NCBI GenBank assembly: GCA_026707745.1
Contig: JAPOWG010000036.1
Coordinates: 1-64,000 of the forward strand
Source of the DNA: Chloroflexota bacterium
Lineage (GTDB): Bacteria; Chloroflexota; Anaerolineae; Aggregatilineales; Phototrophicaceae
DNA: 64,000 nt
Reading direction: 5' to 3'
The notes beneath the pieces are model-generated. The model was given only the letters and a program-made list of their open reading frames with translations. It was not told the DNA's origin and made no database searches. This document shows, piece by piece, positions 1-64,000 of this stretch (position 1 is its first letter; each line of letters opens with the position of its first letter). The position numbers and the translations under genes were made by a program.

Positions 1-2
1 CG

Positions 3-206
3 GTGGGGCCAGATTACACCTTTGAGGAAATCAAACACGGTGTGCTGGGCATCGTAAAAGCAGCGGAATATCTCGGTGTGCGCTGGCGCAGCAATCCAGC
101 TCACGCTGCCGAGTACGCTGACTTGATGGATCGAACTTATGGCGCCGGGCATGATGCCTACCGCCCGTTGTTTGCGCTGGATGGAGCCTTCACGGCGGGA
201 GATTAG
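3..206 (+). CDS. C-terminal part of an unidentified protein (5' end outside window)
   Basis: The reading frame is open from the first bases of the window and stops at 204-206, so only about 67 C-terminal residues are seen; the GTG at position 3 is probably internal. The fragment is polar, with no membrane segment and no motif I can assign. It ends two bases before the ATG of the next gene, which suggests it is the upstream member of the operon that carries the two G3E GTPase relatives and the WD40 protein. I do not recognise the family. Confidence 0.55.
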   Translation: MGPDYTFEEIKHGVLGIVKAAEYLGVRWRSNPAHAAEYADLMDRTYGAGHDAYRPLFALDGAFTAGD

Positions 207-208
207 CC

Positions 209-691
209 ATGCAGTTGACCGCCATCACCGGGATGCTGCATCAGCCAAAGGCCAGGTTCACACAGGCGCTCATTGAAGTGTTGTCTGCCAAAACTGACCG
301 CCTCGCGCTGATCGACAATAGCGATGTGCCGCTGGCGATAGATGGGGTAACACGCCAACGGCTGACGGGCGGCTGTGTCTGTTGTTCGCTGTCGTCTGCG
401 CTAATCTCGCGGCTAGGGCGACTGGATGCCGATTATGCGCTGCTACCTGTCTCGGCGCTGGCAGACCCGGGGGCGCTGGCGTTTATCCTGGATAGTTTGC
501 GGAGTGAACTCATTCAGATAACAACGGTGTCCCTCATTGATACTCTGACTCAGGTTCGTAAACCGCATCTGACGCAGAAACTGAAGTTTTACAGCGATTT
601 TCAGGTTTATGAGCCATTTGATTTCTTGGAGACTGTTGATGCCGTTGTGAGGGCGCGCCACATGCTTTCAACAGCGGCGCTACCCGGTTGA
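209..691 (+). CDS. Degenerate CobW/G3E GTPase relative without P-loop, ended by an in-frame TGA
   Basis: The product is 160 residues. It aligns with the N-terminal half of the CobW/G3E GTPase two genes downstream: an ITG strand at the N-terminus, a GGCVCC segment at about residues 54-59 matching the metal-binding CxCC of the family, and an ADPG segment matching the ETTGMADPG region. The Walker A stretch that should follow ITG is replaced by a sequence with no GxxGxGKT, so nucleotide binding as in CobW is unlikely. The usual NKxD motif and CobW C-terminal domain are missing. It starts 2 bp after the previous gene. The frame stays open for a further 61 codons after the TGA at 689-691, so the gene may be a nonsense-mutated version of a 222-codon frame. 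Confidence 0.6.
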   Translation: MQLTAITGMLHQPKARFTQALIEVLSAKTDRLALIDNSDVPLAIDGVTRQRLTGGCVCCSLSSALISRLGRLDADYALLPVSALADPGALAFILDSLRSELIQITTVSLIDTLTQVRKPHLTQKLKFYSDFQVYEPFDFLETVDAVVRARHMLSTAALPG

Positions 692-877
692 TGCCGACAG
701 CGCGGCAGTCTGGCCGGTCTGCCGGGACAGGGGTTATCGGCGCGGCTGCCCGGATTGGAAATAGTCGCAGTGAATAGCGTGATGGTTCCAGGACCAATGG
801 AACAACACATCGTGCGGGCTGCGGATGTTGCATCTCTATACGAAAACGCCAGATCAATTGAGGAGGCAGAAACATAA
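692..877 (+). other. Open continuation of the preceding frame after the TGA stop
   Basis: Read in the same frame as the gene at 209, the 61 codons after the TGA at 689-691 contain no stop until TAA at 875-877. That TAA overlaps the ATG of the CobW gene as TAATG, a typical coupled junction. The hypothetical product has a hydrophobic strand (LEIVAVNSV) and an amphipathic helix (HIVRAADVASLYENA). The simplest reading is a nonsense mutation in a formerly full-length paralogue. Selenocysteine readthrough is a remote alternative. Confidence 0.45.
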
Positions 878-2232
878 TGAATACAGTTGAAACACGAGTT
901 CCAGTTACTGTGCTGACCGGCTTTCTGGGGTCAGGCAAAACCACACTGCTCAACCGCATCCTGACCGAAAATCACGGCAAAAAAATCGCGGTGATTGAGA
1001 ATGAATTTGGTGAGGTCGGCATAGACAACGATCTGGTCATTGGCGCGGAAGAAGAAATTTTCGAAATGAACAACGGCTGCATTTGCTGCACCGTGCGGGG
1101 CGATTTGATTCGCATCCTCGGTCATCTCATGAAACGCCGTGACAAGTTTGATTACATCATGGTGGAAACCACCGGCATGGCAGATCCTGGGCCTGTCGCG
1201 CAAACATTTTACGTCGATGATGACATGCAGCAGAAGCTCCACTTGGATGCGATCGTCACGCTGGTCGATGCCAAGCATATCTGGGAACACATTGACGACA
1301 GCGACGAAGCCAAAGAACAGGTCGCCTTTGCAGATGTAATCCTGCTCAACAAGATTGATCTGGTCGCCCCGGAAGACCTCGAGAGACTCGAAGCCCGCAT
1401 CAAAAGCATGAACAGCATGGCGAAAATCTACCGCAGCCGCGACGCGGTGGTGGAGATGGACAAGATCCTGAATGTGGGCGGTTTCAACCTCGACCGGGCG
1501 CTGGAAGTCGACCCGAAGTTCATGGAGCCGGAATACCCGTTTGAATGGTCAGGTATCTATCAACTGAACACCGGGACTTACAAATGGGTGATGGGTGAAG
1601 GCCCTGACCCGGCAATGGGGGCCGCGCTGTTGCCCCTGGCGAATACGGGATTGGCGGCGAAGGAAGCAACACTGATGGACGCGGTACTGACCTTCTCTGA
1701 AGATGAGCAGGCCCTAGAGGCAGGCGAAATGATACGCCTTGGCACAGGACAATACAACCAGCTCGTGCTGAACGAAAACGGTGAGACCGTCTTCAATTTC
1801 GCGATCCAACAGCCGGGCTTTTACATGCTGTTCACCGAACATCACCCGGATGAATTCGACGCGCGTTTGTACGGCGCGGAGTCCGTGCTTGACCCGCTCG
1901 AGACCCGTGAGTACAAGCCCGATCATGAACACGACGAAGAAGTGACTTCCGTTGGCATCACCCTCCCGGGCGATCTCCAGTTAGAGAAGCTCAATGGCTG
2001 GCTCAGCCAACTCCTGCGCGAACAGGGACAAGACATCTTCCGCATGAAAGGCGTGTTGAGCGTGCGCGGATGGGATGAGCGCTTCGTATTTCAGGGGGTG
2101 CATATGCTCTTTGACGGCCGCCCTGATCGCCCTTGGGAGAACGAGCTGCGTCAAAACAAGATGATCTTTATCGGGCGTAATCTGGATCGGGCTGCGCTGG
2201 AAAACGGCTTCCGCGAGTGTCTCGCATCGTGA
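877..2232 (+). CDS. CobW/ZNG1-type G3E GTPase (metal chaperone) with inserted domain
   Basis: G3E GTPases of the CobW/YjiA/ZNG1 group use GTP hydrolysis to deliver metal, mostly zinc or cobalt, to client proteins. The P-loop GFLGSGKT is at residues 15-22, the [10 protein letters not shown] switch at about 41-50, the metal-binding C68-I-C70-C71 follows, then ETTGMADPG near 97-105 and NKID near 160. A CobW C-terminal domain occupies roughly residues 350-445. At 451 residues it is about 100 longer than usual; the extra segment lies between the GTPase and CobW_C domains, includes a FTEHHPDEF stretch, and is followed by an acidic/His linker (DHEHDEE). AGGAGG precedes the ATG. The upstream frame ends in TAATG over the start, and the WD40 gene overlaps the 3' end by 16 bp, so this is a coupled operon. 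Confidence 0.93.
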
Positions 2233-3275
2233 GGCAGCGGAAGCGCAAGTCTAGACCGGCACAGCCACCGCTCAAGGCTATATGGCGTACTAACATTGAC
2301 GATCACCCGATGGGGCTGGCATGGTCGCCGGATGGCAAAATCTTGGCAGTTGCGGGGGTGTCTGGCCCGATCACGCTATTTAATGGCGTGGATGGCGCGG
2401 TAGGGCACAAGCTGCCTGGTCATGCCCTCGATACGATGGCAATCTCCTGGCACAAAGACAGCCGCCTCCTCGCTAGCGTCGGGCAAGACGGCAAGGTACG
2501 ACTCTGGGATGCCGAGACAGGAGCGCAGCGATCGGAAATGGCTGGCGGGGCGAGCTGGGTGGAGCGCGTCGGTTTCAGCCCGGTGGGCGATTGGCTGGTA
2601 TCAGCCGCCGGGCGCAAACTGCGACTGTGGAACAGCAGCGGGCAATTGGTCCGCGAATATCCCGATGCGAGCAGCACGATTACGGATATTAAGTGGCGCT
2701 ATGACGGCAAACAGTTCGCCATCTCCGCCTACAATGGAGTCGTGCTCTATGACCCCACAGAGGAGGAACCACTGCACCGTTTCGAATGGCAGGGTTCGAC
2801 ACTTATATTGGAATGGAGTCCCGATGGCAAATACATTGCCACTGGCGACCAGGACTCGACGGTGCATTTCTGGATCACCGATAGCGGGAATGACCTGCAG
2901 ATGTGGGGTTATGAAACGAAGGTGCTGGAACTGGCATGGAGTTTCAACAGTCGCTATCTGGCGACCGGCGGCGGGACTCAGATAGTGATCTGGGACTGTT
3001 CCGGGAAGGGGCCAGCAAATACGCGACCAATCATGGTAGAAGGACATCAGCACCTCATCAAGCATCTGAAATTTCAGCGACAGGGCATGTTGCTGGCATC
3101 TGGCGGCAATGAAGGTATGCTGGCGATCTGGAAAGTCAAGAAGAAGAAACCCGCTTTGCTGGCGGATGCTGTGTTCAAGGCGCCGATTGCCAACTTGGCT
3201 TGGTCACCGGATGATCGCTGTATCGCGGTATCTGATGAGAGCGGTACCCTGTCGATAGCGGCAGTGCTGCGATAA
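2217..3275 (+). CDS. WD40-repeat beta-propeller protein
   Basis: The 352-residue protein is almost entirely WD40 repeats. I count about eight units of the form WSPDGK-hydrophobic-AxGxxxG-xVxLW (for example [12 protein letters not shown] and [20 protein letters not shown]), enough to close a seven- or eight-bladed propeller. No signal peptide or transmembrane segment is seen, so it is probably a cytoplasmic scaffold. The GTG start at 2217 lies inside the end of the CobW gene (16-bp overlap), which implies translational coupling; a basic N-terminal tail precedes the first blade. Partnership with the metal chaperone is inferred only from this arrangement. Confidence 0.88.
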
Positions 3276-3501
3276 TGGGCTTATTGAATTCGGGTTGTCC
3301 CGGCTGCAGACACACACGTCTGTATCCCTTCAAGGCTTAGATTGGACGCTGTATAGTCCCTCGTTGAGCTGGGTAAGCGCTTTGCGGATCAGCTATCTCG
3401 CGAACTTCGCTCCAACGTTGCCGGACAAGCGGGAGGCTAGCCAGGCTTTAGCGCCTGTGTTAGCATGGCGCGATTATTCGATTCGCGGGCTGTACTTGTA
3501 T

Positions 3502-4410
3502 ATGCCGAATAGACGCGGACTGATCCTGCTCTCGATCGTCTTTTCCGCCGGCGTCACGCCTATCGCCATTCGCATCACGCAGAGCGAAGGCATGCCGTCG
3601 CTGGTGATCGTCTTGATCCGCCTTTGGCTGATTTCCCTCGCGCTCGCCCCGCTGATTTGGACGCGCTACCGCGAGGACTTGCTGCGGGTCACGCCGCGGC
3701 AATGGCTGCTTTCCGGCATCGCCGGTTTTTGGCTCTCGCTGAATCTGCTGCTGTTATTCCTGTCCCTCGAGTACACCAGCGTCTTGATGACCAGCGTTTT
3801 GCGCCGCACCACGCCGATGTGGATCGTGCTGCCGGAAATACTGATATTTGGCGTCGTATTCTCGCGGCGTTTCTGGTTGAGCCTGGTCGCGACGATCATC
3901 GGCGTGGCTTTGGTCGGCTTTGGCGGGCTAAGCGCGATTGAAGCGGGCGCTGATCCCCTGCTCGGCGGAGGCATGGCGCTTTTTGGCTCGATATGCTTCG
4001 GCATTTATCTCTTGATCGGGCGGCAATTGAACAATGTCATCCCGCCCCTGCTCTACAGCTTTATGGTCTTCTTCAGCGCCGCTATCGTCACCTCCGTTTT
4101 CGTCGGCGCCACCGGCACGCCCGTCACCGGTTATCCCGCCAGCAGCTATCTTTGGGCGATTGTGGTGACGATCCTGGCGCAGGTCTTCGGGCACATCGCC
4201 ATGAACCTGGGGCTGCAAAACTATACGGCGACCGCAATGGCTATCGTCCTGCAGATTGCCGTGGTTCTCAGCGCGGTCATCGCCTTGTTCATGTTCGGCG
4301 AGATTCCCTCCTTGGCGCAAATCATCGGCAGCGCGCTGGTCGTTTACGGCGTGGTTATCGCCACCATCGAACAGACGCGTGCGCGTTGGAAACATCAGCC
4401 GCAGACCTAG
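3502..4410 (+). CDS. EamA/DMT-family transporter
   Basis: This integral membrane protein of about 302 residues has ten predicted hydrophobic helices arranged as two EamA repeats, the fold of drug/metabolite exporters. The second half ends with the typical LQIAVVLSAVIALFMFGEIP segment and a final helix followed by a basic tail. The frame is open back to 3295, but those 69 codons are polar and irregular, whereas ATG 3502 (MPNRRGLILLS) begins exactly at the first positively charged cap and helix. Substrate unknown; family members export amino acids or metabolites. Confidence 0.85.
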   Translation: MPNRRGLILLSIVFSAGVTPIAIRITQSEGMPSLVIVLIRLWLISLALAPLIWTRYREDLLRVTPRQWLLSGIAGFWLSLNLLLLFLSLEYTSVLMTSVLRRTTPMWIVLPEILIFGVVFSRRFWLSLVATIIGVALVGFGGLSAIEAGADPLLGGGMALFGSICFGIYLLIGRQLNNVIPPLLYSFMVFFSAAIVTSVFVGATGTPVTGYPASSYLWAIVVTILAQVFGHIAMNLGLQNYTATAMAIVLQIAVVLSAVIALFMFGEIPSLAQIIGSALVVYGVVIATIEQTRARWKHQPQT

Positions 4411-4502
4411 AGATTCTACTGACTTTGCCTCTCGCATCTCGCGGAATATGCTGTAAAGTATGCCGCTAAATTAAGATTCAGACGATGACAGGAGGATATT
4501 TT

Positions 4503-5777
4503 ATGAAGCTCGAGACGCAAGCCATCCACGCCGGATATGAACCTGAACCGACTACGCACGCTGTAGCGGTGCCGATTTATCAGACCGTCGCCTACGAATT
4601 TGACAACGCGCAGCATGGCGCCGACCTCTTCAACCTGGCGGTACCGGGCAATATCTACACGCGCATCATGAACCCGACCAACGACGTGCTGGAACAGCGC
4701 GTGGCGGCGATGGAAGGCGGCGTGGCGTCTCTGGCGCTGGCTTCGGGACAGGCGGCCATCCACTACTCGATCGTCAATCTGGCGGAAGCCGGTAACAATA
4801 TCGTGACCGTGCCACAGCTCTATGGAGGCACCTGGACGCTCTTCCGACACATGCTGCCCAAGCTCGGCATTGATGTGCGCTTCGCCGAAGGCGACAGTCC
4901 CGACGATCTGGCGAAGCTGATCGACGACAAGACATCCGCCGTCTTCTGCGAGTCAATCGGCAATCCCGCCGGCAATATCCCGGATATGGAAGCCATCGCG
5001 GACATGGCGCACGCGCACGGCGTACCGGTGATCGTGGACAATACCGTGCCCACGCCGGCGCTCTGCCGTCCCGTTGAGTACGGCTGCGACATCATTTTGC
5101 ATTCGATGACAAAGTACATGGGCGGGCATGGCAACAGTATCGCCGGCATCCTGGTTGATGGCGGTATCTTCGATTGGGCCAAACACGCGGAACGTTTCTA
5201 CATGTTCAGCAGTCCAGAGCCGAGTTATCACGGCGTCGTCTTCACCGATGCCATGGGACCGGCGGCGTACATCGCCCGCGCCCGCGTTGTCGCCCTGCGC
5301 AATACCGGTTCCGCCCTCAGCCCCTTCAACGCTTTTCTGGTAATTCAGGGCTTGCAGACACTGTCGCTGCGCATGGAGCGCCACGTCGACAACGCCATGG
5401 CTGTGGCGACGCACCTGGAGAACCACAGTCAAGTGGAGTGGGTTACTTACGCCGGCCTGGAAAGCTCGTCCTACTATGACCTGGCGCAGAAATATACCGG
5501 CGGTCGTCCCTCCGCCCTGCTGACATTTGGCATCAAAGGCGGCTTCGACGCCGGCGTCAAGTTCTACGACGCGCTGCAAGTCTTCACGCGCTTGGTCAAC
5601 ATCGGCGATGCCAAGTCGCTCGCGGCGCATCCCGCCTCGACAACCCATCGCCAGCTCACGCCGGAAGAACAGGAAGCGGCCGGCGTCACGCCGGAAACGA
5701 TCCGCCTCTGCATCGGCATCGAGCATATTGACGATATCATTGAGGACATTGAGCAGGCGCTGGCGGCCGCGCGCTAG
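4503..5777 (+). CDS. metY: O-acetylhomoserine (O-acetylserine) sulfhydrylase
   Basis: PLP-dependent enzyme of the Cys/Met metabolism family that makes homocysteine from O-acetylhomoserine and sulfide in the cytoplasm. The N-terminus (ETQAIHAGYEPEPTT, VPIYQTVAYEF, YTRIMNPT) is the family signature. The PLP lysine lies in HSMTKYMGGHG at about residue 204, and the SLAAHPASTTHRQL segment near the C-terminus contacts the substrate carboxylate. At 424 residues it matches full-length MetY rather than the shorter cystathionine enzymes. ATG 4503 was chosen because GGAGG lies seven bases upstream; an in-frame ATG at 4485 lies before that site. The gene is monocistronic and followed by a D-type repeat at 5841. 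Confidence 0.93.
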   Translation: MKLETQAIHAGYEPEPTTHAVAVPIYQTVAYEFDNAQHGADLFNLAVPGNIYTRIMNPTNDVLEQRVAAMEGGVASLALASGQAAIHYSIVNLAEAGNNIVTVPQLYGGTWTLFRHMLPKLGIDVRFAEGDSPDDLAKLIDDKTSAVFCESIGNPAGNIPDMEAIADMAHAHGVPVIVDNTVPTPALCRPVEYGCDIILHSMTKYMGGHGNSIAGILVDGGIFDWAKHAERFYMFSSPEPSYHGVVFTDAMGPAAYIARARVVALRNTGSALSPFNAFLVIQGLQTLSLRMERHVDNAMAVATHLENHSQVEWVTYAGLESSSYYDLAQKYTGGRPSALLTFGIKGGFDAGVKFYDALQVFTRLVNIGDAKSLAAHPASTTHRQLTPEEQEAAGVTPETIRLCIGIEHIDDIIEDIEQALAAAR

Positions 5778-5840
5778 CCCCCGCCTGCCCGCTAACTATG
5801 GGCGACCGCCATAGCGTTAGGCAGGTCGCCCCTGCAAACT

Positions 5841-5940
5841 CAGCCGCTCGGCGGCGGCGAATTTGGGCTACCGCGCTCACAGAAAATAACAAACCGGCTC
5901 GGCTATCGCAGATCGCGGTTTATTAAAAAGAAGAACAAGG
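5841..5940 (+). repeat. Dispersed ~100-bp element D, copy 1
   Basis: Begins CAGCCGCTCGGCG, continues through CCGCGCTCACAGAAAATAACAA, and has a hairpin near 5910-5930 followed by TTTATTAAAAAG. It is nearly identical in plan to copies at 28513-28613 (inverted), 36712-36810 (inverted), 40631-40730, 43394-43468, 63132-63234 and a copy fused to a gene end at 33655-33750. It lies downstream of metY in the same orientation. The gap 5778-5992 holds nothing else apart from a degenerate GGTCGCCCCTGC palindrome just before it. Confidence 0.8.
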
Positions 5941-5992
5941 TTTTACCCGCGCAACGCGGCGTTGAGATTCCAGGCGGCTGGAGCGGCTCCGC

Positions 5993-6229
5993 TCAGGGCA
6001 AACGCGACAGAATCTCGTCCAACTTTAAATTCTCCAAGTATGTCAGCACGATTATCATGACTGTCGCTACTGCGAGAATAAATCTCTGCAAACGCTTTTC
6101 TACTTGTTCAAGATCCGCTTTCGCAGCAAGATGTTGATACGCGCCTTTTAGCTCGGCGACGTTTGCGGCTTTATCGTTCACTCTGCCCTCTATGCGGTCG
6201 AGCCGGCTGTTGATCGCGTCAGATGCCAT
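5993..6229 (-). CDS. Small coiled-coil protein with C-terminal membrane anchor
   Basis: The product is 78 residues: a heptad-like helical N-terminal region (INSRLDRIEGRVNDKAANVAELKG, ADLEQVEKRLQRF) followed by one hydrophobic helix (ILAVATVMIIVLTYL) and a short polar tail ending LSRLP. The ATG at 6229 has AAGGACGG upstream; a TTG six codons earlier is less likely. The layout resembles many small tail-anchored bacterial proteins of unknown function. No enzymatic motif is seen and the neighbours give no functional hint. Confidence 0.6.
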   Translation of the reverse strand: MASDAINSRLDRIEGRVNDKAANVAELKGAYQHLAAKADLEQVEKRLQRFILAVATVMIIVLTYLENLKLDEILSRLP

Positions 6230-6324
6230 GGCGCCCCGTCCTTTCAATTCCTTTCAAGTGCAGCGTACTGGAAACCGTTTACAAAGATCTCAACGCGGGT
6301 ACACGGATGGAGAAGAGTGCCGCC

Positions 6325-6747
6325 TCACTTGTCAGCAATATATTCCAAGGCCTCCAAACCAAGCGCTTGTAGAGCTGCCCGCACCCGTTCCACATCATTC
6401 ACATCCCGCGCGTCGTAAGTACGCACGCATAGAAGACGCTCGTCAGGATCGGCTTGCCCCGCTGCCGGGCGCGTCGACACTTTCGATTTGTAACCCAGCT
6501 TCCCCGCGACTGTGGCCCGTTTCACCTTTTCCCAAACCGCGTCGACCGTCGCCACAGTCAGCCGGACGCGCCATTCGCCGGCATTCGCCGTTGGCGCCGG
6601 ATAATCACCCGTCCCGCGTTTTGCCTCGATCCAGTAAACCGCCGCGTAATCGGAAGGGCGCGCATCTTCGTCATGCATCATGCGGGCGCGCTGGACCATC
6701 TCGATCAAGTCGAGGTTCATTTGTCCTGGTCCCTTGTCATCAGCCAT
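6325..6747 (-). CDS. Bles03/DUF1917-like conserved protein
   Basis: This 140-residue soluble protein has the pattern YWIEAKRG, GEWRVRLTVATVDAVWEKVKRATVAGKLGYKSKVST and LLCVRTYDARDVNDVERVRAALQALG. It resembles the Bles03/DUF1917 family (putative phosphothreonine-lyase-like fold, function not established) as I remember it; the match rests on pattern memory only. A start at 6747 is supported by CCGGAGCGG upstream. It is isolated from its neighbours by gaps of about 95 and 160 bp on either side. Confidence 0.55.
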   Translation of the reverse strand: MADDKGPGQMNLDLIEMVQRARMMHDEDARPSDYAAVYWIEAKRGTGDYPAPTANAGEWRVRLTVATVDAVWEKVKRATVAGKLGYKSKVSTRPAAGQADPDERLLCVRTYDARDVNDVERVRAALQALGLEALEYIADK

Positions 6748-6905
6748 TGATCCGCTCCGGAAATATCGGTAAAAACTAGCTTAGCAAATCGGCGTCAATA
6801 CAGCCATAGCCCCGCGCTTTATCTGAATCGATATCTAAGGTATGTTTTCACAATGTGATTCTTGGTATGCTCATGCCGTTTGTGGATTGTCGGTAGTACG
6901 TTGCC

Positions 6906-8042
6906 ATGACCTGTATCCAGTCGCGATATCTGATCAGCGCGTTCCTGCCGCTCCTGCTATTGTGCGCTTACAGCACAAGTGTCGCAGATGACACCCTTGT
7001 CAGTACCGAAGGCCTTCGCTATCGGGTCGAGCGCTTCCTGCTGGCGGATTTCCCGGTTGGCCTGGTGTTCACGCCCGAGGGAGAATTGCTCTATACAGAA
7101 AAATCGACCGGCAATGTCCGGCTTGTCGATGCCGACGGGGTGCGACAGCGCGCGCCAGTGTTGCATCTGGCCGTTAATGCCTTGCAAGAACGCGGTATGC
7201 AGAATATCACGCTTGATCCTGATTTCGAGAACAATGGACATGTTTGGGTCTTCTACACAGCCGCCGGCACCGCCAAAGCATATCCCGCCAACAAGGTTCT
7301 GCGATTCCGCCTGGAAGAGGGCCAAGCTTACGACCAAACCGTAATGTTCGCCGTGCCAATTGACAGCGGTTTTCTGGTGCACAACGGCGGCGGGCTGCAA
7401 TTTGACGAGGACGGTTTCCTATACATCGGCATCGGCGACTATGGCGACCCCAGCCGTCCACAGGACCTGACTATTCCACATGGCAAAATCCATCGCTTTG
7501 CCGTCAGCGGCGACCGCCTGACAGTGCCCGACGACAATCCCATCGCGGGCAGCAGCATCTTCGCTTACGGATTGCGCAACCCCTTCGACTACGCCTTTGA
7601 TCCGCTAAGCGGGCGCCTCTTCGCTACCGAAAACGGCGACAATTGCGATGACGAAATTAATCTGATCTTGCCGGGCTACAATTACGGTTACCGCGAGGAC
7701 TATGAATGTGTTGGCAGAGAGTACATCATTGGCTTGGGCAAGTATTTGCCGCCGCTTGTGAGCTATACGCCGACAATTGCGCCGGTTGGCATCGTCTTCT
7801 ATAGAGGCGACGCCTTTCCGCGCTGGCGCAACGACCTGTTCTTTTGCAGTTGGAACGATGGCCAACTGCATCATTTGCGCTTGAACGAGGGCCGCAACCG
7901 CATTCTATTTGATCGGCCGCTGGAGTTGGGAGCGGTCAATTGCCGCATCGACATCACCATCAGTCCCGACGGCGCCATCTATTTTGGCACCATAGACGAC
8001 GAAGGCGGCGCCATCTACCGGTTGGTTCCAGCCTCGGGCTAG
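6906..8042 (+). CDS. Secreted PQQ-type sugar dehydrogenase (glucose/sorbosone dehydrogenase fold)
   Basis: A 378-residue protein with an N-terminal signal peptide (hydrophobic stretch about residues 10-25, cleavage near SVADD). It is followed by a six-bladed propeller of the soluble glucose dehydrogenase/YliI family: FPVGLVFTPEGELLYTEKSTGNV, ERGMQNITLDPDFENNGHVWVFYT, HNGGGLQFDEDGFLYIGIGDYGD, AYGLRNPFDYAFDP and YRGDAFPRWRNDLFF are family hallmarks. Such enzymes oxidise aldoses or related aldehydes with PQQ at the cell surface. The stop overlaps that of the convergent pcm gene by 4 bp. Whether it binds PQQ here, and its substrate, cannot be read from sequence alone. Confidence 0.87.
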   Translation: MTCIQSRYLISAFLPLLLLCAYSTSVADDTLVSTEGLRYRVERFLLADFPVGLVFTPEGELLYTEKSTGNVRLVDADGVRQRAPVLHLAVNALQERGMQNITLDPDFENNGHVWVFYTAAGTAKAYPANKVLRFRLEEGQAYDQTVMFAVPIDSGFLVHNGGGLQFDEDGFLYIGIGDYGDPSRPQDLTIPHGKIHRFAVSGDRLTVPDDNPIAGSSIFAYGLRNPFDYAFDPLSGRLFATENGDNCDDEINLILPGYNYGYREDYECVGREYIIGLGKYLPPLVSYTPTIAPVGIVFYRGDAFPRWRNDLFFCSWNDGQLHHLRLNEGRNRILFDRPLELGAVNCRIDITISPDGAIYFGTIDDEGGAIYRLVPASG

Positions 8043-8725
8043 GGCAGGTCGACATCCTCGTCAAGACTGTCGCTGAACCCATAGCGACCGATCAAAGGCA
8101 CAAAGCGGCAGCGCAGCAGCGTTCGTGTTGTGAAGCGCTCTCCTTGCCGCAAGATCAACTTAAGTTCCTGCAACTGCTGATCGCCCACCGGCAGTATCAT
8201 GCGCCCGTCGTGGTAGGCCAGTTGCGTGCAAAGCACGGAAGGCAACTTGGGAACGGCCGCTGTGACAATGATGCGGTCAAAGCGCGCCTGGTCGGGCAAG
8301 CCCTGGCTGCCGTCGCCGACGTGAATGTCGATGTTGTTGTAGCCCAGCTCGCCAAGACGTTGGCCCGCCAGCCCGGCCAGGCGACTGTAGCGCTCAATAC
8401 TGTAGACGTATTTTGTAAGATGGCACAAGATGGCTGTCTGATAGCCGGACCCCGTGCCGATCTCCAACACCGTGTGTTCGGGCTTCAGACGCAGCCGCTC
8501 CGACATAAAGGCAACGATGTAGGGCTGGGAGATCGTTTGGCCTTCCCCGATGGGCAGGGGCCGATCTTCATAGGCCTTTGCTTTGAATTCCTCGGTGACA
8601 AAATCGTGGCGCGGCATGGCGCGCATGGTATCCAACACACGACGGTCGTTTATACCTCGCTTCACCAGTTGCTCGTCCACCATGCGGGACCGCATACGCG
8701 CATACTCGCGTGAAGTTGGCATCAA
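8039..8725 (-). CDS. pcm: Protein-L-isoaspartate O-methyltransferase
   Basis: SAM-dependent repair enzyme that methylates isoaspartyl residues in damaged proteins. The 228 residues carry MVDEQLVKRGINDRRVLDTMRAMPRHDFV at the start, the substrate-side GEGQTISQPYIVAFM, and SAM motif I VLEIGTGSGYQTAIL at about 93-107, followed by VYSIERY and the FDRIIVTAAVP motif. Length and order match full-length PCMT. It converges on the sugar dehydrogenase gene with overlapping stop codons. The 210-bp gap upstream holds a PhoP-box-like direct repeat at 8751. Confidence 0.93.
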   Translation of the reverse strand: MMPTSREYARMRSRMVDEQLVKRGINDRRVLDTMRAMPRHDFVTEEFKAKAYEDRPLPIGEGQTISQPYIVAFMSERLRLKPEHTVLEIGTGSGYQTAILCHLTKYVYSIERYSRLAGLAGQRLGELGYNNIDIHVGDGSQGLPDQARFDRIIVTAAVPKLPSVLCTQLAYHDGRMILPVGDQQLQELKLILRQGERFTTRTLLRCRFVPLIGRYGFSDSLDEDVDLP

Positions 8726-8750
8726 GGCATCCGTCCGCCCGATTTCGCAA

Positions 8751-8767
8751 TTAACTTAAAGCTAACA
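8751..8767. promoter_or_regulatory. PhoP-box-like direct repeat
   Basis: TTAACT-N5-CTAACA: two TTAACA-like hexamers on an 11-bp period, the arrangement known for OmpR/PhoP-class response-regulator sites. It lies 26 bp upstream of pcm, between pcm and the divergent MFS gene. A stronger version is at 30820 and another at 40540. Confidence 0.3.
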
Positions 8768-8890
8768 TATTGGTAAATCGCGGGCAACTCACTTGTAAGC
8801 CAGAAATGTTAAGCAAGGGCTAAAGAGCGACATCCGCGCCGGAAAAGCGCGGGCTCCAGCCCTAATCAGGCTAGCCGCATAGCGCAGGTC

Positions 8891-8899
8891 TGCTAGAGT
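8891..8899 (+). promoter_or_regulatory. Extended -10 promoter element
   Basis: TGCTAGAGT fits an extended -10 (TGn plus TAGAGT). It lies upstream of the MFS gene; similar TGCTANAAT elements precede genes at 36929, 50172 and 60713. No clear -35 is seen. Confidence 0.35.
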
Positions 8900-8939
8900 A
8901 TGCCCTAACCTGTCGGTTTGTGACTAGCGCTTTTCAGTG

Positions 8940-8980
8940 TCGGCCGCTCGGCGGCAAGTAAAAGGTCTAGCCACGCTCCC
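8940..8980 (+). repeat. Partial D element (5' part)
   Basis: GGCCGCTCGGCGGCAAGTAAAAGGTCTAGCCACGCTC matches the first 40 bases of the D consensus with mismatches; the hairpin part is missing. It sits in the leader of the MFS gene, which argues that codons upstream of about 9006 are not coding. Confidence 0.45.
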
Positions 8981-9029
8981 ACTAAATATCAAGCCCGCTG
9001 CTAGCATGAGCAAGGAGGTTTATGAAAAA

Positions 9030-10361
9030 GTGAACCGAGAGCCAACCGGGCTTGATATGCGGCGGGTCATTCCCATCTTCTTGATGGTATTCGTCGACAT
9101 GCTCGGCTTGACCGTTGTCTTGCCGCTCTTGCACCTCTACGCGGCGGTTCACGGCGCGGGACCGCTCGAAGTGGGGGCCGTGTTGGCTGCTTTCCCGCTA
9201 GCGCAGTTGATTGGCGTTCCTATGATGGGCGCCCTTTCCGATCGCTACGGCAGGCGTCCCTTGCTATTGATCAGCCAGGTGACAACCTGCATCAGTTTCA
9301 TCATGTTGGGCTTGGCAAATTCATTGGCCTTGATCATCGTTTCACGGCTATTTGACGGTTTGTTCGGCGCCAATATCGCCACGGCCCAAGCCGCCTTGTC
9401 CGATATCACGGACGCTTCCAATCGAGCGCGTGGATTAGGCATTACCGGCGCTGCATTTGGTTTGGGCTTCATCTTCGGTCCCGCCATCGCCATACTCAGC
9501 TTCGAACTGACCGACTCGCTCGCCGTGCCTGCCTTTACAGCCGCCCTCTATTCCTTCCTGTCGATTCTGATCACAACCTTTATGTTCAAGGAAACCCATC
9601 CGCCGGAGCGGCGCGGAGGAGCTTCCAGCAGCGGCATAGGGCCTGTGACGCTCTTTCGCTATCTGGCGCGACCCTTCGTGGGTTTTCTGCTCTTGTTGAT
9701 GTTCGCGCAGCAGTTCATCTTCTTCGGATTCGAGAGCTTGCTCGGCCTCTTCACCTTGACGCGCCTGGGCTTCCTCGGGGCTGGCAACGCCGCCTTGTTT
9801 CTATTCGTCGGCATCATCCTGGTGATCGTGCAGATGCGCGCTATCGGACCCTGGAGCAACCGATTCGGCGAAGGGCGCCTGGTGGTGGCCGCGCTTTTCC
9901 TGTTGGCGCTTGGGCTGCTGCTTGCCGGCACGACGCCGGAGCAGCCGCATCCGTTTTACGTGCGAGAACTGGTCGCGCGCGATCTGATGGCCGGGGCGCC
10001 GACGCGGGCGCAAACCTTGATCGGCGATTTGCGCGTTCAGTTGCCGGCTAACGGAAACAATGGGCCCGCCGGCGTGCTCTGGCTGGCGCTGGCCTTGGTG
10101 CCTATTTCTGTCGGCGCGGCGCTAATCCGTCCCGCGCTGAACAGCTTGATTACCCGATCGGTCGGCGATAACGAATATGGGAGCGCGCTCGGCGTCAGTT
10201 CGGCCTTGGTCAGCGCGGCCAACGCCAGCGCGCCTCTGCTGGCTGGATTCCTGTTTCAGCAATTGGGATCGAGCGCGCCCTTCGCGATTGGCGGCGCGCT
10301 AATGGCGGCCTTGTGCGTTGCCAGCTTGTCGCTTTCACGGCGGGGTCCGCGCGGCGCGTGA
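9030..10361 (+). CDS. MFS transporter (TetA-like drug/metabolite efflux)
   Basis: About 443 residues with twelve hydrophobic helices and the MFS motif A loop GALSDRYGRRPLLL between helices 2 and 3. A long loop after helix 10 (about residues 300-345) is unusual. The sequence resembles the TetA/multidrug group; the substrate is unknown. Start choice: AAGGAGG at 9011-9017 points to the GTG at 9030 (VNREPTGLDMRR). A frame-compatible ATG at 9006 precedes that ribosome site, and upstream codons overlap a partial D repeat. Curiously, the ATG at 9022, the best-placed start for the ribosome site, opens a three-codon frame (MKK-stop) whose TGA overlaps the GTG, a possible coupling leader. Confidence 0.82.
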   Translation: MNREPTGLDMRRVIPIFLMVFVDMLGLTVVLPLLHLYAAVHGAGPLEVGAVLAAFPLAQLIGVPMMGALSDRYGRRPLLLISQVTTCISFIMLGLANSLALIIVSRLFDGLFGANIATAQAALSDITDASNRARGLGITGAAFGLGFIFGPAIAILSFELTDSLAVPAFTAALYSFLSILITTFMFKETHPPERRGGASSSGIGPVTLFRYLARPFVGFLLLLMFAQQFIFFGFESLLGLFTLTRLGFLGAGNAALFLFVGIILVIVQMRAIGPWSNRFGEGRLVVAALFLLALGLLLAGTTPEQPHPFYVRELVARDLMAGAPTRAQTLIGDLRVQLPANGNNGPAGVLWLALALVPISVGAALIRPALNSLITRSVGDNEYGSALGVSSALVSAANASAPLLAGFLFQQLGSSAPFAIGGALMAALCVASLSLSRRGPRGA

Positions 10362-10561
10362 CTTGCTACGCTCCTCTTTTCAATCTGACAAGGAGCAGTT
10401 ACTTCAATTGAAGACAATGCCAGCGGCGCAGCAACAAGCCCCAATAAACATCCCATATACACCCGTCAAACGCGCAACCCCACCCACAGTTTCCCAGTAT
10501 TTTCCGGCCGTCCGCGGCTATTTGTGTCCGCAAGGCGTCCGCCGGCAATCGTTTGTGTCCG

Positions 10562-11062
10562 TTACCAGCCAGTATCTTGATATTCCGTATCAGGTTCAAT
10601 CGTAATCGACCACGGTGTATCTCCAAGCCCTGAAACCGTTAGCCTAATTTCACAGCTATCATCCAGGTCGAATCGGTCACGCGCTGCGGAAAAAAGGCCG
10701 CGTATACCACAAAACTCCTGGCGCCCCATCCAATTCTCTCCGGTTACAATGTAGCGGTATCGTCCCGGCGCAAGTATGAATGCGGGAATAAATGCATCGC
10801 CGCCATATTCTTCGTCGCTAAAAAAGATTGGTTCTGGCGTGGCGTTAAGCGCCGGCAATTCGATGTCCGGTAGATCAATCTGAATATCCTGAACAGATTG
10901 CTCGACCTCAACTACCAACTCCCGGTAATTCTCTGAATGATTGGAAAGTACAAAGTGGATTAACGCTATGGTGACAAACACGATGTAGACTTTGGTGAGG
11001 TGCGCTTTGATACGACTTCCGAAACCACTCCGCTTTGATTTCCCTTCTTGTTGTTCCGACAT
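10562..11062 (-). CDS. Membrane-anchored protein of unknown function
   Basis: A 166-residue protein with a basic N-terminus, one membrane helix at about 24-40 (VYIVFVTIALIHFVL), then an extracytoplasmic domain. The latter contains an acidic/proline stalk (IQIDLPDIELPALNATPEP) and a small beta-rich domain with two cysteines (EFCGIRG, DSCEIRL) that could form a disulphide. I do not recognise the family. It is the last of three minus-strand genes for small membrane or secreted proteins (10562-12134). Confidence 0.6.
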   Translation of the reverse strand: MSEQQEGKSKRSGFGSRIKAHLTKVYIVFVTIALIHFVLSNHSENYRELVVEVEQSVQDIQIDLPDIELPALNATPEPIFFSDEEYGGDAFIPAFILAPGRYRYIVTGENWMGRQEFCGIRGLFSAARDRFDLDDSCEIRLTVSGLGDTPWSITIEPDTEYQDTGW

Positions 11063-11125
11063 GGATAGAGTCCTATGTTACTCTCTAGCTGAATTCAGCG
11101 TGACTGCCGCATACTGGCCAATAAG

Positions 11126-11158
11126 GACACAAGCCCCTTGCCGAAAGGGGCTTGTGTC
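11126..11158 (-). terminator. Strong hairpin terminator
   Basis: A perfect stem of about 14 bp (GACACAAGCCCCTT pairing with AAGGGGCTTGTGTC) around a five-base loop, directly after the stop of the small membrane gene at 11164. On the minus strand it is followed by CCTTATT. Confidence 0.7.
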
Positions 11159-11163
11159 ATGTG

Positions 11164-11301
11164 TTATCCCGACTGAGAAAGCACCATCAATATTATTATG
11201 ATCACAATGCCAGCGGCAAAACAGCCCATCGCATTGCCGAACGCATTGCCAGCAGAGCGCTTCATTGACCCGCTCATGCTCTCTCTATCATCCCTACCCA
11301 T
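11164..11301 (-). CDS. Small membrane protein (45 aa)
   Basis: The start is set by a near-perfect ribosome site, AGGAGGTGTACG before the ATG at 11301; the upstream codons of the longer frame run into the preceding gene. The product has a polar Ser/Asn-rich N-terminus (SGSMKRSAGNAFGNAMG) and one hydrophobic helix (CFAAGIVIIIILMVL). Short proteins of this shape are common and poorly characterised. A strong terminator follows immediately. Confidence 0.6.
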   Translation of the reverse strand: MGRDDRESMSGSMKRSAGNAFGNAMGCFAAGIVIIIILMVLSQSG

Positions 11302-11321
11302 CGTACACCTCCTAATTCTGA

Positions 11322-12134
11322 CTATACTTTGTTCACTTTCAAAGACCACGAATGTCGAGGCCCCCAAACGTAGAAGGATACACTACAGTCTTTTAAGACT
11401 GATAATTTCCCGCTCGCTACATTCCCGCCGCCAAACCAATCATGCAACTTCCATGCTATCCAGATCCCTCGGTGATAAGCGCATCCAGGAGGGTCAGTTG
11501 AAGCTTCATCTACATAGGCAGTAAAGGATGTGGTTAGCTTAACGTCCCATATACCACTTGTTAGAACAACGGGCCTAACTGTGAGTTCTCCTTCACCTAG
11601 AAATTCATAGGACGTTTGCCCGGTGAATGAAACGGGTTGCCCGGAAGCCACTGTGGTTTTGCTGTCTGCAATGTTGCCGGATTCTTTTACTTTCCCTTGA
11701 GCTAGATCGTCTTGGTAGGCGTGGTACCCGCGTACCCAATCGTCATTTGTTGTACAAGTCCAAGTTGTTTGGCAGTAGTTGTCTATCTGAGGCTGTGCGG
11801 CCGGTTGTTCTACAGTTGGCGATGTTCGCTGTGCGTCTGTGTTGCTCGGAGCAGCGCAGGCGCCTTGGCCATGTCGAACCCAACTAGCCATATACTCTCC
11901 TATTCCAACGCGATACCAGAACTTAGTGCTATCGGGTATCGACACCCTTCCTATCACGTTGAGAGTGGTATTTGCCGGAACTGTGCGAACTATGGCCGTG
12001 TTGGTATTCGGCCCTCTTCGTATATTCGTATTCCTGGACGTGCAGACAGCACTTTGTGCCTGGGAAATCACGGCAGACAGTACGAAGAAGATGCCGATTC
12101 CTAACACGCAAGCGATTTTCCCCTTGGTCTTCAT
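11322..12134 (-). CDS. Secreted protein with bacterial SH3 domain
   Basis: About 270 residues. A signal peptide (KIACVLGIGIFFVLSAVISQAQS) is followed by a bacterial SH3 domain at about 30-90 (NIRRGPNTNTAIVRTVPANTTLNVIGRV ... FWYRVGIGEYMASWV), a low-complexity linker, and a unique C-terminal beta-rich domain with several Trp and paired Cys that I cannot assign. SH3b domains often bind cell-wall peptides or other surface ligands. Two adjacent ATGs begin the frame; the second (12134) has the better spacing to GGAG. It heads a three-gene minus-strand group of small envelope proteins. Confidence 0.72.
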   Translation of the reverse strand: MKTKGKIACVLGIGIFFVLSAVISQAQSAVCTSRNTNIRRGPNTNTAIVRTVPANTTLNVIGRVSIPDSTKFWYRVGIGEYMASWVRHGQGACAAPSNTDAQRTSPTVEQPAAQPQIDNYCQTTWTCTTNDDWVRGYHAYQDDLAQGKVKESGNIADSKTTVASGQPVSFTGQTSYEFLGEGELTVRPVVLTSGIWDVKLTTSFTAYVDEASTDPPGCAYHRGIWIAWKLHDWFGGGNVASGKLSVLKDCSVSFYVWGPRHSWSLKVNKV

Positions 12135-12258
12135 CATTATCTCCAGTCTTGTTTTATCTTTGAAAGATGTATGCTGGGTTCAGTTGCCCCTCCTATTCAA
12201 ATAGATACGATTCTGATGTACGGTAAAGTCGGTAGCGCAACTGCTACCTGTTTTGGAT

Positions 12259-12301
12259 GTTTCCCGTGACATTGCCGGTCAAGCAGATTGTCACGGGAAA
12301 C
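12259..12301. other. 13-bp inverted repeat upstream of the SH3 gene
   Basis: GTTTCCCGTGACA and TGTCACGGGAAAC are perfect inverted repeats separated by a 17-base loop, lying 125 bp upstream of the SH3-protein gene. There is no T-run, so an operator, a structured leader or a repeat end is possible. The rest of the gap 12138-12800 holds a hairpin-pair repeat at 12440 and nothing else I can support. Confidence 0.5.
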
Positions 12302-12439
12302 CCCTACGATCAAAGCCGCGAACGGCTTAGCTGCTTATGAAGATAACATACATAGTGTAATGTTGCAAATACTCCTATCTAATTACTGGTAGTGTATCCT
12401 TTTCGGTTGAAATAAACAACGATAACCACCTGACAGCCG

Positions 12440-12513
12440 GTAGGGGCGATCCGCTGGATCGCCCGACGCATGGAAAGTAATGAATATCGGGCGACTCACA
12501 GAGTCGCCCCTAC
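12440..12513. repeat. Paired-palindrome repeat (REP-like), intact site
   Basis: Two palindromes of the form GTAGGGGCGATC...GATCGCCC and GGGCGACTC...GAGTCGCCCCTAC face each other about 25 bp apart. The same outer core with different inner bases occurs at 19671-19740, 27560, 27971, 28160, 36588-36657 and 54735. The flank TACATTCGCCCTGCGATTTG is the uninterrupted form of the site that holds the MITE at 19467. Confidence 0.75.
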
Positions 12514-12800
12514 ATTCGCCCTGCGATTTGTTGCATTTCTTTGTTGCACTTTCTGAGAAAAAGCAACAGAGGAATATATTTTTCGGGCGTTTCGTCAACA
12601 TGCCCCTACAGTTCGTCCCTGTTTTTGATTCTCATTACCCTCTTGGAATTACTGAGTAGTCGCATCAAACTATTTTAGATCAATCCTGTTGGGCACCCTT
12701 TTTGAAGCCATTGCCCTGGGACACATCACCACCGTATCGCTTACAGGCTGCGAAATGTGCTACGCTACAGTCGCGTTCGCGCTTGAATGGAGGAGACCGC

Positions 12801-13301
12801 ATGGCGTTGGAAGACAGTCTGACGATAGGCGACATCGAGAATGCCAACTACAAAGATGCTTGGGCGATCAGCGCGCGGCCTCAGATTCAGCAGTTAATGG
12901 CCGGATCGCCAGACAATCACGTCGCGGCGATGACGCTCTTGATTCCGTGGATGGATCGGCTATATACGCTCGAATCGGGCGAATCCAGCAAGGGCAAGAC
13001 CAGGCAGGTTGTAGCGCATTTTTTCCCGGGGATTGAAGGTTATGAATTAGGTCGTTTGACCGGATTCGTGATTGACCTCAAGCATATTGGATACGCGGGG
13101 AAAAAGAGCGCGATACTAGATTCTGTACAGACGATAAACTTAATGGGCAACGTCGAAGTCAAACATGATCAGCGGTTTTCCAAGCCATATACGTTGGTAA
13201 AGGACATTCTTCTGATACACCCTACGGCTTTTGTAGAGCAGGTCAGGGGACATATTGACAAAGCATTTGTCGATAGCGCTATAGAAGACGCTCAGGCGTG
13301 A
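12801..13301 (+). CDS. Conserved-looking hypothetical protein
   Basis: A 166-residue soluble protein starting MALEDSLTIGDIENANYKDAWAIS; AGGAG lies six bases before the ATG at 12801, which fixes the start. Mixed alpha/beta composition, no signal peptide, no membrane helix, no recognisable motif. Its 3' end overlaps the end of the convergent rlmB gene by 10 bp. TGCTACGCTACAGT about 30-40 bp upstream looks like a -10 region. Function unknown. Confidence 0.6.
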   Translation: MALEDSLTIGDIENANYKDAWAISARPQIQQLMAGSPDNHVAAMTLLIPWMDRLYTLESGESSKGKTRQVVAHFFPGIEGYELGRLTGFVIDLKHIGYAGKKSAILDSVQTINLMGNVEVKHDQRFSKPYTLVKDILLIHPTAFVEQVRGHIDKAFVDSAIEDAQA

Positions 13302-14053
13302 ACCCAGCCATTCCAGCCGCGGGCGCTCCAGGCGGAATAGAGCGCGATGGCGCCGGCGGTCGCCACATTCAAGCTGCCCACCTGACCGCGCATCGGCAGC
13401 GTCAACAAGAGGTCGCAGGTATCGCGCACCAGGCGGCGCAGGCCCTCGCCTTCGCTGCCCATCACCAGTCCCAGCGCCATGTTCAGGTCGGTTTTGTCCA
13501 GCGGCGGGATGTTATGTCCGACGTCTAATCCGACCATCCAGACGTCTTGATCCTTCAGTTCCTTCATGGCGGAGACGAGGTTGGTCACCTGCGCCACGTT
13601 GATATGCTCAACCGCGCCTGATGAGGCGTTTACCACGGCGGGCGTCACCGCCACGCTGCGGCGTTCCTGGATCACGATGCCGTGCGCGCCAACAGCATCG
13701 CTGACGCGAATCAGGGAACCGACATTCTGCGGATCCTTGAGCAGGTCAAGCAAAAGGATGAAGGGTTCTTCGTTGCGGCGGGCCGCTGTTCCCAAAATCT
13801 CTTCCACGTCGCAGTAGGGATAGGCGCCCACGCGCAAGACCAAGCCTTGATGATTGCCGTTCCTTGCCAAGTCGTCGAGAATTCGTCGTTGCACGCGTTG
13901 AATCGGCAAATTCAACTCTTCCGCCATGCTCATGGCGTCGCCGACAGGGCCGCGTTTTTCGGCGCGTTCATGAATCATCAGCGCGTCCAGCTTGCGCCGA
14001 CCCGCGCGCATCGCCTCGATTACCGCCCAGTGCCCGTAGAGGAATTCAGGCAT
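13292..14053 (-). CDS. rlmB: SpoU-family rRNA 2'-O-methyltransferase (RlmB/TrmH type)
   Basis: SPOUT-fold enzyme that methylates a ribose in 23S rRNA (G2251 in E. coli) with SAM. The N-terminal substrate-binding domain begins FLYGHWAVIEAMRAGRRKLDALMI. The catalytic knot carries motif 1 DPQNVGSLIRVSDAVGAHGIVI, motif 2 LGLVMGSEGEGLRRLV and motif 3 LPMRGQVGSLNVATAGAIALY. The 253 residues are the normal length for RlmB. It lies 33 bp downstream of cysS on the same strand, the classic cysS-rlmB pairing. The exact target nucleotide is inferred from the family. Confidence 0.9.
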   Translation of the reverse strand: MPEFLYGHWAVIEAMRAGRRKLDALMIHERAEKRGPVGDAMSMAEELNLPIQRVQRRILDDLARNGNHQGLVLRVGAYPYCDVEEILGTAARRNEEPFILLLDLLKDPQNVGSLIRVSDAVGAHGIVIQERRSVAVTPAVVNASSGAVEHINVAQVTNLVSAMKELKDQDVWMVGLDVGHNIPPLDKTDLNMALGLVMGSEGEGLRRLVRDTCDLLLTLPMRGQVGSLNVATAGAIALYSAWSARGWNGWVHA

Positions 14054-14086
14054 CTCGACTGCCCCAATCTTTTGGCGTTTCTTCGC

Positions 14087-15550
14087 TCAGTTTAGCTTCC
14101 AAACCGTCCCATCGGCGCGGTCTTCCAAGACGACGCCCAAGCCGGCCAACTGATCGCGAATCTGATCACTACGCGCGAAGTCGCGCTCGGCCCGCGCCCG
14201 CGCCCGCATATCGATCAAGATCTGAATCAAAGCCGCCTCCCGCTGTCCATCGCCGCTTTCACCCGCTTCGGTCGCGGGTACCAGACCCAGTACAGCGCCG
14301 CCAAGGGAAGCGTAGGCCTCGTCGATAGCCGCCAAGGTATACAAACCCACTTCGGTATCGCTGTTCAGCAAGGTATTCACTTCGCGCGTCAAGTCCTGCA
14401 AAACGGCTATGCCGCGCGGCGAATTAAAATCGTCATCCATGACTTGTGCGAATTCCGCTTTGGCGCGATCAATCCGCGCGCAGAAAGCGCTGCCGGCATC
14501 ATTCTCAACCGCGCTGTTCATGCGTTGCCGTACCAGACGCACCGCGTTCATCAGGCGCTCCCAACCGGACTTGGCCGAAGCCAGCGCATCTTCGCTATAG
14601 ACAACCGGATTGCTGTAATGCGATGTCAGAATAAAATAGCGCAGTTCCTGGGGGCGGTACGCGTTCAGCGCGTCTTTGATCGTCACATAATTGCCCAGCG
14701 ATTTGCTCATCTTGACCGGAATTCCTTCGTCGGGATCAAGCACGTTCAGGCTGCCGGTTAGCATCCAGTAATTGGCAAAAGGCTGGTCATTGGCGCATTC
14801 GCTTTGGGCGATTTCGTTCTCGTTATGCGGGTAGATATTGTCGATGCCGCCGCCGTGAATATCGAAGTTGGCCCCCAAATACTTCTGCGCCATGGCGGAA
14901 CACTCGATATGCCAACCGGGAAAACCGACGCCCCAGGGACTGTTCCAGCGCAGGATGTGTTCTGGCTCGGCTTTCTTCCATAGTGCGAAATCAGCCGGAT
15001 GCCGCTTGTCGCCGCCGATCAGGTCGCGAGATTCGTCTTGTTGTTCTTCCACGCGCCGGTTCGACAACTTGCCATAGTCCTCATCGCTGAGCACGTCGAA
15101 ATAGACGCTGCCGTCCGCGGCATAAGCATTGCCGTTGGCGATCAGTGTTTCTATCATCTCGATCTGTTCCGGCACATGACCGCTGGCCCGTGGCGAAATA
15201 TCCGGACGTTGCACGCCAAGCGCGTCCATATCCTCAAAATAACTGCGTGTATAGGTCTCGACAATTTGCATGGGTTTGGCATTGAGTTGCGCCGCCCGTA
15301 CCAGGATTCTGTCTTCTTCATTGGCGCGCAAGTGACCGACATCGGTGATATTCTGCACGTAGAGCAGGTCGAAGCCGCGATAGCGCAGGTAACGCGCTAC
15401 CACGTCAAAAGATACGTATGTCTTGGCATGTCCCAAATGCGAATGCTCGTAGACCGTGGGCCCACAGACATACATGCCGACGCGCCCGTCTTGAATCGGA
15501 CTGAAGGCCTGTTTCTCGCGCCCTAGCACGTTGAAGATCTGCAAAGGCAT
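14087..15550 (-). CDS. cysS: Cysteinyl-tRNA synthetase
   Basis: Class I aminoacyl-tRNA synthetase charging tRNA-Cys. It starts MPLQIFNVLGREKQAF; the zinc/HIGH region CGPTVYEHSHLGHAKTYVSFD follows, then GWHIECSAM (zinc ligands Cys and His), and KMSKSLGNYVTIKD for ATP binding. The anticodon-binding helical domain ends with a C-terminal IRDQLAGLGVVLEDRADGTVWKL tail. About 487 residues, normal length. ATG 15550 has GGAG close upstream; codons before it are not conserved-looking. An extended -10 (TGTTACAAT) lies 45 bp upstream, so cysS probably heads its own cysS-rlmB transcript. Confidence 0.95.
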   Translation of the reverse strand: MPLQIFNVLGREKQAFSPIQDGRVGMYVCGPTVYEHSHLGHAKTYVSFDVVARYLRYRGFDLLYVQNITDVGHLRANEEDRILVRAAQLNAKPMQIVETYTRSYFEDMDALGVQRPDISPRASGHVPEQIEMIETLIANGNAYAADGSVYFDVLSDEDYGKLSNRRVEEQQDESRDLIGGDKRHPADFALWKKAEPEHILRWNSPWGVGFPGWHIECSAMAQKYLGANFDIHGGGIDNIYPHNENEIAQSECANDQPFANYWMLTGSLNVLDPDEGIPVKMSKSLGNYVTIKDALNAYRPQELRYFILTSHYSNPVVYSEDALASAKSGWERLMNAVRLVRQRMNSAVENDAGSAFCARIDRAKAEFAQVMDDDFNSPRGIAVLQDLTREVNTLLNSDTEVGLYTLAAIDEAYASLGGAVLGLVPATEAGESGDGQREAALIQILIDMRARARAERDFARSDQIRDQLAGLGVVLEDRADGTVWKLN

Positions 15551-15594
15551 ATTCTCCGCTGTCCCCTTGTTTTGCGCTGAACTTTGTGAGTCGT

Positions 15595-15603
15595 ATTGTA
15601 ACA
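15595..15603 (-). promoter_or_regulatory. Extended -10 promoter of cysS
   Basis: Read on the minus strand, TGTTACAAT is a good extended -10, 45 bp upstream of the cysS start. TTGAC-like -35 sequence is not evident. Confidence 0.5.
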
Positions 15604-15685
15604 GATTGTGGCGCGATGTGAACGAAGGCGCTTGCCCCAAGTCGTCGAAATCGCTGCGGCCGTCCCCCGCGCGCCGTTCAGCGTC

Positions 15686-16609
15686 TTAGGTCAAGCGCTT
15701 GACATATTCGTGAATCTTGTGAAGCTCTTGGAACCCGACCGATGCGTACAGGGCGCCGGAAGCCGGGTTTTTCTCCGCTGGCTCGTGGCAGACATAGGCG
15801 CATACCAGGTCATGCTCCGCCTTCATGCGCTTGAGCGCATAAACCATCAAGGCCTTGCCCAGCCCGCGACGGCGGAAGTCCGAGTGCGTGCCCACCGGCT
15901 CGAAGAGCAGCGAGCGATTCACATCGTCGATCCAAACATTGGTGAAAGCCGCGAAGCGCCCGTCCGGCGCCACAACAACAATCTCGTATTCCAGGTGCGG
16001 CGAGCGAAAAACCTCGCCATAGGAATCGGCATTCCATTTGTTGGTGAAGCTGTGATTGTGCACATCCGCCAGCGCTTCGACATCAGCGGCGGAGGCGTCG
16101 TGAAAGTGGAAGTCGGGGGGCAGCGCGACATCGGGAAAAGTGTCGAGTTGGCGCCGCGTCAAGGTGAACCAGTGCTTGCTCCGCGAGTAACCGCAGGCCG
16201 CCAGGAAGTCCTGATGCGCTGAATCGCAGTCGGGGACTTCGATCACCCACTCCTTGATCGTCTTGCGGTATTTTTGCCCGAGGCGCAGCGTCTCGTCTTC
16301 ACAATACCTGATCAGGTCGGCATGGCTGTCGCCCCGGAAGAGGCTCGGCGCGACTTGCAGATCAAAAGATGCCCAGTGCGGGTAGAGGAGCACGAAAGCG
16401 CCTACCTCGCCCGCGTCATCCACCCAATAGCGGAACACATCCGCTTTATCGTATCCATAGCAGCCGTTAAACAAGCGATGACCGATGTCGCCCTTGTGCA
16501 AATAACAGCATTGGCCAACACGGTTTACCCATCTCATTAAAGCCGCTTGAGCGCGCTTCAGGTCGTTTGCACTTCGATAGGCAAGCGGGCGCAAGGGGTT
16601 GACGCTCAT
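15686..16609 (-). CDS. GNAT-family N-acetyltransferase
   Basis: A protein of about 307 residues with a C-terminal GNAT domain: LLFEPVGTHSDFRRRGLGKALMVYALKRM holds the acetyl-CoA pyrophosphate loop (RRRGLGKA), and ASGALYASVGFQELHKIHEYVKRL is the typical GNAT end. The N-terminal half looks like a second, degenerate GNAT-like domain. GTG/ATG choices upstream exist, but ATG 16609 has GAGGTGA at good spacing. It is 10 bp from the upstream glycosyltransferase gene, so it belongs to the 19117-to-15686 minus-strand operon. The acceptor is unknown. Confidence 0.82.
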   Translation of the reverse strand: MSVNPLRPLAYRSANDLKRAQAALMRWVNRVGQCCYLHKGDIGHRLFNGCYGYDKADVFRYWVDDAGEVGAFVLLYPHWASFDLQVAPSLFRGDSHADLIRYCEDETLRLGQKYRKTIKEWVIEVPDCDSAHQDFLAACGYSRSKHWFTLTRRQLDTFPDVALPPDFHFHDASAADVEALADVHNHSFTNKWNADSYGEVFRSPHLEYEIVVVAPDGRFAAFTNVWIDDVNRSLLFEPVGTHSDFRRRGLGKALMVYALKRMKAEHDLVCAYVCHEPAEKNPASGALYASVGFQELHKIHEYVKRLT

Positions 16610-16619
16610 CGAAGTCACC

Positions 16620-17876
16620 TCAACTTGAACCGCGGTCGCCGCGCGCAGTCGCGTATATAGCCAGCATTTGCTCCACCTGCTTGTCCAAGGCGAACCGCTC
16701 GCGGATGCGCGCCCGTCCACGGCGGCCCATCTCGCGGCTCAAGTCGCGGTCTGCAAGCAAGCGCCCCAAACGCTCGGCCAGGGTTGCTGTGTCAAATGGA
16801 TTGACGATGAAGCCGGTTTCTCCATCAATTATGATCTCGGGAGAGCCGCCGAAGCAAGTTGCAACGACCGGTTTGCCAGCCGCCATCGCTTCCAGATTCA
16901 CCGTAGGAAAGGTATCGAAAATCACCGAAGGGACGACGACCACGTCCGCCAAGTCATAAGCCGCGCGCAATTCCGCGCCGCCCAGCCAGCCACCGGCGCG
17001 GATCAACGAGCGCAGATGAGAATACGCCGCCGGGATCTGCTCGTCGATGTCTCGAGCGGTCAATGCCAAGACAGTCACCCCGGGCAGCCTCTCCTTAAGC
17101 CTGTCCATGGCCTTCAGCAATGGCACTGTGCCTTTATCAGGCGTCAAGCGGCCCGCGATCAGAACCACCTGTTTGCCAGCCAAGTCGAAGCGGCGCCGCA
17201 GTTCCAGTACCAGGGCTCGATCGGCCTCTGACCATTCCCGCAGATCGATTCCATTGTGAACCACGTCGGCAGGCGGCAGGCCGTTCGCCATGAAGGCCTG
17301 CGCCAAGGCCCGACTTGGTACGGTACGCCGCTCGGCATAAAGGCTGAGATAGCGCCGGATGATTCGATTGCGCCAGGGGTTGTAACGAAAGCGATTCTTT
17401 TTCAGGTTGTAAAAGCGCGGCAGACGATAAGCGTCGGGCAAGTTTATCTGTCGTGGGCCCCCTCGCGTGAAGTGACGGAGTTTGGAATAGGCGAAGGGCA
17501 TGACATCGTGGGCGCTGAAAACTGTGGCGGCGCCGGCGTCTCGCGCGACTTTCAACGCGTGGTAGCTGAGGTAAAAGTGAATATTGTGCGCGTTGACAAC
17601 CTGGGGCTGCAAGCGTAGCAACAGAGCCCGCAATTGGCCGACCGTTCGCGGGTTCCACAATGACAGCCAGGCTCGGAATCGCTCGGGATATACACTGTGA
17701 ATATGATAGGTTGGGACGCCGTCGCGAATCTCTTCAAACGATGCGCCCCTGGTCGCGGCGATGACGTGAACGTCGTGCCCCTCGTCCGCCAAGCCCCGCG
17801 CCAGTCGCCAGACGACCGCCTCCGCTCCGCCGGCGCCTTCAGGAGGTATCTGATCGCTGAGTAGCGCAAGTCTCAT
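16620..17876 (-). CDS. GT4-family glycosyltransferase
   Basis: A GT-B glycosyltransferase of 418 residues. The N-terminal domain starts MRLALLSDQIPPEGAGGAEAVVWRLARGL, the acceptor-side GGAE glycine loop. The C-terminal donor domain has VVLIAGRLTPDKGTVPLLKAM and the E-x7-E-type motif FPTVNLEAMAAGKPVVATCFGGSPEII, typical of retaining GT4 enzymes that use nucleotide sugars for polysaccharide or glycolipid synthesis. The start overlaps the stop of the histidine kinase gene by 4 bp (ATGA). Sugar specificity cannot be assigned. Confidence 0.88.
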   Translation of the reverse strand: MRLALLSDQIPPEGAGGAEAVVWRLARGLADEGHDVHVIAATRGASFEEIRDGVPTYHIHSVYPERFRAWLSLWNPRTVGQLRALLLRLQPQVVNAHNIHFYLSYHALKVARDAGAATVFSAHDVMPFAYSKLRHFTRGGPRQINLPDAYRLPRFYNLKKNRFRYNPWRNRIIRRYLSLYAERRTVPSRALAQAFMANGLPPADVVHNGIDLREWSEADRALVLELRRRFDLAGKQVVLIAGRLTPDKGTVPLLKAMDRLKERLPGVTVLALTARDIDEQIPAAYSHLRSLIRAGGWLGGAELRAAYDLADVVVVPSVIFDTFPTVNLEAMAAGKPVVATCFGGSPEIIIDGETGFIVNPFDTATLAERLGRLLADRDLSREMGRRGRARIRERFALDKQVEQMLAIYATARGDRGSS

Positions 17877-19117
17877 CTGTCGCCTGCGCTGTCATCGCTT
17901 GATCCCTGAGCGAGCGCGGAAATTGCTTCTTGTTTCTTGGCGGGAAATAGGCCTGCCCTCTCTGCCCGGACATTGTCGAAACCGTGATGCGTATCCGGCG
18001 AACACTCCGGCAAGGATATCCAGAAACGCGATCCGCCATTTTCGGGGAATTCCGCGCCGACCGAACCATTCTGGGCATACATCAATTGCTTGACGATCCA
18101 CAAGCCCAAACCGCTGCTTGACTCGCCCCCGGTCGGCCGAGTGCTCAACCTGCCATATTCCTTAAAGAGATTGTCGCGCTCGAAGGACGGGATACCGGGA
18201 CCTTCGTCCGCCACGATGATGACGCCGCATCCGTTTTGCTGCGCCGAGCTTACCGTCACTTTACTGTCATTAAGGCTGAATTTGATAGCGTTGCTGACCA
18301 GATTTGCCAGCGCTTGCACCAGACGCTGTGGATCCGCGAGCACCCAACCGTCCGTTGCGCCAAGTTCCAGGCAAATGTTCTTTTTCTTGGCCGCAAAGCG
18401 ATATTGGTTAACGACGTTTGTCTGTACATCACGCAAGTTGACCGGCTTTATCGTCAGCTCCAGTTTCCCCGTCTGCACTTCCATCATGTCGAGAAAGTTG
18501 CTGATGATGTCGCTCATATTGTCTACCATCAGCCCAATCGTATCCAAGGCATGCGCAACCTCGCCCCTTTCTGTGGCCGCCAGGCGCAGGATGCCTTCCG
18601 CGATTCGTATGTTGTTGAGCGGCGACTTCAGATCGTGCGAAGCCATGCGGAACAAACGCATGTGCAGTTCTTGCGTCTCGGTCAATTCGGCGATGCAGGT
18701 TTCCAGCGACTCTATCAGCGCCTTCACAGCGAGACAGGAGCGGATCCGCGCGAGCAATACTTCGTCGGTACAGGCTCCCGCAATGTAGTCGGCCGCGCCC
18801 AGTTGCAGCGCCGACGCCACTTCTCCGCTTGACGCGGCTTCAGCGACAAATATGACTGGCAAGGGGAAAATGGCGGGCGACTGTTGTATCGCTCCCAGCA
18901 ACTCGCATTCGGTCATATCGTTCAATGGACCGACGACTAACATGAGATCAATATCCGGCAATCGTCGCGCCATATCCAGCCCCGACACGATATTGGTGGA
19001 AATCGAAAGGGCGTATTCCGCGCCCAGCAGTTGCCTGATTCGGTTTCTGTCATTTTGAATCGCGGCAACGACCATAATTCGATTCGCTTTGCCGTCCACC
19101 GTCCTTTGCCTTTCCAT
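17873..19117 (-). CDS. Histidine kinase with N-terminal pseudo-receiver domain
   Basis: A cytosolic 414-residue protein. Residues 12-130 fold like a CheY receiver, but the phosphoacceptor Asp is missing: the strand that normally ends in D reads LMLVVGPLND, and the usual Lys after ADYI is replaced (ADYIAGA). A short helix leads to a HisKA dimerisation domain with H161 in FRMASHDLKSPLNNIRI. An HATPase_c domain follows, with the N box LVSNAIKFS, G1 DEGPGIP and G2 GLGLWIVKQL. So it can probably autophosphorylate, while the first domain senses something by protein contact. No cognate response regulator is adjacent; it shares an operon with the GT4 gene. Confidence 0.88.
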   Translation of the reverse strand: MERQRTVDGKANRIMVVAAIQNDRNRIRQLLGAEYALSISTNIVSGLDMARRLPDIDLMLVVGPLNDMTECELLGAIQQSPAIFPLPVIFVAEAASSGEVASALQLGAADYIAGACTDEVLLARIRSCLAVKALIESLETCIAELTETQELHMRLFRMASHDLKSPLNNIRIAEGILRLAATERGEVAHALDTIGLMVDNMSDIISNFLDMMEVQTGKLELTIKPVNLRDVQTNVVNQYRFAAKKKNICLELGATDGWVLADPQRLVQALANLVSNAIKFSLNDSKVTVSSAQQNGCGVIIVADEGPGIPSFERDNLFKEYGRLSTRPTGGESSSGLGLWIVKQLMYAQNGSVGAEFPENGGSRFWISLPECSPDTHHGFDNVRAERAGLFPAKKQEAISALAQGSSDDSAGDR

Positions 19118-19466
19118 AGCCGCAATTCCAACACCTTAGGATACACGAAGGTCAAGATTAACGCGATAGCCCTGCGATTGGACCCCAGAGCAATCGCATC
19201 AAACTGATGGCGACTGGCATAGCGCAAAACTAGACCAAGAATTAACCACCGAGGGCACCGAGGGTCGCGCAGACACTGACCTACAACACCGAGAAAAGCA
19301 ATGAGATTGTAGTTCTGTCTTTGTTCAATCTTACTTTTGAGCCGCGAATGAAGTTTCGCTTGCGACCTTGTCGCATTGAGGTGACGGAATTAAAGAGAAG
19401 TCACCAAAAGGCTAGAAACTCAGTAGTTGCAAGTAAGTTATGCAACAAATCGCAGGGCGAATGTAG

Positions 19467-19668
19467 GGCTTGTCCGCTACTGGGTCATTTTAAGGCGCTT
19501 TTTTCACCCCTCACCCCCCAGCCCCCTCTCCCACAAGGGGAGAGGGGGAGCTAAGCTTGGCGGAATATGTAATAATTTGTTGATTTTCGCAATGATCGGC
19601 TCCCTTTTTGTATTGTTTCGGTACTATTTCCGTTATCCATGCATATGAATTGCAGTAGCGGACAAGCC
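19467..19668. mobile_element. MITE-like element, copy 1 (202 bp, 16-bp terminal inverted repeats)
   Basis: Ends are GGCTTGTCCGCTACTG and its exact inverse CAGTAGCGGACAAGCC. The interior holds a CCCCTCACCCCCCAGCCCC tract and a CCCTCTCCC-ACAA-GGGGAGAGGG hairpin, then an AT-rich stretch; no ORF of note. It interrupts the repeat whose intact arrangement is at 12440-12530, with TGTA (up to TGTAGGG) on both sides as likely target duplication. The rest of the gap 19118-19936 holds remnants of cac-cgag-type low-complexity repeats and a palindrome pair. Confidence 0.8.
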
Positions 19669-19670
19669 TT

Positions 19671-19740
19671 GTAGGGGCGACTCTGTGAGTCGCCCACCGC
19701 TACTGCTAGAGATTTCGGGCGAGCCAAGGCTCGCCCCTAC
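19671..19740. repeat. Paired-palindrome repeat
   Basis: GTAGGGGCGACTC...GAGTCGCCC followed by GGGCGAGCC...GGCTCGCCCCTAC. It is the right-hand part of the site split by the MITE at 19467-19668. Confidence 0.7.
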
Positions 19741-19901
19741 GACTCGACGACGGAATTTGCATGACTTACCTGGTCATACTTCTGTGCTCTCGGTGTCGAA
19801 GGGCTGTGTCTACGCGCCCGTCGGCGGTAAAAAACAATCTGCAGCGATAGCCCTGCGATTGGCCCTCGCCGCAACGAGTCCGTCCGGACCGCGTAGAAGT
19901 G

Positions 19902-19907
19902 TATAAT
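19902..19907 (+). promoter_or_regulatory. Consensus -10 hexamer
   Basis: TATAAT, 29 bp before the ATG at 19937, with AGGAG between. A -35 is weak. Probable promoter of the 19937 gene. Confidence 0.45.
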
Positions 19908-19936
19908 GAACATATCACGAGCTGAGGAGAGTTTGC

Positions 19937-20335
19937 ATGTCGAAAAGTTTGCAAGACGCCGACCGCGAAGCGCGCAAGCTGGTCGCCAATTGGACGACGG
20001 GCGCAGCGCTAACCGGATGGATACCTGGCAGCGCGTTTTTCCTCACCGCTGCGGATACCGCCATGATTCACCAGGTCGCCAGCGCCTACGAAGTGAGCGC
20101 CTTCGACATGAACAACCTGTTGTCCGTGCTGGGTGGGGCGGTCGCCAGCGCCATCGCCGGCGGTGTTATCACCGAAGTCGTTGGCATTATCCCGATAGTG
20201 GGCTGGGCGGTGAAGAGCGCGGCGATGGCTGCCAAAGCCAAAGTGATCGGCGACGAAGTGATCCGCTATTTCCGTGAACGGTCCGACCTGCCCGATACCA
20301 AAGTCGTCATTGACGTGGAAATCGACGACGACTAA
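19937..20335 (+). CDS. DUF697-like small membrane-associated protein
   Basis: 132 residues; the sequence runs from a charged helix (SKSLQDADREARKLVANWTTGAALTGWIPG) through a helical hydrophobic hairpin (LLSVLGGAVASAIAGGVITEVVGIIPIVGWAVKSAAMAAKAKVIGDEVIRYF) to an acidic tail. This matches the general layout of DUF697/YcjF-type C-terminal domains, often associated with membrane GTPases, but no GTPase gene is nearby. TGAGGAG precedes ATG 19937, and TATAAT lies upstream, so it is an independent gene. Confidence 0.55.
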   Translation: MSKSLQDADREARKLVANWTTGAALTGWIPGSAFFLTAADTAMIHQVASAYEVSAFDMNNLLSVLGGAVASAIAGGVITEVVGIIPIVGWAVKSAAMAAKAKVIGDEVIRYFRERSDLPDTKVVIDVEIDDD

Positions 20336-20488
20336 AGGAGATGCTCCCCCGGACACGCTGTTGGCGCAGGCCATCGTTGATACGACGCGCATTCCAATCG
20401 GCTAAAACCCTTCGCGCCTACGTTTGCCTGTAAATCAGGTATAGGGTAAGATACACGGCGATTTATACGCGCGCTTAAAGAGGAACGC

Positions 20489-20773
20489 ATGAACAACTCG
20501 ATGCGGCAGCAGGTCCTAACCCTGTATCTGTCTACCTCTGCTTTAGACAGCCGTGTGCTGGGCTGGGCGATCTATGACGGCACCGGCAAGAACCGCTTCA
20601 CCACCGGCGACAACAACGAAGCGCCCTACGAAACCGGCTTGGAGGCGCTGCTGGATGGCTGGCGGCTGATCCAGCACCCAGTGCTCATTCCACCCTACCC
20701 GGGCGAGGAATACACCACCTCTTTCATGAAATATGGATTCGTATTTGAAAAACTGGAGGAATTTGACGCATGA
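20489..20773 (+). CDS. Hypothetical protein co-transcribed with PhyH dioxygenase
   Basis: 94 residues: MNNSMRQQVLTLYLSTSALDSRVLGWAIYDG, TGLEALLDGWRLIQHPVLIPPYPGEEY and FVFEKLEEFDA. AAGAGGAA lies before the ATG. It ends with an ATGA overlap into the PhyH gene, so the two are translationally coupled. Small, soluble, one conserved-looking aromatic patch; I do not recognise the family. A partner or regulatory subunit for the dioxygenase is a guess based only on coupling. Confidence 0.6.
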   Translation: MNNSMRQQVLTLYLSTSALDSRVLGWAIYDGTGKNRFTTGDNNEAPYETGLEALLDGWRLIQHPVLIPPYPGEEYTTSFMKYGFVFEKLEEFDA

Positions 20774-21615
20774 CCGACAAGCAATATCTGCTCACGTCAA
20801 AGCAAATGGCGGAATTCGTGGCGCGCGGTTTCCTGCGCTTTGACGAGATGGTGCCGGACGAGATCAACCGGGAAGTGATGGCGGCTATCGACACGCATAA
20901 GATCAAAGGGCACCCGGCAGGCACGCCCTTGTCGAAATGCTATCACGGCACAGCTATCCGCAAGCTGCTGGACCTGCCGCAGATCCAGGGGCTGATTCAG
21001 AGCCTGGTCGGCGAAGACCCGCTCTTCGACCACGACGCCATCCATGTGCGCGAGCCCAACGAGGGCAGCGCGCAGGGCCTGCACGCCGATTCAATCATCG
21101 ACTGCCGGGCGCATTTCGATATCCAGTTAATGTACTTCCCGCACGATGTGCCGCTGGAAATGGGCGGCACGCTGCTGCTGCCCGGCAGCCACTTCCGCCG
21201 CGTCAACGAGATGGATGTCGCTGCTTACCAGAATATGCGCGGGCAGATCCCCATGGTCTGCAAAGCCGGTTCCGTCCTGGCGCTGCATCACGGCATCTGG
21301 CACTGCGGCCGCCAGAACCAGACGAACCGCCGCCGTTATATGTTCAAACTGCGCCTGAACCCGGTCGTGCGGCAACTGCGACTTTGGAACACCGACGACC
21401 TGGGCGACGAGTATCGCGCCCCCAAAGAGATCCACAGCGGCTTCCCCAAGGGCGATGATGTGCAAGGCATCCTGTCGCGGCAAGAGCCCTGGTTCGAGGC
21501 GGCTTCTGGCCGTCTGGAGATTGTCAATCGCATCAAGCTCTGGCGCTTCTTGACCGGGGACGAGGGCTTTGATGTGCATTACTGGATGACGCGCCTGGAG
21601 AACATGCCCGCCTGA
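20770..21615 (+). CDS. Phytanoyl-CoA dioxygenase (PhyH) family protein
   Basis: Fe(II)/2-oxoglutarate-type oxygenase of 281 residues. The HxD iron ligands are in QGLHADSIIDCRAHFD (about residue 106) and the distal His in LALHHGIWHCGRQNQTNRRRYMFKLRLNP, where the RR region supplies the 2-oxoglutarate arginine. GGTLLLPGSHFRRVNE is another family segment. Members hydroxylate lipids, small metabolites or natural products; the substrate here is unknown. The start overlaps the upstream small gene by 4 bp, and a membrane glycosyltransferase follows 42 bp later on the same strand. Confidence 0.87.
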   Translation: MTDKQYLLTSKQMAEFVARGFLRFDEMVPDEINREVMAAIDTHKIKGHPAGTPLSKCYHGTAIRKLLDLPQIQGLIQSLVGEDPLFDHDAIHVREPNEGSAQGLHADSIIDCRAHFDIQLMYFPHDVPLEMGGTLLLPGSHFRRVNEMDVAAYQNMRGQIPMVCKAGSVLALHHGIWHCGRQNQTNRRRYMFKLRLNPVVRQLRLWNTDDLGDEYRAPKEIHSGFPKGDDVQGILSRQEPWFEAASGRLEIVNRIKLWRFLTGDEGFDVHYWMTRLENMPA

Positions 21616-21657
21616 TTCGCAGGTCCCCATTCTGTCGCGACCCATCGAGAAAGATCG

Positions 21658-23580
21658 ATGGACAATAATGTAATGAAATGGCTTAATGCCTTCCATGTCT
21701 CGGCGGATTTGGGTCATTATGCCTGGGTAATACCTGTGATTCTTATCGTCTCGGCATTGTCCTTCCACCAGATGGATCGGGTAACGCCAAGTCGCGATGA
21801 GTTTGACTCCCTCATTTTTGCAAACGGCATCGGTTTCAATCCCTATTCACCGTCGCAGACCGTTCACACCATCCTGACTTACGCGCCAGATCACACACCC
21901 GGCTATTTCTTGATGTTGAATGTCTGGGGCAGAATCACCAGTTTCGATGTGGCGATCGCGCGATTGTTGACGATTTTCGCGGGCTTAATCACACTCGCGA
22001 TCGCCTATCGCCTCGGCAACGATTTTGTAGGACCTGGCGCGGGCTTGATCGCGGTTGTCATCGTCGCCAGCAACGCTTTTTTCAACTACTACTATGCCCA
22101 TATACGCATGTACCCGATGTCCGCCTTGGCTTCGGGGATCATCTTATGGATTTACCTGCGCATCATGTATCAATGCAAGCAGGTGCGGCGGGGCGATTAT
22201 CTGGCATTATTCGCGGCCGTTTTTGTCCTTTGCAACCTTCATTTCTTCAATAGCGTATTCCTTGCCGCGCTTGGGGTCTTCCATCTGCTCTTCGCGCCAA
22301 AGAACCGACGTTGGACGCTGGTATCGCTCGCCGTTATTGTCGCGGTGCTTTTATTCATCCCCTATCCCTTGGCCGCTGCGGATGGCTTGATGTCAACTGC
22401 GGCGGTGAAGAAACCAGACGCGATCGGCATCGCCCGCGCCATCCAAGCCTGGCAGGACGCGGTTACCAACCGCGAGCCGCTATTGCTATTGATCGCGGTT
22501 GGCGGCTTGGCGATGGGCGCATTCAGGGGGCAAGTGAGAATACGACCATGGCTTGTTTTGCCCTTGATCTTCGTTGGTTGCCTGGCATTGCTGTCTCATT
22601 ACACGACCTTCATTGCCGATTTCACCATGCGCTATCATCTTGCCAACTGGTTACCCTGTGTGCTCTTCTTCACAACGGGCTTTTATGGATTGTATCGCTT
22701 TCGCAAGTATTTGCTGGTACTCGTGATTCTTTGGATCTTGGCAGGTCACCATATGCAAACGCATGTCTCCTGGTGGTCCTGGCTAAATCTGCGCTCGCTG
22801 ACATATTCACAGCCTCCAACCCAGATTATCTCTCGACTTGCCCAAAGAGCCGATCCACTGCCTACCGTTCTGTTTTCTACCGATGATTACTTTTATGAAT
22901 CATTCTTGACCAGCCCCGGCTTCAACAAACTCTTGGCTCAACTCGGTCATACGCCGGCCGAGTACTTTTTTGGCAGACATGACATCCAGGTTGGGATTAT
23001 CAAGGACTCGAATCGCGCAGCCGATCGCTTCGCTATCACTTCGCCTTTAATCTGGGTGGTCGCGCAAGCGGACAAACTGTCTGCCGATCGGCTTGCTTAT
23101 TTCAATAGCTATATGGCTGAGCTGAGTTACGAAAACTGCCAAGTCATGCCCATAGGCGAGCAAAGTACGATCGTCAAGTATTATTGGCAGCGCCTGGGAT
23201 GTCTGGCGCCCATCGTTCAGCAGCGTTTTCGCAGCAATCTCGTCAACTATGATTTCATTGGCGGGGGGCTGAACGCCAATCAATCGGCAGTGCTGATCAA
23301 TGACCGCTGGACGGGCAGAACGGATCAGCCGCTCGATGACTACGCTCTGTCCTATCAACTCATTTCAACTGACGGGAACAATGTCGCCCAACTCGATCTT
23401 CCACTCGTCCACGAGAATGAATTGCGCCAGTTCTCGCTTAACATTGCCAATGTCCCGCCTGGCGCATACCGCCTGATGGCTATCCTCTACCATTCTGAAA
23501 CTGGCGAAAGGCAGGCTTGGCACAACAACGCTAATGAAACTGCCAACATGCTGCCACTCACGGAGATTGTCTTGCAGTAG
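21658..23580 (+). CDS. GT39/PMT-like membrane glycosyltransferase
   Basis: A 640-residue polytopic protein. After a short N-terminal helix comes the first extracytoplasmic loop with the conserved acidic pair region (SRDEFDSLIFANGIG) and HTPGYFLML, as in ArnT/PMT-type enzymes that use polyprenyl-phosphate sugars. About eleven helices follow, then a C-terminal globular domain of about 230 residues outside the membrane. It likely glycosylates a lipid or protein at the cell surface. GAGAAAGATCG before ATG is only a weak ribosome site. Donor and acceptor are unknown. Confidence 0.82.
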   Translation: MDNNVMKWLNAFHVSADLGHYAWVIPVILIVSALSFHQMDRVTPSRDEFDSLIFANGIGFNPYSPSQTVHTILTYAPDHTPGYFLMLNVWGRITSFDVAIARLLTIFAGLITLAIAYRLGNDFVGPGAGLIAVVIVASNAFFNYYYAHIRMYPMSALASGIILWIYLRIMYQCKQVRRGDYLALFAAVFVLCNLHFFNSVFLAALGVFHLLFAPKNRRWTLVSLAVIVAVLLFIPYPLAAADGLMSTAAVKKPDAIGIARAIQAWQDAVTNREPLLLLIAVGGLAMGAFRGQVRIRPWLVLPLIFVGCLALLSHYTTFIADFTMRYHLANWLPCVLFFTTGFYGLYRFRKYLLVLVILWILAGHHMQTHVSWWSWLNLRSLTYSQPPTQIISRLAQRADPLPTVLFSTDDYFYESFLTSPGFNKLLAQLGHTPAEYFFGRHDIQVGIIKDSNRAADRFAITSPLIWVVAQADKLSADRLAYFNSYMAELSYENCQVMPIGEQSTIVKYYWQRLGCLAPIVQQRFRSNLVNYDFIGGGLNANQSAVLINDRWTGRTDQPLDDYALSYQLISTDGNNVAQLDLPLVHENELRQFSLNIANVPPGAYRLMAILYHSETGERQAWHNNANETANMLPLTEIVLQ

Positions 23581-23784
23581 AAATACAAGAACAATTATCA
23601 TAGCGGTCATGCATCCAAGACAGATCAATACAGCAAATGGCACAATGCGCCTGTCGACGTCCCGCCTTTAACAGATCAAACATCGCCGACTCAAGACGCT
23701 AAACTCACCCTAGCGTCTCGGCGAGAATCCGCTACGATAAGCAGCCGATTTCTGCAAGATCGGCCCTTTAGCGCCGCATTGAGT

Positions 23785-23801
23785 CGGGTGCAATGCACCC
23801 G
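23785..23801 (+). promoter_or_regulatory. Leader hairpin just upstream of rpsD
   Basis: CGGGTGC-AAT-GCACCCG, a perfect 7-bp stem with a 3-base loop, ending 9 bases before the GAGGAA ribosome site of rpsD. S4 is a known translational autoregulator, so a protein-binding leader is plausible, but this is inference. A second hairpin (GACGCTA...TAGCGTC, 23694-23716) lies upstream. Confidence 0.4.
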
Positions 23802-23826
23802 CTGTGAAACGAGGAAACTGGCAAGC

Positions 23827-24453
23827 ATGGCTTCATATCACGGACCAAAAGCGAAACCACAGCGCCGCTTCGGCGAACTGCTGGTGCCCCGCCCGAAGTA
23901 TTCCAAAATCCTGGAAGAACGCGCCTACCCTCCCGGCGAGCACGGACGCGAGAAATCCTTCCGCTCCGGACGGCGCAGCAACTACGCCCTCCAGTTGGAC
24001 GAAAAACAGAAGCTGGCGTTCATCTACAACGTGCGCGAACGCCAGATGCGCAACTATTACAAAAAAGCCGCCTTGATGTCGGGGCCGACCGGCGTCAACC
24101 TCTTGAGCTTGCTGGAACGGCGCCTGGACAACGTGGTCTACAAGTCCGGTCTGGGCGCAACCATATGGGCGGCGCGGCAAATTGTGGGCCACGGTCATAT
24201 CATGGTTAATGGCCAGCGCGTGAACCTGCCTTCGTATCAGGTCAAGCCCGGGGACGTCGTGGAAGTCAGCGACAAAATGAAGAAGAACGTGCACATTCAG
24301 GAATGGGTGCAGCAAGCGGCCTACTTCCCGCCCTATTTGGTCGTGGACAAGGACAACTACCGCGTCACCCTGGACCGTGTGCCGGAAGAAGGCGAAGTGC
24401 AGACGCCGGTCGATATCCAGCAAGTCGTGGAGTTCTACAACCGCCTGACCTAG
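23827..24453 (+). CDS. rpsD: 30S ribosomal protein S4, cysteine-free form
   Basis: Primary 16S-rRNA-binding protein that nucleates 30S assembly. 208 residues from MASYHGPKAKPQRRFGELL, with YPPGEHG, the KQKLAFIYNVRERQMRNYY helix, LLSLLERRLDNVVYKSGLG, and the S4 RNA-binding loop ARQIVGHGHIMVNGQRVNLPSYQVKPGD. The four-cysteine zinc motif present in the C+ form of S4 is absent. The gene stands alone here rather than in the alpha operon. ATG 23827 was chosen by homology; the frame is open 16 codons further up, through a leader hairpin. A terminator follows at 24486. Confidence 0.95.
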   Translation: MASYHGPKAKPQRRFGELLVPRPKYSKILEERAYPPGEHGREKSFRSGRRSNYALQLDEKQKLAFIYNVRERQMRNYYKKAALMSGPTGVNLLSLLERRLDNVVYKSGLGATIWAARQIVGHGHIMVNGQRVNLPSYQVKPGDVVEVSDKMKKNVHIQEWVQQAAYFPPYLVVDKDNYRVTLDRVPEEGEVQTPVDIQQVVEFYNRLT

Positions 24454-24485
24454 ACCAGGCTCAAAACCGCAGCGTAAGATATTCG

Positions 24486-24512
24486 CGGGACGCTACCAAG
24501 CGTCTCGTTTTT
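24486..24512 (+). terminator. Rho-independent terminator of rpsD
   Basis: CGGGACGCT-ACCA-AGCGTCTCG (9 bp with one G-T pair) followed by TTTTT, 33 bp after the rpsD stop and just before the convergent gene end at 24516. Confidence 0.8.
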
Positions 24513-24515
24513 GAT

Positions 24516-24989
24516 TTAGGGCAAATTGCGGATTTTCTGAATCAGTTCGCTGCTGCTGTGACCGGGCAGGTATTCGATTAGCTCGACCCTGCCGCCGTAG
24601 GCTTCCACTGTCGGCCGCTCCGGCAAGTCCTTATGCGCATAGTCGCCGCCTTTGACATAGATCTCCGGTTGCAAAGCGCGCAGCAAGTCGTCCGCCCGGT
24701 CTGCTTCGAAGATGATCACGGCGTCGACCGGATGCAGCGCCGCTAGCAAGCGGGCTCGCTCGCGCGCCGACATGATCGGACGTCCCCGCCCTTTCAAGCG
24801 CGCCGATGAGGCGTCCCCATTGAGCCCGAGGAAGAGCGCGTCGCCCAGTTTTCGCGCCTTTTCCAAGTAGTCGAGATGGCCGATATGCAGCAAGTCGAAA
24901 TGCCCATTTGTGAAGACCAGCGTCTGTCCGTCGCGTTTCAACCGGTCGCGCAACGTCCGCGCCTCATCCAGTGTGAGCAGCTCTCCCAT
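24516..24989 (-). CDS. RfaE2-like nucleotidyltransferase (ADP-heptose synthase type)
   Basis: Cytidylyltransferase-fold enzyme of 157 residues. TNGHFDLLHIGHLDYLEKARKLGD carries the HxGH nucleotide site; RPIMSARERARLLAAL and VKGGDYAHKDLPE, ending in HSSSELIQKI, are hallmarks of D-glycero-beta-D-manno-heptose-1-phosphate adenylyltransferase. In Gram-negatives this makes ADP-heptose; a GT9 heptosyltransferase-like gene is present at 31042, so an ADP-heptose route to a surface glycan is possible. It is the last gene of a minus-strand pepF-DUF3052-rfaE2 run with gaps of 42 and 19 bp. Confidence 0.85.
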   Translation of the reverse strand: MGELLTLDEARTLRDRLKRDGQTLVFTNGHFDLLHIGHLDYLEKARKLGDALFLGLNGDASSARLKGRGRPIMSARERARLLAALHPVDAVIIFEADRADDLLRALQPEIYVKGGDYAHKDLPERPTVEAYGGRVELIEYLPGHSSSELIQKIRNLP

Positions 24990-25008
24990 CTATGCCCTCA
25001 ATGCGCCC

Positions 25009-25419
25009 TCAGCGATCCCGCCGCCGATAGACCAGTTTCAATCCCGACCACTGCTCATCGATCGCGGCGACCTTGACATCGACCAGGCCCCCCGCCAAGG
25101 CAATCTCGCGAACGACGTCTTCCGTGATATCGGTTGGCATCTTGGCGGCTTTCTTGTACCAGGAAATCCAGATCATGCCGTCCTTGTGTATCGCCGCTTT
25201 CAGCGCGGGAAAGGCCGCTTCATAGTCGGCGCGTTCGACATAAAAGGCCTGCAGGAAATCATAGCCCCTGCCGCATAGCGCCTCGTCGATGGCAACGCCG
25301 GGGGGCAAATCGCCCAGCAACTCGCGGTAATGCGCGGGCGCTCCCAGCAGCGCTATGCGATAGCCGCCTTTGATACCCAGCTTCTTTTGCAGCGGCCTGC
25401 CGGAGTAACCCGCTGTCAT
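25009..25419 (-). CDS. DUF3052-family protein
   Basis: 136 residues beginning MTAGYSGRPLQKKLGIKGGYRIALLGAP, with MIWISWYKKAAKMPTDITEDVVREIAL and GLVDVKVAAIDEQWSGLKLVYRR, the diagnostic pattern of DUF3052 (a small alpha/beta protein of unknown role). ATG 25419 was preferred over one five codons earlier because the family begins at this point. It sits between pepF and the RfaE2-like gene and is probably co-transcribed. Confidence 0.8.
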   Translation of the reverse strand: MTAGYSGRPLQKKLGIKGGYRIALLGAPAHYRELLGDLPPGVAIDEALCGRGYDFLQAFYVERADYEAAFPALKAAIHKDGMIWISWYKKAAKMPTDITEDVVREIALAGGLVDVKVAAIDEQWSGLKLVYRRRDR

Positions 25420-25461
25420 CGCTCGACCTTCCACCAGTTCATGAATGCCACTGTCAGGCCC

Positions 25462-27285
25462 TCAAGCGAATCTGTCGGGATACAATTCCCGCGCCAGCGC
25501 GCTTGCCCGATCAATCCAGCCTTCGATCACGTCAATGCCTTTTTGCCAAAAGCCGGGATCATTGATATCGACGCCGATTTTGGCCAGCAGCCTGTCCGGG
25601 TAATCGGAATCGCCCGCCGCTAGCAAATCAAGGTACTTCGGCACGAAGGATTCGCCCTCGTCCTGGTACATGCGATACAGCGCCAATACCAGCAATTCGC
25701 CGAAGGAATAAGCATAAACGTAACCCGGGGTGTGCAAGAAGTGCGGCACATAGCTCCACCACAGCCCGTATTCCTCAGTGATGGTGACACTGTCGCCGAA
25801 CATATCGCGCTGTGTTTCCAGCCACAATTCACTCAGCCGCTCGGTGGTTAACTCGCCTTCAGAGCGGCGGGCGGTGTGCATCTTGTCCTCGAAGCGATTC
25901 ATTGATATCTGACGGAATACCGTAGCGAAGGTGTCTTCTATCTTGCCCACCAGCATCGAGAGCCGCACCTCGCTATCCTTTTCCGCTGCCATGAGATCCT
26001 GGAAGACCAGCATCTCGGCGAAAGTGGAGGCCATCTCGGCAGTGGTCAGCGGCGTATACAAGGCGAAGAGACCGTGCTTCCTCCCCGACAGCGCCATGTG
26101 GATGCCATGACCCAATTCGTGCGCCAAAGTCGTGACATCGCGCGTGCTGCCCAGATAGTTGAGAAATACATAGGGATCGGCGCTGGCGACTGTCGGGGCG
26201 GCAAAGGCGCCACCCCGTTTGCCCGCGCTGACCGGCGCGTGGATCCGACTCTCGTCGAAGAACTCCTGAGCAATCGCTTTCATCTGAGGGCTGAATTTCT
26301 CAAAAGCCCCTAACACGATCGCTTTCGCCTCAGCCCACTGATAGAAAGCTTCGCTTTCCTTCAGGTTGAGCGTCGCGTAGCGGTCGTAATCATAGAGTTC
26401 ATCATAGCCGAGCAAAGCCCGCTTGAGTTCGTAGTGCCTTGCCACCAGCGCGTAGTTGCCTGTCACGCTTTGGATAAGCGCTTCGACGACCGAGTCCTCC
26501 GCTTTGTTGCTCAAGTTTCGTGAGGAAACCCAACTCGAATAGCCGCGGCGCTTGTCACTGTTCGCCTTGTCCAGCGCCAACGTATTGAAGATGAAGGTCA
26601 ACTCCATTGAGCGCTCGTCGAGTTTGTCGGTCACCACCCGCCAGGCCATCTCGCGGACGTCGCGGTCCGAGTCGTATAGTTTGTTCAGGATGAAGGACAT
26701 ATTGACCTCGTCGCCCATCCAGTCGAAGCTGAATCCGCTGGTCAATTGGGTGAAAAAGCGCGCCCAGGCGCTGCTGCCCGTCACCCCCTTTTCAATGATG
26801 ATCTGCTCTTCCGGCTCGGTCAGCCGATAGGGCTTGTAGCGCCGTTCCGCTTCCAGAAAATAGCGATACTTCAGCACTTTCGGATCGTCGAGAATCGCTT
26901 TGGCGCGATCGTCGTCCAACGCGTTCCACTCCAGCTCAAAAAAGACCAGAGTTTGGCTGAGAGCGGCGTGCAAGTCTTGCATCCTCGCCACGAATGCCTG
27001 ATAGGCCGCGTCGCCGGTATCGGTAGAGAAGTTCAAAAAGGCGTATGACTCCAGCCGTCCGCTCAAGTCATAAATGGTTTCGATGGCTGCATAGGCTTCG
27101 ACAAAATCATCAGCGCTCATCTTGTCGAGATTGCCGCGATAACGTTCCTGGAAGGCTTCCGCCAGCGAATTGACAGCCGCGATATCGGCTTCAACCTCGG
27201 GAGCGTCCGTACTCTGATAGAAGACGGACAAATCCCAAATGACTTCTTCGGCGCCCGTGGGACGTTCGCTTATTGCATTGGTCAT
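25462..27285 (-). CDS. pepF: Oligoendopeptidase F (M3 metallopeptidase)
   Basis: Cytoplasmic zinc peptidase of 607 residues that degrades short peptides. The catalytic HExxH is in LAHELGHGIHMALSGRKHGLF, with the downstream glutamate in TTAEMASTFAEMLVF, and the PepF-specific YGLWWSYVPHFLHTPGYVYAYSFGELLVLALY near the C-terminus. The N-terminal helical domain (EVIWDLSVFYQSTDAPEVEADI) is complete; length is normal. It heads the pepF-DUF3052-rfaE2 group. Upstream is a 1.4-kb repeat-rich gap. Confidence 0.93.
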   Translation of the reverse strand: MTNAISERPTGAEEVIWDLSVFYQSTDAPEVEADIAAVNSLAEAFQERYRGNLDKMSADDFVEAYAAIETIYDLSGRLESYAFLNFSTDTGDAAYQAFVARMQDLHAALSQTLVFFELEWNALDDDRAKAILDDPKVLKYRYFLEAERRYKPYRLTEPEEQIIIEKGVTGSSAWARFFTQLTSGFSFDWMGDEVNMSFILNKLYDSDRDVREMAWRVVTDKLDERSMELTFIFNTLALDKANSDKRRGYSSWVSSRNLSNKAEDSVVEALIQSVTGNYALVARHYELKRALLGYDELYDYDRYATLNLKESEAFYQWAEAKAIVLGAFEKFSPQMKAIAQEFFDESRIHAPVSAGKRGGAFAAPTVASADPYVFLNYLGSTRDVTTLAHELGHGIHMALSGRKHGLFALYTPLTTAEMASTFAEMLVFQDLMAAEKDSEVRLSMLVGKIEDTFATVFRQISMNRFEDKMHTARRSEGELTTERLSELWLETQRDMFGDSVTITEEYGLWWSYVPHFLHTPGYVYAYSFGELLVLALYRMYQDEGESFVPKYLDLLAAGDSDYPDRLLAKIGVDINDPGFWQKGIDVIEGWIDRASALARELYPDRFA

Positions 27286-27593
27286 CTCAATCTCTTTCGT
27301 CCTTGGTCAAACACAATGAAAACGCGGCTATCGTAGCAGACGCCGCCTCAAGATGACACACCGATTCGCCTGTGAAGAAGTAGCCGCTAAACAAGAAAAG
27401 GGGGCGCTGGTGTGTACCGCGCCGGAGCAGAAGCAAGTGCGAGTAAGTAATGAGATTCAAATACAGGGACGAACTGTATGGGCGATTCGGCGAAGGGCCC
27501 GCAAATATATTCCTCTGTTGGTTTTTCTCTGTGCGGTCGGTCGCCCGCAAAAGCTAGCCGGAACGGTGGGCGAGCCAAAGCTCGCCCCGACAA

Positions 27594-27795
27594 GGCTTGT
27601 CCGCTACTGGGTCATGCTAAGGCGCTTTTTGTACCCCTCACCCCCCGGCCCCCTCTCCCACAAGGGGAGAGGGGAAGCTGACCTTGGCAGATTCCGTAAT
27701 AATTTGTCGATTTTCGCAAGAATCGCCAATTTTTTTGTATTATTTCGGTATTGTTCTTGTTATCTGCGAGTAAGATTTGCAGTAGCGGACAAGCC
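27594..27795. mobile_element. MITE-like element, copy 2 (202 bp)
   Basis: Same 16-bp terminal inverted repeats as copy 1 and the same length, with several interior differences (for example GAAGCTGACCTTGGCAGATTCCG). On the left it abuts a GGGCGAGCC...GGCTCGCCCC palindrome; on the right it abuts the 189-bp tandem array. The remaining part of the gap 27286-27593 shows nothing codable. Confidence 0.8.
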
Positions 27796-28276
27796 TTACA
27801 ATTTTAGCCAATAAGATGCTTGTGATCGTTGTCCGGTCGCTTTAATAGCCAATCGGATCAAAGCTGTCATGTCCTCTGCTCGCTCAACGGGGGGCAGAAA
27901 CCCCGAAGCATTATGGAGGGAGAGCGCCAATGCAGACCAGGGAATTTCATCTGGGCGATTGCGGGCGACCTGATAGGTCGCCCCTACAATTTTCGCCCAA
28001 TAAGATGCTTGTGATCGTTGTCCGGTCGCTTTAATAGCCAATCGGATCAAAGCTGTCATGTCCTCTGCTCGCTCAACGGGGGGCAGAAACCCCGAAGCAT
28101 TATGGAGGGAGAGCGCCAATGCAGACCAGGGAATTTCATCTGGGCGATTGCGGGCGACCTGATAGGTCGCCCCTACAATTTTCGCCCAATAAGATGCTTG
28201 TGATCGTTGTCCGGTCGCTTTAATAGCCAATCGGATCAAAGCTGTCATGTCCTCTGCTCGCTCAACGGGGGGCGGA
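27796..28276. repeat. 189-bp tandem repeat array, about 2.5 units
   Basis: Units begin near 27798, 27987 and 28176; the third ends within GCTCGCTCAACGGGGGGC. They are almost identical (one indel near TTTTAGCC/TTTTCGCCC). Each full unit carries a GGGCGACC-TGATA-GGTCGCCC palindrome. Because 189 is a multiple of three, a minus-strand frame of 162 codons stays open across the array, made of a repeated 63-residue block. A weak ribosome site and the repeat origin argue that this is not a real gene, but it cannot be excluded. Confidence 0.85.
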
Positions 28277-28333
28277 AATCCCACAAGGGGTGCGCGTAGG
28301 TCGCGTAGACACTGACCGCCGACACAGCACTAC

Positions 28334-28463
28334 GAGAGGGGGAGTTAAGCTTGGCGGAATATGTAATAATTTGTTGATTTTCGCAATGATCGGCTCCCTT
28401 TTTTGTATTGTTTCGGTACTATTTCCGTTATCCATGCATATGAATTGCAGTAGAGGACAAGCC
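28334..28463. mobile_element. MITE-like element, copy 3, left end lost
   Basis: From GAGAGGGGGAG to CAGTAGAGGACAAGCC it is nearly identical to copy 1 (closer to it than to copy 2); the left 70 bp with its inverted repeat are replaced by unrelated sequence. The right terminal repeat has one change. Confidence 0.75.
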
Positions 28464-28512
28464 TTGCAATAACTTTGCGATCTGTTGCATGACTTGCCTG
28501 TACTTGCTTGTG

Positions 28513-28613
28513 TCCTCTTTTTTGATATACCGCGATCTGCGGTAGCCGAGCAAGTGTATTATTTTCTGGTGAGCGCGGTAGCCCAAAGTCGCCGGTTACG
28601 CGCTGAGCGGCTG
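28513..28613 (-). repeat. Dispersed element D, copy 5 (inverted)
   Basis: On the minus strand it reads CAGCCGCTCAGCGCGTAACCG ... CTACCGCGCTCACC ... with the hairpin TACCGC-AGATC-GCGGTA at 28528-28544, then ATCAAAAAAGAGG. It lies downstream of the PIN-TRAM gene, in the same orientation. Confidence 0.8.
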
Positions 28614-28674
28614 AGGTTAGATTTTCTTGCACGACTTACTTGGGTTTACCGAGTTCAAGTCCCCGAGGCAACCG

Positions 28675-29736
28675 CTAGCGCTGGCCTTCTCGCTCGGGCA
28701 CGGCGAAGATCATGCGCCCGGTGGGACGGTTGATCAGTTTGGTAACCTCGACGCCGACATTGCGGTCCATATACTTCTGGCCCGATTCCACTACCACCAT
28801 GGTGCCGTCATCCAGATAACCAATGCCTTGATTGGGATCGCGACCTTCTTGAATGATGCGGATGGCGAAGGTCTCGCCGGGTATATAAACCGAGCGCACC
28901 GCATTGGCCAGCGCATTGATATTCAGCACGTCGACCCCCTGGGCGTCGGCAACCTGGTTCAGATTAAAATCGTTCGTCACCAGAGAGGCGTTGAGCTGGA
29001 TTGAAAGCGCCACCAGTTTGGCGTCAACTTCGCCGAATTCTTCCGGATCGTCATCAATAATCTTGATCGGCAAGTTGTTGTTGCGCTGCAATTCGTTCAG
29101 CTTCGCCAAGCCGCGCCGTCCGCGGTTGCGCCGCAAAGAGTCTGCGGAATCGGCCACACGGTGCAATTCGCTCAGTACAAAGCGCGGAATGATCAAGGTG
29201 CCGCCGATGAAACCCGTTTCCGCGATCTCTACAATGCGACCGTCGATCAGGACGCTGGTATCCAGCAGCAACTGTCGAGAGGAAATGGGATGGAAGCGGC
29301 GCTGCCGGCCGATGACGCGCTCGCTGATAATATCAAGCAACTCGCCCGAGCGCATGACGAATATGCTCGTGCCCAACAAGCCAAAAACCACGGAAACTAG
29401 CGCGGGCAGCGCCGTACCAATAGGACCGCCTAGGAGCGAAAGCGGGAATGCGAGCATCAGCGCCAACAAAAGTCCCGCCAAAGCGCCCGCGATCGCTAGC
29501 ACAAGCTTTGGCGCTGGCATTTCGGAGATCGCCTTTCGCAAGCGCCTCCAGGGATAAAGGGTAAGCCAGGGCGCGCCGATCAATCCGACTAGCGCGCCGA
29601 GCGCCAAAAAGACCAACGATGCTTCGTTCCTCGTCAAGTTTATGGATGAAGCGAGTTCAGCGCCGATGCGTAAACCGATGATCCCAAAGAGAACCAGCCC
29701 AATAAAACGGATAAAAAGAAGCGCAGTCATTGCCAA
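28675..29736 (-). CDS. Membrane PIN-TRAM domain protein (YacL family)
   Basis: 353 residues: four N-terminal membrane helices (to about residue 125), a PIN RNase domain with LLDTSVLIDGRIVEIAETGFI, the conserved acidic FGEVDAKLVALSIQLNASLVTNDFNLN, and a C-terminal TRAM RNA-binding domain (DPNQGIGYLDDGTMVVVESGQKYMDRNVGVEVTKLI). Similar proteins (B. subtilis YacL type) are predicted membrane-tethered ribonucleases. AGGAG is well spaced to a TTG at 29736; ATG 29730 two codons later is the alternative. Followed by a D element. Confidence 0.9.
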   Translation of the reverse strand: MAMTALLFIRFIGLVLFGIIGLRIGAELASSINLTRNEASLVFLALGALVGLIGAPWLTLYPWRRLRKAISEMPAPKLVLAIAGALAGLLLALMLAFPLSLLGGPIGTALPALVSVVFGLLGTSIFVMRSGELLDIISERVIGRQRRFHPISSRQLLLDTSVLIDGRIVEIAETGFIGGTLIIPRFVLSELHRVADSADSLRRNRGRRGLAKLNELQRNNNLPIKIIDDDPEEFGEVDAKLVALSIQLNASLVTNDFNLNQVADAQGVDVLNINALANAVRSVYIPGETFAIRIIQEGRDPNQGIGYLDDGTMVVVESGQKYMDRNVGVEVTKLINRPTGRMIFAVPEREGQR

Positions 29737-30027
29737 GATATCTCCTGCGCCAATCCTCCTCTGTAGCGCAACTTCTAGCTCAAGCCCTGTGAGCGCAGAT
29801 GAGGACAGGCGGCAACAATAAGACGGACTATATTTGGATTAACCTACCCACAATTCCAGTGGCGGCGTCAAACAGCAGTATGGCAAGCAATAAGAGATGT
29901 AGCAGGGAAATCTATTCCTATTATATGACCATGAAATGTCTGCTACAACAGATTGCGCGTTGATTTCAGAGCAATCGCAGCAAAACCAATCACCGCCGAA
30001 TGTCACACAAATCTGGAAAATGGTGGG

Positions 30028-30044
30028 GCGTCTCGGCGAGACGC
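30028..30044. other. Short perfect palindrome
   Basis: GCGTCTCG-G-CGAGACGC, 8-bp arms, lies 54 bp after the end of the DUF4013 gene and may serve it as a hairpin. The core GCGTCTCGGCGAGA recurs at 23712. The gap 29737-30097 holds nothing else I can support. Confidence 0.4.
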
Positions 30045-30097
30045 TCGTGTATATAGACCTTCGATTCTTGCCCCTTTTGCATCAGCAAACGGGATTA

Positions 30098-30799
30098 TCA
30101 AAAAAAGCGAGGCTCAATAGGCAAGTGGCGATGGCTCATCCTGACCGCGCGCAACCGGCGACCGTAGGCGCCCGCCAGGTATCCATACACCGGCACAAAC
30201 AGAACAGCCCCCAACAAGATGACCGGCAGCAAGAGCGCGAGCGCGATGCTCGCCGCCAGCGCCCTGACCAGCCATTGCAGGGTCAAAGCAGCATTGCTCT
30301 GCATGGTGGAAAGGATCATGCCAAGGCGATAGAACTCGCTAGAATCCCAACTATCGGCGTAGCGGATGAATCCGATGGTGAAGAGGGTCCAGGCGAAAAG
30401 CAAATAAATGAATAGCAAGGGCAGCAGCGCGCTGACGATTCCGACATAGGTGATGCCGCCAAAGACACTCACGCCGATTGAAGAGCGAAATGAATAGAGG
30501 AAGGCTGCAACTACGATCAGCGGCACATGGTAGACGACCAGCGCCAGCAAAACATGAACGCCCTTGCCGACGTCCTCGCCAACATGGTCCCACTCCGGCA
30601 ATGGCCGAGGATAATCATTCGACACATTATGAATGATCTCCGCAAGGTAGCCAAGCAAGGCGCAAAGCGGGATCAGGCCGATGACCGGCATGAAACACAG
30701 AACGACAAGCAAGGCAATTTCGCCCATCTTCTTGAGACAATGCCGATCGCGGCGAATATATGCAAATGCCTGTACAAGATCCAGGACAACCCCTCCCAC
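30098..30799 (-). CDS. DUF4013 membrane protein
   Basis: 233 residues with six or more membrane helices. The start (DLVQAFAYIRRDRHCLKKMGEIALLVVLCFMPVIGLIPLCALLGYLAEIIHNVSND ... LPEWDHVGEDVGKGVHVL) matches the DUF4013 pattern closely: the N-terminal amphipathic helix, GYL/I region and PLPEWD signature. Its role is unknown; such proteins occur singly in many bacteria and archaea. A PhoP-box-like repeat lies 20 bp upstream of the start. Confidence 0.75.
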   Translation of the reverse strand: MGGVVLDLVQAFAYIRRDRHCLKKMGEIALLVVLCFMPVIGLIPLCALLGYLAEIIHNVSNDYPRPLPEWDHVGEDVGKGVHVLLALVVYHVPLIVVAAFLYSFRSSIGVSVFGGITYVGIVSALLPLLFIYLLFAWTLFTIGFIRYADSWDSSEFYRLGMILSTMQSNAALTLQWLVRALAASIALALLLPVILLGAVLFVPVYGYLAGAYGRRLRAVRMSHRHLPIEPRFF

Positions 30800-30819
30800 C
30801 TAAAGAACTTCACATGGGA

Positions 30820-30846
30820 TTAACATGATCTTAACATGACTTAATC
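30820..30846 (+). promoter_or_regulatory. PhoP-box-like direct repeats
   Basis: TTAACA-TGATC-TTAACA-TGACT-TAATCG: two perfect TTAACA hexamers on an 11-bp period with a third weaker half-site. This equals the known Bacillus PhoP box format. It lies between the divergent DUF4013 and GT9 genes, 19 bp upstream of a TGTTTTAAT -10. Confidence 0.5.
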
Positions 30847-30864
30847 GACTGTAAATAGTTTTTC

Positions 30865-30873
30865 TGTTTTAAT
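30865..30873 (+). promoter_or_regulatory. Probable promoter -10 of the GT9 gene
   Basis: TGTTTTAAT, an extended -10 downstream of the direct repeats; it would give a leader of about 160 bases before the GT9 start at 31042. Confidence 0.4.
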
Positions 30874-31041
30874 ACTATTTGTGTTTCTGCAACGTGCCGC
30901 GATGCCCGGCAGGGGCGGTTTCGCGCAACCCGGCCCAGCCGCTCTATTTGCTCCATACCGGACCCCGCATGTGCCTCTATGCCTGACAGCGACAATCGGT
31001 TACATTTCGCGGATGATGCTAGGCGCGCGAATGCTTGACCA

Positions 31042-32151
31042 ATGATCTATTCCACGCTGGGTCGCCTGATACCGCAGCGCGATGTGACGTCGACGCCGCG
31101 GCGAATCATCGTCATTCGACCCTGTTGTATCGGCGATGTCGTAATGGCGACAGCCGCGCTTGCCGCTCTGCGCGAGACATTTCCCCAAGCGCATATCAGC
31201 TTCGCCGTAGGATCATGGTCGGCCGCGGCCATCGCGGACCATCCCGCGCTCGACGCGCTCGTCGATACCGGGGAAGCCGCCCTTCCCTCCCGCTCGCCCC
31301 CCGAGTTTCTGCGCTTCCTCAAGCAATTGCGCGCGGGGAAGTTCGACCTGGCCGTTTCACTGACGCGTTCGCCCTTGATGAGCCTGGCGGTGTATCTGTC
31401 GGGCATAGCGCTGCGAGCGGGCTTGGACAGCGCCGGGCGCGGCTTTGGATACAACTTGCGCGTAGCGGTGGATCCCGCGGCGCGCGAACACGAGAGCGCG
31501 ATCTATCTGCGGGTCATCAGCGCGATCGCCGGCCAACCCTGTCACGCCTACGCCAACCTGCCGGTGGACCCTGCCGTGCAAGATGATATCGGGCGCCGAT
31601 TGAAGGCGGCGTCCGTTTCCGGATCTTTCATAGTCGCGCACCCTGGCGGCGGCAGCAACCCGGGCATGACCATGGACAGCAAACGCTACCCGCCGGCCGC
31701 TCTTGCCGATCTGCTCGATCGCGTGGCGCGGGAGACTGAAGCGGCGCTAATCTTGATTGGCGGACCCGGGGACGAAGAAGCGGTCGACGCCGTAGGCCAG
31801 CGCTTGAACACCCCGTCGATCGCTTGGGTTAGTCAACTGAACTTCGCCCAGATCGCGGCGCTGGCAGCGGGATCGCTCTGTTATATCGGCAACGATACCG
31901 GCATGACACACCTGGCGGCGGCGGCCGGGGCGGCCACGGTGATGATGATGGGTCCCTCCGATCCGCAGCGATATGCGCCCTTCACCAAGAACCATCTGGT
32001 CCTCTGGAAATCGACGGCCCTAAAAGCGGGAGGCGTCGCAGCGACGCCGGGATCGGGATGGGACTGGGCGCGCGACGGCTTCAGCGTCGAAGACGGAGCG
32101 GAACGAATCCTGGAGTTTCTTCAAGCAATTGAATCACACGGGCAGCCCTAG
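31042..32151 (+). CDS. GT9-family (heptosyltransferase-like) glycosyltransferase
   Basis: 369 residues, GT-B fold. The N-terminal RRIIVIRPCCIGDVVMATAALAALRETFPQAHISFAVGSW holds the GD-V acceptor loop, and the C-terminal HPGGGSNPG, ILIGGPGDEEAV and ALAAGSLCYIGNDTGMTHLAAAAGA form the ADP-heptose site seen in WaaC/WaaF. With the RfaE2-like gene at 24516 it suggests heptose-containing surface glycans, although in this lineage GT9 enzymes may use other sugars. It stands alone on the plus strand behind a PhoP-like box. Confidence 0.87.
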   Translation: MIYSTLGRLIPQRDVTSTPRRIIVIRPCCIGDVVMATAALAALRETFPQAHISFAVGSWSAAAIADHPALDALVDTGEAALPSRSPPEFLRFLKQLRAGKFDLAVSLTRSPLMSLAVYLSGIALRAGLDSAGRGFGYNLRVAVDPAAREHESAIYLRVISAIAGQPCHAYANLPVDPAVQDDIGRRLKAASVSGSFIVAHPGGGSNPGMTMDSKRYPPAALADLLDRVARETEAALILIGGPGDEEAVDAVGQRLNTPSIAWVSQLNFAQIAALAAGSLCYIGNDTGMTHLAAAAGAATVMMMGPSDPQRYAPFTKNHLVLWKSTALKAGGVAATPGSGWDWARDGFSVEDGAERILEFLQAIESHGQP

Positions 32152-32285
32152 GCAAGTCGGGCGCTGTCCATTCGCCTGGCTATCGCTTGTGACACTCGGC
32201 AGCCAACTGAGTATGACAGCTTGCGGACGAGTATGTTAGTATATGCCGCGTTGAAACAGAACCGGGCAATAAAGGATTCCGATGT

Positions 32286-33062
32286 ATGGGCTATGAGTAC
32301 ATTCTGGTAGACCGTCCCGCCCAAGGCGTGGGGCGTGTGCAATTGAACCGTCCCAAGGCGCTTAACGCGCTTAATTCGCAACTTCTGGGCGAATTAATGC
32401 GGGCCATGCTGGACTTTGACAGCGACCCGGGCATCGGCGCGATGATCATCACCGGGGACGAGAAAGCCTTCGCCGCCGGCGCCGATATCATAGAGATGGA
32501 CGGCAAAACGCATATTGATATGTTGATGGAAAGATCCCTGGCCGACCGCTTTGACCTCAGCCAAATCAACAAGCCGATTATCGCCGCGGTATCGGGTTAT
32601 GTCCTGGGCGGCGGCTGCGAAATCGCCATGAGCTGCGACATGATCGTCGCCTCGGAGACAGCTGTATTCGGTCAGCCGGAAATCAATCTGGGGATATTGC
32701 CCGGCGCCGGCGGCACCCAACGATTGACGCGCGCGGTCGGCAAGGCGCTGGCGATGGAGATCATGCTCACCGACCGCAGGCTCGGCGCGGCTGAGGCACT
32801 GCAAAGCGGTTTGGTTAACCGCGTGGCGCCGCTCGATCAATACATGGATGTCGCTATAGGGATCGCGGAGAAAGTCGCCGGCCGGTCACAAGTCGTGATA
32901 AGGCTGACCAAAGAAGCGATCAACAAAGCCTACGAAATGACGCTGCAGGAAGCCCTTGATTTCGAAAGGCGCAGCTTCCTGGTCGCCTTCGCTTCGGAAG
33001 ACAAGGCCGAAGGCATGCGCGCCTTCATCGAAAAGCGGAAGGCGGAATGGAAAAACCGCTGA
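32286..33062 (+). CDS. Enoyl-CoA hydratase (crotonase family)
   Basis: 258 residues; hydrates 2-trans-enoyl-CoA in beta-oxidation or amino-acid degradation. The oxyanion-hole segments AFAAGADIIEM and AAVSGYVLGGGCEIAMSCDMIVAS are intact, and FGQPEINLGILPGAGGTQRL contains the two catalytic glutamate positions: the first (residue equivalent of Glu144) in PEINLG and the second near GAGG is replaced as in many crotonases. The C-terminal EALDFERRSFLVAFASEDKAEGMRAFIEKRK is standard. GAAAGGATTCC is a fair ribosome site. It overlaps the next gene by 16 bp. Confidence 0.92.
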   Translation: MGYEYILVDRPAQGVGRVQLNRPKALNALNSQLLGELMRAMLDFDSDPGIGAMIITGDEKAFAAGADIIEMDGKTHIDMLMERSLADRFDLSQINKPIIAAVSGYVLGGGCEIAMSCDMIVASETAVFGQPEINLGILPGAGGTQRLTRAVGKALAMEIMLTDRRLGAAEALQSGLVNRVAPLDQYMDVAIGIAEKVAGRSQVVIRLTKEAINKAYEMTLQEALDFERRSFLVAFASEDKAEGMRAFIEKRKAEWKNR

Positions 33063-33691
33063 GCTTGTCCTTGCTCTACAGCGCGAATCTGCGTGGAGAT
33101 ATCGCCCTGCTGCCGCAACTCTTCACCTTCATGCAGCGCTTAAAGCCGGGTGAAGGACCGGGCAGTTTGATCGTCGACCTGGGCAAGGCCTGCGATGACG
33201 CCGCCCCTCACTGTCGGCAGACCGGCGGACGCTCGATGTTGATTGCGCTTGATGGCATGGGTTACCACGCCGCCAATATCGAAGGCGCGCTCGACCCACG
33301 GGACCGCGGGCGGGTCGACGAGCAAGTGACAATGGCCCTCGTTGATAGCGCCAACGATTGGCGCTATCGCCTGTCGCCGCTTGATAATGCCAGCATTCGG
33401 CTGACGCTAAGGCCGAACTCAGCGCCCGCGCGCTTGCAAATCTGCCTGGCGCCCGCCGAACGCACGCGAATGGACGGCAACGTCCTCTTCTTGCGGGATG
33501 TCTGTGCCGGGCAGGTCGGGGCGGTGAGCGTCGACCTGCGCCCAAGCCCGCGCCTCACGGACAGCGCTATTCACGACCTGCCGCCGGATACGCCGCCCAA
33601 TGCCAGCATCGCCGGCGCCATTGAGTTCATCGAAAGCGAAGCGCGCCTCTTCCACAGCCGCTCGGCTAGCAATCGGCGAAAAAATATCTGA
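33047..33691 (+). CDS. Metallophosphatase/5'-nucleotidase-like protein, short and divergent
   Basis: 214 residues. The start LSLLYSANLRGDIALLPQLFTFMQRLK, then SLIVDLGKACDD and ALDGMGYHAANIEGALD, recall the N-terminal calcineurin-like domain of UshA-type 5'-nucleotidases (LLYTNDxHG, VDAGD, GNHE), but the metal-binding residues are mostly changed, so activity is doubtful. The start overlaps the enoyl-CoA hydratase gene by 16 bp. The last 13 codons (from about 33655) are contributed by a D repeat, which supplies the stop codon; the ancestral C-terminus was probably different. Confidence 0.5.
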   Translation: MEKPLSLSLLYSANLRGDIALLPQLFTFMQRLKPGEGPGSLIVDLGKACDDAAPHCRQTGGRSMLIALDGMGYHAANIEGALDPRDRGRVDEQVTMALVDSANDWRYRLSPLDNASIRLTLRPNSAPARLQICLAPAERTRMDGNVLFLRDVCAGQVGAVSVDLRPSPRLTDSAIHDLPPDTPPNASIAGAIEFIESEARLFHSRSASNRRKNI

Positions 33692-33750
33692 CGCGCTCGC
33701 AGAAGATAACCAGCCCGCTCCTCAGATGAACTAGGGTTTTGTAAAATAAT
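33655..33750 (+). repeat. Dispersed element D, copy 7, fused to a gene end
   Basis: CAGCCGCTCGGCTAGCAATCGG ... CGCGCTCGCAGAAGATAACCAGCCCGCTCC ... GGGTTTTGTAAAATAATA follows the D consensus, with a decayed hairpin. Its first 37 bases are coding for the end of the preceding protein. Confidence 0.7.
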
Positions 33751-33798
33751 AGCGAAGTCAACCCGCGTCTGCGCGGCAACTGCCAGGGAGCCCTCATC

Positions 33799-34935
33799 TT
33801 GACCGCCATCAAACTGCGCATTCAAAATCGCCACAGAGAGCATATGGGCATTATCGCCTCGCTCGACGACTTTGAATGGAGCGCGGGTGACACGGTCGAC
33901 GCCGTGTCATTGCTGGGCGATCCTGACATCACGCTCTATTGTCTCGACCAGGCCAACAAGCGCGCGATCTTCACCGCCCTGCCCGCTGACACTGATCTCT
34001 CGCGCGCGCCTTTCATGTACCAGGCCCAATTCGACAAGGCCGAATTTTTGGTGGCGCTGCCCTACGCCGACTTCCTGGGGCTTGCCGAAGCTATTCCCTT
34101 CGATGACCGAGCGCTGCTTTGCCTGCACAATATCGGTCGCTGCGGTTCAACCGTTTTGGCCCGCGCGCTTAACGAAATCGACGACGTGATTACTCTATCG
34201 GAGCCGGACGCGCTGACCAATTTCGTAAAATTGCGCGGCCTCCCGCCGAAAGAACGGGGCGACTTGCTGCGCGCAAGCGCGCGCTGGCTCTGCCGCCCGG
34301 CGATCGTCGGGGATCATCGGCGCATTGTGATCAAGTTTCGCAACCAGGCGACCGCCGTCATGGGGCTTTACGTCGAGGCTCTGCCGAAGGCCTTGCACCT
34401 GTTTATGGTTCGCAACGTCCTCGATTGGCTGGCATCCTTCCATCGCCTGCACGTCAAGCGCGCCGCGCTACCCAAGCGATACCCGCGCGAGCAAGTGATC
34501 GATCAGCAAGCGAGTTACTACGGCTGTCCGCGCGCCGAAATCGAGCGACTGGCGCACCCGTCGATCGAGAGCTACCGCGTGCTGGAAGGACGCGCCATCG
34601 GCTGGCTCTTCATGCTGGAGCAATACCTGGAACTGGTTGATAGTGGCGCGGCGGTCGCTGCCTTGCGTTACGAAGACCTGCAGTCAGATCGTGACGAGTT
34701 GCTTCTGGCTTTGTTGAAGATGATGGGATTGCCCGATACTGGTTTGAATACCGCCCGGCGCGCCTTCAAGTCCGACGCCCAAGCCGGGACCAAACTCGCG
34801 CGCGATGGCGGGCGGGGAAACACCCTGGCATTGCCCGACGACCAGCGTGCCACTGTGCGGAGGTTGCTGGCGAAACAGCCGCTGCTCAATTCAGCGGATG
34901 TGCTCTTGCCGAACAGCATCAGTGTTGAGGTTTAG
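33799..34935 (+). CDS. Sulfotransferase-family protein
   Basis: 378 residues. The PAPS 5'-phosphosulfate loop is seen in LLCLHNIGRCGSTVLARALNEIDDV (about 112-130) and the 3'-phosphate loop in LHLFMVRNVLDWLASFHRL, followed by VAALRYEDLQSDRDELLLALLKMMGLPD; this order is typical of P-loop sulfotransferases. An N-terminal region of about 100 residues is unique. The start at a TTG (33799) behind GGGAG is likely; ATG 33844 is an alternative. It may sulfate a surface glycan or small molecule; the acceptor is unknown. The gap 34936-35114 shows nothing. Confidence 0.75.
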   Translation: MTAIKLRIQNRHREHMGIIASLDDFEWSAGDTVDAVSLLGDPDITLYCLDQANKRAIFTALPADTDLSRAPFMYQAQFDKAEFLVALPYADFLGLAEAIPFDDRALLCLHNIGRCGSTVLARALNEIDDVITLSEPDALTNFVKLRGLPPKERGDLLRASARWLCRPAIVGDHRRIVIKFRNQATAVMGLYVEALPKALHLFMVRNVLDWLASFHRLHVKRAALPKRYPREQVIDQQASYYGCPRAEIERLAHPSIESYRVLEGRAIGWLFMLEQYLELVDSGAAVAALRYEDLQSDRDELLLALLKMMGLPDTGLNTARRAFKSDAQAGTKLARDGGRGNTLALPDDQRATVRRLLAKQPLLNSADVLLPNSISVEV

Positions 34936-35114
34936 TCGCGCCAAATGTCGAAAGCGTCCCAATCTACGTCGGAACTAAATCGCTGTCCATGGGTGCTCAA
35001 GAAGTTGCGCTCGCGAATGCGTCGCTTCTCATCGACAGCCCGCAACTGACGAGCGGCGCTACGGACACGTCAATTCAATAATCTCTGTGTGCTCTGTGCC
35101 TCTGTGGCCAAATC

Positions 35115-36239
35115 CTACGGCACCGCTCGCTGATTCAACATCTCGTTGATCACCAGCACCAGACGCCGCAACTCTTCTTCCAGATCCGGGCTGATCCCGT
35201 CCTGAATCAAGGCCTCGCGAAAGAGATCGCGCGCCTCGCGCACGTGCTCGTGGCCCTCCCGCAGCCGCTGCAAACCTTCGCGCATCTGCTCCCGCGCCTG
35301 GCGGCTGGGGTCGCTGGCATAATAATCGGGGAAGTCCCAGCCATGCTGCGCCGCCACGCGCTGCAATCCGTTGATGAATTCCCGAATCGACTCCAACTCT
35401 TGCGCCGCGCCGCGCTGCAACAGATCCGTGATGCCCTCGCTCAAGCTCGGCTCCATGCTGAAATCGAGACTGTCGATATCGCGATAGCGCGCTTCCACCG
35501 CGTCGCGACTGCTCGGCTGTGGCCGCAAGGAGGTCAACTGCGGAGACATGCCGGTGAAGAGCGTATACAAGACGCCCACGCACATATTGTGCAAGTCCTT
35601 GCGGTACTGCCCGCGCTCGTCCGGTTTATCGCCGCTCAGCTGACGAGAGCTGTTGAAATCGATCACTTTCAGGTGCACGCCGTCCCAATAGACATGCTCC
35701 AGCTTGTGGTCGAGATAGACGATCTGCTGCGCATGCGCCAATGCCAACAGCTCGCTGAATTGCACCGCCAGGGACAAACCCTCTTCGGTCGGCAGACGCC
35801 AGCGACTGTTCGGACGGTTCGGTTTCATCAAGTAGAATAAACTGTGATTGCGCGGCAGATTCTCCAGCGACAGGTAGGGGCGCCAACCAGCCACCGCATA
35901 TTGCGCCATATCTTGCGCGAATCCGCGAATGTTGTTCTGGTAGGATATGATCTCGCCCGCTCGCGGGGCTTCCGCTCGATCGGAAATATACCCGCAGTCG
36001 TAGAGCTTGACCACATGCGGACTGTGCCACAAGCGGGCCAGAATCTGCGCCTCGTTGCCAAAGGCGCGGTATTCCCAGCGCGTATCGCCCTCCGCATCAA
36101 GATGTTCGGGACGCATTACTTTGAAAGCGATGATTTGACCGTTGCGACGGTCCAGGGCGTCCAGGACGCGCGCATAATGCCCAAGCGCAAATGTGTCGAT
36201 ATAATTGTCTATTCGATAAATGTCCTGGAGACGCGGCAT
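35115..36239 (-). CDS. Protein-kinase-fold protein with altered catalytic motifs
   Basis: About 374 residues from MPRLQDIYRIDNYID. Eukaryotic-type kinase features: a glycine-loop-like FALGHYARVLDA, the ATP lysine in IIAFKVMRPEH, a catalytic loop YLDHKLEHVYW in place of HRDLKxxN (Asp and Lys kept, His, Arg and Asn changed), and DFN in place of DFG. After the kinase lobe, the C-terminus (about residues 290-374) is helical and charged (ARQAREQMREGLQRLREGHEHVREARDLF), likely coiled coil. It could be an active atypical kinase or a pseudokinase. The frame is open to 36392, but the added 51 codons look non-coding. Not linked to a phosphatase. Confidence 0.75.
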   Translation of the reverse strand: MPRLQDIYRIDNYIDTFALGHYARVLDALDRRNGQIIAFKVMRPEHLDAEGDTRWEYRAFGNEAQILARLWHSPHVVKLYDCGYISDRAEAPRAGEIISYQNNIRGFAQDMAQYAVAGWRPYLSLENLPRNHSLFYLMKPNRPNSRWRLPTEEGLSLAVQFSELLALAHAQQIVYLDHKLEHVYWDGVHLKVIDFNSSRQLSGDKPDERGQYRKDLHNMCVGVLYTLFTGMSPQLTSLRPQPSSRDAVEARYRDIDSLDFSMEPSLSEGITDLLQRGAAQELESIREFINGLQRVAAQHGWDFPDYYASDPSRQAREQMREGLQRLREGHEHVREARDLFREALIQDGISPDLEEELRRLVLVINEMLNQRAVP

Positions 36240-36587
36240 CTTGGGTCCCGGCTCGTTGAAGCTCCTGGCATAAACTGCCAATGTACCAGCCTTTGCAGCA
36301 TTGATACAGGGTATTTTCAAGTCCGTCAGCTGTCGAGAAACCCGGTAGTGGTTACTTTTCGGTTGTATTACTTCGTAGCCAGTCCTCGACATAAGATCCT
36401 TACACCCAAAATACCAACAATTTGCTTGGGGCGACTGACCTCCTCCAGGGTGTCGGCGGTCAGGGTCGAAGCGCTGTGTCGAAGGGCAATGTCTACGCGC
36501 CTACGCGACCTATCACGTCGCCCGAAACATATCCCTCCGCGCTCTCAGTAATTCCAAGAAAATGATGCAACAAATTGCATGGTGAAC

Positions 36588-36657
36588 GTAGGGGCGAGCC
36601 TTGGCTCGCCCACCGCTCCGGCTAGGTTTTGCGGGCGACCAGATTGGTCGCCCCTAC
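36588..36657. repeat. Paired-palindrome repeat
   Basis: GTAGGGGCGAGCC...GGCTCGCCC and GGGCGACCA...TGGTCGCCCCTAC. The flank ATGCAACAAATTGCATGGTGAAC is a diverged form of the flank found at 12513-12540 and 19441-19466. Confidence 0.7.
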
Positions 36658-36711
36658 AGCCGACTATTATTTTCGAGTGCATTAGCATGACTTTGTTGGT
36701 CCTACTTCTGT

Positions 36712-36810
36712 GTCTCTTTTCCAATAAACCCCCTTGCTCATGCAAGGAGCGGGTTTGTTATTTTGTGTGAGCGCGGCAGACCTTCTCGCCGGTTACGCGC
36801 CGAGCGGCTG
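36712..36810 (-). repeat. Dispersed element D, copy 6 (inverted)
   Basis: On the minus strand it reads CAGCCGCTCGGCGCGTAACCG ... GCCGCGCTCACACAAAATAACAAACCC, the hairpin CCTTGC-ATGA-GCAAGG (36732-36747), then TTTATTGGAAAAGAG. It covers the first codons of the open frame that leads into the next gene, which supports a downstream start. Confidence 0.8.
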
Positions 36811-36888
36811 TGGTGAATCTGTAGTGGTCTTACAAAACTGGACACATAAACGGTGGGAAGACGCAGGGCTAACAAGAAGCGCCAGCTT

Positions 36889-36897
36889 TGCTACAAT
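36889..36897 (+). promoter_or_regulatory. Extended -10 promoter element
   Basis: TGCTACAAT; it overlaps an in-frame ATG at 36896, so that ATG cannot begin the message, and GTG 36929 becomes the likely start. A transcript would begin near 36904. Confidence 0.5.
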
Positions 36898-36928
36898 GGC
36901 GCAGGCAAAACTTTCTGGGGAAGCCCCC

Positions 36929-39505
36929 GTGAACCGACGTATTACACTGATCACGCTGCTGACATTGATGCTCTGCTCAATGGCCGGGGCGCAAAGCGAA
37001 GCTGAAACACCCGCGCATATCGTAGCGGCGGCGCGGCGCGCCCTGCCGCATCTCGCCGACGCGCAAGACTGGTCGCATACACTTGTGACCGACGTGAGAA
37101 CGACCGCCCTCGGCTGTCGTCCCATGAGAGGATTGCAACTGCCGCAGACCATCGAGGTCTACCGCCTGCGCTTGATCGACGACGATCAGCCGGTCCTGTT
37201 GCATGTCTCCGCCGACGGCTCGATGACGCAGCAATGCGCCAACGACGGAACCGGCGCGCGCGCGGGTCTCATCTATACCTCCATCTCAAGCGCCCGGGAC
37301 CGCGACGGCGATTCCCTGGCCGATAACCTGGACGCCTGTCCCAGTATCGCCGGCCTGCCCGACGCCGATCCGCCGGGCTGCCCGCGAGCCACCAGAGGCG
37401 ACAGCGACGGCGACGGCAGGGCCAATAGCGTCGATGCTTGCCCGCGGCAAGCCGGTTCGGCGGCGGCCGACGGCTGTTCATTGTTCCTGGACGAAGACGG
37501 CGACGGCGTGCCCGACAACGAAGACATCTGTCCGCGAGATTTCGGCGTCATTCGCAGCGACTTTGCCCTGGGCTGCCCGGCCGACGGCAGCGGCAATTCC
37601 ACCAAGCGCCGCGAAGCCGATGAAGAATGCGCCTTTCAAGGCGTCGGCGTTCCCTTGTACGACGGACCTAGCCTGGCGGGATCGATTATTGGAACAATTG
37701 GCGCGAGTGCTGACGAAAGCGCGCAGATTATCGGGCGCGACACGACGGGTTTCTGGTATCAAATCCAAGCCGGCTGGATCCCGGGGTCGGCCATAGAATT
37801 GCGCGGCGCCTGTTATAATTTGCCGCTGGTCAATATGGCGCCGGGCGCGGGTACCGGCTGCTATCTACGACCGCGAGAAACCACCGTCAATGTCCGACGC
37901 GCCCCGCGGGACAAACAGGTATCACAAATTTCGCCGCAAAACAGCCACGCCGTCTTAGGCCAGAATCTCGCTGGCGACTGGCTCTTCTTTCGACAGGGTT
38001 GGGTCAGCCTTTCCGTGCTGGAGTTGGTCGGCGACTGTAGTCGCCTGCCCGTCCTTGACCCAGCGGAGGTCAGCAGCGGCACGGTTCACTTCTGCCCGCC
38101 GCTTTATCAGGGCTTCCTGACACCGCGAATCGACATCGGCAAAGCGCGCGCCCGCGTCGCCTCGCGGACGCTCGCCAATCGCCTGCGCGCGGAACCAGCA
38201 CTCGGCGCCCAACAGATCGGCGAAATCCCGCCGCGCCAAGTCCTGGACGCGGTACTCGACGGACCGGCATGCGACGGCGCCTTCGTCTGGTGGCAGGTTG
38301 AAGTCAACGGGTTGATCGGCTGGACAGTCGAAAGCGACCTCAACGCCAACGCCTATTACCTGGAGCCGGTCGCCCCTCCGGCCAGTGAAAAGAGCGCGCC
38401 GGCGCGCGACGGGCCAAACCCGGCCGGCGGCCAGTCCCTGGAAGGCGCCCCAACTGGTGCGGCGATGATGATCAGCAGCGCCAACCTCAATCGCCTGGGC
38501 ACGACCCATGTCATAGCGGCGGACGAGCCGCTTCAAGTAGCATGGTCGCCCGGCAATCAATCGCTCGCGGTACTTCTCGCGGGCGGTAACCTGCAGTTCT
38601 ACCGTTATCCGGGCTTTGATCCCCTCCCGCCGGTCCAATACTCGCCCGATGGATTCGGGGCTACGACTCTTGCCTTTGGCGGTGTGACAGATGTGACAGG
38701 CGTGGCAATTGAAGACAAGCTGGCAATCGGGGGGCAGGACGGCCGCGTCTCCGTTCTCACGCTGGACGAAGACGCCTCAGTCTCGATGGCTTCGCAACTA
38801 TCACCGTCACTGCCGGGTTCCGTGAGGGCGCTGGACTGGTCCGCCGACGGGGGCCTTCTGGCAGCGGCTAGCGGCGGCGTGGACAGCAAACTGGCGGGTC
38901 CCGGCGGCGAGCTCATCCTCTGGAAGATCGATGACTTTGGGGCTGCCCCCAGCGCAGAGGCAACGCTCCGCTTTGCCTTTCCCTATCCCTTGACCGACAT
39001 CGCCTTCAGCGCAAACGGTCGCTGGCTGGCGCTCACCGGCGAGAACGTCGCCAGCCGGCGCGCCGCGCTTTGGATTTATGACGCCGCGGACGGCCGCCTG
39101 GTATTCTCGAAAGCCCTGATTGGCATGGCTGGGGCGGGATTGGTTCGGGCCGCTCCCGGCGCGGACCTGGCCGATTTCTTCTATAGCAATGGCGACAGCC
39201 TCTATCTTGTCGATATCGACGCCGGGCAAGATCTGCGCTTCTATCACCGCCCCGGCGCGATTATGCCGCAGCTCGATATCCGCCGGCGCGTCGTCGAAGG
39301 CGCCGAAATCCTGCTGGCAATTGCCAGCGGAGACGCCAATGGTCAAGCCCAGTTGCACCTTGTGAACGCCATGAACCGCGATTCGCCGACAGCCCGCCTG
39401 CCGATCGCGCTTGACGACCTGGCATTCAGTCCCGATGGACGCGCGATCGCCCTGGCGCAGCGAAGCCGCGACCGCGTCTTGATCCTCTCGGTCGCGCCCG
39501 AATAG
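36929..39505 (+). CDS. Secreted protein with thrombospondin type-3 repeats, SH3 domains and a WD40-like propeller
   Basis: About 858 residues from GTG 36929. The order is: signal peptide (ITLITLLTLMLCSMAGAQ); an N-terminal domain of about 100 residues; three calcium-binding type-3 repeats (RDGDSLADNLDACPSIAG, DSDGDGRANSVDACP, DEDGDGVPDNEDICP) at about 120-210; three bacterial SH3-like domains (about 230-460), each with a pair of cysteines; a linker; and a C-terminal propeller with WSPGNQSLAVL, WSADGGLLAAASGG and FSPDGRAIALAQ units. It likely acts outside the cell or at the envelope as a calcium-stabilised adhesive or scaffold. Another WD40 protein (2217) and other SH3 protein (11322) are in the window but not alike in layout. 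Confidence 0.85.
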   Translation: MNRRITLITLLTLMLCSMAGAQSEAETPAHIVAAARRALPHLADAQDWSHTLVTDVRTTALGCRPMRGLQLPQTIEVYRLRLIDDDQPVLLHVSADGSMTQQCANDGTGARAGLIYTSISSARDRDGDSLADNLDACPSIAGLPDADPPGCPRATRGDSDGDGRANSVDACPRQAGSAAADGCSLFLDEDGDGVPDNEDICPRDFGVIRSDFALGCPADGSGNSTKRREADEECAFQGVGVPLYDGPSLAGSIIGTIGASADESAQIIGRDTTGFWYQIQAGWIPGSAIELRGACYNLPLVNMAPGAGTGCYLRPRETTVNVRRAPRDKQVSQISPQNSHAVLGQNLAGDWLFFRQGWVSLSVLELVGDCSRLPVLDPAEVSSGTVHFCPPLYQGFLTPRIDIGKARARVASRTLANRLRAEPALGAQQIGEIPPRQVLDAVLDGPACDGAFVWWQVEVNGLIGWTVESDLNANAYYLEPVAPPASEKSAPARDGPNPAGGQSLEGAPTGAAMMISSANLNRLGTTHVIAADEPLQVAWSPGNQSLAVLLAGGNLQFYRYPGFDPLPPVQYSPDGFGATTLAFGGVTDVTGVAIEDKLAIGGQDGRVSVLTLDEDASVSMASQLSPSLPGSVRALDWSADGGLLAAASGGVDSKLAGPGGELILWKIDDFGAAPSAEATLRFAFPYPLTDIAFSANGRWLALTGENVASRRAALWIYDAADGRLVFSKALIGMAGAGLVRAAPGADLADFFYSNGDSLYLVDIDAGQDLRFYHRPGAIMPQLDIRRRVVEGAEILLAIASGDANGQAQLHLVNAMNRDSPTARLPIALDDLAFSPDGRAIALAQRSRDRVLILSVAPE

Positions 39506-39595
39506 CTATGTGGCCCCGGCGGCTTTTGCTGACAGGATTCTCGACTTGTGATAAGATGACGGTCGATTTCAACCAGCGACCGGGAAACTTGCACG

Positions 39596-40432
39596 ATGCC
39601 AAAAACGCTCACCGTTTACCCGATTCAAGCGCCGGTACGTGATGGACCCTTTGATCTGATCGAGACGATACTTGACGGCCTGGCGGGCGCCGAACTGCAA
39701 TTGCAAGACGCCGATGTGCTGGCCGTTTCCAGCAAATACGCGGCCATCGCTGCCGGGCGCATCTACAAGCTGGACGACATCGTAGCCGGCCCGCGCGCAC
39801 GTCAACTGGCCGAGCGATACAATATGTCCGCGGCCGTCGCCCAATTGGTGCTGGACGAAGCCGACCATGTCTTCGGCGGCATCGGACAGGGATTCCTCCT
39901 GACCGCCAGGGGCGGCATCATATCGCCAAATGCCGGTCTGGATCGTTCCAATATCCCCAGTGGGCAAGTCGTGCTCTTGCCCGAAGACCCCTTTAAGAGC
40001 GCCGAGGCCATCTTCGAGGCGCTGCGGCAGCGTCTCGGTCGGCACATCGGCGTCATTTTGACGGATAGCTGGCTGCTCCCGGGTCGCTACGGCACCGGCG
40101 GCATCGCGCTCGGCGCCGCCGGCTTCAGGCCCATCAAAGACGAACGCGGCAAGGACGATCTCTTTGGCAATCCGATGGCGGTGACGCAGGTCGGCGTCGC
40201 CGATTCGCTGGCGGCTTGCGCCCAGGTTGTCATGGGCGAGCGCGATCAAGCCAGGCCCTTCGCCTTGCTGCGCGGCGCGGACATCGAGTTGACCCGCGAC
40301 CGCTATTCCGCGGCCGATATCTCCATCCCCTGGCAGCAGTGCATCTATGTGGAATCCTTGACCCTGGGATTGCTGCCGGACGGCGCTCCACAGTGCCGCG
40401 CCGGGGAAATTGACGGCGACTCGGAGGCGTGA
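39596..40432 (+). CDS. CofE-like coenzyme F420:L-glutamate ligase family protein
   Basis: 278 residues starting LTVYPIQAPVRDGPFDLIETILDGL, with DVLAVSSKYAAIAAGRI, LVLDEADHV, FLLTARGGIISPNAGLDRSNIPSGQVVLLPEDP and GVILTDSWLLPGRYGTGGIALGAAGFRPI. This is the CofE fold and motif order. CofE normally adds glutamates to F420-0 using GTP. The catalytic segment differs from classic ITDTxGRPWRxGxxxxAIG, so the substrate may differ too. No other F420 gene (fbiA, cofC, cofH) is in the window. Confidence 0.78.
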   Translation: MPKTLTVYPIQAPVRDGPFDLIETILDGLAGAELQLQDADVLAVSSKYAAIAAGRIYKLDDIVAGPRARQLAERYNMSAAVAQLVLDEADHVFGGIGQGFLLTARGGIISPNAGLDRSNIPSGQVVLLPEDPFKSAEAIFEALRQRLGRHIGVILTDSWLLPGRYGTGGIALGAAGFRPIKDERGKDDLFGNPMAVTQVGVADSLAACAQVVMGERDQARPFALLRGADIELTRDRYSAADISIPWQQCIYVESLTLGLLPDGAPQCRAGEIDGDSEA

Positions 40433-40539
40433 ACGCAGCATGCCAGGCGCCAACGAGACATCCCTGCATAAGTGGATTTGAATGCCCAAACTTTAGCGGA
40501 TTTGCAGCGCGAAACGGCGGGGGCGCATTTGACATCCGG

Positions 40540-40556
40540 TTAACCTTGACCTAAAC
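40540..40556. promoter_or_regulatory. PhoP-box-like direct repeat
   Basis: TTAACC-TTGAC-CTAAAC on the 11-bp period, followed by TATAGA at 40564. No gene starts close by, so any transcript would be unannotated. Confidence 0.3.
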
Positions 40557-40630
40557 TTGGATGTATAGAAATGATCGGCGCGCAGGGGAGGAAACCCGTC
40601 TTCGCATGATATGTGAAGGTCTGGCAATCA

Positions 40631-40730
40631 CAGCCGCTCGGCGACAGCGAAAAGGTCCGCCGCGCTCACACAGAATAGCAAGCCTTCTCCTTGCACGAGC
40701 AAGGTGGTTTCTCAAAAAAGAGGCGCAAGG
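40631..40730 (+). repeat. Dispersed element D, copy 2
   Basis: 100 bp from CAGCCGCTCGGCGACAG through CCGCGCTCACACAGAATAGCAAGCC, hairpin CCTTGC-ACGA-GCAAGG at 40689-40704, to CTCAAAAAAGAGGCGCAAGG. Confidence 0.8.
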
Positions 40731-40768
40731 CTGTCCTTAACGGATTAGGATAATGCTTGTCGTTTCAA

Positions 40769-40843
40769 TTGACAATTTATCGTTGCAAAGCATACAAAAC
40801 GAACGCGGCGCAGAGCGAATAGGTTGCGCCGCGTTTTCTTTTT
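40769..40843 (+). promoter_or_regulatory. Promoter plus strong 5' hairpin upstream of the SWIM gene
   Basis: TTGACA (40769-40774), 16-18 bp, then CATACAAA as -10. The expected transcript starts at the 5' arm of a perfect 11-bp stem AACGCGGCGCA/TGCGCCGCGTT (40802-40835) followed by TTTTCTTTTT. As drawn it is both terminator-like and at the very 5' end, so it may be a stabiliser, an attenuator for a transcript from further up, or a tiny RNA. A similar promoter is at 63292. Confidence 0.5.
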
Positions 40844-40879
40844 AATACGTCAGGTCATCTCTAAGTAGAAGGGAACACG

Positions 40880-41377
40880 ATGGACGCCAGCATGATCAAC
40901 AAGATTCAGAAAGCCAGCGAATACGCCAGCCAGCCCGAACGCGCCACTTTCAATAGTTTGACGGTGGCCTTCCATGGCGAAAATAACGCCTACGTCGTCA
41001 GCCTCGAAGGCGACCGCTGGTCTTGCACCTGCCCGGGTTTCCAGAAATACGCCATTTGCCCGCATATCATGGCGCTGGAGAACCTGTTCAAACCCCTGCT
41101 CAAACGACGCCCGGTTCCCTATTCACCGGGCCAGAATATCGTCAGCGATGTCAAGAAAGCCAAGCGCTATTCGGACCAGCGCGACCGCATCCGCATCGTC
41201 TCCTTTGATTGTACCTTCGAGGGCTACAACAAGAACCATCACATCACCTACAACGAGGGCAAATGGACCAGTACGGCCTCGTTTTTCGCGCAACGCGGCG
41301 TCTGCAGCCATACCATGGCGCTGGAAAAGATCCTCAAGGGCTTCGTGGAACCGGTCCGCGTCCAAACGCTTGTCTAG
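40880..41377 (+). CDS. Tandem SWIM-type zinc-finger protein, second finger degenerate
   Basis: 165 residues formed by two halves of the same plan. The first (about 20-70) has a complete SWIM finger C49-x-C51-x8-C60-x-H62 in WSCTCPGFQKYAICPHIMAL. The second (about 104-152) aligns residue by residue in WTSTASFFAQRGVCSHTMAL, but its first two ligands are Ser131 and Ala133, with only Cys142 and His144 kept. SWIM domains bind DNA or protein. No partner domain (SNF2, MuDR, SWS1) is present, so it is a stand-alone adaptor. AAGGGAACACG precedes the ATG; terminator at 41394. Confidence 0.85.
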   Translation: MDASMINKIQKASEYASQPERATFNSLTVAFHGENNAYVVSLEGDRWSCTCPGFQKYAICPHIMALENLFKPLLKRRPVPYSPGQNIVSDVKKAKRYSDQRDRIRIVSFDCTFEGYNKNHHITYNEGKWTSTASFFAQRGVCSHTMALEKILKGFVEPVRVQTLV

Positions 41378-41393
41378 CGTAACCGAACGTCAG

Positions 41394-41415
41394 CGGGGCT
41401 GCGCGTGCAGCCCCG
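41394..41415 (+). terminator. Hairpin terminator after the SWIM gene
   Basis: CGGGGCTGC-GCGT-GCAGCCCCG, a perfect 9-bp stem, 17 bp after the stop; only a short T-rich tail (TTCCTG). Confidence 0.65.
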
Positions 41416-41488
41416 TTCCTGCAATACCCGAGATCTAAGCAGCGACAATTGCGATTCCGCGTCGCCAGATCCGGCGGGCTGCGCGGTT

Positions 41489-43369
41489 TTATTCCGCGCC
41501 TGCTTCCGCTTCCAACCTAGGATCGCCCGGCGCGACCTCGAAGACCGCCCGCCAGGGCTGGTAATGCGTATAGGCTTGATCGCGCTTGACCAGGTTGCCC
41601 GCCCTATCGTAAACATTGCGGTAAACCCAGACATCGGCGCCCTGCGCGGCGTAATCCACCTGCCGCGTTTGACCCGCCAGCAAATCCCGATTCTCTTCGA
41701 AACGAGGCGGCGGCGCTTCGACGATATCCCGTATGATGGGCGGCTCCAGGACCGTTCGCCAATGTCTTGTGCTGTAAAATCGGAACTGTAGCGCGTCCTT
41801 CGCGCCCATGAATTCGCTCTCGATCAAGAGATGATGAGGCGTATTGTTCAAGAAGCGCAAATCGCTGGTCGGCTGCCAGATCGCCGCGTCCAGACCCGGT
41901 CCCGCGCCCGCGTATTCATAATAGCCCACGCGGTAGCCGTGGCTGTTGCGCTCGGTGATGGCGAAGCCGCCGCTGAAAGCCGCGCGAAACACCGTCGTGC
42001 TCACTTGACAGATGCCGCCGCCGATGCCCGTGACAGTGCGCGCGCCGAAGATCACCGCGCCGTCAACGAAGCCGGCCTCCGGCGTGATATCGCCCAAATG
42101 TTGATTGAAAGCGAACTCTTCCCCGGGCGCGATGATGATGCCATTCAGCTTGCCGGCGCCGACGGCGATATTGCTGCGCCGGTTCTGCCGGGAACCCCAA
42201 TAATAGGTCGTCGCTTCCGCCACCAGTTCCTTGATGCCGAGCGCCGCTGCCGAAATGCCCTCGTGATAGCGCGGGAGGCTGTAATCGAAGACCATCGGCG
42301 CCAACCTTGCTTCCCGGCTGAAAACCGCTTCTTCCAACCGCGCAATCGTCTTTTCGATGTTCAACTCGCGCCCGCCCCGCGACGGACTTAGCGCGATTAG
42401 CTCGCCCGTCCTGGGGTTGAAATCGAAACGGCCGTCGACCGGAATGATGATCAGCCCGGGCGCGAGCGAGCGCAGAAACTCGCTGAAGGCCTCGGCGTTT
42501 ATCGAGACATCGTAACGTTTTCCCGCGCCGTCCTCCCGCAGGGTGACACTCAGCAACGCGCGTATCTGCTCGGGACTGACCGTCCAGGGACCCAGGGGAC
42601 CGCCTTCGCGGTCGCTGGCGAAGAGCTGCACCGGACCGGAGAGCGCCGTTCCCAAGCGCAGCGCCGCCTCCTCGACATTCCAGAGCCGCGGCCCGCGCTC
42701 ATCAACCACGAGTTCAATATCGGCGCCCTCGGCGGATGCGCGCAAGCTCGCGGTCAGGCGCGCGAGCGTCGCCGCTATGTTGAGCGCCCGCCCGGTCACA
42801 CCCGCCTGAACCTGCGCCTCGCCGTCGACGATGCGCAAGCTGGCGTCTTGCCGATCGCGCTTGATCTGGCTCGCCAAAAGGCGCAGATAATCCAGCGTGA
42901 CATTTTCATCCAGGACCAAACGGGCGGGCTGGCGCTCGCCGCTGATCCAAGCCCGGCTTTGCGCCATGATATCGGCGAAGGCCTCTCCCGAATGCCCCAG
43001 CGCGAAAGCGCGATCCAGCATGTCCTCGGTCGCGATTCTTAATCCCAGCTCGCTCCCCCGCGCTTGCCAGGCGCGTTCGCCATCGCGCAAGACGTAAATT
43101 TTCTCGGTCAGCGGAGCAAATTCTTCGTCAAGCGCGGCCGCGGCTTCCGCCGCGGTCATGCCGCTTAAGTCGACCCCGCCGACATGCACGCCCAGCACGA
43201 CCCGGTCCCGCAAAACAACCTGCCAGGCGATTAGCAGAATCGAAAGCAGCAAGGCCAGCAAGACCGCGCCGATCGAGCTCAGCAGGACGAACCTGAGGAA
43301 CCAAACGAGCGGCGAACTCCGCGGCCGCGGTTGATTTGAAGGCGCTACGTAGGACATGCTTTTCTTCAT
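41489..43369 (-). CDS. VanW-family protein with peptidoglycan-binding-like domains
   Basis: 626 residues. A basic N-terminus and one membrane helix (FLRFVLLSSIGAVLLALLLSILLIAW) anchor it. Then come two PF12229-type domains (VLGVHVGGVDLSGMTAAEAAAAL ... and AALRLGTALSGPVQLFASD...). The VanW domain follows at about 385-545 (NIAVGAGKLNGIIIAPGEEFAFNQHLGDITPEAGF, GIGGGICQVSTTVFRAAFSGGFAITERNSHGYRVGYY). The family is found in cell-wall and vancomycin-resistance loci, but its biochemical role is unclear. No van genes are nearby, so resistance is not implied. Confidence 0.9.
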   Translation of the reverse strand: MKKSMSYVAPSNQPRPRSSPLVWFLRFVLLSSIGAVLLALLLSILLIAWQVVLRDRVVLGVHVGGVDLSGMTAAEAAAALDEEFAPLTEKIYVLRDGERAWQARGSELGLRIATEDMLDRAFALGHSGEAFADIMAQSRAWISGERQPARLVLDENVTLDYLRLLASQIKRDRQDASLRIVDGEAQVQAGVTGRALNIAATLARLTASLRASAEGADIELVVDERGPRLWNVEEAALRLGTALSGPVQLFASDREGGPLGPWTVSPEQIRALLSVTLREDGAGKRYDVSINAEAFSEFLRSLAPGLIIIPVDGRFDFNPRTGELIALSPSRGGRELNIEKTIARLEEAVFSREARLAPMVFDYSLPRYHEGISAAALGIKELVAEATTYYWGSRQNRRSNIAVGAGKLNGIIIAPGEEFAFNQHLGDITPEAGFVDGAVIFGARTVTGIGGGICQVSTTVFRAAFSGGFAITERNSHGYRVGYYEYAGAGPGLDAAIWQPTSDLRFLNNTPHHLLIESEFMGAKDALQFRFYSTRHWRTVLEPPIIRDIVEAPPPRFEENRDLLAGQTRQVDYAAQGADVWVYRNVYDRAGNLVKRDQAYTHYQPWRAVFEVAPGDPRLEAEAGAE

Positions 43370-43393
43370 TCGCGCGGACTAATGCAAGGCGAA

Positions 43394-43468
43394 AGAGCCG
43401 CTCGACGGCAACGAAAACGTTCCAGGGATGTCGCGCTCACGCAATATAACCTGCTTGTCGCATGAACG
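43394..43468 (+). repeat. Dispersed element D, copy 3, 3' truncated
   Basis: GAGCCGCTCGACGGCAACGAAAACG ... GGATGTCGCGCTCACGCAATATAACC ... TTGTCGCATGAACG; the right arm of the hairpin is lost. It shares the extra ATGT before CGCGCTCAC with copy 4 (63132), so these two form a subgroup. Confidence 0.65.
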
Positions 43469-43570
43469 TTACAGTTTAGATAAACAGATGCGCGCGGCCG
43501 GAACGCGTTCTCGGAGAAAATCCGTTCGGACGCAGCCATTGTGGCTTCAAGCCCTATGCCAGCGCCGGGT

Positions 43571-44503
43571 CTAGGTCAATACCGTGATTTCGTGCTGGGG
43601 CATCGGTTTGGGCGCGTCGCCGCAAGAGGTCTGCCGCGGCGCCGACATGCCCATGCTGACATCGGCATCATGCCGCGCTCCGTCATTGTCAAGAAAACTA
43701 ATCCGCCAGCGCTGGTCGCCAGTCGCGATCACTTCCGACAGCCGCAGGTCGGCATCGGCATAGAGCCGCGCCCGCTCCCGGATGCGCCCCTCGGCCGCGC
43801 CAACCGCCTGATGCGCGTCGCCGTCCAGACGGTGGTCCTCGTAGGCGCCGCGCCCGCGATACTTGTGCGTCATCAGGTAGCCGGCGCGGTGATTGGCCAC
43901 GATCGCTTCGGCATCCGAGGGATCCAGATGCCCGTAAACGATGCCCTGCGGGAAGGCGATCATGGTCGCCGCCATGCGATGGCCACCAATATGCGTCGTT
44001 TGCCAAATTTTGTCCTCCCCGGCATGCTCAATCAGCGCCTGATAAAACGGCGTGCCGCGCGCGGCGCAGCAAGGATCGTGCCGGCCGTTGGTGCAAACGG
44101 TATAAAGTTCACCCTCGTCGTGCATGTCATAGCCATTGATGCGCGGGGGAAGACCGGCGCCGACGCTGTCAATATCCAGCGTCAGAATCTCATCGTAGTC
44201 CGTCAGAATCGTATGATAGATTCGGGGCTGTCCCTGATTAGTCACCGCGATGTAAAAATTCTTGCCCTCGGCGGCCGGTCGCCGAATGAACAGGATCTTC
44301 GCGCGCGGCGCCCCCATCAGATGCTGCAAATAGGGCGCGAATCCGCCGGACGCGCCGGCTTTCTTGACGATCTCGCCTCCCCATCCGCCATATTCCGCCA
44401 AACTGGTCTGGATCAGGAAGAAGGTGTCAGCCGGTTTGAAGGTGCCGGCCAGTGTCTCCTGTGCCGCGCGGGATTCCTCCGCGCAGGTTATAGTCATTTC
44501 CAC
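43571..44503 (-). CDS. Sucrase/ferredoxin-like family protein
   Basis: About 310 residues. The thioredoxin-like ferredoxin fold of the family is shown by LYTVCTNGRHDPCCAARGTPFYQAL (paired cysteines for a [2Fe-2S] cluster), WQTTHIGGHRMAATMIAFPQGIVYGHLD and an N-terminal FFLIQTSLAEYGGWGGEIVKKA. The role of this family is not established; the cysteines suggest electron transfer. GTG 44503 has GGGAGAG at good distance; ATG 44497 is two codons later. Codons further upstream seem non-coding. Confidence 0.8.
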   Translation of the reverse strand: MEMTITCAEESRAAQETLAGTFKPADTFFLIQTSLAEYGGWGGEIVKKAGASGGFAPYLQHLMGAPRAKILFIRRPAAEGKNFYIAVTNQGQPRIYHTILTDYDEILTLDIDSVGAGLPPRINGYDMHDEGELYTVCTNGRHDPCCAARGTPFYQALIEHAGEDKIWQTTHIGGHRMAATMIAFPQGIVYGHLDPSDAEAIVANHRAGYLMTHKYRGRGAYEDHRLDGDAHQAVGAAEGRIRERARLYADADLRLSEVIATGDQRWRISFLDNDGARHDADVSMGMSAPRQTSCGDAPKPMPQHEITVLT

Positions 44504-44667
44504 GGATTGCTCTCCCTTCGTCGTCGAATGCCTGTGTTTAAGTCTAACATCCCCGCCGCGATGATACAAAGTACATAATTGCGGCCAAGCCGCGCCTCGG
44601 TGGTGAATTATCGTTGCATGACTTACTTGTACTTACTTCTGCGCCTCTGTGATGAATCCCCCGCCCA

Positions 44668-44715
44668 GCCCAAGAACTATCCCGTTGTTGTTGTCCAACG
44701 GGAGCGTTCTTGGGC
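44668..44715. other. Two-storey inverted repeat upstream of fetA
   Basis: Outer arms GCCCAAGAAC/GTTCTTGGGC (10 bp, perfect), inner arms CCCGTTG/CAACGGG (7 bp, perfect), separated by small internal loops. It is a 48-base hairpin about 105 bp before the fetA start. It could be a terminator-like or mobile structure, or a leader element. A TTACAAT -10 lies at 44776, after it. Confidence 0.55.
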
Positions 44716-44818
44716 GCGTCTTCATTTCCGGTCTTTGTCCCGCGATACCACACGTAGCGAGTTCGCAAAGCCGCGTTACAATTGACCCGATACTTTGTTT
44801 ATCAGAGAAGCGTGTATC

Positions 44819-45559
44819 ATGTCCAAACTGTCCATCCGGAATCTTCAGCTCCAGCGCGGCGGGAAGACGGTCCTGCGCGATATTGATCTCGAGGTCGCCG
44901 CGGGCGAATTGCTGGTGGTCATCGGTCCCAGCGGCAGCGGCAAGAGCTCCCTGCTGCGCTGCATCAACCGGCTAAACGATGTCGCTGCGGGAACAATCCT
45001 GCTTGACGGCGCCTCGATCTACGACATGCCAGTTACCGAGCTGCGCTGCAAAGTCGGCATGATCTTCCAGAAGACTGCCGCATTCGAGGGCAGCCTGGCC
45101 GACAATATCGCCTTTGGCGCCGCCCTGCATGGCAAAACGCTCTCCCGCGAAGATGCCATTGAGTTGATGCGCCAGGCATCGCTGAATGTCGAACTCATTG
45201 ATCAGACAGCGGAGGTGCTTTCCGGCGGGCAGGAGCAGCGTCTGGCGCTGGCGCGCGCCCTGGCGCTCGATCCTTCCCTGCTCTTGCTGGACGAACCAAC
45301 TTCATCGCTCGACCCCATCGCCACCGGCCGCGTGGAAGAATCCCTGCTTCGTTTGCGCCGGGAGACGGGTCTCACGATGATATGGGTCTCGCATTCCATC
45401 GAGCAGGCGCGGCGGATCGGCAGTCGCGTGCTGCTCCTGGATGAGGGGCGCGTCATCCGCGAAGATACGGTAGAAGCGATGCTGGATCCGGAAAGCGGAG
45501 ACAAGCGCGCCCTGGCCTTCGCGGAAGGGGACGAAGCCGGCCTGCAGGAAACGGGATAA
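44819..45559 (+). CDS. fetA: Iron-export-type ABC transporter ATPase (FetA)
   Basis: 246 residues with Walker A GPSGSGKSS, Q-loop MIFQKTAAFEGSLADNIAFG, signature LSGGQEQRLALARAL and Walker B LLLLDEPTSSLD. Sequence and length fit the FetA/YbbL group, and the cognate permease FetB is 1.9 kb downstream on the same strand, which strengthens the call. FetAB exports iron and raises oxidative-stress resistance in E. coli. The ATG at 44819 was chosen because MSKLSIRNLQLQRGGKTVL matches the family start. Its stop codon is directly next to that of the convergent trmD. Confidence 0.78.
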   Translation: MSKLSIRNLQLQRGGKTVLRDIDLEVAAGELLVVIGPSGSGKSSLLRCINRLNDVAAGTILLDGASIYDMPVTELRCKVGMIFQKTAAFEGSLADNIAFGAALHGKTLSREDAIELMRQASLNVELIDQTAEVLSGGQEQRLALARALALDPSLLLLDEPTSSLDPIATGRVEESLLRLRRETGLTMIWVSHSIEQARRIGSRVLLLDEGRVIREDTVEAMLDPESGDKRALAFAEGDEAGLQETG

Positions 45560-46303
45560 TCAGTCGCCGGCCTCTTCGATCAAGCGGGCGAGAAAGGCCA
45601 TGTCATCATCGCTGAGCTCGGCGCCCGCCAGCAGATCCGGGCGCATCCGCCAGGTGCGCTTGAGCGCCTGCCGCCAGCGCCAGCGTTCGACTTCGGCGTG
45701 ATGCCCGCTCGTCAGGACGGCCGGTACGCTCAAGCCGCGGAATTCGGCCGGGCGCGTATAATGGGGACCCTCCAGCAGGCCGTCCAAGCCGTCGGCGTGG
45801 CTGTCGCGGTTCTGCGCGCCGGCGGCGCCCAATACGCCGGGGATCTGCCGCACGACTGCGTCGATCAGCACCATGGCCGCCAATTCACCGCCGGTCAGCA
45901 CATAGTCGCCGATGCTGATCTCATCATTGATCGCGAGTTCGCGCACGCGTTCGTCGACGCCCTCGTAGTGGCCGCAAACCAGGGTCAGGCGCGCATGTTG
46001 CGACAACTCAACCGCGACAGAATGCGTCAACAAACGCCCCTGCGGCGACATCAAGATCACGGGACTGCGCTCATCCGGTTTGATCGCTTCAATCGCCCGC
46101 ACCAAGACGTCCGGCTTGAGGATCATACCGCCGCCGCCGCCGTAGGGACTGTCATCGACCACCCGATGTTTGTCGACGGCGTAGTCGCGGATATCATGCG
46201 CGTGGAAATCCAGCAAGCCGCGGTCGCGCGCCTTCCACATCATGCTCTCCGACATGACCGGTTCGAACATGTTTGGGAATAAGGCCAGTACGTCGATTCT
46301 CAT
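45560..46303 (-). CDS. trmD: tRNA (guanine37-N1)-methyltransferase
   Basis: SAM-dependent trefoil-knot enzyme that methylates G37 next to the anticodon, preventing frameshifts. About 247 residues from [42 protein letters not shown] and the knot [31 protein letters not shown] are all intact, and [14 protein letters not shown] is standard. The frame extends 56 codons upstream, but the family begins at ATG 46303. Unusually it is not linked to rpsP, rimM or rplS; here it separates fetA from fetB on the opposite strand. Confidence 0.95.
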
Positions 46304-46326
46304 GCTGGAGCAGCGGGGGACTAAAG

Positions 46327-46758
46327 TTACATCGAATCGCGCGTTTGCAGAAAAAACGCTTTCTTGAGGTTGGGCAAGGTGAAATCGAAACCGCAAGAGC
46401 GGAAGAAATCCTCGGCGACGCTGATAGCCATGATCTCGTAAATGCCTTCCCGCTCCGCCAGCGCCACACAAGCCTCGACCAGCTTCTTGCCGATGCCCAA
46501 GCCCTGCGCCGCCGGATCAACCGCCAGGCTGCGGATCTCGCATAATTTCTTGTTATAAATCTCCAGCGCCGCGCAGCCCACGATTCTGCCGTCGAGCCGC
46601 GCGATGAACGAGGTTTCCAGTAGATCTTCCAGTTCGTCAAAAGTGCGGGGCAAGAGATCGCCGCTCTGCACAAAGGGCACGATAAAATCGGACAACTCGA
46701 CCAGATCCTCCGTCACGGCCTTGCGGACGCGAATGTCGGTTTTGGCATTGTCTAACAT
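46327..46758 (-). CDS. GNAT N-acetyltransferase, ArgA-like
   Basis: 143 residues with a full GNAT fold: [67 protein letters not shown] (acetyl-CoA loop QGLGIG) and [17 protein letters not shown]. This arrangement resembles the short N-acetylglutamate synthases/YhbS-like enzymes of arginine synthesis, but no arg gene is nearby, so the substrate is open. It is upstream of trmD with a 23-bp gap on the same strand and may be co-transcribed. Confidence 0.75.
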
Positions 46759-46892
46759 ATAAAATCCTGCTCACGCGATCCTCTATCTAGTGTATCAGCA
46801 TCGCCGCAGAAGGCAAAGGTCTTTGGATAAGGCGTCAACTCTTGTTAGAGTTATGTACAGGCTGTTCCTGCAATAGTCCTTTGAGTCAGCCA

Positions 46893-47426
46893 ATGCCAAG
46901 AATCACTGTCGCCTCAAAGAATCCGGTCAAGTTGAATGCGACGCGCGCCGCTTTCGGTCGCATGTTCGCGCGCGATGACTATGATGTCGTTGGCGTCTCC
47001 GTGCCGTCGGGCGTGGCCGACCAGCCCATGTCGCGCGGGGAGACCATGGCCGGCGCCCTGGCGCGGGCCGAGAACGCGCGCGCTGCCCGGCGGGAAAGCG
47101 ACTTCTGGGTGGGTATCGAAGGCGGCATTGAAGACAGCCCGCTGGGCATGACCTGTTTCGCCTGGGTGGTCGTGCTGGACCGCAGCGCTCGCATCGGGCG
47201 GGGACAGACAGCCGTCTTCTTTTTGCCCGAAGAAGTCGCTCGCTTGGTGCGCGGGGGCATGGAATTGGGCCATGCCGATGACGTCGTTTTCAAGCGCGAC
47301 AATTCCAAGCAAGCCAACGGCGCCATCGGCTTGCTCACCGACGATGTCGTCGACCGCGAAGCCTATTACGTACACGCGCTGATCATGGCGCTGGTGCCCT
47401 TCAAGAATCCCGAATTGAGCTGGTAA
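46893..47426 (+). CDS. yjjX: Inosine/xanthosine triphosphatase (YjjX family)
   Basis: House-cleaning nucleotide phosphatase that removes non-canonical ITP/XTP. About 177 residues from MPRITVASKNPVKLNATRAAFGRMF: the SxNPVK phosphate-binding start, VPSGVADQPMSRGETMAGALARAENA and DFWVGIEGGIED are hallmarks, and the GAIGLLTDDVVDREAYYVHALIMALVPF end is complete. ATG 46893 was picked by homology; there is no good ribosome site. It is 17 bp upstream of fetB, so the two probably share a transcript. Confidence 0.88.
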   Translation: MPRITVASKNPVKLNATRAAFGRMFARDDYDVVGVSVPSGVADQPMSRGETMAGALARAENARAARRESDFWVGIEGGIEDSPLGMTCFAWVVVLDRSARIGRGQTAVFFLPEEVARLVRGGMELGHADDVVFKRDNSKQANGAIGLLTDDVVDREAYYVHALIMALVPFKNPELSW

Positions 47427-47443
47427 AGCCGAAGGAGGCTCCC

Positions 47444-48217
47444 ATGCCCGACATATTCGCCGGCATGCAAGGCATTGAGCGCGTCTTGATGTCAATCGCC
47501 TTTATTTTCATCGCCGCCGCCGTCTCGCGCTGGCAAGACTCCGACCTGGAGCAAGATCTCTTCATCGCCACCTTCCGCAGCTTCGTCCAGTTGATCGCCA
47601 TCGGCTATGTGCTGGAACTGGTCTTCGAGTTGCATGATCCGGTCTTCACGGTCGCCATTCTGTTGGTGATGACCGTCATCGCCGGGCGCACCACCGCCAA
47701 ACGCGCTCACAAGACGCCGCAGGCGCAGTTGATCTCGCTGCTCTCGATCGGATTCGGCACAGCCATGACGCTGGCGCTGCTGGTGGCGCTGGGCGTTTTC
47801 GACTTCGTGCCCAAGGACATCATCCCCATCGGCGGCATGATCCTGGGCACGTCGATGACGACCGCCACCCTGGTTATCACGCGGCTGAGCAGCGATTTCC
47901 ATGACCAGCGCGGCTTGATCGAGAGCAAGCTTGCGCTGGGCGCGACGGGCCGCCAAGCCTCGCTGAGTCAATTCCAGCGGACGATCAAGAGCGCGCTGAC
48001 GCCCATCATCGATACCACCAAGACCGTGGGGCTGATCAAGTTGCCCGGCGCCATGACCGGCATGATCCTGGCCGGGGCGTCGCCCCTGGAAGCGGTGCAG
48101 TTGCAGATCATCGTGATGTATATGCTGGTGGGCGCGGCGACTTTTACCGGCTTGGTCGCGGCCTGGCTGACTTACCGGCAGTATTTCACGCCGGCGCATC
48201 AGTTGGTGTTTGAGTAG
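47444..48217 (+). CDS. fetB: Iron-export-type ABC transporter permease (FetB, UPF0014)
   Basis: 257 residues with about seven membrane helices; the sequence LIAIGYVLELVFELHDPVFTVAILLVMTVIAGRTTAKRA, ... PIGGMILGTSMTTATLVITRL ... ESKLALGATGRQASLSQFQRTIKSALTPIIDTTKTVGLIKLPGAMTGMILAGASPLEAVQLQI is characteristic of UPF0014/FetB. GAAGGAGG before the ATG is an excellent ribosome site. Its partner FetA is at 44819. The TAG stop is part of a short D-like 5' fragment (GCAGCTCGGCGGCAGCG, 48215-48235). Confidence 0.88.
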   Translation: MPDIFAGMQGIERVLMSIAFIFIAAAVSRWQDSDLEQDLFIATFRSFVQLIAIGYVLELVFELHDPVFTVAILLVMTVIAGRTTAKRAHKTPQAQLISLLSIGFGTAMTLALLVALGVFDFVPKDIIPIGGMILGTSMTTATLVITRLSSDFHDQRGLIESKLALGATGRQASLSQFQRTIKSALTPIIDTTKTVGLIKLPGAMTGMILAGASPLEAVQLQIIVMYMLVGAATFTGLVAAWLTYRQYFTPAHQLVFE

Positions 48218-48271
48218 CAGCTCGGCGGCAGCGTAAAAGTCGTGAATTGCTGATTCTGTCTCTTGCCGTCG

Positions 48272-48596
48272 TTACAAGCGCTGCAAGAATTCTAGTCGGT
48301 TAATCGCTTCATCAGGCTGACAAACCGCATGCATGAGGCCCAGGAACTCCACCCAGTCGCCAATATGATGCGCATCTTGCTGACCAATGACGATACCGCG
48401 GTGTTCAATTCCTTCGCTCGCAAGCTCAATGAAATCCGGATCATTCGAGCAGATTACGCGATCCATCTCGATCGCTCTCGCCAAAGGCAAGCAAATCGCG
48501 AACCGCTATCGCGTCGATCCCGCGTTTCTGAAGTTGTTCAGCAATTGCTGCAGGCAAATTCTCATCCAGATAGAAGCGAAGCTTGTCGGCTGCCAA
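48272..48596 (-). pseudogene. Frameshifted DUF5615 (PIN-like) toxin
   Basis: The N-terminal part in one frame (TTG at 48596; KLRFYLDENLPAAIAEQL, GIDAIAVRDLLAFGESD) and the C-terminal part in another (LARAIEMDRVICSNDPDFIELASEGIEHRGIVIGQQ ... IGDWVEFLGLMHAV) together make a normal DUF5615 protein, the VapC-like toxin that pairs with DUF433 antitoxins. The switch lies at about 48468-48492, where GGCGAGAGCGATCGAGATGG is read as GESD in one frame and as ARAIEM in the other. It starts inside the 3' end of the antitoxin gene. Product likely inactive. Confidence 0.75.
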
Positions 48597-48867
48597 CGTG
48601 TTTATCCCTAAGCTCGCGCGCTTTCTTGATCTGGTCGCGGATGTCGGAATCGATTTCGTCCTTGTGCAGATAGTAATACGCCAGCGCCGCATACACTTGC
48701 GCCAACGTGACGCCGTAGCTCACTGCCATGGCATCAGGCGTCTGCCCATGGAAAACTTGCGCCATCACGATGTCCGATACTTTCAGACCAGTTCCCATGA
48801 TGCAGGGTCTGCCGCCACGAACCTCGGGATTGCGCGTGATGAGGTTGATGCTCTCTACGGTTTCCAT
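48562..48867 (-). CDS. DUF433-family antitoxin
   Basis: 101 residues. The pattern ITRNPEVRGGRPCIMGTGLKVSDIVMAQVFHGQTPDAMAVSYGVTLAQVYAALAYYYLHKDEID is the DUF433 helix-turn-helix/antitoxin signature. Such proteins neutralise DUF5615 toxins and repress their own operon. The partner toxin overlaps its 3' end and is frameshifted (48272-48596), so the antitoxin may persist alone. It is 18 bp downstream of the AlbA_2 gene; the pair may be one transcript. Confidence 0.85.
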   Translation of the reverse strand: METVESINLITRNPEVRGGRPCIMGTGLKVSDIVMAQVFHGQTPDAMAVSYGVTLAQVYAALAYYYLHKDEIDSDIRDQIKKARELRDKHVGSRQASLLSG

Positions 48868-48885
48868 GTGGGTCGACTTGTCTCG

Positions 48886-49827
48886 TTAGCCCAATCGTAA
48901 TGAATCGTAGACTACTACTTCACCGGAATTCGGGGCAGCGCTGTCAGCGAATGTCGACCACTTAATTGTATACTCTCTTTTCTCATCTTTGTATACAGCC
49001 CCTGCAATCAAGTCAATAGACTCTACTAACATCTCCAGCCCGGGAAACAGCGGCACATATATCGGTGTTCCATAAAACGACGTATAACTAGGTGGTCCAC
49101 TATTTCCAATGGCGAAACGTTCTCTATTGTGGCGCCTAAAAACAGTATGTCCTTCGGAGATCCCAGAGCGATTCGGGGTTCTTCTATTTCGCTGTGCTCC
49201 GTTTAACAATATTGCATTGGGAATAGCGACATGCGCCTCAATAAATCTAGCCAAAACGTTTCCAATATTACGAATCTTAACGTTTAATTCAAGTTTATAG
49301 GTCACTCCGTGTTCATCAATAGCTGGCAAAGTCTCAAAATCAAGCTCTATGCGAGGATGTTGCTGTCTGTTTAGGACGTCAAGAATCTCGAAATGTTCCA
49401 TCGCCACAGACTCAAAGTTGTGCCGCTTGTAGTATCGCTTGTCGGTTGCCTGATGCGCCGTCTGACTTTGCGGAATCTCCACAATATAGACCACGTCAGA
49501 ATTCGAACCGCCAATGGGCACCGGGTGAATTAACAAACCGTCGATCCTCGGACGTATGTTACCGATCACATGTTCGAGCCATTCCTTAGAGAAATCCTTG
49601 CGATTCACCGGATCAATCACGTCAGGCAGATGATTCTGTTCAGTCATACCGTAGATGATGATCCCGCCGTCAGAATTGGCCATCGCGGAAACATCTTTTG
49701 TGACTTCTTTCCGCTTACCGTCCGTTTTCGCCAAAGCGCCTGCGGCCTTATAGTCCAGATTCAAACTCTCTTCTATGCCATCATCAATGTACTTCCGCAC
49801 TCGCGCTTGATCCCAAATTCCAGCCAC
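48886..49827 (-). CDS. AlbA_2 (Schlafen-type) domain protein
   Basis: 313 residues. N-terminal AlbA_2/divergent AAA_4 domain: ESLNLDYKAAGALAKTDGKRKEVTKDVSAMANSDGGIIIYGMTEQ, VIGNIRPRIDGL and VVYIVEIPQSQTAHQATDKRYYKRHNFESVAME. The C-terminal part (about 170-313) is beta-rich and not recognised. The family includes transcription regulators and Schlafen-related nucleases; the exact role is unknown. Codon use and its AT-richer sequence differ from neighbouring house-keeping genes, suggesting acquisition. It lies with a DUF433/DUF5615 pair, forming an accessory island. Confidence 0.83.
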   Translation of the reverse strand: MAGIWDQARVRKYIDDGIEESLNLDYKAAGALAKTDGKRKEVTKDVSAMANSDGGIIIYGMTEQNHLPDVIDPVNRKDFSKEWLEHVIGNIRPRIDGLLIHPVPIGGSNSDVVYIVEIPQSQTAHQATDKRYYKRHNFESVAMEHFEILDVLNRQQHPRIELDFETLPAIDEHGVTYKLELNVKIRNIGNVLARFIEAHVAIPNAILLNGAQRNRRTPNRSGISEGHTVFRRHNRERFAIGNSGPPSYTSFYGTPIYVPLFPGLEMLVESIDLIAGAVYKDEKREYTIKWSTFADSAAPNSGEVVVYDSLRLG

Positions 49828-50171
49828 GTGATTGATCTCCTAATCGATTGACCACATCGAAAACCAGCCAGACATTATACGGCAAATATTCCAACTATTG
49901 AATCCGCGCCTATAAGTTCTCGGTGCTCTCGGTATCTTTGGTAAGTAAATTCAAACCCGCGACCATATAGTCGCCACCTCACCACAGATCCATGCTACCC
50001 TGAACTCAAACTGCGCCTTAACAACCACATACCGTATCAGCAAATTGCCAAACTGCCGAAAAAAGTTGTTCCCCGGCGGCAAAATGGCGGCAAACGACGT
50101 TTCTCGGTGTCCCCGGTGCTTAGAATCCCTCTCGCTGGTGAAACCACCCGGCGCATGCTAAAATCGCCGCC
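49828..50171. other. Intergenic gap with degenerate low-complexity repeats
   Basis: Contains two fragments of the form CTCGGTGCTCTCGGT and CTCGGTGTCCCCGGTGC that recur at 19240, 19780 and 54415 (in related form), and a -10 at 50156. No gene seen. Confidence 0.4.
50156..50164 (+). promoter_or_regulatory. Extended -10, leaderless spacing
   Basis: TGCTAAAAT ends 7 bases before the ATG at 50172. There is no ribosome site, so the message would begin at or next to the start codon. Confidence 0.55.
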
Positions 50172-51395
50172 ATGACCGCGCCCATCCATGTCACCCGAGA
50201 GGCAGTCAAGCGCCTCGCCGTCTACAAACAGGGCCTGCACCAGCGGCCGCCTGCGGCCGACCAAGCCCAGCTCAAGCGCATCATCGAGCGCATCGGCTTG
50301 CTGCAGCTCGATTCCATCAGCGTGGTCGCGCGCAGTCATTACCTCGTTATGCTGGCCCGCGCCGGACTCTATGACCCGGCCGATCTCGACGCCCTGCTCG
50401 ACGAGGGCTTCCTCTTCGAAAGCTGGGCGCATGCCATCTGCCAGATCCCCATGGCGCACTATCCCTGGTTCCACGCTTCGATCCAGCAGCGGCAGCTCAA
50501 GGAAACGCGCTGGCACCTGGAGCAACTCGGCGACGACATGCCAGAAATCGTGGCGCGTGTGCGCGAGGTCGTTCGCGAGCGGGGTCCCACGTCCTCGAAA
50601 GATCTGCAAAGCGAACGCCGCGGACCCGGCGGCTGGTGGAATTGGAAACCGACCAAGGTGGCGCTGGAATACCTTTTTGACCTGGGGGAACTGATGGTCA
50701 GCCACCGCGTCAACTTCCAGCGCTATTATGATCTGACCGAGCGCGTCCTGGCGGGGCGCGGCATGAAGCTCGACAAAAGTTTCGATGACTACCAGCGCTG
50801 GGCAGTGGAACGAGGATTGCGTCACCAGGGCATCGCTAGCGCCAATCAGGTCGCTGACTATCATCGTCTGTACAAGCGCGAGGCGGCGGGCGCGCTGCAA
50901 GACATGACAGGCACGGGAGAAGCGATTCCCGTAGCGGTCGAAGGCTGGAAGGACGCCGCCTATATCCACCGCGATGATCTCGAGCTACTGGAGCAGATCC
51001 AGGCAGGACAGCACGAACCGCAAATGACGCTCTTCCTCTCGCCCTTCGACAACCTGTTCTGGGACCGAGATCGGGACCTGGCGCTCTGGGATTTCCACTA
51101 TCGCATCGAGGTCTACACGCCCAAGTCCAAGCGGATTTACGGCTACTATGTCATGCCGATATTGCACGGCTGCGAACTGGTCGGGCGCATTGATCCCAAG
51201 GTCGATCGCAAACGCAAGCGCCTGATCTTCAACGCGCTGCACCTGGAAAAGGGCGCCAAACAGACGGCGGCGCTCAGCGGGGGCTTGATCAAGGCCATCG
51301 AGGAGTTCATGGCCTTCCACGACTGCGACAGCTTCGAACTGGTTAATTGCCGATACAAGCGGCTATCTGGTCGTCTGCGGCGCTATTTCGCCTGA
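50172..51395 (+). CDS. YcaQ/AlkX-type winged-helix DNA glycosylase
   Basis: 407 residues of the HTH_42 family. The N-terminal helices carry IGLLQLDSISVVARSHYLVMLARAGLYD; QLD corresponds to the catalytic QxD of AlkX-type enzymes that unhook interstrand crosslinks and excise bulky alkylated bases. Downstream FESWAHAICQIP, GGWWNWKPTKVALEYLFDLGELMVSHR and FLSPFDNLFWDRDRDLALWDFHYRIEVYTPKSKRIYGYYVMPIL are diagnostic. Full length. No ribosome site is present; an extended -10 lies 7 bases upstream, so the gene is probably leaderless. It stands alone. Confidence 0.85.
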   Translation: MTAPIHVTREAVKRLAVYKQGLHQRPPAADQAQLKRIIERIGLLQLDSISVVARSHYLVMLARAGLYDPADLDALLDEGFLFESWAHAICQIPMAHYPWFHASIQQRQLKETRWHLEQLGDDMPEIVARVREVVRERGPTSSKDLQSERRGPGGWWNWKPTKVALEYLFDLGELMVSHRVNFQRYYDLTERVLAGRGMKLDKSFDDYQRWAVERGLRHQGIASANQVADYHRLYKREAAGALQDMTGTGEAIPVAVEGWKDAAYIHRDDLELLEQIQAGQHEPQMTLFLSPFDNLFWDRDRDLALWDFHYRIEVYTPKSKRIYGYYVMPILHGCELVGRIDPKVDRKRKRLIFNALHLEKGAKQTAALSGGLIKAIEEFMAFHDCDSFELVNCRYKRLSGRLRRYFA

Positions 51396-51407
51396 GGCAG
51401 CCCTAGC

Positions 51408-51416
51408 TGTTATAAT
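51408..51416 (+). promoter_or_regulatory. Extended -10 consensus promoter
   Basis: TGTTATAAT, a perfect extended -10, 83 bp before the ATG of the next gene. No clear -35. Confidence 0.55.
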
Positions 51417-51499
51417 GCCACTCAATCTGTCCGCAGCGCGCTGTGGCTGAAAGCGACCGCAGCGGCCCAAGCCTGAGCGCTCTCGAGCCGAGATGAGCC

Positions 51500-52378
51500 A
51501 TGCAAGCCAGCATTGCAGATATCCTGGGACGTCCCGAGCGGTACGTCGAGCAAGTTGTCAATATCGACGGGGTTCTTGTAGTTGCCGCCTTTAACCGGGC
51601 CGCCACCCGATTCGAGCAAGTTTGGATGGCGGAAGCCAAAACATCAAATCCGCTTGCGATTCAAGGGCAGCCCATCCAGAGCGATTCTACGCTCTGGCAC
51701 GGCTTGTCGCGGTTGAGCGCGCCGCACCGAAGGGGCTATCAAAATTACCGGGTCCACGACCCGGCGCGCGCCTGGGTGAGAATCATCGATGCCGAGGAAG
51801 CGCCGCGCCTGGAGATCATCACAGCCGCTGTATACCGCGGGGACTTCACGCTCTTCATCGGTGAAAGCGGGGTCCGCCTGGAGCAAGCCCTGAGCGCGAA
51901 AGCACCGGTGCTCTCGGTTTCAGATATCCGCAGGAACCAGGCAAGATACTTGAATCGCCTTTGCCATGTCTACGGCACTTTGACGCTCCGCACGGCGCCG
52001 GCGGCGCAGTATCTGTCGCCGGGCAAGATTCCCTATCTCACGGCGCCCGCCGCCAAGCCGCCGGAAACCATCGCAGCCGAATGGCTCGACGATATCGCCT
52101 ATCCACAGAGCAACAGCGCTCCAGAAGCAGCAGAAAACCTGCAAGACGCATTATATTTGGATCCTGCTTATGGCATCGCCCGGCGACTGGCGTCCTTCCC
52201 CGGCATCAACCAGACCGTCGTCAAGCCGGCCATCGTTGTTGGCAGTTTCGTGGAGACCGCGCAGGAATCGCATTTTGGCGCCATGACCCGGCTGCGCAGC
52301 GTCTATCTGCAGAATATTCGTCACAACGACGGGCGGAAGTCCTTTGAATCCGTCATCAAGCTCAAGAACTTCGCATGA
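51500..52378 (+). CDS. Hypothetical protein with internal duplication (possible OB-fold)
   Basis: 292 residues, soluble. Two segments align: SIADILGRPERYVEQVVNIDGVLVV (residues 4-28) and SVSDIRRNQARYLNRLCHVYGTLTL (about 140-164), each starting a block of beta strands, as in proteins made of two small beta-barrels with a nucleic-acid-binding-like onset. No catalytic motif seen. Its 3' end overlaps the end of the convergent vWA gene by 17 bp. GAGATGAGCC lies before the ATG. Function unknown. Confidence 0.6.
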   Translation: MQASIADILGRPERYVEQVVNIDGVLVVAAFNRAATRFEQVWMAEAKTSNPLAIQGQPIQSDSTLWHGLSRLSAPHRRGYQNYRVHDPARAWVRIIDAEEAPRLEIITAAVYRGDFTLFIGESGVRLEQALSAKAPVLSVSDIRRNQARYLNRLCHVYGTLTLRTAPAAQYLSPGKIPYLTAPAAKPPETIAAEWLDDIAYPQSNSAPEAAENLQDALYLDPAYGIARRLASFPGINQTVVKPAIVVGSFVETAQESHFGAMTRLRSVYLQNIRHNDGRKSFESVIKLKNFA

Positions 52379-54299
52379 AAGGCAATTGAAAGCGCGCCCT
52401 CGCCCTCGGGCCCAGCAGCGTCGGCGCCGTCAAGCGGCGATGATAGACCACCCATTCTATGAGCAGCAGCAAGAGCGCCAAGACAGCGGCGACTATCCAG
52501 AACTCCCGCAAGCCCAGTTGATCTTCCACATCGACTAGAACCGCGCCCCCGCCCAACACCAGGTCGGTCTCCGCAACCGGCGCGATATCACTTTCTCCGG
52601 TGGCGAAGAGATTGACCGCAAAGTGTTGCCGTTGCTTGACTTCGCCAGCAACCACAATCTCCAGCAGGTAAATGCCAAGTTGGTCCGTATCGCTGTATAC
52701 GAGCGCATCGCCCCGTATCGGCAAGACCTGTACGCCCCCGTCCGGCGCGGTCACCCGCACGCTTTCGGCGAAGAGCGGCGGCTGAATCACCAGCGCGTCT
52801 CCCACGCTCAAACCATCGGGCAAGGACACTATCTCCGCCGGCGAGAACCAATCAAGCAGGTTAGCCATCAAGACGGGCCAGGCGATCAAAAGGGGCAAGT
52901 TGGAGTCGCGCAGGTCAAATGAGAAGATAGCGATCTGGCGCGCGTTGACCTCGCCAACCAAGAGCAAATCGCTATCTTTCGTTCGCATGAGCGGTTCCGC
53001 CCAATCAGCCCGCAGGTCGCGGTATGAAAGCAAGCTCATTTCGTCCAGGTCGACATAGGCGGTGATTGGGGATTCGACTGCCGACACCTCGATATTCCCG
53101 CCCGTATCCACGCTGGGACCGACCGAAAAGAGCGCGGTCGTATTAGGCGGATTGACAAGCAGCAAATCGGCGTCGGGCAGTTCGTTGGGCAGCCAGTTGT
53201 CGAAAACGTAGAGATCAAAGCGTTCGCCGGGCAAGCCACGGTTACCGGGATTGCCGCGAAAGGTCTGGACGCCGGGCAGGCTGCGCAGGGCTTGCTCCAG
53301 GAACAGGTTGCCGCCCCCCGAGACGTAATAGACGCGCCGGGTATTGACTTCGCTATGCACGGTCCAGGCCTGGTTGTCCAAGGCCAAATAGTCCTCGACC
53401 TCGTTATCGAAGGTCAAGGTGGCGGAGAGCGTCTCGAAATCCTGATCGATGGGCTGGTCGAAGGGGATCGGCAACTGACTGCGCGCCGGGATGCTGCCGC
53501 TGCGGGACAGGCGCAGGACATCGTCGAGGCGAATTACCAGCGAGATATCGGCGGGGGCGTCGCCATAGTTGGTCACCTGGGCGAAGAGCTGCGGCGGCTG
53601 ACCCGCCAAGGCGCGGGTCGCCAGGGCGGTAATGGCGACGTTGGAGGCCGACTGGCCGACGGGCAAGTAGATCGGCTGCGGGATATTGGCGGGCAAGCTG
53701 CCGATCTCTCCGATGCCGCCGTCGGAGATCATAACAATGCTGAAGTTGTCCGCGCCGGCAGCGCCGGCCGCCGCCAGCGTCAATGCGGTGTCCCAATCCG
53801 CCCTGCCCCGGCTTGCGGTCACGCTTTCGAGCGCCCGGCGCAATGTCAGTTTGTCGTCGGTGTACGAGGTCAGCGGTTCAGCGATATCAGCTACGCGGAT
53901 CAAAGAAATGATGTCCTGCGGATTCATGTTGTTGATGAGTCCCAGCGCGCGTTCAATCGCCGCGTCAAAGCGCGACTGCCCCGCGAGATCGGTCGCCGCC
54001 ATGCTGGCGGAGGCATCCAGCAGCAAGGCGATCTTGCCCGCGCTGACGGTGGGCACAGTTATGAAGGGGCGCGCCAAGGCCAGGACCAGCGCCAGCAGAA
54101 TGAGCAACTGCAAGAAGAGCAGCAAATTGCGCCGCAAGCGCTGCCAGGGGGTATTGGCTTCGGTGTCCTTCACTACTTGCTGCCAAAGATATGTGCTCGA
54201 AATCAGCAGTTCGCGACGGCGCAGCCGCAGCATATAAAGCAAGAGGATCGGTATCCCTAGGGCGAGACCGGCAAAGGCGATGGGCGCAAGGAAAGACAT
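52362..54299 (-). CDS. BatA/vWA membrane protein
   Basis: About 645 residues. It begins with the aerotolerance-type N-terminal module of two membrane helices (MSFLAPIAFAGLALGIPILLLYMLRLRRRELLISSTYLW...WQRLRRNLLLFLQLLILLALVLALARPF). A von Willebrand A domain follows with MIDAS DASASM (about 94) and the later TSYTDD and DGGIGEIG loops. Next is a long extracytoplasmic beta-sandwich region (about 260-590), then a last membrane helix (EFWIVAAVLALLLLLIEWVVYHRRL) and a basic tail. Usually such proteins work with a MoxR ATPase and DUF58 protein; neither is in this window. Confidence 0.87.
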   Translation of the reverse strand: MSFLAPIAFAGLALGIPILLLYMLRLRRRELLISSTYLWQQVVKDTEANTPWQRLRRNLLLFLQLLILLALVLALARPFITVPTVSAGKIALLLDASASMAATDLAGQSRFDAAIERALGLINNMNPQDIISLIRVADIAEPLTSYTDDKLTLRRALESVTASRGRADWDTALTLAAAGAAGADNFSIVMISDGGIGEIGSLPANIPQPIYLPVGQSASNVAITALATRALAGQPPQLFAQVTNYGDAPADISLVIRLDDVLRLSRSGSIPARSQLPIPFDQPIDQDFETLSATLTFDNEVEDYLALDNQAWTVHSEVNTRRVYYVSGGGNLFLEQALRSLPGVQTFRGNPGNRGLPGERFDLYVFDNWLPNELPDADLLLVNPPNTTALFSVGPSVDTGGNIEVSAVESPITAYVDLDEMSLLSYRDLRADWAEPLMRTKDSDLLLVGEVNARQIAIFSFDLRDSNLPLLIAWPVLMANLLDWFSPAEIVSLPDGLSVGDALVIQPPLFAESVRVTAPDGGVQVLPIRGDALVYSDTDQLGIYLLEIVVAGEVKQRQHFAVNLFATGESDIAPVAETDLVLGGGAVLVDVEDQLGLREFWIVAAVLALLLLLIEWVVYHRRLTAPTLLGPRARARFQLPFMRSS

Positions 54300-54478
54300 G
54301 GCGTCCTCGGCATAGGCGTACAAGGGCGGTTGCTAAGCTAGTATATCATGCTCGACCTTGAAGCAGAATATGGACGGGGATGCGCCACAGGCAGCCGCAG
54401 CAGATTATTCTTAAGCACCGAGAGCATAGAGGGATATGATTCGGCGAACTGATAGAGCCTGTTGAAGAACCGCTTAGA

Positions 54479-54630
54479 CCCTCACCCCAAACCCGTGGTC
54501 CCCCCTCAGTCCCCCCGTTCTCGGGGGGCAGAATCATAAAGGGAGAGGGGCTTAAAGGGCTCAATACGGGTCACAAAGACTCCCCTTCTCCCCTTGTGGG
54601 AGAAGGGGCCGGGGGATGAGGGGTGTATTT
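54479..54630. repeat. C/G-tract repeat pair in inverted orientation
   Basis: CCCTCACCCCAAACCC on the left and CTCCCCTTCTCCCCTTGTGGG / GGGGCCGGGGGATGAGGGG on the right are inverted copies of the tract inside the MITEs (CCCCTCACCCCC...). The G-rich runs could form quadruplexes. The gap 54300-54976 contains only repeats. Confidence 0.5.
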
Positions 54631-54659
54631 CAACAGCGTCTGATAGGTCGCCCCTCCAA

Positions 54660-54872
54660 GGCTTGTCAGGTACTACAAAACAGAGTCACATTTTCCCCAT
54701 TTTCTAGGCTAATCCAAACGTGCGTAATTATGGAATGCGGGCGACTCACAGAGTCGCCCCTACAAAGCCCGTCTGTATTTTGTGGCTTGGCTCGTCAAAT
54801 AGCGATGTTCGTTACTGTCAGCCAAGTCTCGGCGTCCAATCTGTTCACCACAAATCGAGTAGCGGACAGGCC
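54660..54872. mobile_element. Diverged MITE-like element, copy 4
   Basis: GGCTTGTCAGGTACT at the left and GAGTAGCGGACAGGCC at the right match the terminal inverted repeats of copies 1-3 with three or four changes. The interior differs and holds one GGGCGACTC...GAGTCGCCCCTAC palindrome. Confidence 0.45.
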
Positions 54873-54976
54873 TAACACGCGTCATTGATGTTTGAAACCG
54901 TAGGGGCGACATGCTATGGCGCCCGTCGCCCGAGAACACTCTCGTTGAACAAGGCCAGGCCCGGCGGCATCGGGGT

Positions 54977-55429
54977 CTATTCCTCGCTGGCCGGGAATTC
55001 GATCTGCGGCAGGTTGAGCAGGCGCTGGTTAAGATCTTCAAGGGCTTGCCGTAGCGGATCCGACTCGATCGCGCCATCTTCGAGGAAGCGGCTTACACGG
55101 TACTGGTCATTCATATTGATCGACTGCACAACCATCATCGAATAGCGATCGTTGAGGCGAATCAAGCGCGGGTATTCGTTCTTCAGGTTGTGGCGCAGCA
55201 TCTGCAAGGATTGTTCAAGACTTGTCAATCGCCCATCCAGTTTGAGTTGCAAGTCTTGACGCCGGTCTTGATCAAAGCCGTGCTCGTCTGCAGTATCAAG
55301 GACCAAGGACAATTGCGATTCTACCCCGTCCATCCAGGCTGTCAGCGGTCGATAATGAGCCGGCGTCAGGCTCTCGCCGCGCAATGCCATTTTCAGCGCC
55401 CGAAAGAAGGCGCGTATGGCGCGGCTCAT
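54977..55429 (-). CDS. Hypothetical helical protein
   Basis: 150 residues, almost all helix: SRAIRAFFRALKMALRGE, HYRPLTAWMDGVESQLSLVLDTADEHG, LKLDGRLTSLEQSLQMLRHNLKNEY and LEDLNQRLLNLPQIEF. No signal peptide or membrane helix. It follows the FAD oxidoreductase gene with a 16-bp gap on the same strand, probably in one operon. I do not recognise it. Confidence 0.6.
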   Translation of the reverse strand: MSRAIRAFFRALKMALRGESLTPAHYRPLTAWMDGVESQLSLVLDTADEHGFDQDRRQDLQLKLDGRLTSLEQSLQMLRHNLKNEYPRLIRLNDRYSMMVVQSINMNDQYRVSRFLEDGAIESDPLRQALEDLNQRLLNLPQIEFPASEE

Positions 55430-55445
55430 GACAGCGTCTCCACAT

Positions 55446-56399
55446 TCAATCTACGTTCAAGAAATCGAGCGCGGCAAGCGCCGCATCCCGGCCCTGGCGC
55501 ATACGCTCGTCAAGCCGCGCAACACCGCCCTTCTGCGGCGGCTCCAGGCAATAATCACTGCCGATCAAACTGATGCCTTCGGGAAGCCGGGCGCGGATCG
55601 CCGAAACGTTCGCGACATGATCGTCGTCGTAACAACTCAAGGGATCGGACTCGTTCCAGCGGTCGACTTGCGCGAAAAGCGGATTGTCGCCGCAACCATA
55701 GTGAGCAATGACCTGCCCGATTATTTCCCCGGGAGAAAGATCGCTAAAGGCGCGAAGTCCCACTTGCAGCAGCAGATGATCCGCGTCCGGCACTCGTCCC
55801 GGGGAATCCGTCCCGAAGACGAAGGGATAGATCACGCTATAGGGACGAATGCGCCGGCGAGGCAGGTCGCGCTTGTGATACCCAAATGAAACGCGACATA
55901 TCGAATCGTAGTTGTAGCCGCGCAGCCAATCCGACAGGTCCGGCGCCAGATTAAAGAGCATCCGCTCGGCATGACGGGCGGGGGCCGCAATGATTACCGC
56001 GCCAGCGTCGAGCAGAAGTCCGTTTTCCAGGCAGAGCGTGAATCGCCCGTCGGCCCTTCCGATCGAGCTGACGGCCATACGCATCAATCGCGCGCCGTTC
56101 AGTCGCTGGGCCAGCGCGCCTATCAGAGACCCCGTACCGCCGCAAAAGCCGAATTGCCCCGGCGCGAAGTCGAAGCGATCTTCGTCCAGGTTTAGCTCAG
56201 CGAGCAGCGGCGCATCCTCAAGCGCCGCGACGGCAAAGGCGGAGGCGTCCGCGATGAAGCCATCCGCCGCGGTAGAGACGATACTCCCGCCCAAGCGTTT
56301 CTTGACTTCGATGAGGGTATAGCGGATCGGATGCTTTTCAAGTTCATAGCAGGCTGCAAGACCGCTTAGACCGCCGCCGATTACGACAACATCGCGCAT
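55446..56399 (-). CDS. Short FAD-dependent amine-oxidase/protoporphyrinogen-oxidase-like protein
   Basis: 317 residues. The N-terminal dinucleotide fold VVVIGGGLSGLAACYELEKHPIRYTLIEVKKRLGGSI (GxGxxG, then Glu for the ribose and RxGG) is intact; a C-terminal FAD end (ISLIGSDYCLEPPQKGGVARLDERMRQGRDAALAAL) also matches. Typical HemY-like or amine-oxidase proteins have 430-480 residues; here the middle substrate domain is reduced, with GQFGFCGGTGSLIGALAQRL following soon after the start. No frameshift is visible. No haem genes are near, so substrate is unknown. Confidence 0.78.
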   Translation of the reverse strand: MRDVVVIGGGLSGLAACYELEKHPIRYTLIEVKKRLGGSIVSTAADGFIADASAFAVAALEDAPLLAELNLDEDRFDFAPGQFGFCGGTGSLIGALAQRLNGARLMRMAVSSIGRADGRFTLCLENGLLLDAGAVIIAAPARHAERMLFNLAPDLSDWLRGYNYDSICRVSFGYHKRDLPRRRIRPYSVIYPFVFGTDSPGRVPDADHLLLQVGLRAFSDLSPGEIIGQVIAHYGCGDNPLFAQVDRWNESDPLSCYDDDHVANVSAIRARLPEGISLIGSDYCLEPPQKGGVARLDERMRQGRDAALAALDFLNVD

Positions 56400-56565
56400 A
56401 TGATTCCCGTGAGACTGAGATTACATGGGCAGATCATAACGCAAATCCATCAGGTTGCGCAGGTGTGACGTGACCCAAATATGTGTTGCAGGATTATCTT
56501 ATGGCGAGGTACACCATGCTCGATATAATCTTTACTGACTCAGCGAAGGTGGGAATGAAGAGGTC

Positions 56566-57417
56566 ATGAGCGTCTATTACGTCAACGGCGACTTCGTGGA
56601 TGCCGCGGATGCGGCGATCCCGGCCAGCGATCTGGCCCTGTTACGCGGTTATGGCATCTTTGATTTCCTGCGCACGTATGGGGGCAAGCCCTTTCAACTT
56701 GGCGCGCACTTGCGCCGCCTGATCACTTCGGCAGCGCTATTGGATTTGCATTGCCCCTGGGATATTGAGGAACTGGACGAGATCGTCATGGAGACGCTGG
56801 GACGGAACAACTTCGACGAGTCGGGTATCCGCCTGATCGTGACCGGCGGCGACAGTCCCAACGGATTCATGCCCGCGGGAGAATCACGCCTGTTGGTGAT
56901 GGTGACGCCAGCGCAGGCGATGGCGGCGCGCTATTACGAGCATGGCGCCGATGTGGTTACCGTCGAGATGCGGCGGGACATGCCCGAAGCGAAGACGATC
57001 AATTATATCCCCGGCATCAGCGCGCACAAGCAAGCGCTGAAAATCAATCGGGACGCCGTCGAGGCGATCTATACCGTAGACGGCAAGGTCGTAGAAGGTA
57101 CGCGCAGCAATACCTTCATTTTCAAAGACGGGACCTGGATCACACCGGCAAGCGACCTGCTGCAGGGCGTTACCCGCGCCGAGGTCATCAAACTGATCAG
57201 CGCCGACGGGCGGCTGGAACTGCGCGAGATCGGCAGAGCGGAATACCGAAACGCTGACGAGGTGATACTCACGTCCAGCAGCAAAGAGGTTATGCCGGTG
57301 GTCAATGTCGACAATGTCCCAATCGGTGACGGCGCGCCGGGCGAAAACACGCGAAAACTCATGCGCGCCTGGCGCCGGATGACCGAGCGCTACGCCGCCA
57401 CAGACGGCTATGTCTAA
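56566..57417 (+). CDS. Class IV PLP aminotransferase (branched-chain/D-amino-acid type)
   Basis: 283 residues. YYVNGDFVDAADAAIPASDLALLRGYGIFDFLRTYGGKPFQLGAHLRRL is the fold-type IV start, the PLP lysine is in INYIPGISAHKQALKIN (about residue 149), and VVEGTRSNTFIFKDGTWITPASDLLQGVTRAEVIKL carries the phosphate-binding glycine/threonine region. The family includes IlvE, D-amino-acid transaminase and aminodeoxychorismate lyase; I cannot separate these without alignment. AAGAGG precedes the ATG. It faces the CoA-transferase gene across a short gap. Confidence 0.85.
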   Translation: MSVYYVNGDFVDAADAAIPASDLALLRGYGIFDFLRTYGGKPFQLGAHLRRLITSAALLDLHCPWDIEELDEIVMETLGRNNFDESGIRLIVTGGDSPNGFMPAGESRLLVMVTPAQAMAARYYEHGADVVTVEMRRDMPEAKTINYIPGISAHKQALKINRDAVEAIYTVDGKVVEGTRSNTFIFKDGTWITPASDLLQGVTRAEVIKLISADGRLELREIGRAEYRNADEVILTSSSKEVMPVVNVDNVPIGDGAPGENTRKLMRAWRRMTERYAATDGYV

Positions 57418-57429
57418 ATCAGGCCGAGC

Positions 57430-58767
57430 CTAGCTTTTGAACGCAGCGGAAGTTTTGCATTTCACCTCGTCCAGCGAGACGCCGGGCATCAACTCCACTA
57501 GACGCATCGCTCCGGATTCGAAGGTGAAGACGGCGAGTTCCGTGATGAGCAAGTCCACCGCCGCCACAGCTGTCAGAGGCAAGTTGCACTGCGGGACGAT
57601 TTTAGGGCTGCCGTCGCGGTTGCAATGGATCATGGTGATGATCAGACGACGCGCGCCGCTGGCGAGATCCATGGCGCCTCCAACGCCGAGCAAGGGCTTG
57701 CCCGGGATGGCCCAATTCGCCAGGTTTCCGCTTTGGTCCACCTGCAAGCCGCCCATGACAGCCACGTCAATGTGTCCGCCGCGGATCATGGCGAAAGAAT
57801 CCGCGCTGTCGAAGTAACTGCTGCCGGGCAGCGCGGTCACCGGTATCTTTCCAGCGTTTACAGGATAGTCCATGGCGCCGCCGCTTTCCGGCGCGGGGCC
57901 TACTCCCAGCATCCCGTTTTCCGTGTGCAAGATGATGCCGTGCTCGGGAGCGATCAGGTCGGCGATCAAGGTGGGTATGCCGATGCCGAGGTTGACCACA
58001 TCACCCGCCCGCAATTCGGCGAAGGCGCGGCGGGCAATGCGCATGCGCAGATCGTCGACCTGCTTGCCAGAGGCGCGGATATCCGCTGAAGAACCCAGGT
58101 CAGCCAATGTCGTTGAGGCTTGCACGAGAACATCGACGAAGTTGCCGGGGGTATGGATATGATCGGGGTCTAGAGCCCCAAGGGGAAGAATCTCTTCAGC
58201 TTCGGCAATGACCAGATCAGCTGCGGTCGCCATCGCTTTGTTGAAGTTTTGCTCGGTCCTGCGATAGACGAGATTGCCGGCGCTGTCAGCTTGCCAGGCG
58301 CGGATCAAAGCCACATCAGCTCGCAGGGCAGGCACGAAAACCTGACTAAGACCGGCGATCCGCCTGGTTTCCGCCTCGGCAGCTATGACGGTGCCCGCCG
58401 CTGTCGGCGTATAGAAACCGCCGATGCCAGCGCCCCCGGCGCGTATCGCCTCCGCCATTGAACCTTGCGGCATCAATTCGAAGGCGATCGCTCCGCTCTG
58501 CGCTGCTTCCACGACCTCTCGGTTACTGGTGAAATAAGAACCAATCGCTTTTTTGATCTGACCGTTGCGCAGGAGCCGTCCCCCGCCCAGACCGGGCTCG
58601 CCGATGTTGTTGGCGATGTAAGTCAGGTCCCCGACGTCGGTCCCGGCAAGGGCGTGCAAGAGATGCACGGGCGACCCGGTCATACCGAAGCCGCCGACCA
58701 TGATCACGGCGCCGGATTTGACCAGGGCTGCCGCTTTTTCCGCGCTCATTTGCGGGACGCGTTTCAT
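57430..58767 (-). CDS. Fused CoA-transferase (subunits A and B in one chain)
   Basis: About 445 residues. The first half is a CoA-transferase A subunit ([43 protein letters not shown]). The second half is subunit B, with the catalytic glutamate in [31 protein letters not shown] and [15 protein letters not shown]. Fusion of what are normally two genes (scoA/scoB or pcaI/pcaJ) is seen in mammalian SCOT and some bacteria. It overlaps the thiolase stop by ATGA, so the two act together: activation of a 3-oxoacid to its CoA ester, then thiolysis. Given the PcaF-like thiolase, 3-oxoadipate is a candidate substrate. Confidence 0.88.
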
Positions 58768-60044
58768 GTGCCTGATCCCAAGCGCTCGATCAGCGTGGCT
58801 TCGCCTTGGCCCACGCCAACGCAAAGCGTCGCCAGACCGTAAGTCATCTTTTCACCCTGCCGGGCGCGGCGTTCCATCTCGTGTATCAAGGTCGTCAAGA
58901 TGCGAGCGCCGGAACAGCCAAGGGGATGACCAAGCGCGATGGCGCCGCCGTTGACGTTAGTTATCGCGTCGCTTAGCTTCAATTCCCGCAAGACAGCAAG
59001 AGCCTGGACCGCAAATGCCTCGTTCAGTTCAGCCAGGTCAATATCCGCGATGGAAAGACCGTGTCTTCGCAGTAGTTTGCGTGTGGCATGGACGGGGCCC
59101 AAGCCCATGACTCGCGGATCGACGCCGGCCGCCGCACTGCCGACCCAGCGCGCAAGCGGCTTGATACCCAACTGGCGCGCCATGTCGCCCGCCATCAGGA
59201 CCAGGGCGCAAGCGCCGTCGTTCAAGCCGCTGGAATTGCCAGCCGTGACGCTGCCGTCTTCCCGGAAAGCCGGGCGCAAGCCCGCCAGCTTTTCCATACT
59301 GGTCGCGACTTCGTATCCCTTGTCAGTCGCGCGACAAAAGGGGTGCTCATCGGTATCCACAAGTACCGGATCGCCTCGTCGTTGCGGGATCGTCACCGGC
59401 ACGATTTCGTCTTTGAAGGCGCCGCGGTTGATGGCGTCAACCGCGCGCTGCTGGCTCTGCAAGGCAAAACGGTCCTGGTCCTCGCGGCTGATCTCGCCGC
59501 CTGCAATCTCGCCTTTGCAACTCAGGCTGTAGATATTTTCGGCAGTTTCGCCCATGGCTTCCAGGGGGTAGCGCGCTTCCAATTTTGAATTGGGGTAGCG
59601 CCAGCCCAGGGTGGTATCCCAAGCAGTTGTGTTGCCGGAAGGACCATAGGCGGCGGGGTTCTTCGGCAGGGAATATGGCGCGCGGGTCATACTCTCGACC
59701 CCGCCGGCAACGAAAACATCGCCCTCGCCCGCCAGGATTGCGCGCGCGGCTTGATTGACCGCGTTAAGACCGCTGGCGCACAAGCGATTGATCGTGACGC
59801 CCGCGACTCGTTCCGGCAGGCCCGCCAGCAAGAGCGCCATGCGCGCGATGTTGCGGTTGTCCTCGCCGGCTTGGTTGGCGCAGCCCAGATAGACTTCTTC
59901 GATCCGATCCGCGTCAATCCCCGCGCGTTCAACAGCCGCTCGGACGACGATGGCCGCGAGATCATCCGGGCGTACCGCTGCCAATGCGCCACGGATGCTG
60001 CCAATCGGCGTACGCACAGCGCTCACAATAAGGACATCTCTCAT
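58764..60044 (-). CDS. Thiolase, PcaF/3-oxoadipyl-CoA-thiolase-like
   Basis: 426 residues; cleaves a 3-oxoacyl-CoA with CoA. The nucleophilic Cys89 is in [16 protein letters not shown], then [23 protein letters not shown] and the second cysteine in [11 protein letters not shown]. The loop [26 protein letters not shown] recalls the TTIGWRF..MPETAEN segment of beta-ketoadipyl-CoA thiolases, so PcaF/PaaJ function is possible; general acetyl-CoA acetyltransferase is the alternative. It heads a two-gene operon with the fused CoA-transferase. Confidence 0.9.
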
Positions 60045-60092
60045 GCGGGCGTCTCCATCTCCCGCAACAAGTATGCCCTAAACCAGTGTCGC

Positions 60093-60512
60093 TTACGAGT
60101 TACAGGCGGAGCAAATGCCGTAGAATTCCAACAAATGGCCGGAGATTTTGAAGTCGAGCGCTTCTTGCAGTTCCATAGTCAGGTTGTCCAAGCCGCAGTC
60201 CAGAAAATCGAAGTAGCGATTGCAATTCGTGCAGACAACATGATGATGATGGTCGTTGTAGAGCATCACGTATGAGGGTGTCAGGCTGGACTTGAGGAAG
60301 ATCGGGCGCACAATGCCCAAGCGGGTGAAGAGATCAAGCGTGCGAAAGACGCTAGCGCGACCGACCGCGGGATTGATCTGGTTAACGCGCTTCAGTACTT
60401 CCCCCGATGTCATATGCGCGCGCTCTTCAACCAAGGCTCGCAAAACCGTTAGCCTGGCTTCTGTCAGTCGGTATCCGGCCTGTCGAAGCCGATCCGTGTA
60501 AAGAGTCCCCAT
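60093..60512 (-). CDS. Fur-family metal- or peroxide-responsive repressor
   Basis: 139 residues. The N-terminal winged helix (YRLTEARLTVLRALVEE, GRASVFRTLDLFTRLGIV) is followed by the metal-binding half: HHHH at 88-91 next to VVCTNC (C94, C97) and YGICSAC (C134, C137), forming the structural zinc site. These features do not separate Fur, Zur and PerR. As the window has iron export (fetAB) and a zinc-chaperone-type operon, iron or zinc control is likely. It is not in an operon; 48 bp separate it from thiolase. Confidence 0.88.
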   Translation of the reverse strand: MGTLYTDRLRQAGYRLTEARLTVLRALVEERAHMTSGEVLKRVNQINPAVGRASVFRTLDLFTRLGIVRPIFLKSSLTPSYVMLYNDHHHHVVCTNCNRYFDFLDCGLDNLTMELQEALDFKISGHLLEFYGICSACNS

Positions 60513-60696
60513 ACGATTGTCGTTTCCTCCTAGTTTCGATCACGCTCATATTAACATACGGAGGTCCGCGCTCCAAAACAGGATAGATCAAATTGCTCTG
60601 AGTGAATCGCTGTTTTATCGGGATGGCCACGCGCCCTCGCTCCCGCCTTGTAACATCAGCGTTGGACAAACGTCAGATGGCAAGCCCGGGCAGCAG

Positions 60697-60705
60697 TGCT
60701 AGAAT
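60697..60705 (+). promoter_or_regulatory. Extended -10, leaderless spacing
   Basis: TGCTAGAAT ends 7 bases before the ATG at 60713, as for the gene at 50172. An in-frame ATG at 60704 overlaps this element and therefore cannot be used from this promoter. Confidence 0.5.
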
Positions 60706-60712
60706 GGCAGCC

Positions 60713-61723
60713 ATGATGCCACGACTGCTGCTTTTCCTCGCGCTTGTGACGCTCGAGATTTCATCTGCCGCAGCGCAAGATACCCAGAGCGTCCTGCTAG
60801 CGCGGATAAACAGTTTGCGGCGATCGCAGGGATTGCCCGCCTATTCCATCAGCGCCCCCTTGAACGCCGCCGCCAACAATCACGCGCGTTGGATGGCGCG
60901 CACGGGCAAGGTCAGCCACCAACAAGACGACGGCACCGGACCGCGGACGCGCGCGCAAAATGCGGGCTACTCGTCAAACTGGGTAAGCGAGAACATTTAT
61001 CGGGGCTTGCGGGCAAGCGCGCTGGACGCCTGGCATTGGTGGCTGGGATCCCCCATTCATTACGCGGGAATAACCAGTCCCAATTATGACAATGTCGGCG
61101 TTGGCAGCGCAAGCGGAGAATTTGGGACGGCATACGTGCTGGTATTTGGCAATTCGCTTGGCCGCGCGCCGGCGTCGCGGGCAAAGTCAGCGCAGTCGCC
61201 CGCTGGCGCTAATGCGCCCGCCGCGCCTTTGTTCGTATTGGGCCTTGATGATGTGGGGAATATCAAACACGAAATCCAGAGCGGCGACACAATCGGCAAC
61301 ATCGCGCTAATTTACGGCTATACTTGGGCGGATATCCCTTACATGCTCGAAATCAATGACATGACGCTGGATGATATACGGCTCATTCAACCGGGAAGTG
61401 TATTCCTGGTGCCGCCCAAGGATGGCACCTTTACGCCCGTCCCCGCTACGGCGACGGGTACACAGCGCGCTCGATCAGTCGAGACGCCGGCGTCAACCGC
61501 GGCAAGAACGGCCAGGCCATTTCAAACTGCTAGCGCAACTCCCTTGGCATCCCCGGTGTTTCGCATAGGCGTGCCGCCCGGCGGATGGAGCGCGCCGCCA
61601 TCAGCATCCAATCCACTGGCTGAGCGCGATTTGTCGACCCCGCTAGTTCTGGGGACGGCGATCGTCCTTCAATTGGGAATCCTAGGCGGGGCTGTGCTGG
61701 AACTGGCAAGGCGGTCGCGTTAG
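60713..61723 (+). CDS. Secreted CAP-domain protein with LysM and C-terminal membrane helix
   Basis: About 336 residues from MMPRLLLFLALVTLEISSAAAQ (signal peptide). A CAP/SCP domain at about 25-150 has LLARINSLRRSQGLPAYSISAPLNAAANNHARWMARTG and the conserved SENIYRG and GVGSASGEFGTAYVLVFG blocks. A LysM domain (HEIQSGDTIGNIALIYGYTWADIPYMLEIN ... IQPGSVFLVPP) follows, then a Thr/Ala-rich linker and a terminal hydrophobic helix (LVLGTAIVLQLGILGGAVLEL) with a basic end. It is likely anchored at the cell surface and bound to peptidoglycan. ATG 60713 fits the promoter; an earlier in-frame start at 60602 would lack a signal peptide. Confidence 0.85.
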   Translation: MMPRLLLFLALVTLEISSAAAQDTQSVLLARINSLRRSQGLPAYSISAPLNAAANNHARWMARTGKVSHQQDDGTGPRTRAQNAGYSSNWVSENIYRGLRASALDAWHWWLGSPIHYAGITSPNYDNVGVGSASGEFGTAYVLVFGNSLGRAPASRAKSAQSPAGANAPAAPLFVLGLDDVGNIKHEIQSGDTIGNIALIYGYTWADIPYMLEINDMTLDDIRLIQPGSVFLVPPKDGTFTPVPATATGTQRARSVETPASTAARTARPFQTASATPLASPVFRIGVPPGGWSAPPSASNPLAERDLSTPLVLGTAIVLQLGILGGAVLELARRSR

Positions 61724-62307
61724 TCGGCAGCGCTATCGCTAATCCGCTGAACGTCGCGGTCGACGGCGACAATTTCAATCGCCTTGACGATGAGTTCGCT
61801 TTGAATTGTAGCCATCTGTTCGACGGAATACTTCATATCGTGTTCGACCCACCAGCGGAGAAGCTCGATGACTGATGTTACCAGATGATGGATGGCAACT
61901 TCTTGCGGGATGAAACTCTCGTCGCGTGCGATGTATCGCGTTTTGATTGTGTCGGAAATGGCCTGCAACACTATCCCGATCACCTTGTGGTCTCGGGGAA
62001 GATTTGCGAATAGTGAGAATATGCCCGGATTCTCTCTGATATGTGTGAAGGCGATCAAAGCCTCTTCATAAGGGGTCATTTCGGGCTTGAGCAGATCCAT
62101 CATCTCCGTCAGGCCGGACTGCAATACATGCAAGAGCAGATCATCCTTGCCCTTGAAGTGGCGGAAGAACGTGGCATAACCTATTTCCGCATGTTGCGTC
62201 AGCATTTTGATCGTAATTGCTTCATAGCCGAACTCGAGAGCGAGCGAGATCATTGCATCGCTGAAGGCCTGTCGGGTGCGCAAAATGCGACGATCGAGCT
62301 TTTTCAT
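61720..62307 (-). CDS. TetR-family transcriptional regulator
   Basis: 195 residues from MKKLDRRILRTRQAFSDAMISLALEFGYEAITIKMLTQHAEIGYATFFRHFKGKDDLLLHVL, a standard TetR helix-turn-helix. The ligand-binding helices that follow are of usual length and end HDMKYSVEQMATIQSELIVKAIEIV. ATG 62307 was chosen by family; the frame is open 11 codons further. It converges with the CAP gene, with overlapping stops. Its target is unknown; an inverted repeat CTGCTAA-TAGTT-TTAGCAG at 62471-62489 in its upstream region is a candidate operator. Confidence 0.87.
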   Translation of the reverse strand: MKKLDRRILRTRQAFSDAMISLALEFGYEAITIKMLTQHAEIGYATFFRHFKGKDDLLLHVLQSGLTEMMDLLKPEMTPYEEALIAFTHIRENPGIFSLFANLPRDHKVIGIVLQAISDTIKTRYIARDESFIPQEVAIHHLVTSVIELLRWWVEHDMKYSVEQMATIQSELIVKAIEIVAVDRDVQRISDSAAD

Positions 62308-63131
62308 GGAAGCAAAGTTACCTCGAAGGACTTGGGCCAAAGCACGGATGAGTCTCCATTATTTGCGAGAGCGCGTAGGGACGGCGCCCTCCCTGCGCGC
62401 AGCGATGCGCTCATAAATCGCGGGGAGTGACAAAGGAAATCGCATCGTATACAATATTACAACATGTTATCTGCTAATAGTTTTAGCAGTTAATGACACA
62501 ACAATAAACCGATTCTAATGTAATATCAATGTTTCGTTTAGAATTCCCTCGTGCAGCGATGTGTCTTCCGCTCGTTCAACGGTCAGCAAAGACCAATAGC
62601 TATTTCGACATCTGCGATTGGCTTAAGCGTATCGCTGTCTTCAGCCGCCCGATAGCGCTGGCCTCACTTGCAGATTAGCTTCGGGGTGGCGCCAGGCCAC
62701 GCCGCCAAATTGAGGGAATCCCGTTTCAATTCCTTCGAATATTTCTCACCTGCCTGCCTCAGACCATTCTATTGGACATCTTGGTCGTCCACATAAACGG
62801 GGCAAGTTCATTATTTTCCAGGGACTAGTTCTGTGCCTCGGTGCTGAACCCCCCATTATTGAACTCGCGGCGGAGATATCTACGATTTTCAGCGCTACTA
62901 TCCAAACAAATGCTGAGCCGGACCAAAGCTAAACATTTGGCAACAAGGGGGGAAACGTACAGTTTCAGTACGCACAAGAACCGTCCGGGCTATGTGGAAT
63001 CAATATTAGTTACCTGTAAGTAGAAGAGTGACAATTGTGATACTAATCATTAACAGCTCGATCGGCGACGCGCAATATCGGTCTTCGACGGTATTCGAAT
63101 ATGTCGCGGCTTGCCCCATAAACTCTCAAAA
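62308..63131. other. Long intergenic region without a supportable gene
   Basis: Contains the candidate TetR operator (62471-62489), a degenerate copy of the 189-bp tandem unit core (CTTCCGCTCGTTCAACGGTCAGCAAAGACC near 62568), and AT-rich sequence with no convincing reading frame. A D element follows. Confidence 0.4.
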
Positions 63132-63234
63132 TTGCCGTTCGGCGCGCAACCGGCAAAAAGGTCTCACGAATGTCGCGCTCACACAAAATAACAAGCCTTC
63201 TCGTCGCATGAGCGACGCGGTCTATTAAAAGACT
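63132..63234 (+). repeat. Dispersed element D, copy 4
   Basis: TTGCCGTTCGGCGCGCAACCGGC ... AATGTCGCGCTCACACAAAATAACAAGCC, hairpin CGTCGC-ATGA-GCGACG at 63202-63217, then GTCTATTAAAAGAC. Compared with copies 2 and 6, both arms of the stem are changed and still pair. Confidence 0.8.
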
Positions 63235-63291
63235 AAGCCTCCACGTCAGTTGCCGTGTATCATAGCCAGACAAGATACCCTCAACTACAAA

Positions 63292-63320
63292 TTGACGGTT
63301 TATGCAGTTCAAAGCATAAT
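63292..63320 (+). promoter_or_regulatory. Promoter of the sigma-factor gene
   Basis: TTGACG, 17 bp, CATAAT. The expected start site falls at the ATG at 63328. It shares AATTGAC-xx-TTTAT and CAAAGCATA with the promoter at 40769, and both follow a D element. Confidence 0.55.
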
Positions 63321-63327
63321 TCTGTTG

Positions 63328-64000
63328 ATGAAGGGCTGGAACGAGCAGTCAATGACTGATTACCGTGAATGGGTCCTGCGGGCAAAATGCGGCGACAAAG
63401 CCGAGCGCGATGACGCTTTCGATCATTTAGTGCGCGATTTTCAGGGAATGGTCTATAGCCTTGCTTATGGCAGGCTGAGCGATAGGCAGTTGGCTGAAGA
63501 CGTCGCGCAGGAAGCGCTGTTGGCCGCATACAAGCAGATTAATCAATTACAGGATGTTGCCGCTTTTCCCGTCTGGTTGCGGCGCATTGTCTTAACACAA
63601 ACTGACCGTATTCAACGTCGACGTCGCGTCCTTATTGAAACTATAGAATTGTCGCAAGAAACGGCTTGTGGCGAACCATCTCCGGAAGCGCTGCTGGAAG
63701 CGAGTGAATTGCGTGAAAATGTACGGGCGGCCGTTGCTGCCTTGCCCGAGATAGAACGCGATGTCACGCGCGATTACTACTTCGAAGGCGAGACGCAGCG
63801 CGAGATTTCCGAACGGTTGAACATTCCTCTGGCGACCGTCAAGAAGCGCCTGCAATACGCTCGCCAGCACCTGCGCGGCTTGATCAGCGGATTTAACGAG
63901 ACGCTGGATCGCGCGATATCCGGCGACTCCGCGCCCAAGGATCAATATCAGCCGGCTTACGTTTACATTCGCCAGCGCCGTCGGCGCGATGCAGACCGGA
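63328..64000 (+). CDS. ECF-type sigma-70 family RNA polymerase sigma factor (3' end outside window)
   Basis: At least 224 codons from ATG 63328, open to the window end. Region 2: LVRDFQGMVYSLAYGRLSDRQLAEDVAQEALLAAYKQINQLQDVAAFPVWLRRIVL, with the DVAQEA core-binding helix. Region 4: VRAAVAALPEIERDVTRDYYFEGETQREISERLNIPLATVKKRLQYARQHLRGL, the DNA-binding helix-turn-helix for the -35. After region 4 at least 40 more residues follow, so it belongs to the longer ECF groups with a C-terminal extension. It is AUG-led with no ribosome site; a promoter places the transcript start at the ATG. An anti-sigma partner may lie outside the window. Confidence 0.9.
   Translation, partial: MKGWNEQSMTDYREWVLRAKCGDKAERDDAFDHLVRDFQGMVYSLAYGRLSDRQLAEDVAQEALLAAYKQINQLQDVAAFPVWLRRIVLTQTDRIQRRRRVLIETIELSQETACGEPSPEALLEASELRENVRAAVAALPEIERDVTRDYYFEGETQREISERLNIPLATVKKRLQYARQHLRGLISGFNETLDRAISGDSAPKDQYQPAYVYIRQRRRRDADR

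Follow-up and report, generated by a model that had tools for sequence, protein, structure and literature searches.

A MITE inserted at the edge of REP hairpins in a Chloroflexota genome and its probable IS982-like partner

The window, by which we mean the whole 64,000-nucleotide stretch of DNA that was analysed, corresponds to bases 1-64000 of contig C69 in a genome of 4.89 Mb assembled in 118 contigs. It carries a short element with no evident coding capacity, located between a pair of divergent ORFs at 17873-19117 (-) and 19937-20335 (+) and delimited by the TIR GGCTTGTCCGCTACTG, which is perfect at 19467-19482 (+) and 19653-19668 (-). Eight TIR sites were found in the window at ≤3 mismatches, versus 0.49 expected. 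A previous sequence-only reading had described a 202-bp element with perfect 16-bp inverted termini. This description was confirmed, and the alignment of all MITE copies added one terminal base per side (consensus A...T, giving the ends AGGCTTG...CAAGCCT), so that the element is 204 bp long. The features of the locus and the related sequences are listed in Table 1. The hairpins flanking the MITE have the attributes of GTAG-type REPs: they bear a GTAG end and a short palindromic stem, they are dispersed, and they occur as doublets. As judged from these flanks, the target of the window MITE is the edge of a REP within a repeated host element, a point that the sequence-only reading had missed.

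Table 1. Features of the MITE locus and related sequences (coordinates refer to the window; other contigs are given by name)
Feature	Position	Strand	Remarks
MITE	19466..19669	+	204 bp; perfect 16-bp TIRs with one extra base outside each
Left TSD	19462..19465		TGTA
Right TSD	19670..19673		TGTA; with it the adjoining REP regains its T-GTAG tag
REP doublet	19670..19741		TGTAGGGGCGACTCTGTGAGTCGCCC ... GGGCGAGCCAAGGCTCGCCCCTACG; GTAG-tagged hairpins; MITE at its left edge
Host repeat, MITE-interrupted	19421..19781		~170 bp without MITE; imperfect inverted ends around AAGTAAGTTATGCAA / TTGCATGACTTACC
Uninterrupted partial host-repeat copy	12489..12557	-	"empty site" of the sequence-only reading
Second full-length MITE copy	27594..27795	+	84% identical; REP adjoining
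Truncated MITE copy	28334..28463	+	MITE positions 74-202; 98% identical
Related 213-bp element	54660..54872	+	like but decayed TIRs; other interior; REP-like edge adjoining
31-bp direct repeat, left copy	19163..19193	+	bounds the block missing in G021 and G009
31-bp direct repeat, right copy	19844..19874	+
Uninterrupted host-repeat copy	C67		174 bp, 94.8%
Uninterrupted host-repeat copy	C73		156 bp, 96.2%
Uninterrupted host-repeat copy	C105		156 bp, 95.5%
Uninterrupted host-repeat copy	C34		149 bp, 95.3%

About 20 full-length copies of the MITE and many fragments are present in its own genome, where AAGGCTTGTCCGCTACTG was found at 92 sites with ≤3 mismatches, compared to 12 for the reversed-pattern control. 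The end pairs on contigs C17, C28, C62 and C92 hold differing interiors, indicating that several MITE families use these ends. BLAST matches to the MITE were obtained in 31 of the 33 congeners examined, many of them covering the internal hairpin repeat alone (positions ~30-90). This repeat, CCCCCTCTCCC...GGGAGAGGGGG in the MITE interior (window 19500-19550), is also found alone across the genus and the order. Directly to the right of the second MITE copy of the window, a 189-bp unit that includes the REP GCGACCTGATAGGTCGCCCCTACA is tandemly repeated 2.5 times at 27808-28282, the repeats being 98-100% identical; the MITEs on C37, C96 and C99 are flanked by the beginning of this unit. At L132:1889-2369 and L172:120-380, elements lie end to end with few bases between them (exactly TACA in L172), as if one had inserted into the TSD of the other.

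Might the MITE be a functional intergenic structure, such as a transcribed hairpin or terminator under selection, whose mobility is incidental? Its sequence folds better than shuffled versions (z -4.48), its length is constant among congeners, and it is placed between two divergent ORFs. However, the TIRs and the internal hairpin repeat account for most of the fold, an Rfam search with the MITE returned no match, truncated copies are numerous, and the MITE is missing at the orthologous locus of four close relatives (G021, G009, G008 and G020). We therefore regard this explanation as extremely unlikely.

The target sites were compared in 59 non-redundant full-length copies, 19 from the own genome and 40 from congeners, the latter mostly from close congeners and so not fully independent. 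A perfect 4-bp TSD was found in 42 of the 59 copies, whereas shuffling the right-hand sides gave a mean of 17.2 and a maximum of 30 in 5000 trials; the TSD is imperfect in the remaining 17, by decay or recombination. Other lengths and offsets showed no such signal: the two sides match in about 50 of 59 copies at each of the four TSD positions, compared to 13/59 and 27/59 immediately outside. A 5-bp TSD was rejected, as the fifth base agrees in just 27 copies. The TGTA target duplication of the sequence-only reading was thus borne out, and its length settled at 4 bp by the alignment of the copies. The duplicated 4-mers are mostly TGTA or TACA, more rarely TTTA, TAAA, TATA, TTGA or TAGA.

These sites share a second property. 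A TGTA/GGGGCG... edge, i.e., the tagged end of a REP hairpin of the GTAG type, whose stem is variable, adjoins 43 of the 59 copies, including 15 of the 19 in the own genome. Such an edge is present at only 1.7% of the T[AG][CT]A sites of the window, and at 2.8% of those lying within 400 bp of insertions; relative to these two backgrounds, the own-genome excess corresponds to p ~3e-19 and ~5e-16, respectively. Since the GTA of the tag is part of the TSD, the REP is complete after insertion, as can be read directly from the sequence.

It could be argued that the MITE copies arose chiefly when larger REP composites already bearing the element were duplicated or recombined, and that its own transposition played a lesser part. 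The window and C98 copies have in common the MITE and part of the right REP repeat, several MITE copies of G008 sit in one host context, and both the REPs and the host repeat are dispersed in their own right. Against this, (i) the 4-bp TSDs are specific to each pair, (ii) the REP lies to the left of the MITE in 24 cases and to the right in 18, which a single founder duplication cannot account for, (iii) one host context is occupied in opposite orientations (L260 versus L262), and (iv) uninterrupted host copies exist at the same position. The TSDs and the two orientations largely refute the duplication of composites, which we consider very unlikely indeed. The sequence-only reading had reasoned that identical flanks around all copies would speak for segmental duplication; the flanks vary, and the MITE is found in either orientation with respect to the REP. 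On the evidence of their borders, the MITE copies are independent insertions rather than products of segmental duplication. Recent movement, also proposed at that stage, is supported by the copy at C73:29978-30179, which is identical to the window MITE at 200 of 202 positions and has an unrelated left flank.

The joined flanks of the window MITE match about ten uninterrupted copies of the host repeat in the own genome, the best of which are given in Table 1 and further ones lie on C29, C77 and C86; the host repeat also occurs at window 36544-36717. More generally, uninterrupted counterparts were identified for 36 of the 81 junctions tested, the window junction included, a few of them being tandem neighbours. 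The sequence-only reading had taken the contiguous, inverted flanks near 12489-12540 for the empty site of the insertion. The contiguity was confirmed (89.9% over 69 bp spanning the junction, on the opposite strand), but this sequence belongs to a dispersed repeat with longer and better uninterrupted copies, and is therefore a paralogous repeat copy and not an empty allele. The ~170-bp host repeat with its REP doublet is probably another non-autonomous mobile family, which hosts the MITE.

The orthologous locus was compared in the four relatives that do not have the window MITE. The G021 and G009 loci lack the whole ~680-bp block between the two 31-bp direct repeats, and the G008 and G020 loci carry other inserts. 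None of these four loci has the exact empty allele of the window insertion. By comparison of these loci, the absence would fit gain here or loss in the relatives equally. The ~681-bp block (window 19163-19874) is a recurrent insertion or deletion site.

The sequence-only reading had also predicted an autonomous relative with matching termini. When congeners with few MITE copies were searched, a perfect end pair was found in G023 (C32:135301-136426) around a single ORF of 337 aa. This IS of ~1.12 kb, encoding a transposase of 336-337 aa, has the ends, the TSD and the REP-edge target of the MITE. The copy on C49 of G012 measures 1119 bp between its GG...CC ends and carries an intact ORF of 336 aa; it is flanked by TGTA on either side and by a REP on one. 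Additional full or internally deleted copies are present in G009 (C10), G005, G019 and G022, derivatives of 896, 236 and 217 bp have identical ends, and the IS copies mostly adjoin REPs. Homologues of the transposase were detected in 18 of 34 genomes; G017, G010 and G022 each contain several copies, and contigs of these three genomes terminate within them. Those named in the public genome collection come from MAGs annotated Anaerolineae/Chloroflexota, and one from a bin labelled Bacteroidetes. The AGGCTTGTCCG ends are kept by homologues at 45-51% identity. The predicted relative is thus present and intact in congeners; in the own genome, it is a deleted, stop-containing relic that represents the IS. 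This relic, at C85:225-716, joins residues 1-82, with two in-frame TGA, to residues 290-337, and has matching ends and a REP beside it. No intact IS transposase was seen in the own genome, whose contigs break at such repeats, so that an intact copy could have dropped into assembly gaps; we infer that none is left. The same breakage calls for caution with the assemblies of these genomes. The window element thus has the properties of a MITE: it is shorter than ~300 bp, non-coding and bounded by TIRs, it has a TSD of fixed length and dispersed copies with differing flanks, and it has an autonomous partner with the same ends.

Comparison of the transposase with NF033520 (IS982) gave 115.2 bits, under the NCBIfam cut-off of 130 bits, and the protein also matches PF01609 and PF13612. 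Full-length tblastn matches to annotated members of the IS982 family were obtained (E 2e-20), and D116, D233 and E281 align with the D-D-E of these members. By these alignments, the partner transposase is a DDE enzyme distantly related to IS982, and we refer to it as IS982-like, not as IS982. The structure model of the transposase (pLDDT 35.5) was too poor to use, and a search for PDB relatives by sequence found none.

A different transposase with similar ends might move the MITE, the IS982-like element not being its partner. No intact copy of the IS is present in the own genome, and the MITE and the IS are alike only over the terminal 16-17 bp. However, of the transposase ORFs found between these ends, only the IS982-like one is native there, and it comes with the same TSD and REP-edge target as the MITE; PF01609 has no match in the own genome and PF13701 none in the genus; and where an IS3 or IS1182 element lies between such ends, it is a secondary insertion into a MITE. 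This alternative is thus very unlikely. Among the candidates examined as partner, DUF4096/IS5, PF01609 and IS1380 (PF13701) were rejected, being absent from the own genome or devoid of such an end pair in congeners. Two candidate TIR pairs in G021, with spacings of 1.4 kb and 1.9 kb, were also rejected: an IS3-family element lies inside a MITE with the same ends (L119:1184-2570, G021:C27), and an IS1182-family element within the internal hairpin of a same-family MITE (L120:972-2915, G021:C100).

Taken together, these data make it very probable that the MITE is non-autonomous and mobilised in trans by the transposase of the distant IS982-like IS. Because the sequence common to MITE and IS is limited to the ~16-17 bp of their ends, trans-mobilisation is deduced from the ends, the TSD and the target. 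The IS transposase would recognise the MITE ends, AGGCTTGTCCG(C/G)TACT, and move the element, which would be joined across a 4-bp staggered cut at TNNA, mostly TGTA/TACA, with a strong preference for a TGTA overlapping the 5' GTAG tag of REP hairpins. The 4-bp duplication would recreate TGTA on the REP side and leave the REP intact, making REP-rich intergenic DNA a tolerated landing pad. In the own genome, the autonomous IS would then have decayed to the deleted relic. The REP edge is presumably recognised by the transposase itself rather than by a host factor. A more speculative extension, which we put forward as a tentative and somewhat doubtful idea, is that the transposase directly recognises the GTAG tag and the hairpin, possibly folded into a cruciform or processed by RAYT, that REPs act as safe landing sites regenerated by the TSD, and that REP/RAYT and IS982-like elements co-evolve as layered parasites.

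How does this family compare to known systems? Full-length transposase homology, with ~22-25% identity and an aligned D-D-E, links the IS to the IS982 family (ISPsma1, ISAba9 and others), whose transposases have 293-294 aa compared to 336-337 aa here; no clear TIR was found for ISPsma1 or ISAba9 in the regions retrieved around them. A close parallel is MITECca01 of Cardinium, derived from the IS982-family element ISCca4 (PMC9769881). As the passages on this pair describe it, a ~240-bp MITE has little beyond its ends in common with an IS982-family IS of the same lineage, as is the case here, and the conserved end motif AGMTTGTW resembles AGGCTTGTC of the present MITE. These passages describe no REP targeting, in contrast to the present MITE; moreover, they have the ISCca4 parent intact in its genome, whereas only a relic is found here, and the host phyla differ (PMC9769881).

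The MITE/IS family is new but of a known kind, and its parts were already known. What is new is that an IS982-like element targets the REP tag; the combination of these parts, including a TSD that overlaps the tag, seems not to have been described in the literature that could be searched. Searches joining IS982 with REP, thin on subscription journals, found nothing, and those with the TIR string returned nothing relevant by title, the matches being mostly animal, plant and medical and presumably primers. The family connects a MITE with its autonomous IS in bacteria that have received little study, the named homologues being mostly from MAGs annotated Anaerolineae/Chloroflexota, and target recognition can be tested directly on its many natural targets, for which intact counterparts exist. 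GTAG REPs have been described from Chloroflexi among other hosts (PMC3733652); the hairpins flanking the MITE resemble them in their GTAG, short palindromic stem and doublets, and are here the target and not the mover. REP targeting is known for members of the IS3, IS110, IS4, IS256 and IS5 families (Tobes and Pareja 2006, PMC1525189), which, as here, insert repeatedly into or beside REPs. IS982 is not among the families listed in that 2006 survey, and the present elements provide a clear case of REP-edge targeting outside them, in which, in contrast to those ISs, insertion is directed at the GTAG tag bordering the REP, and the REP itself is left intact by the TSD.
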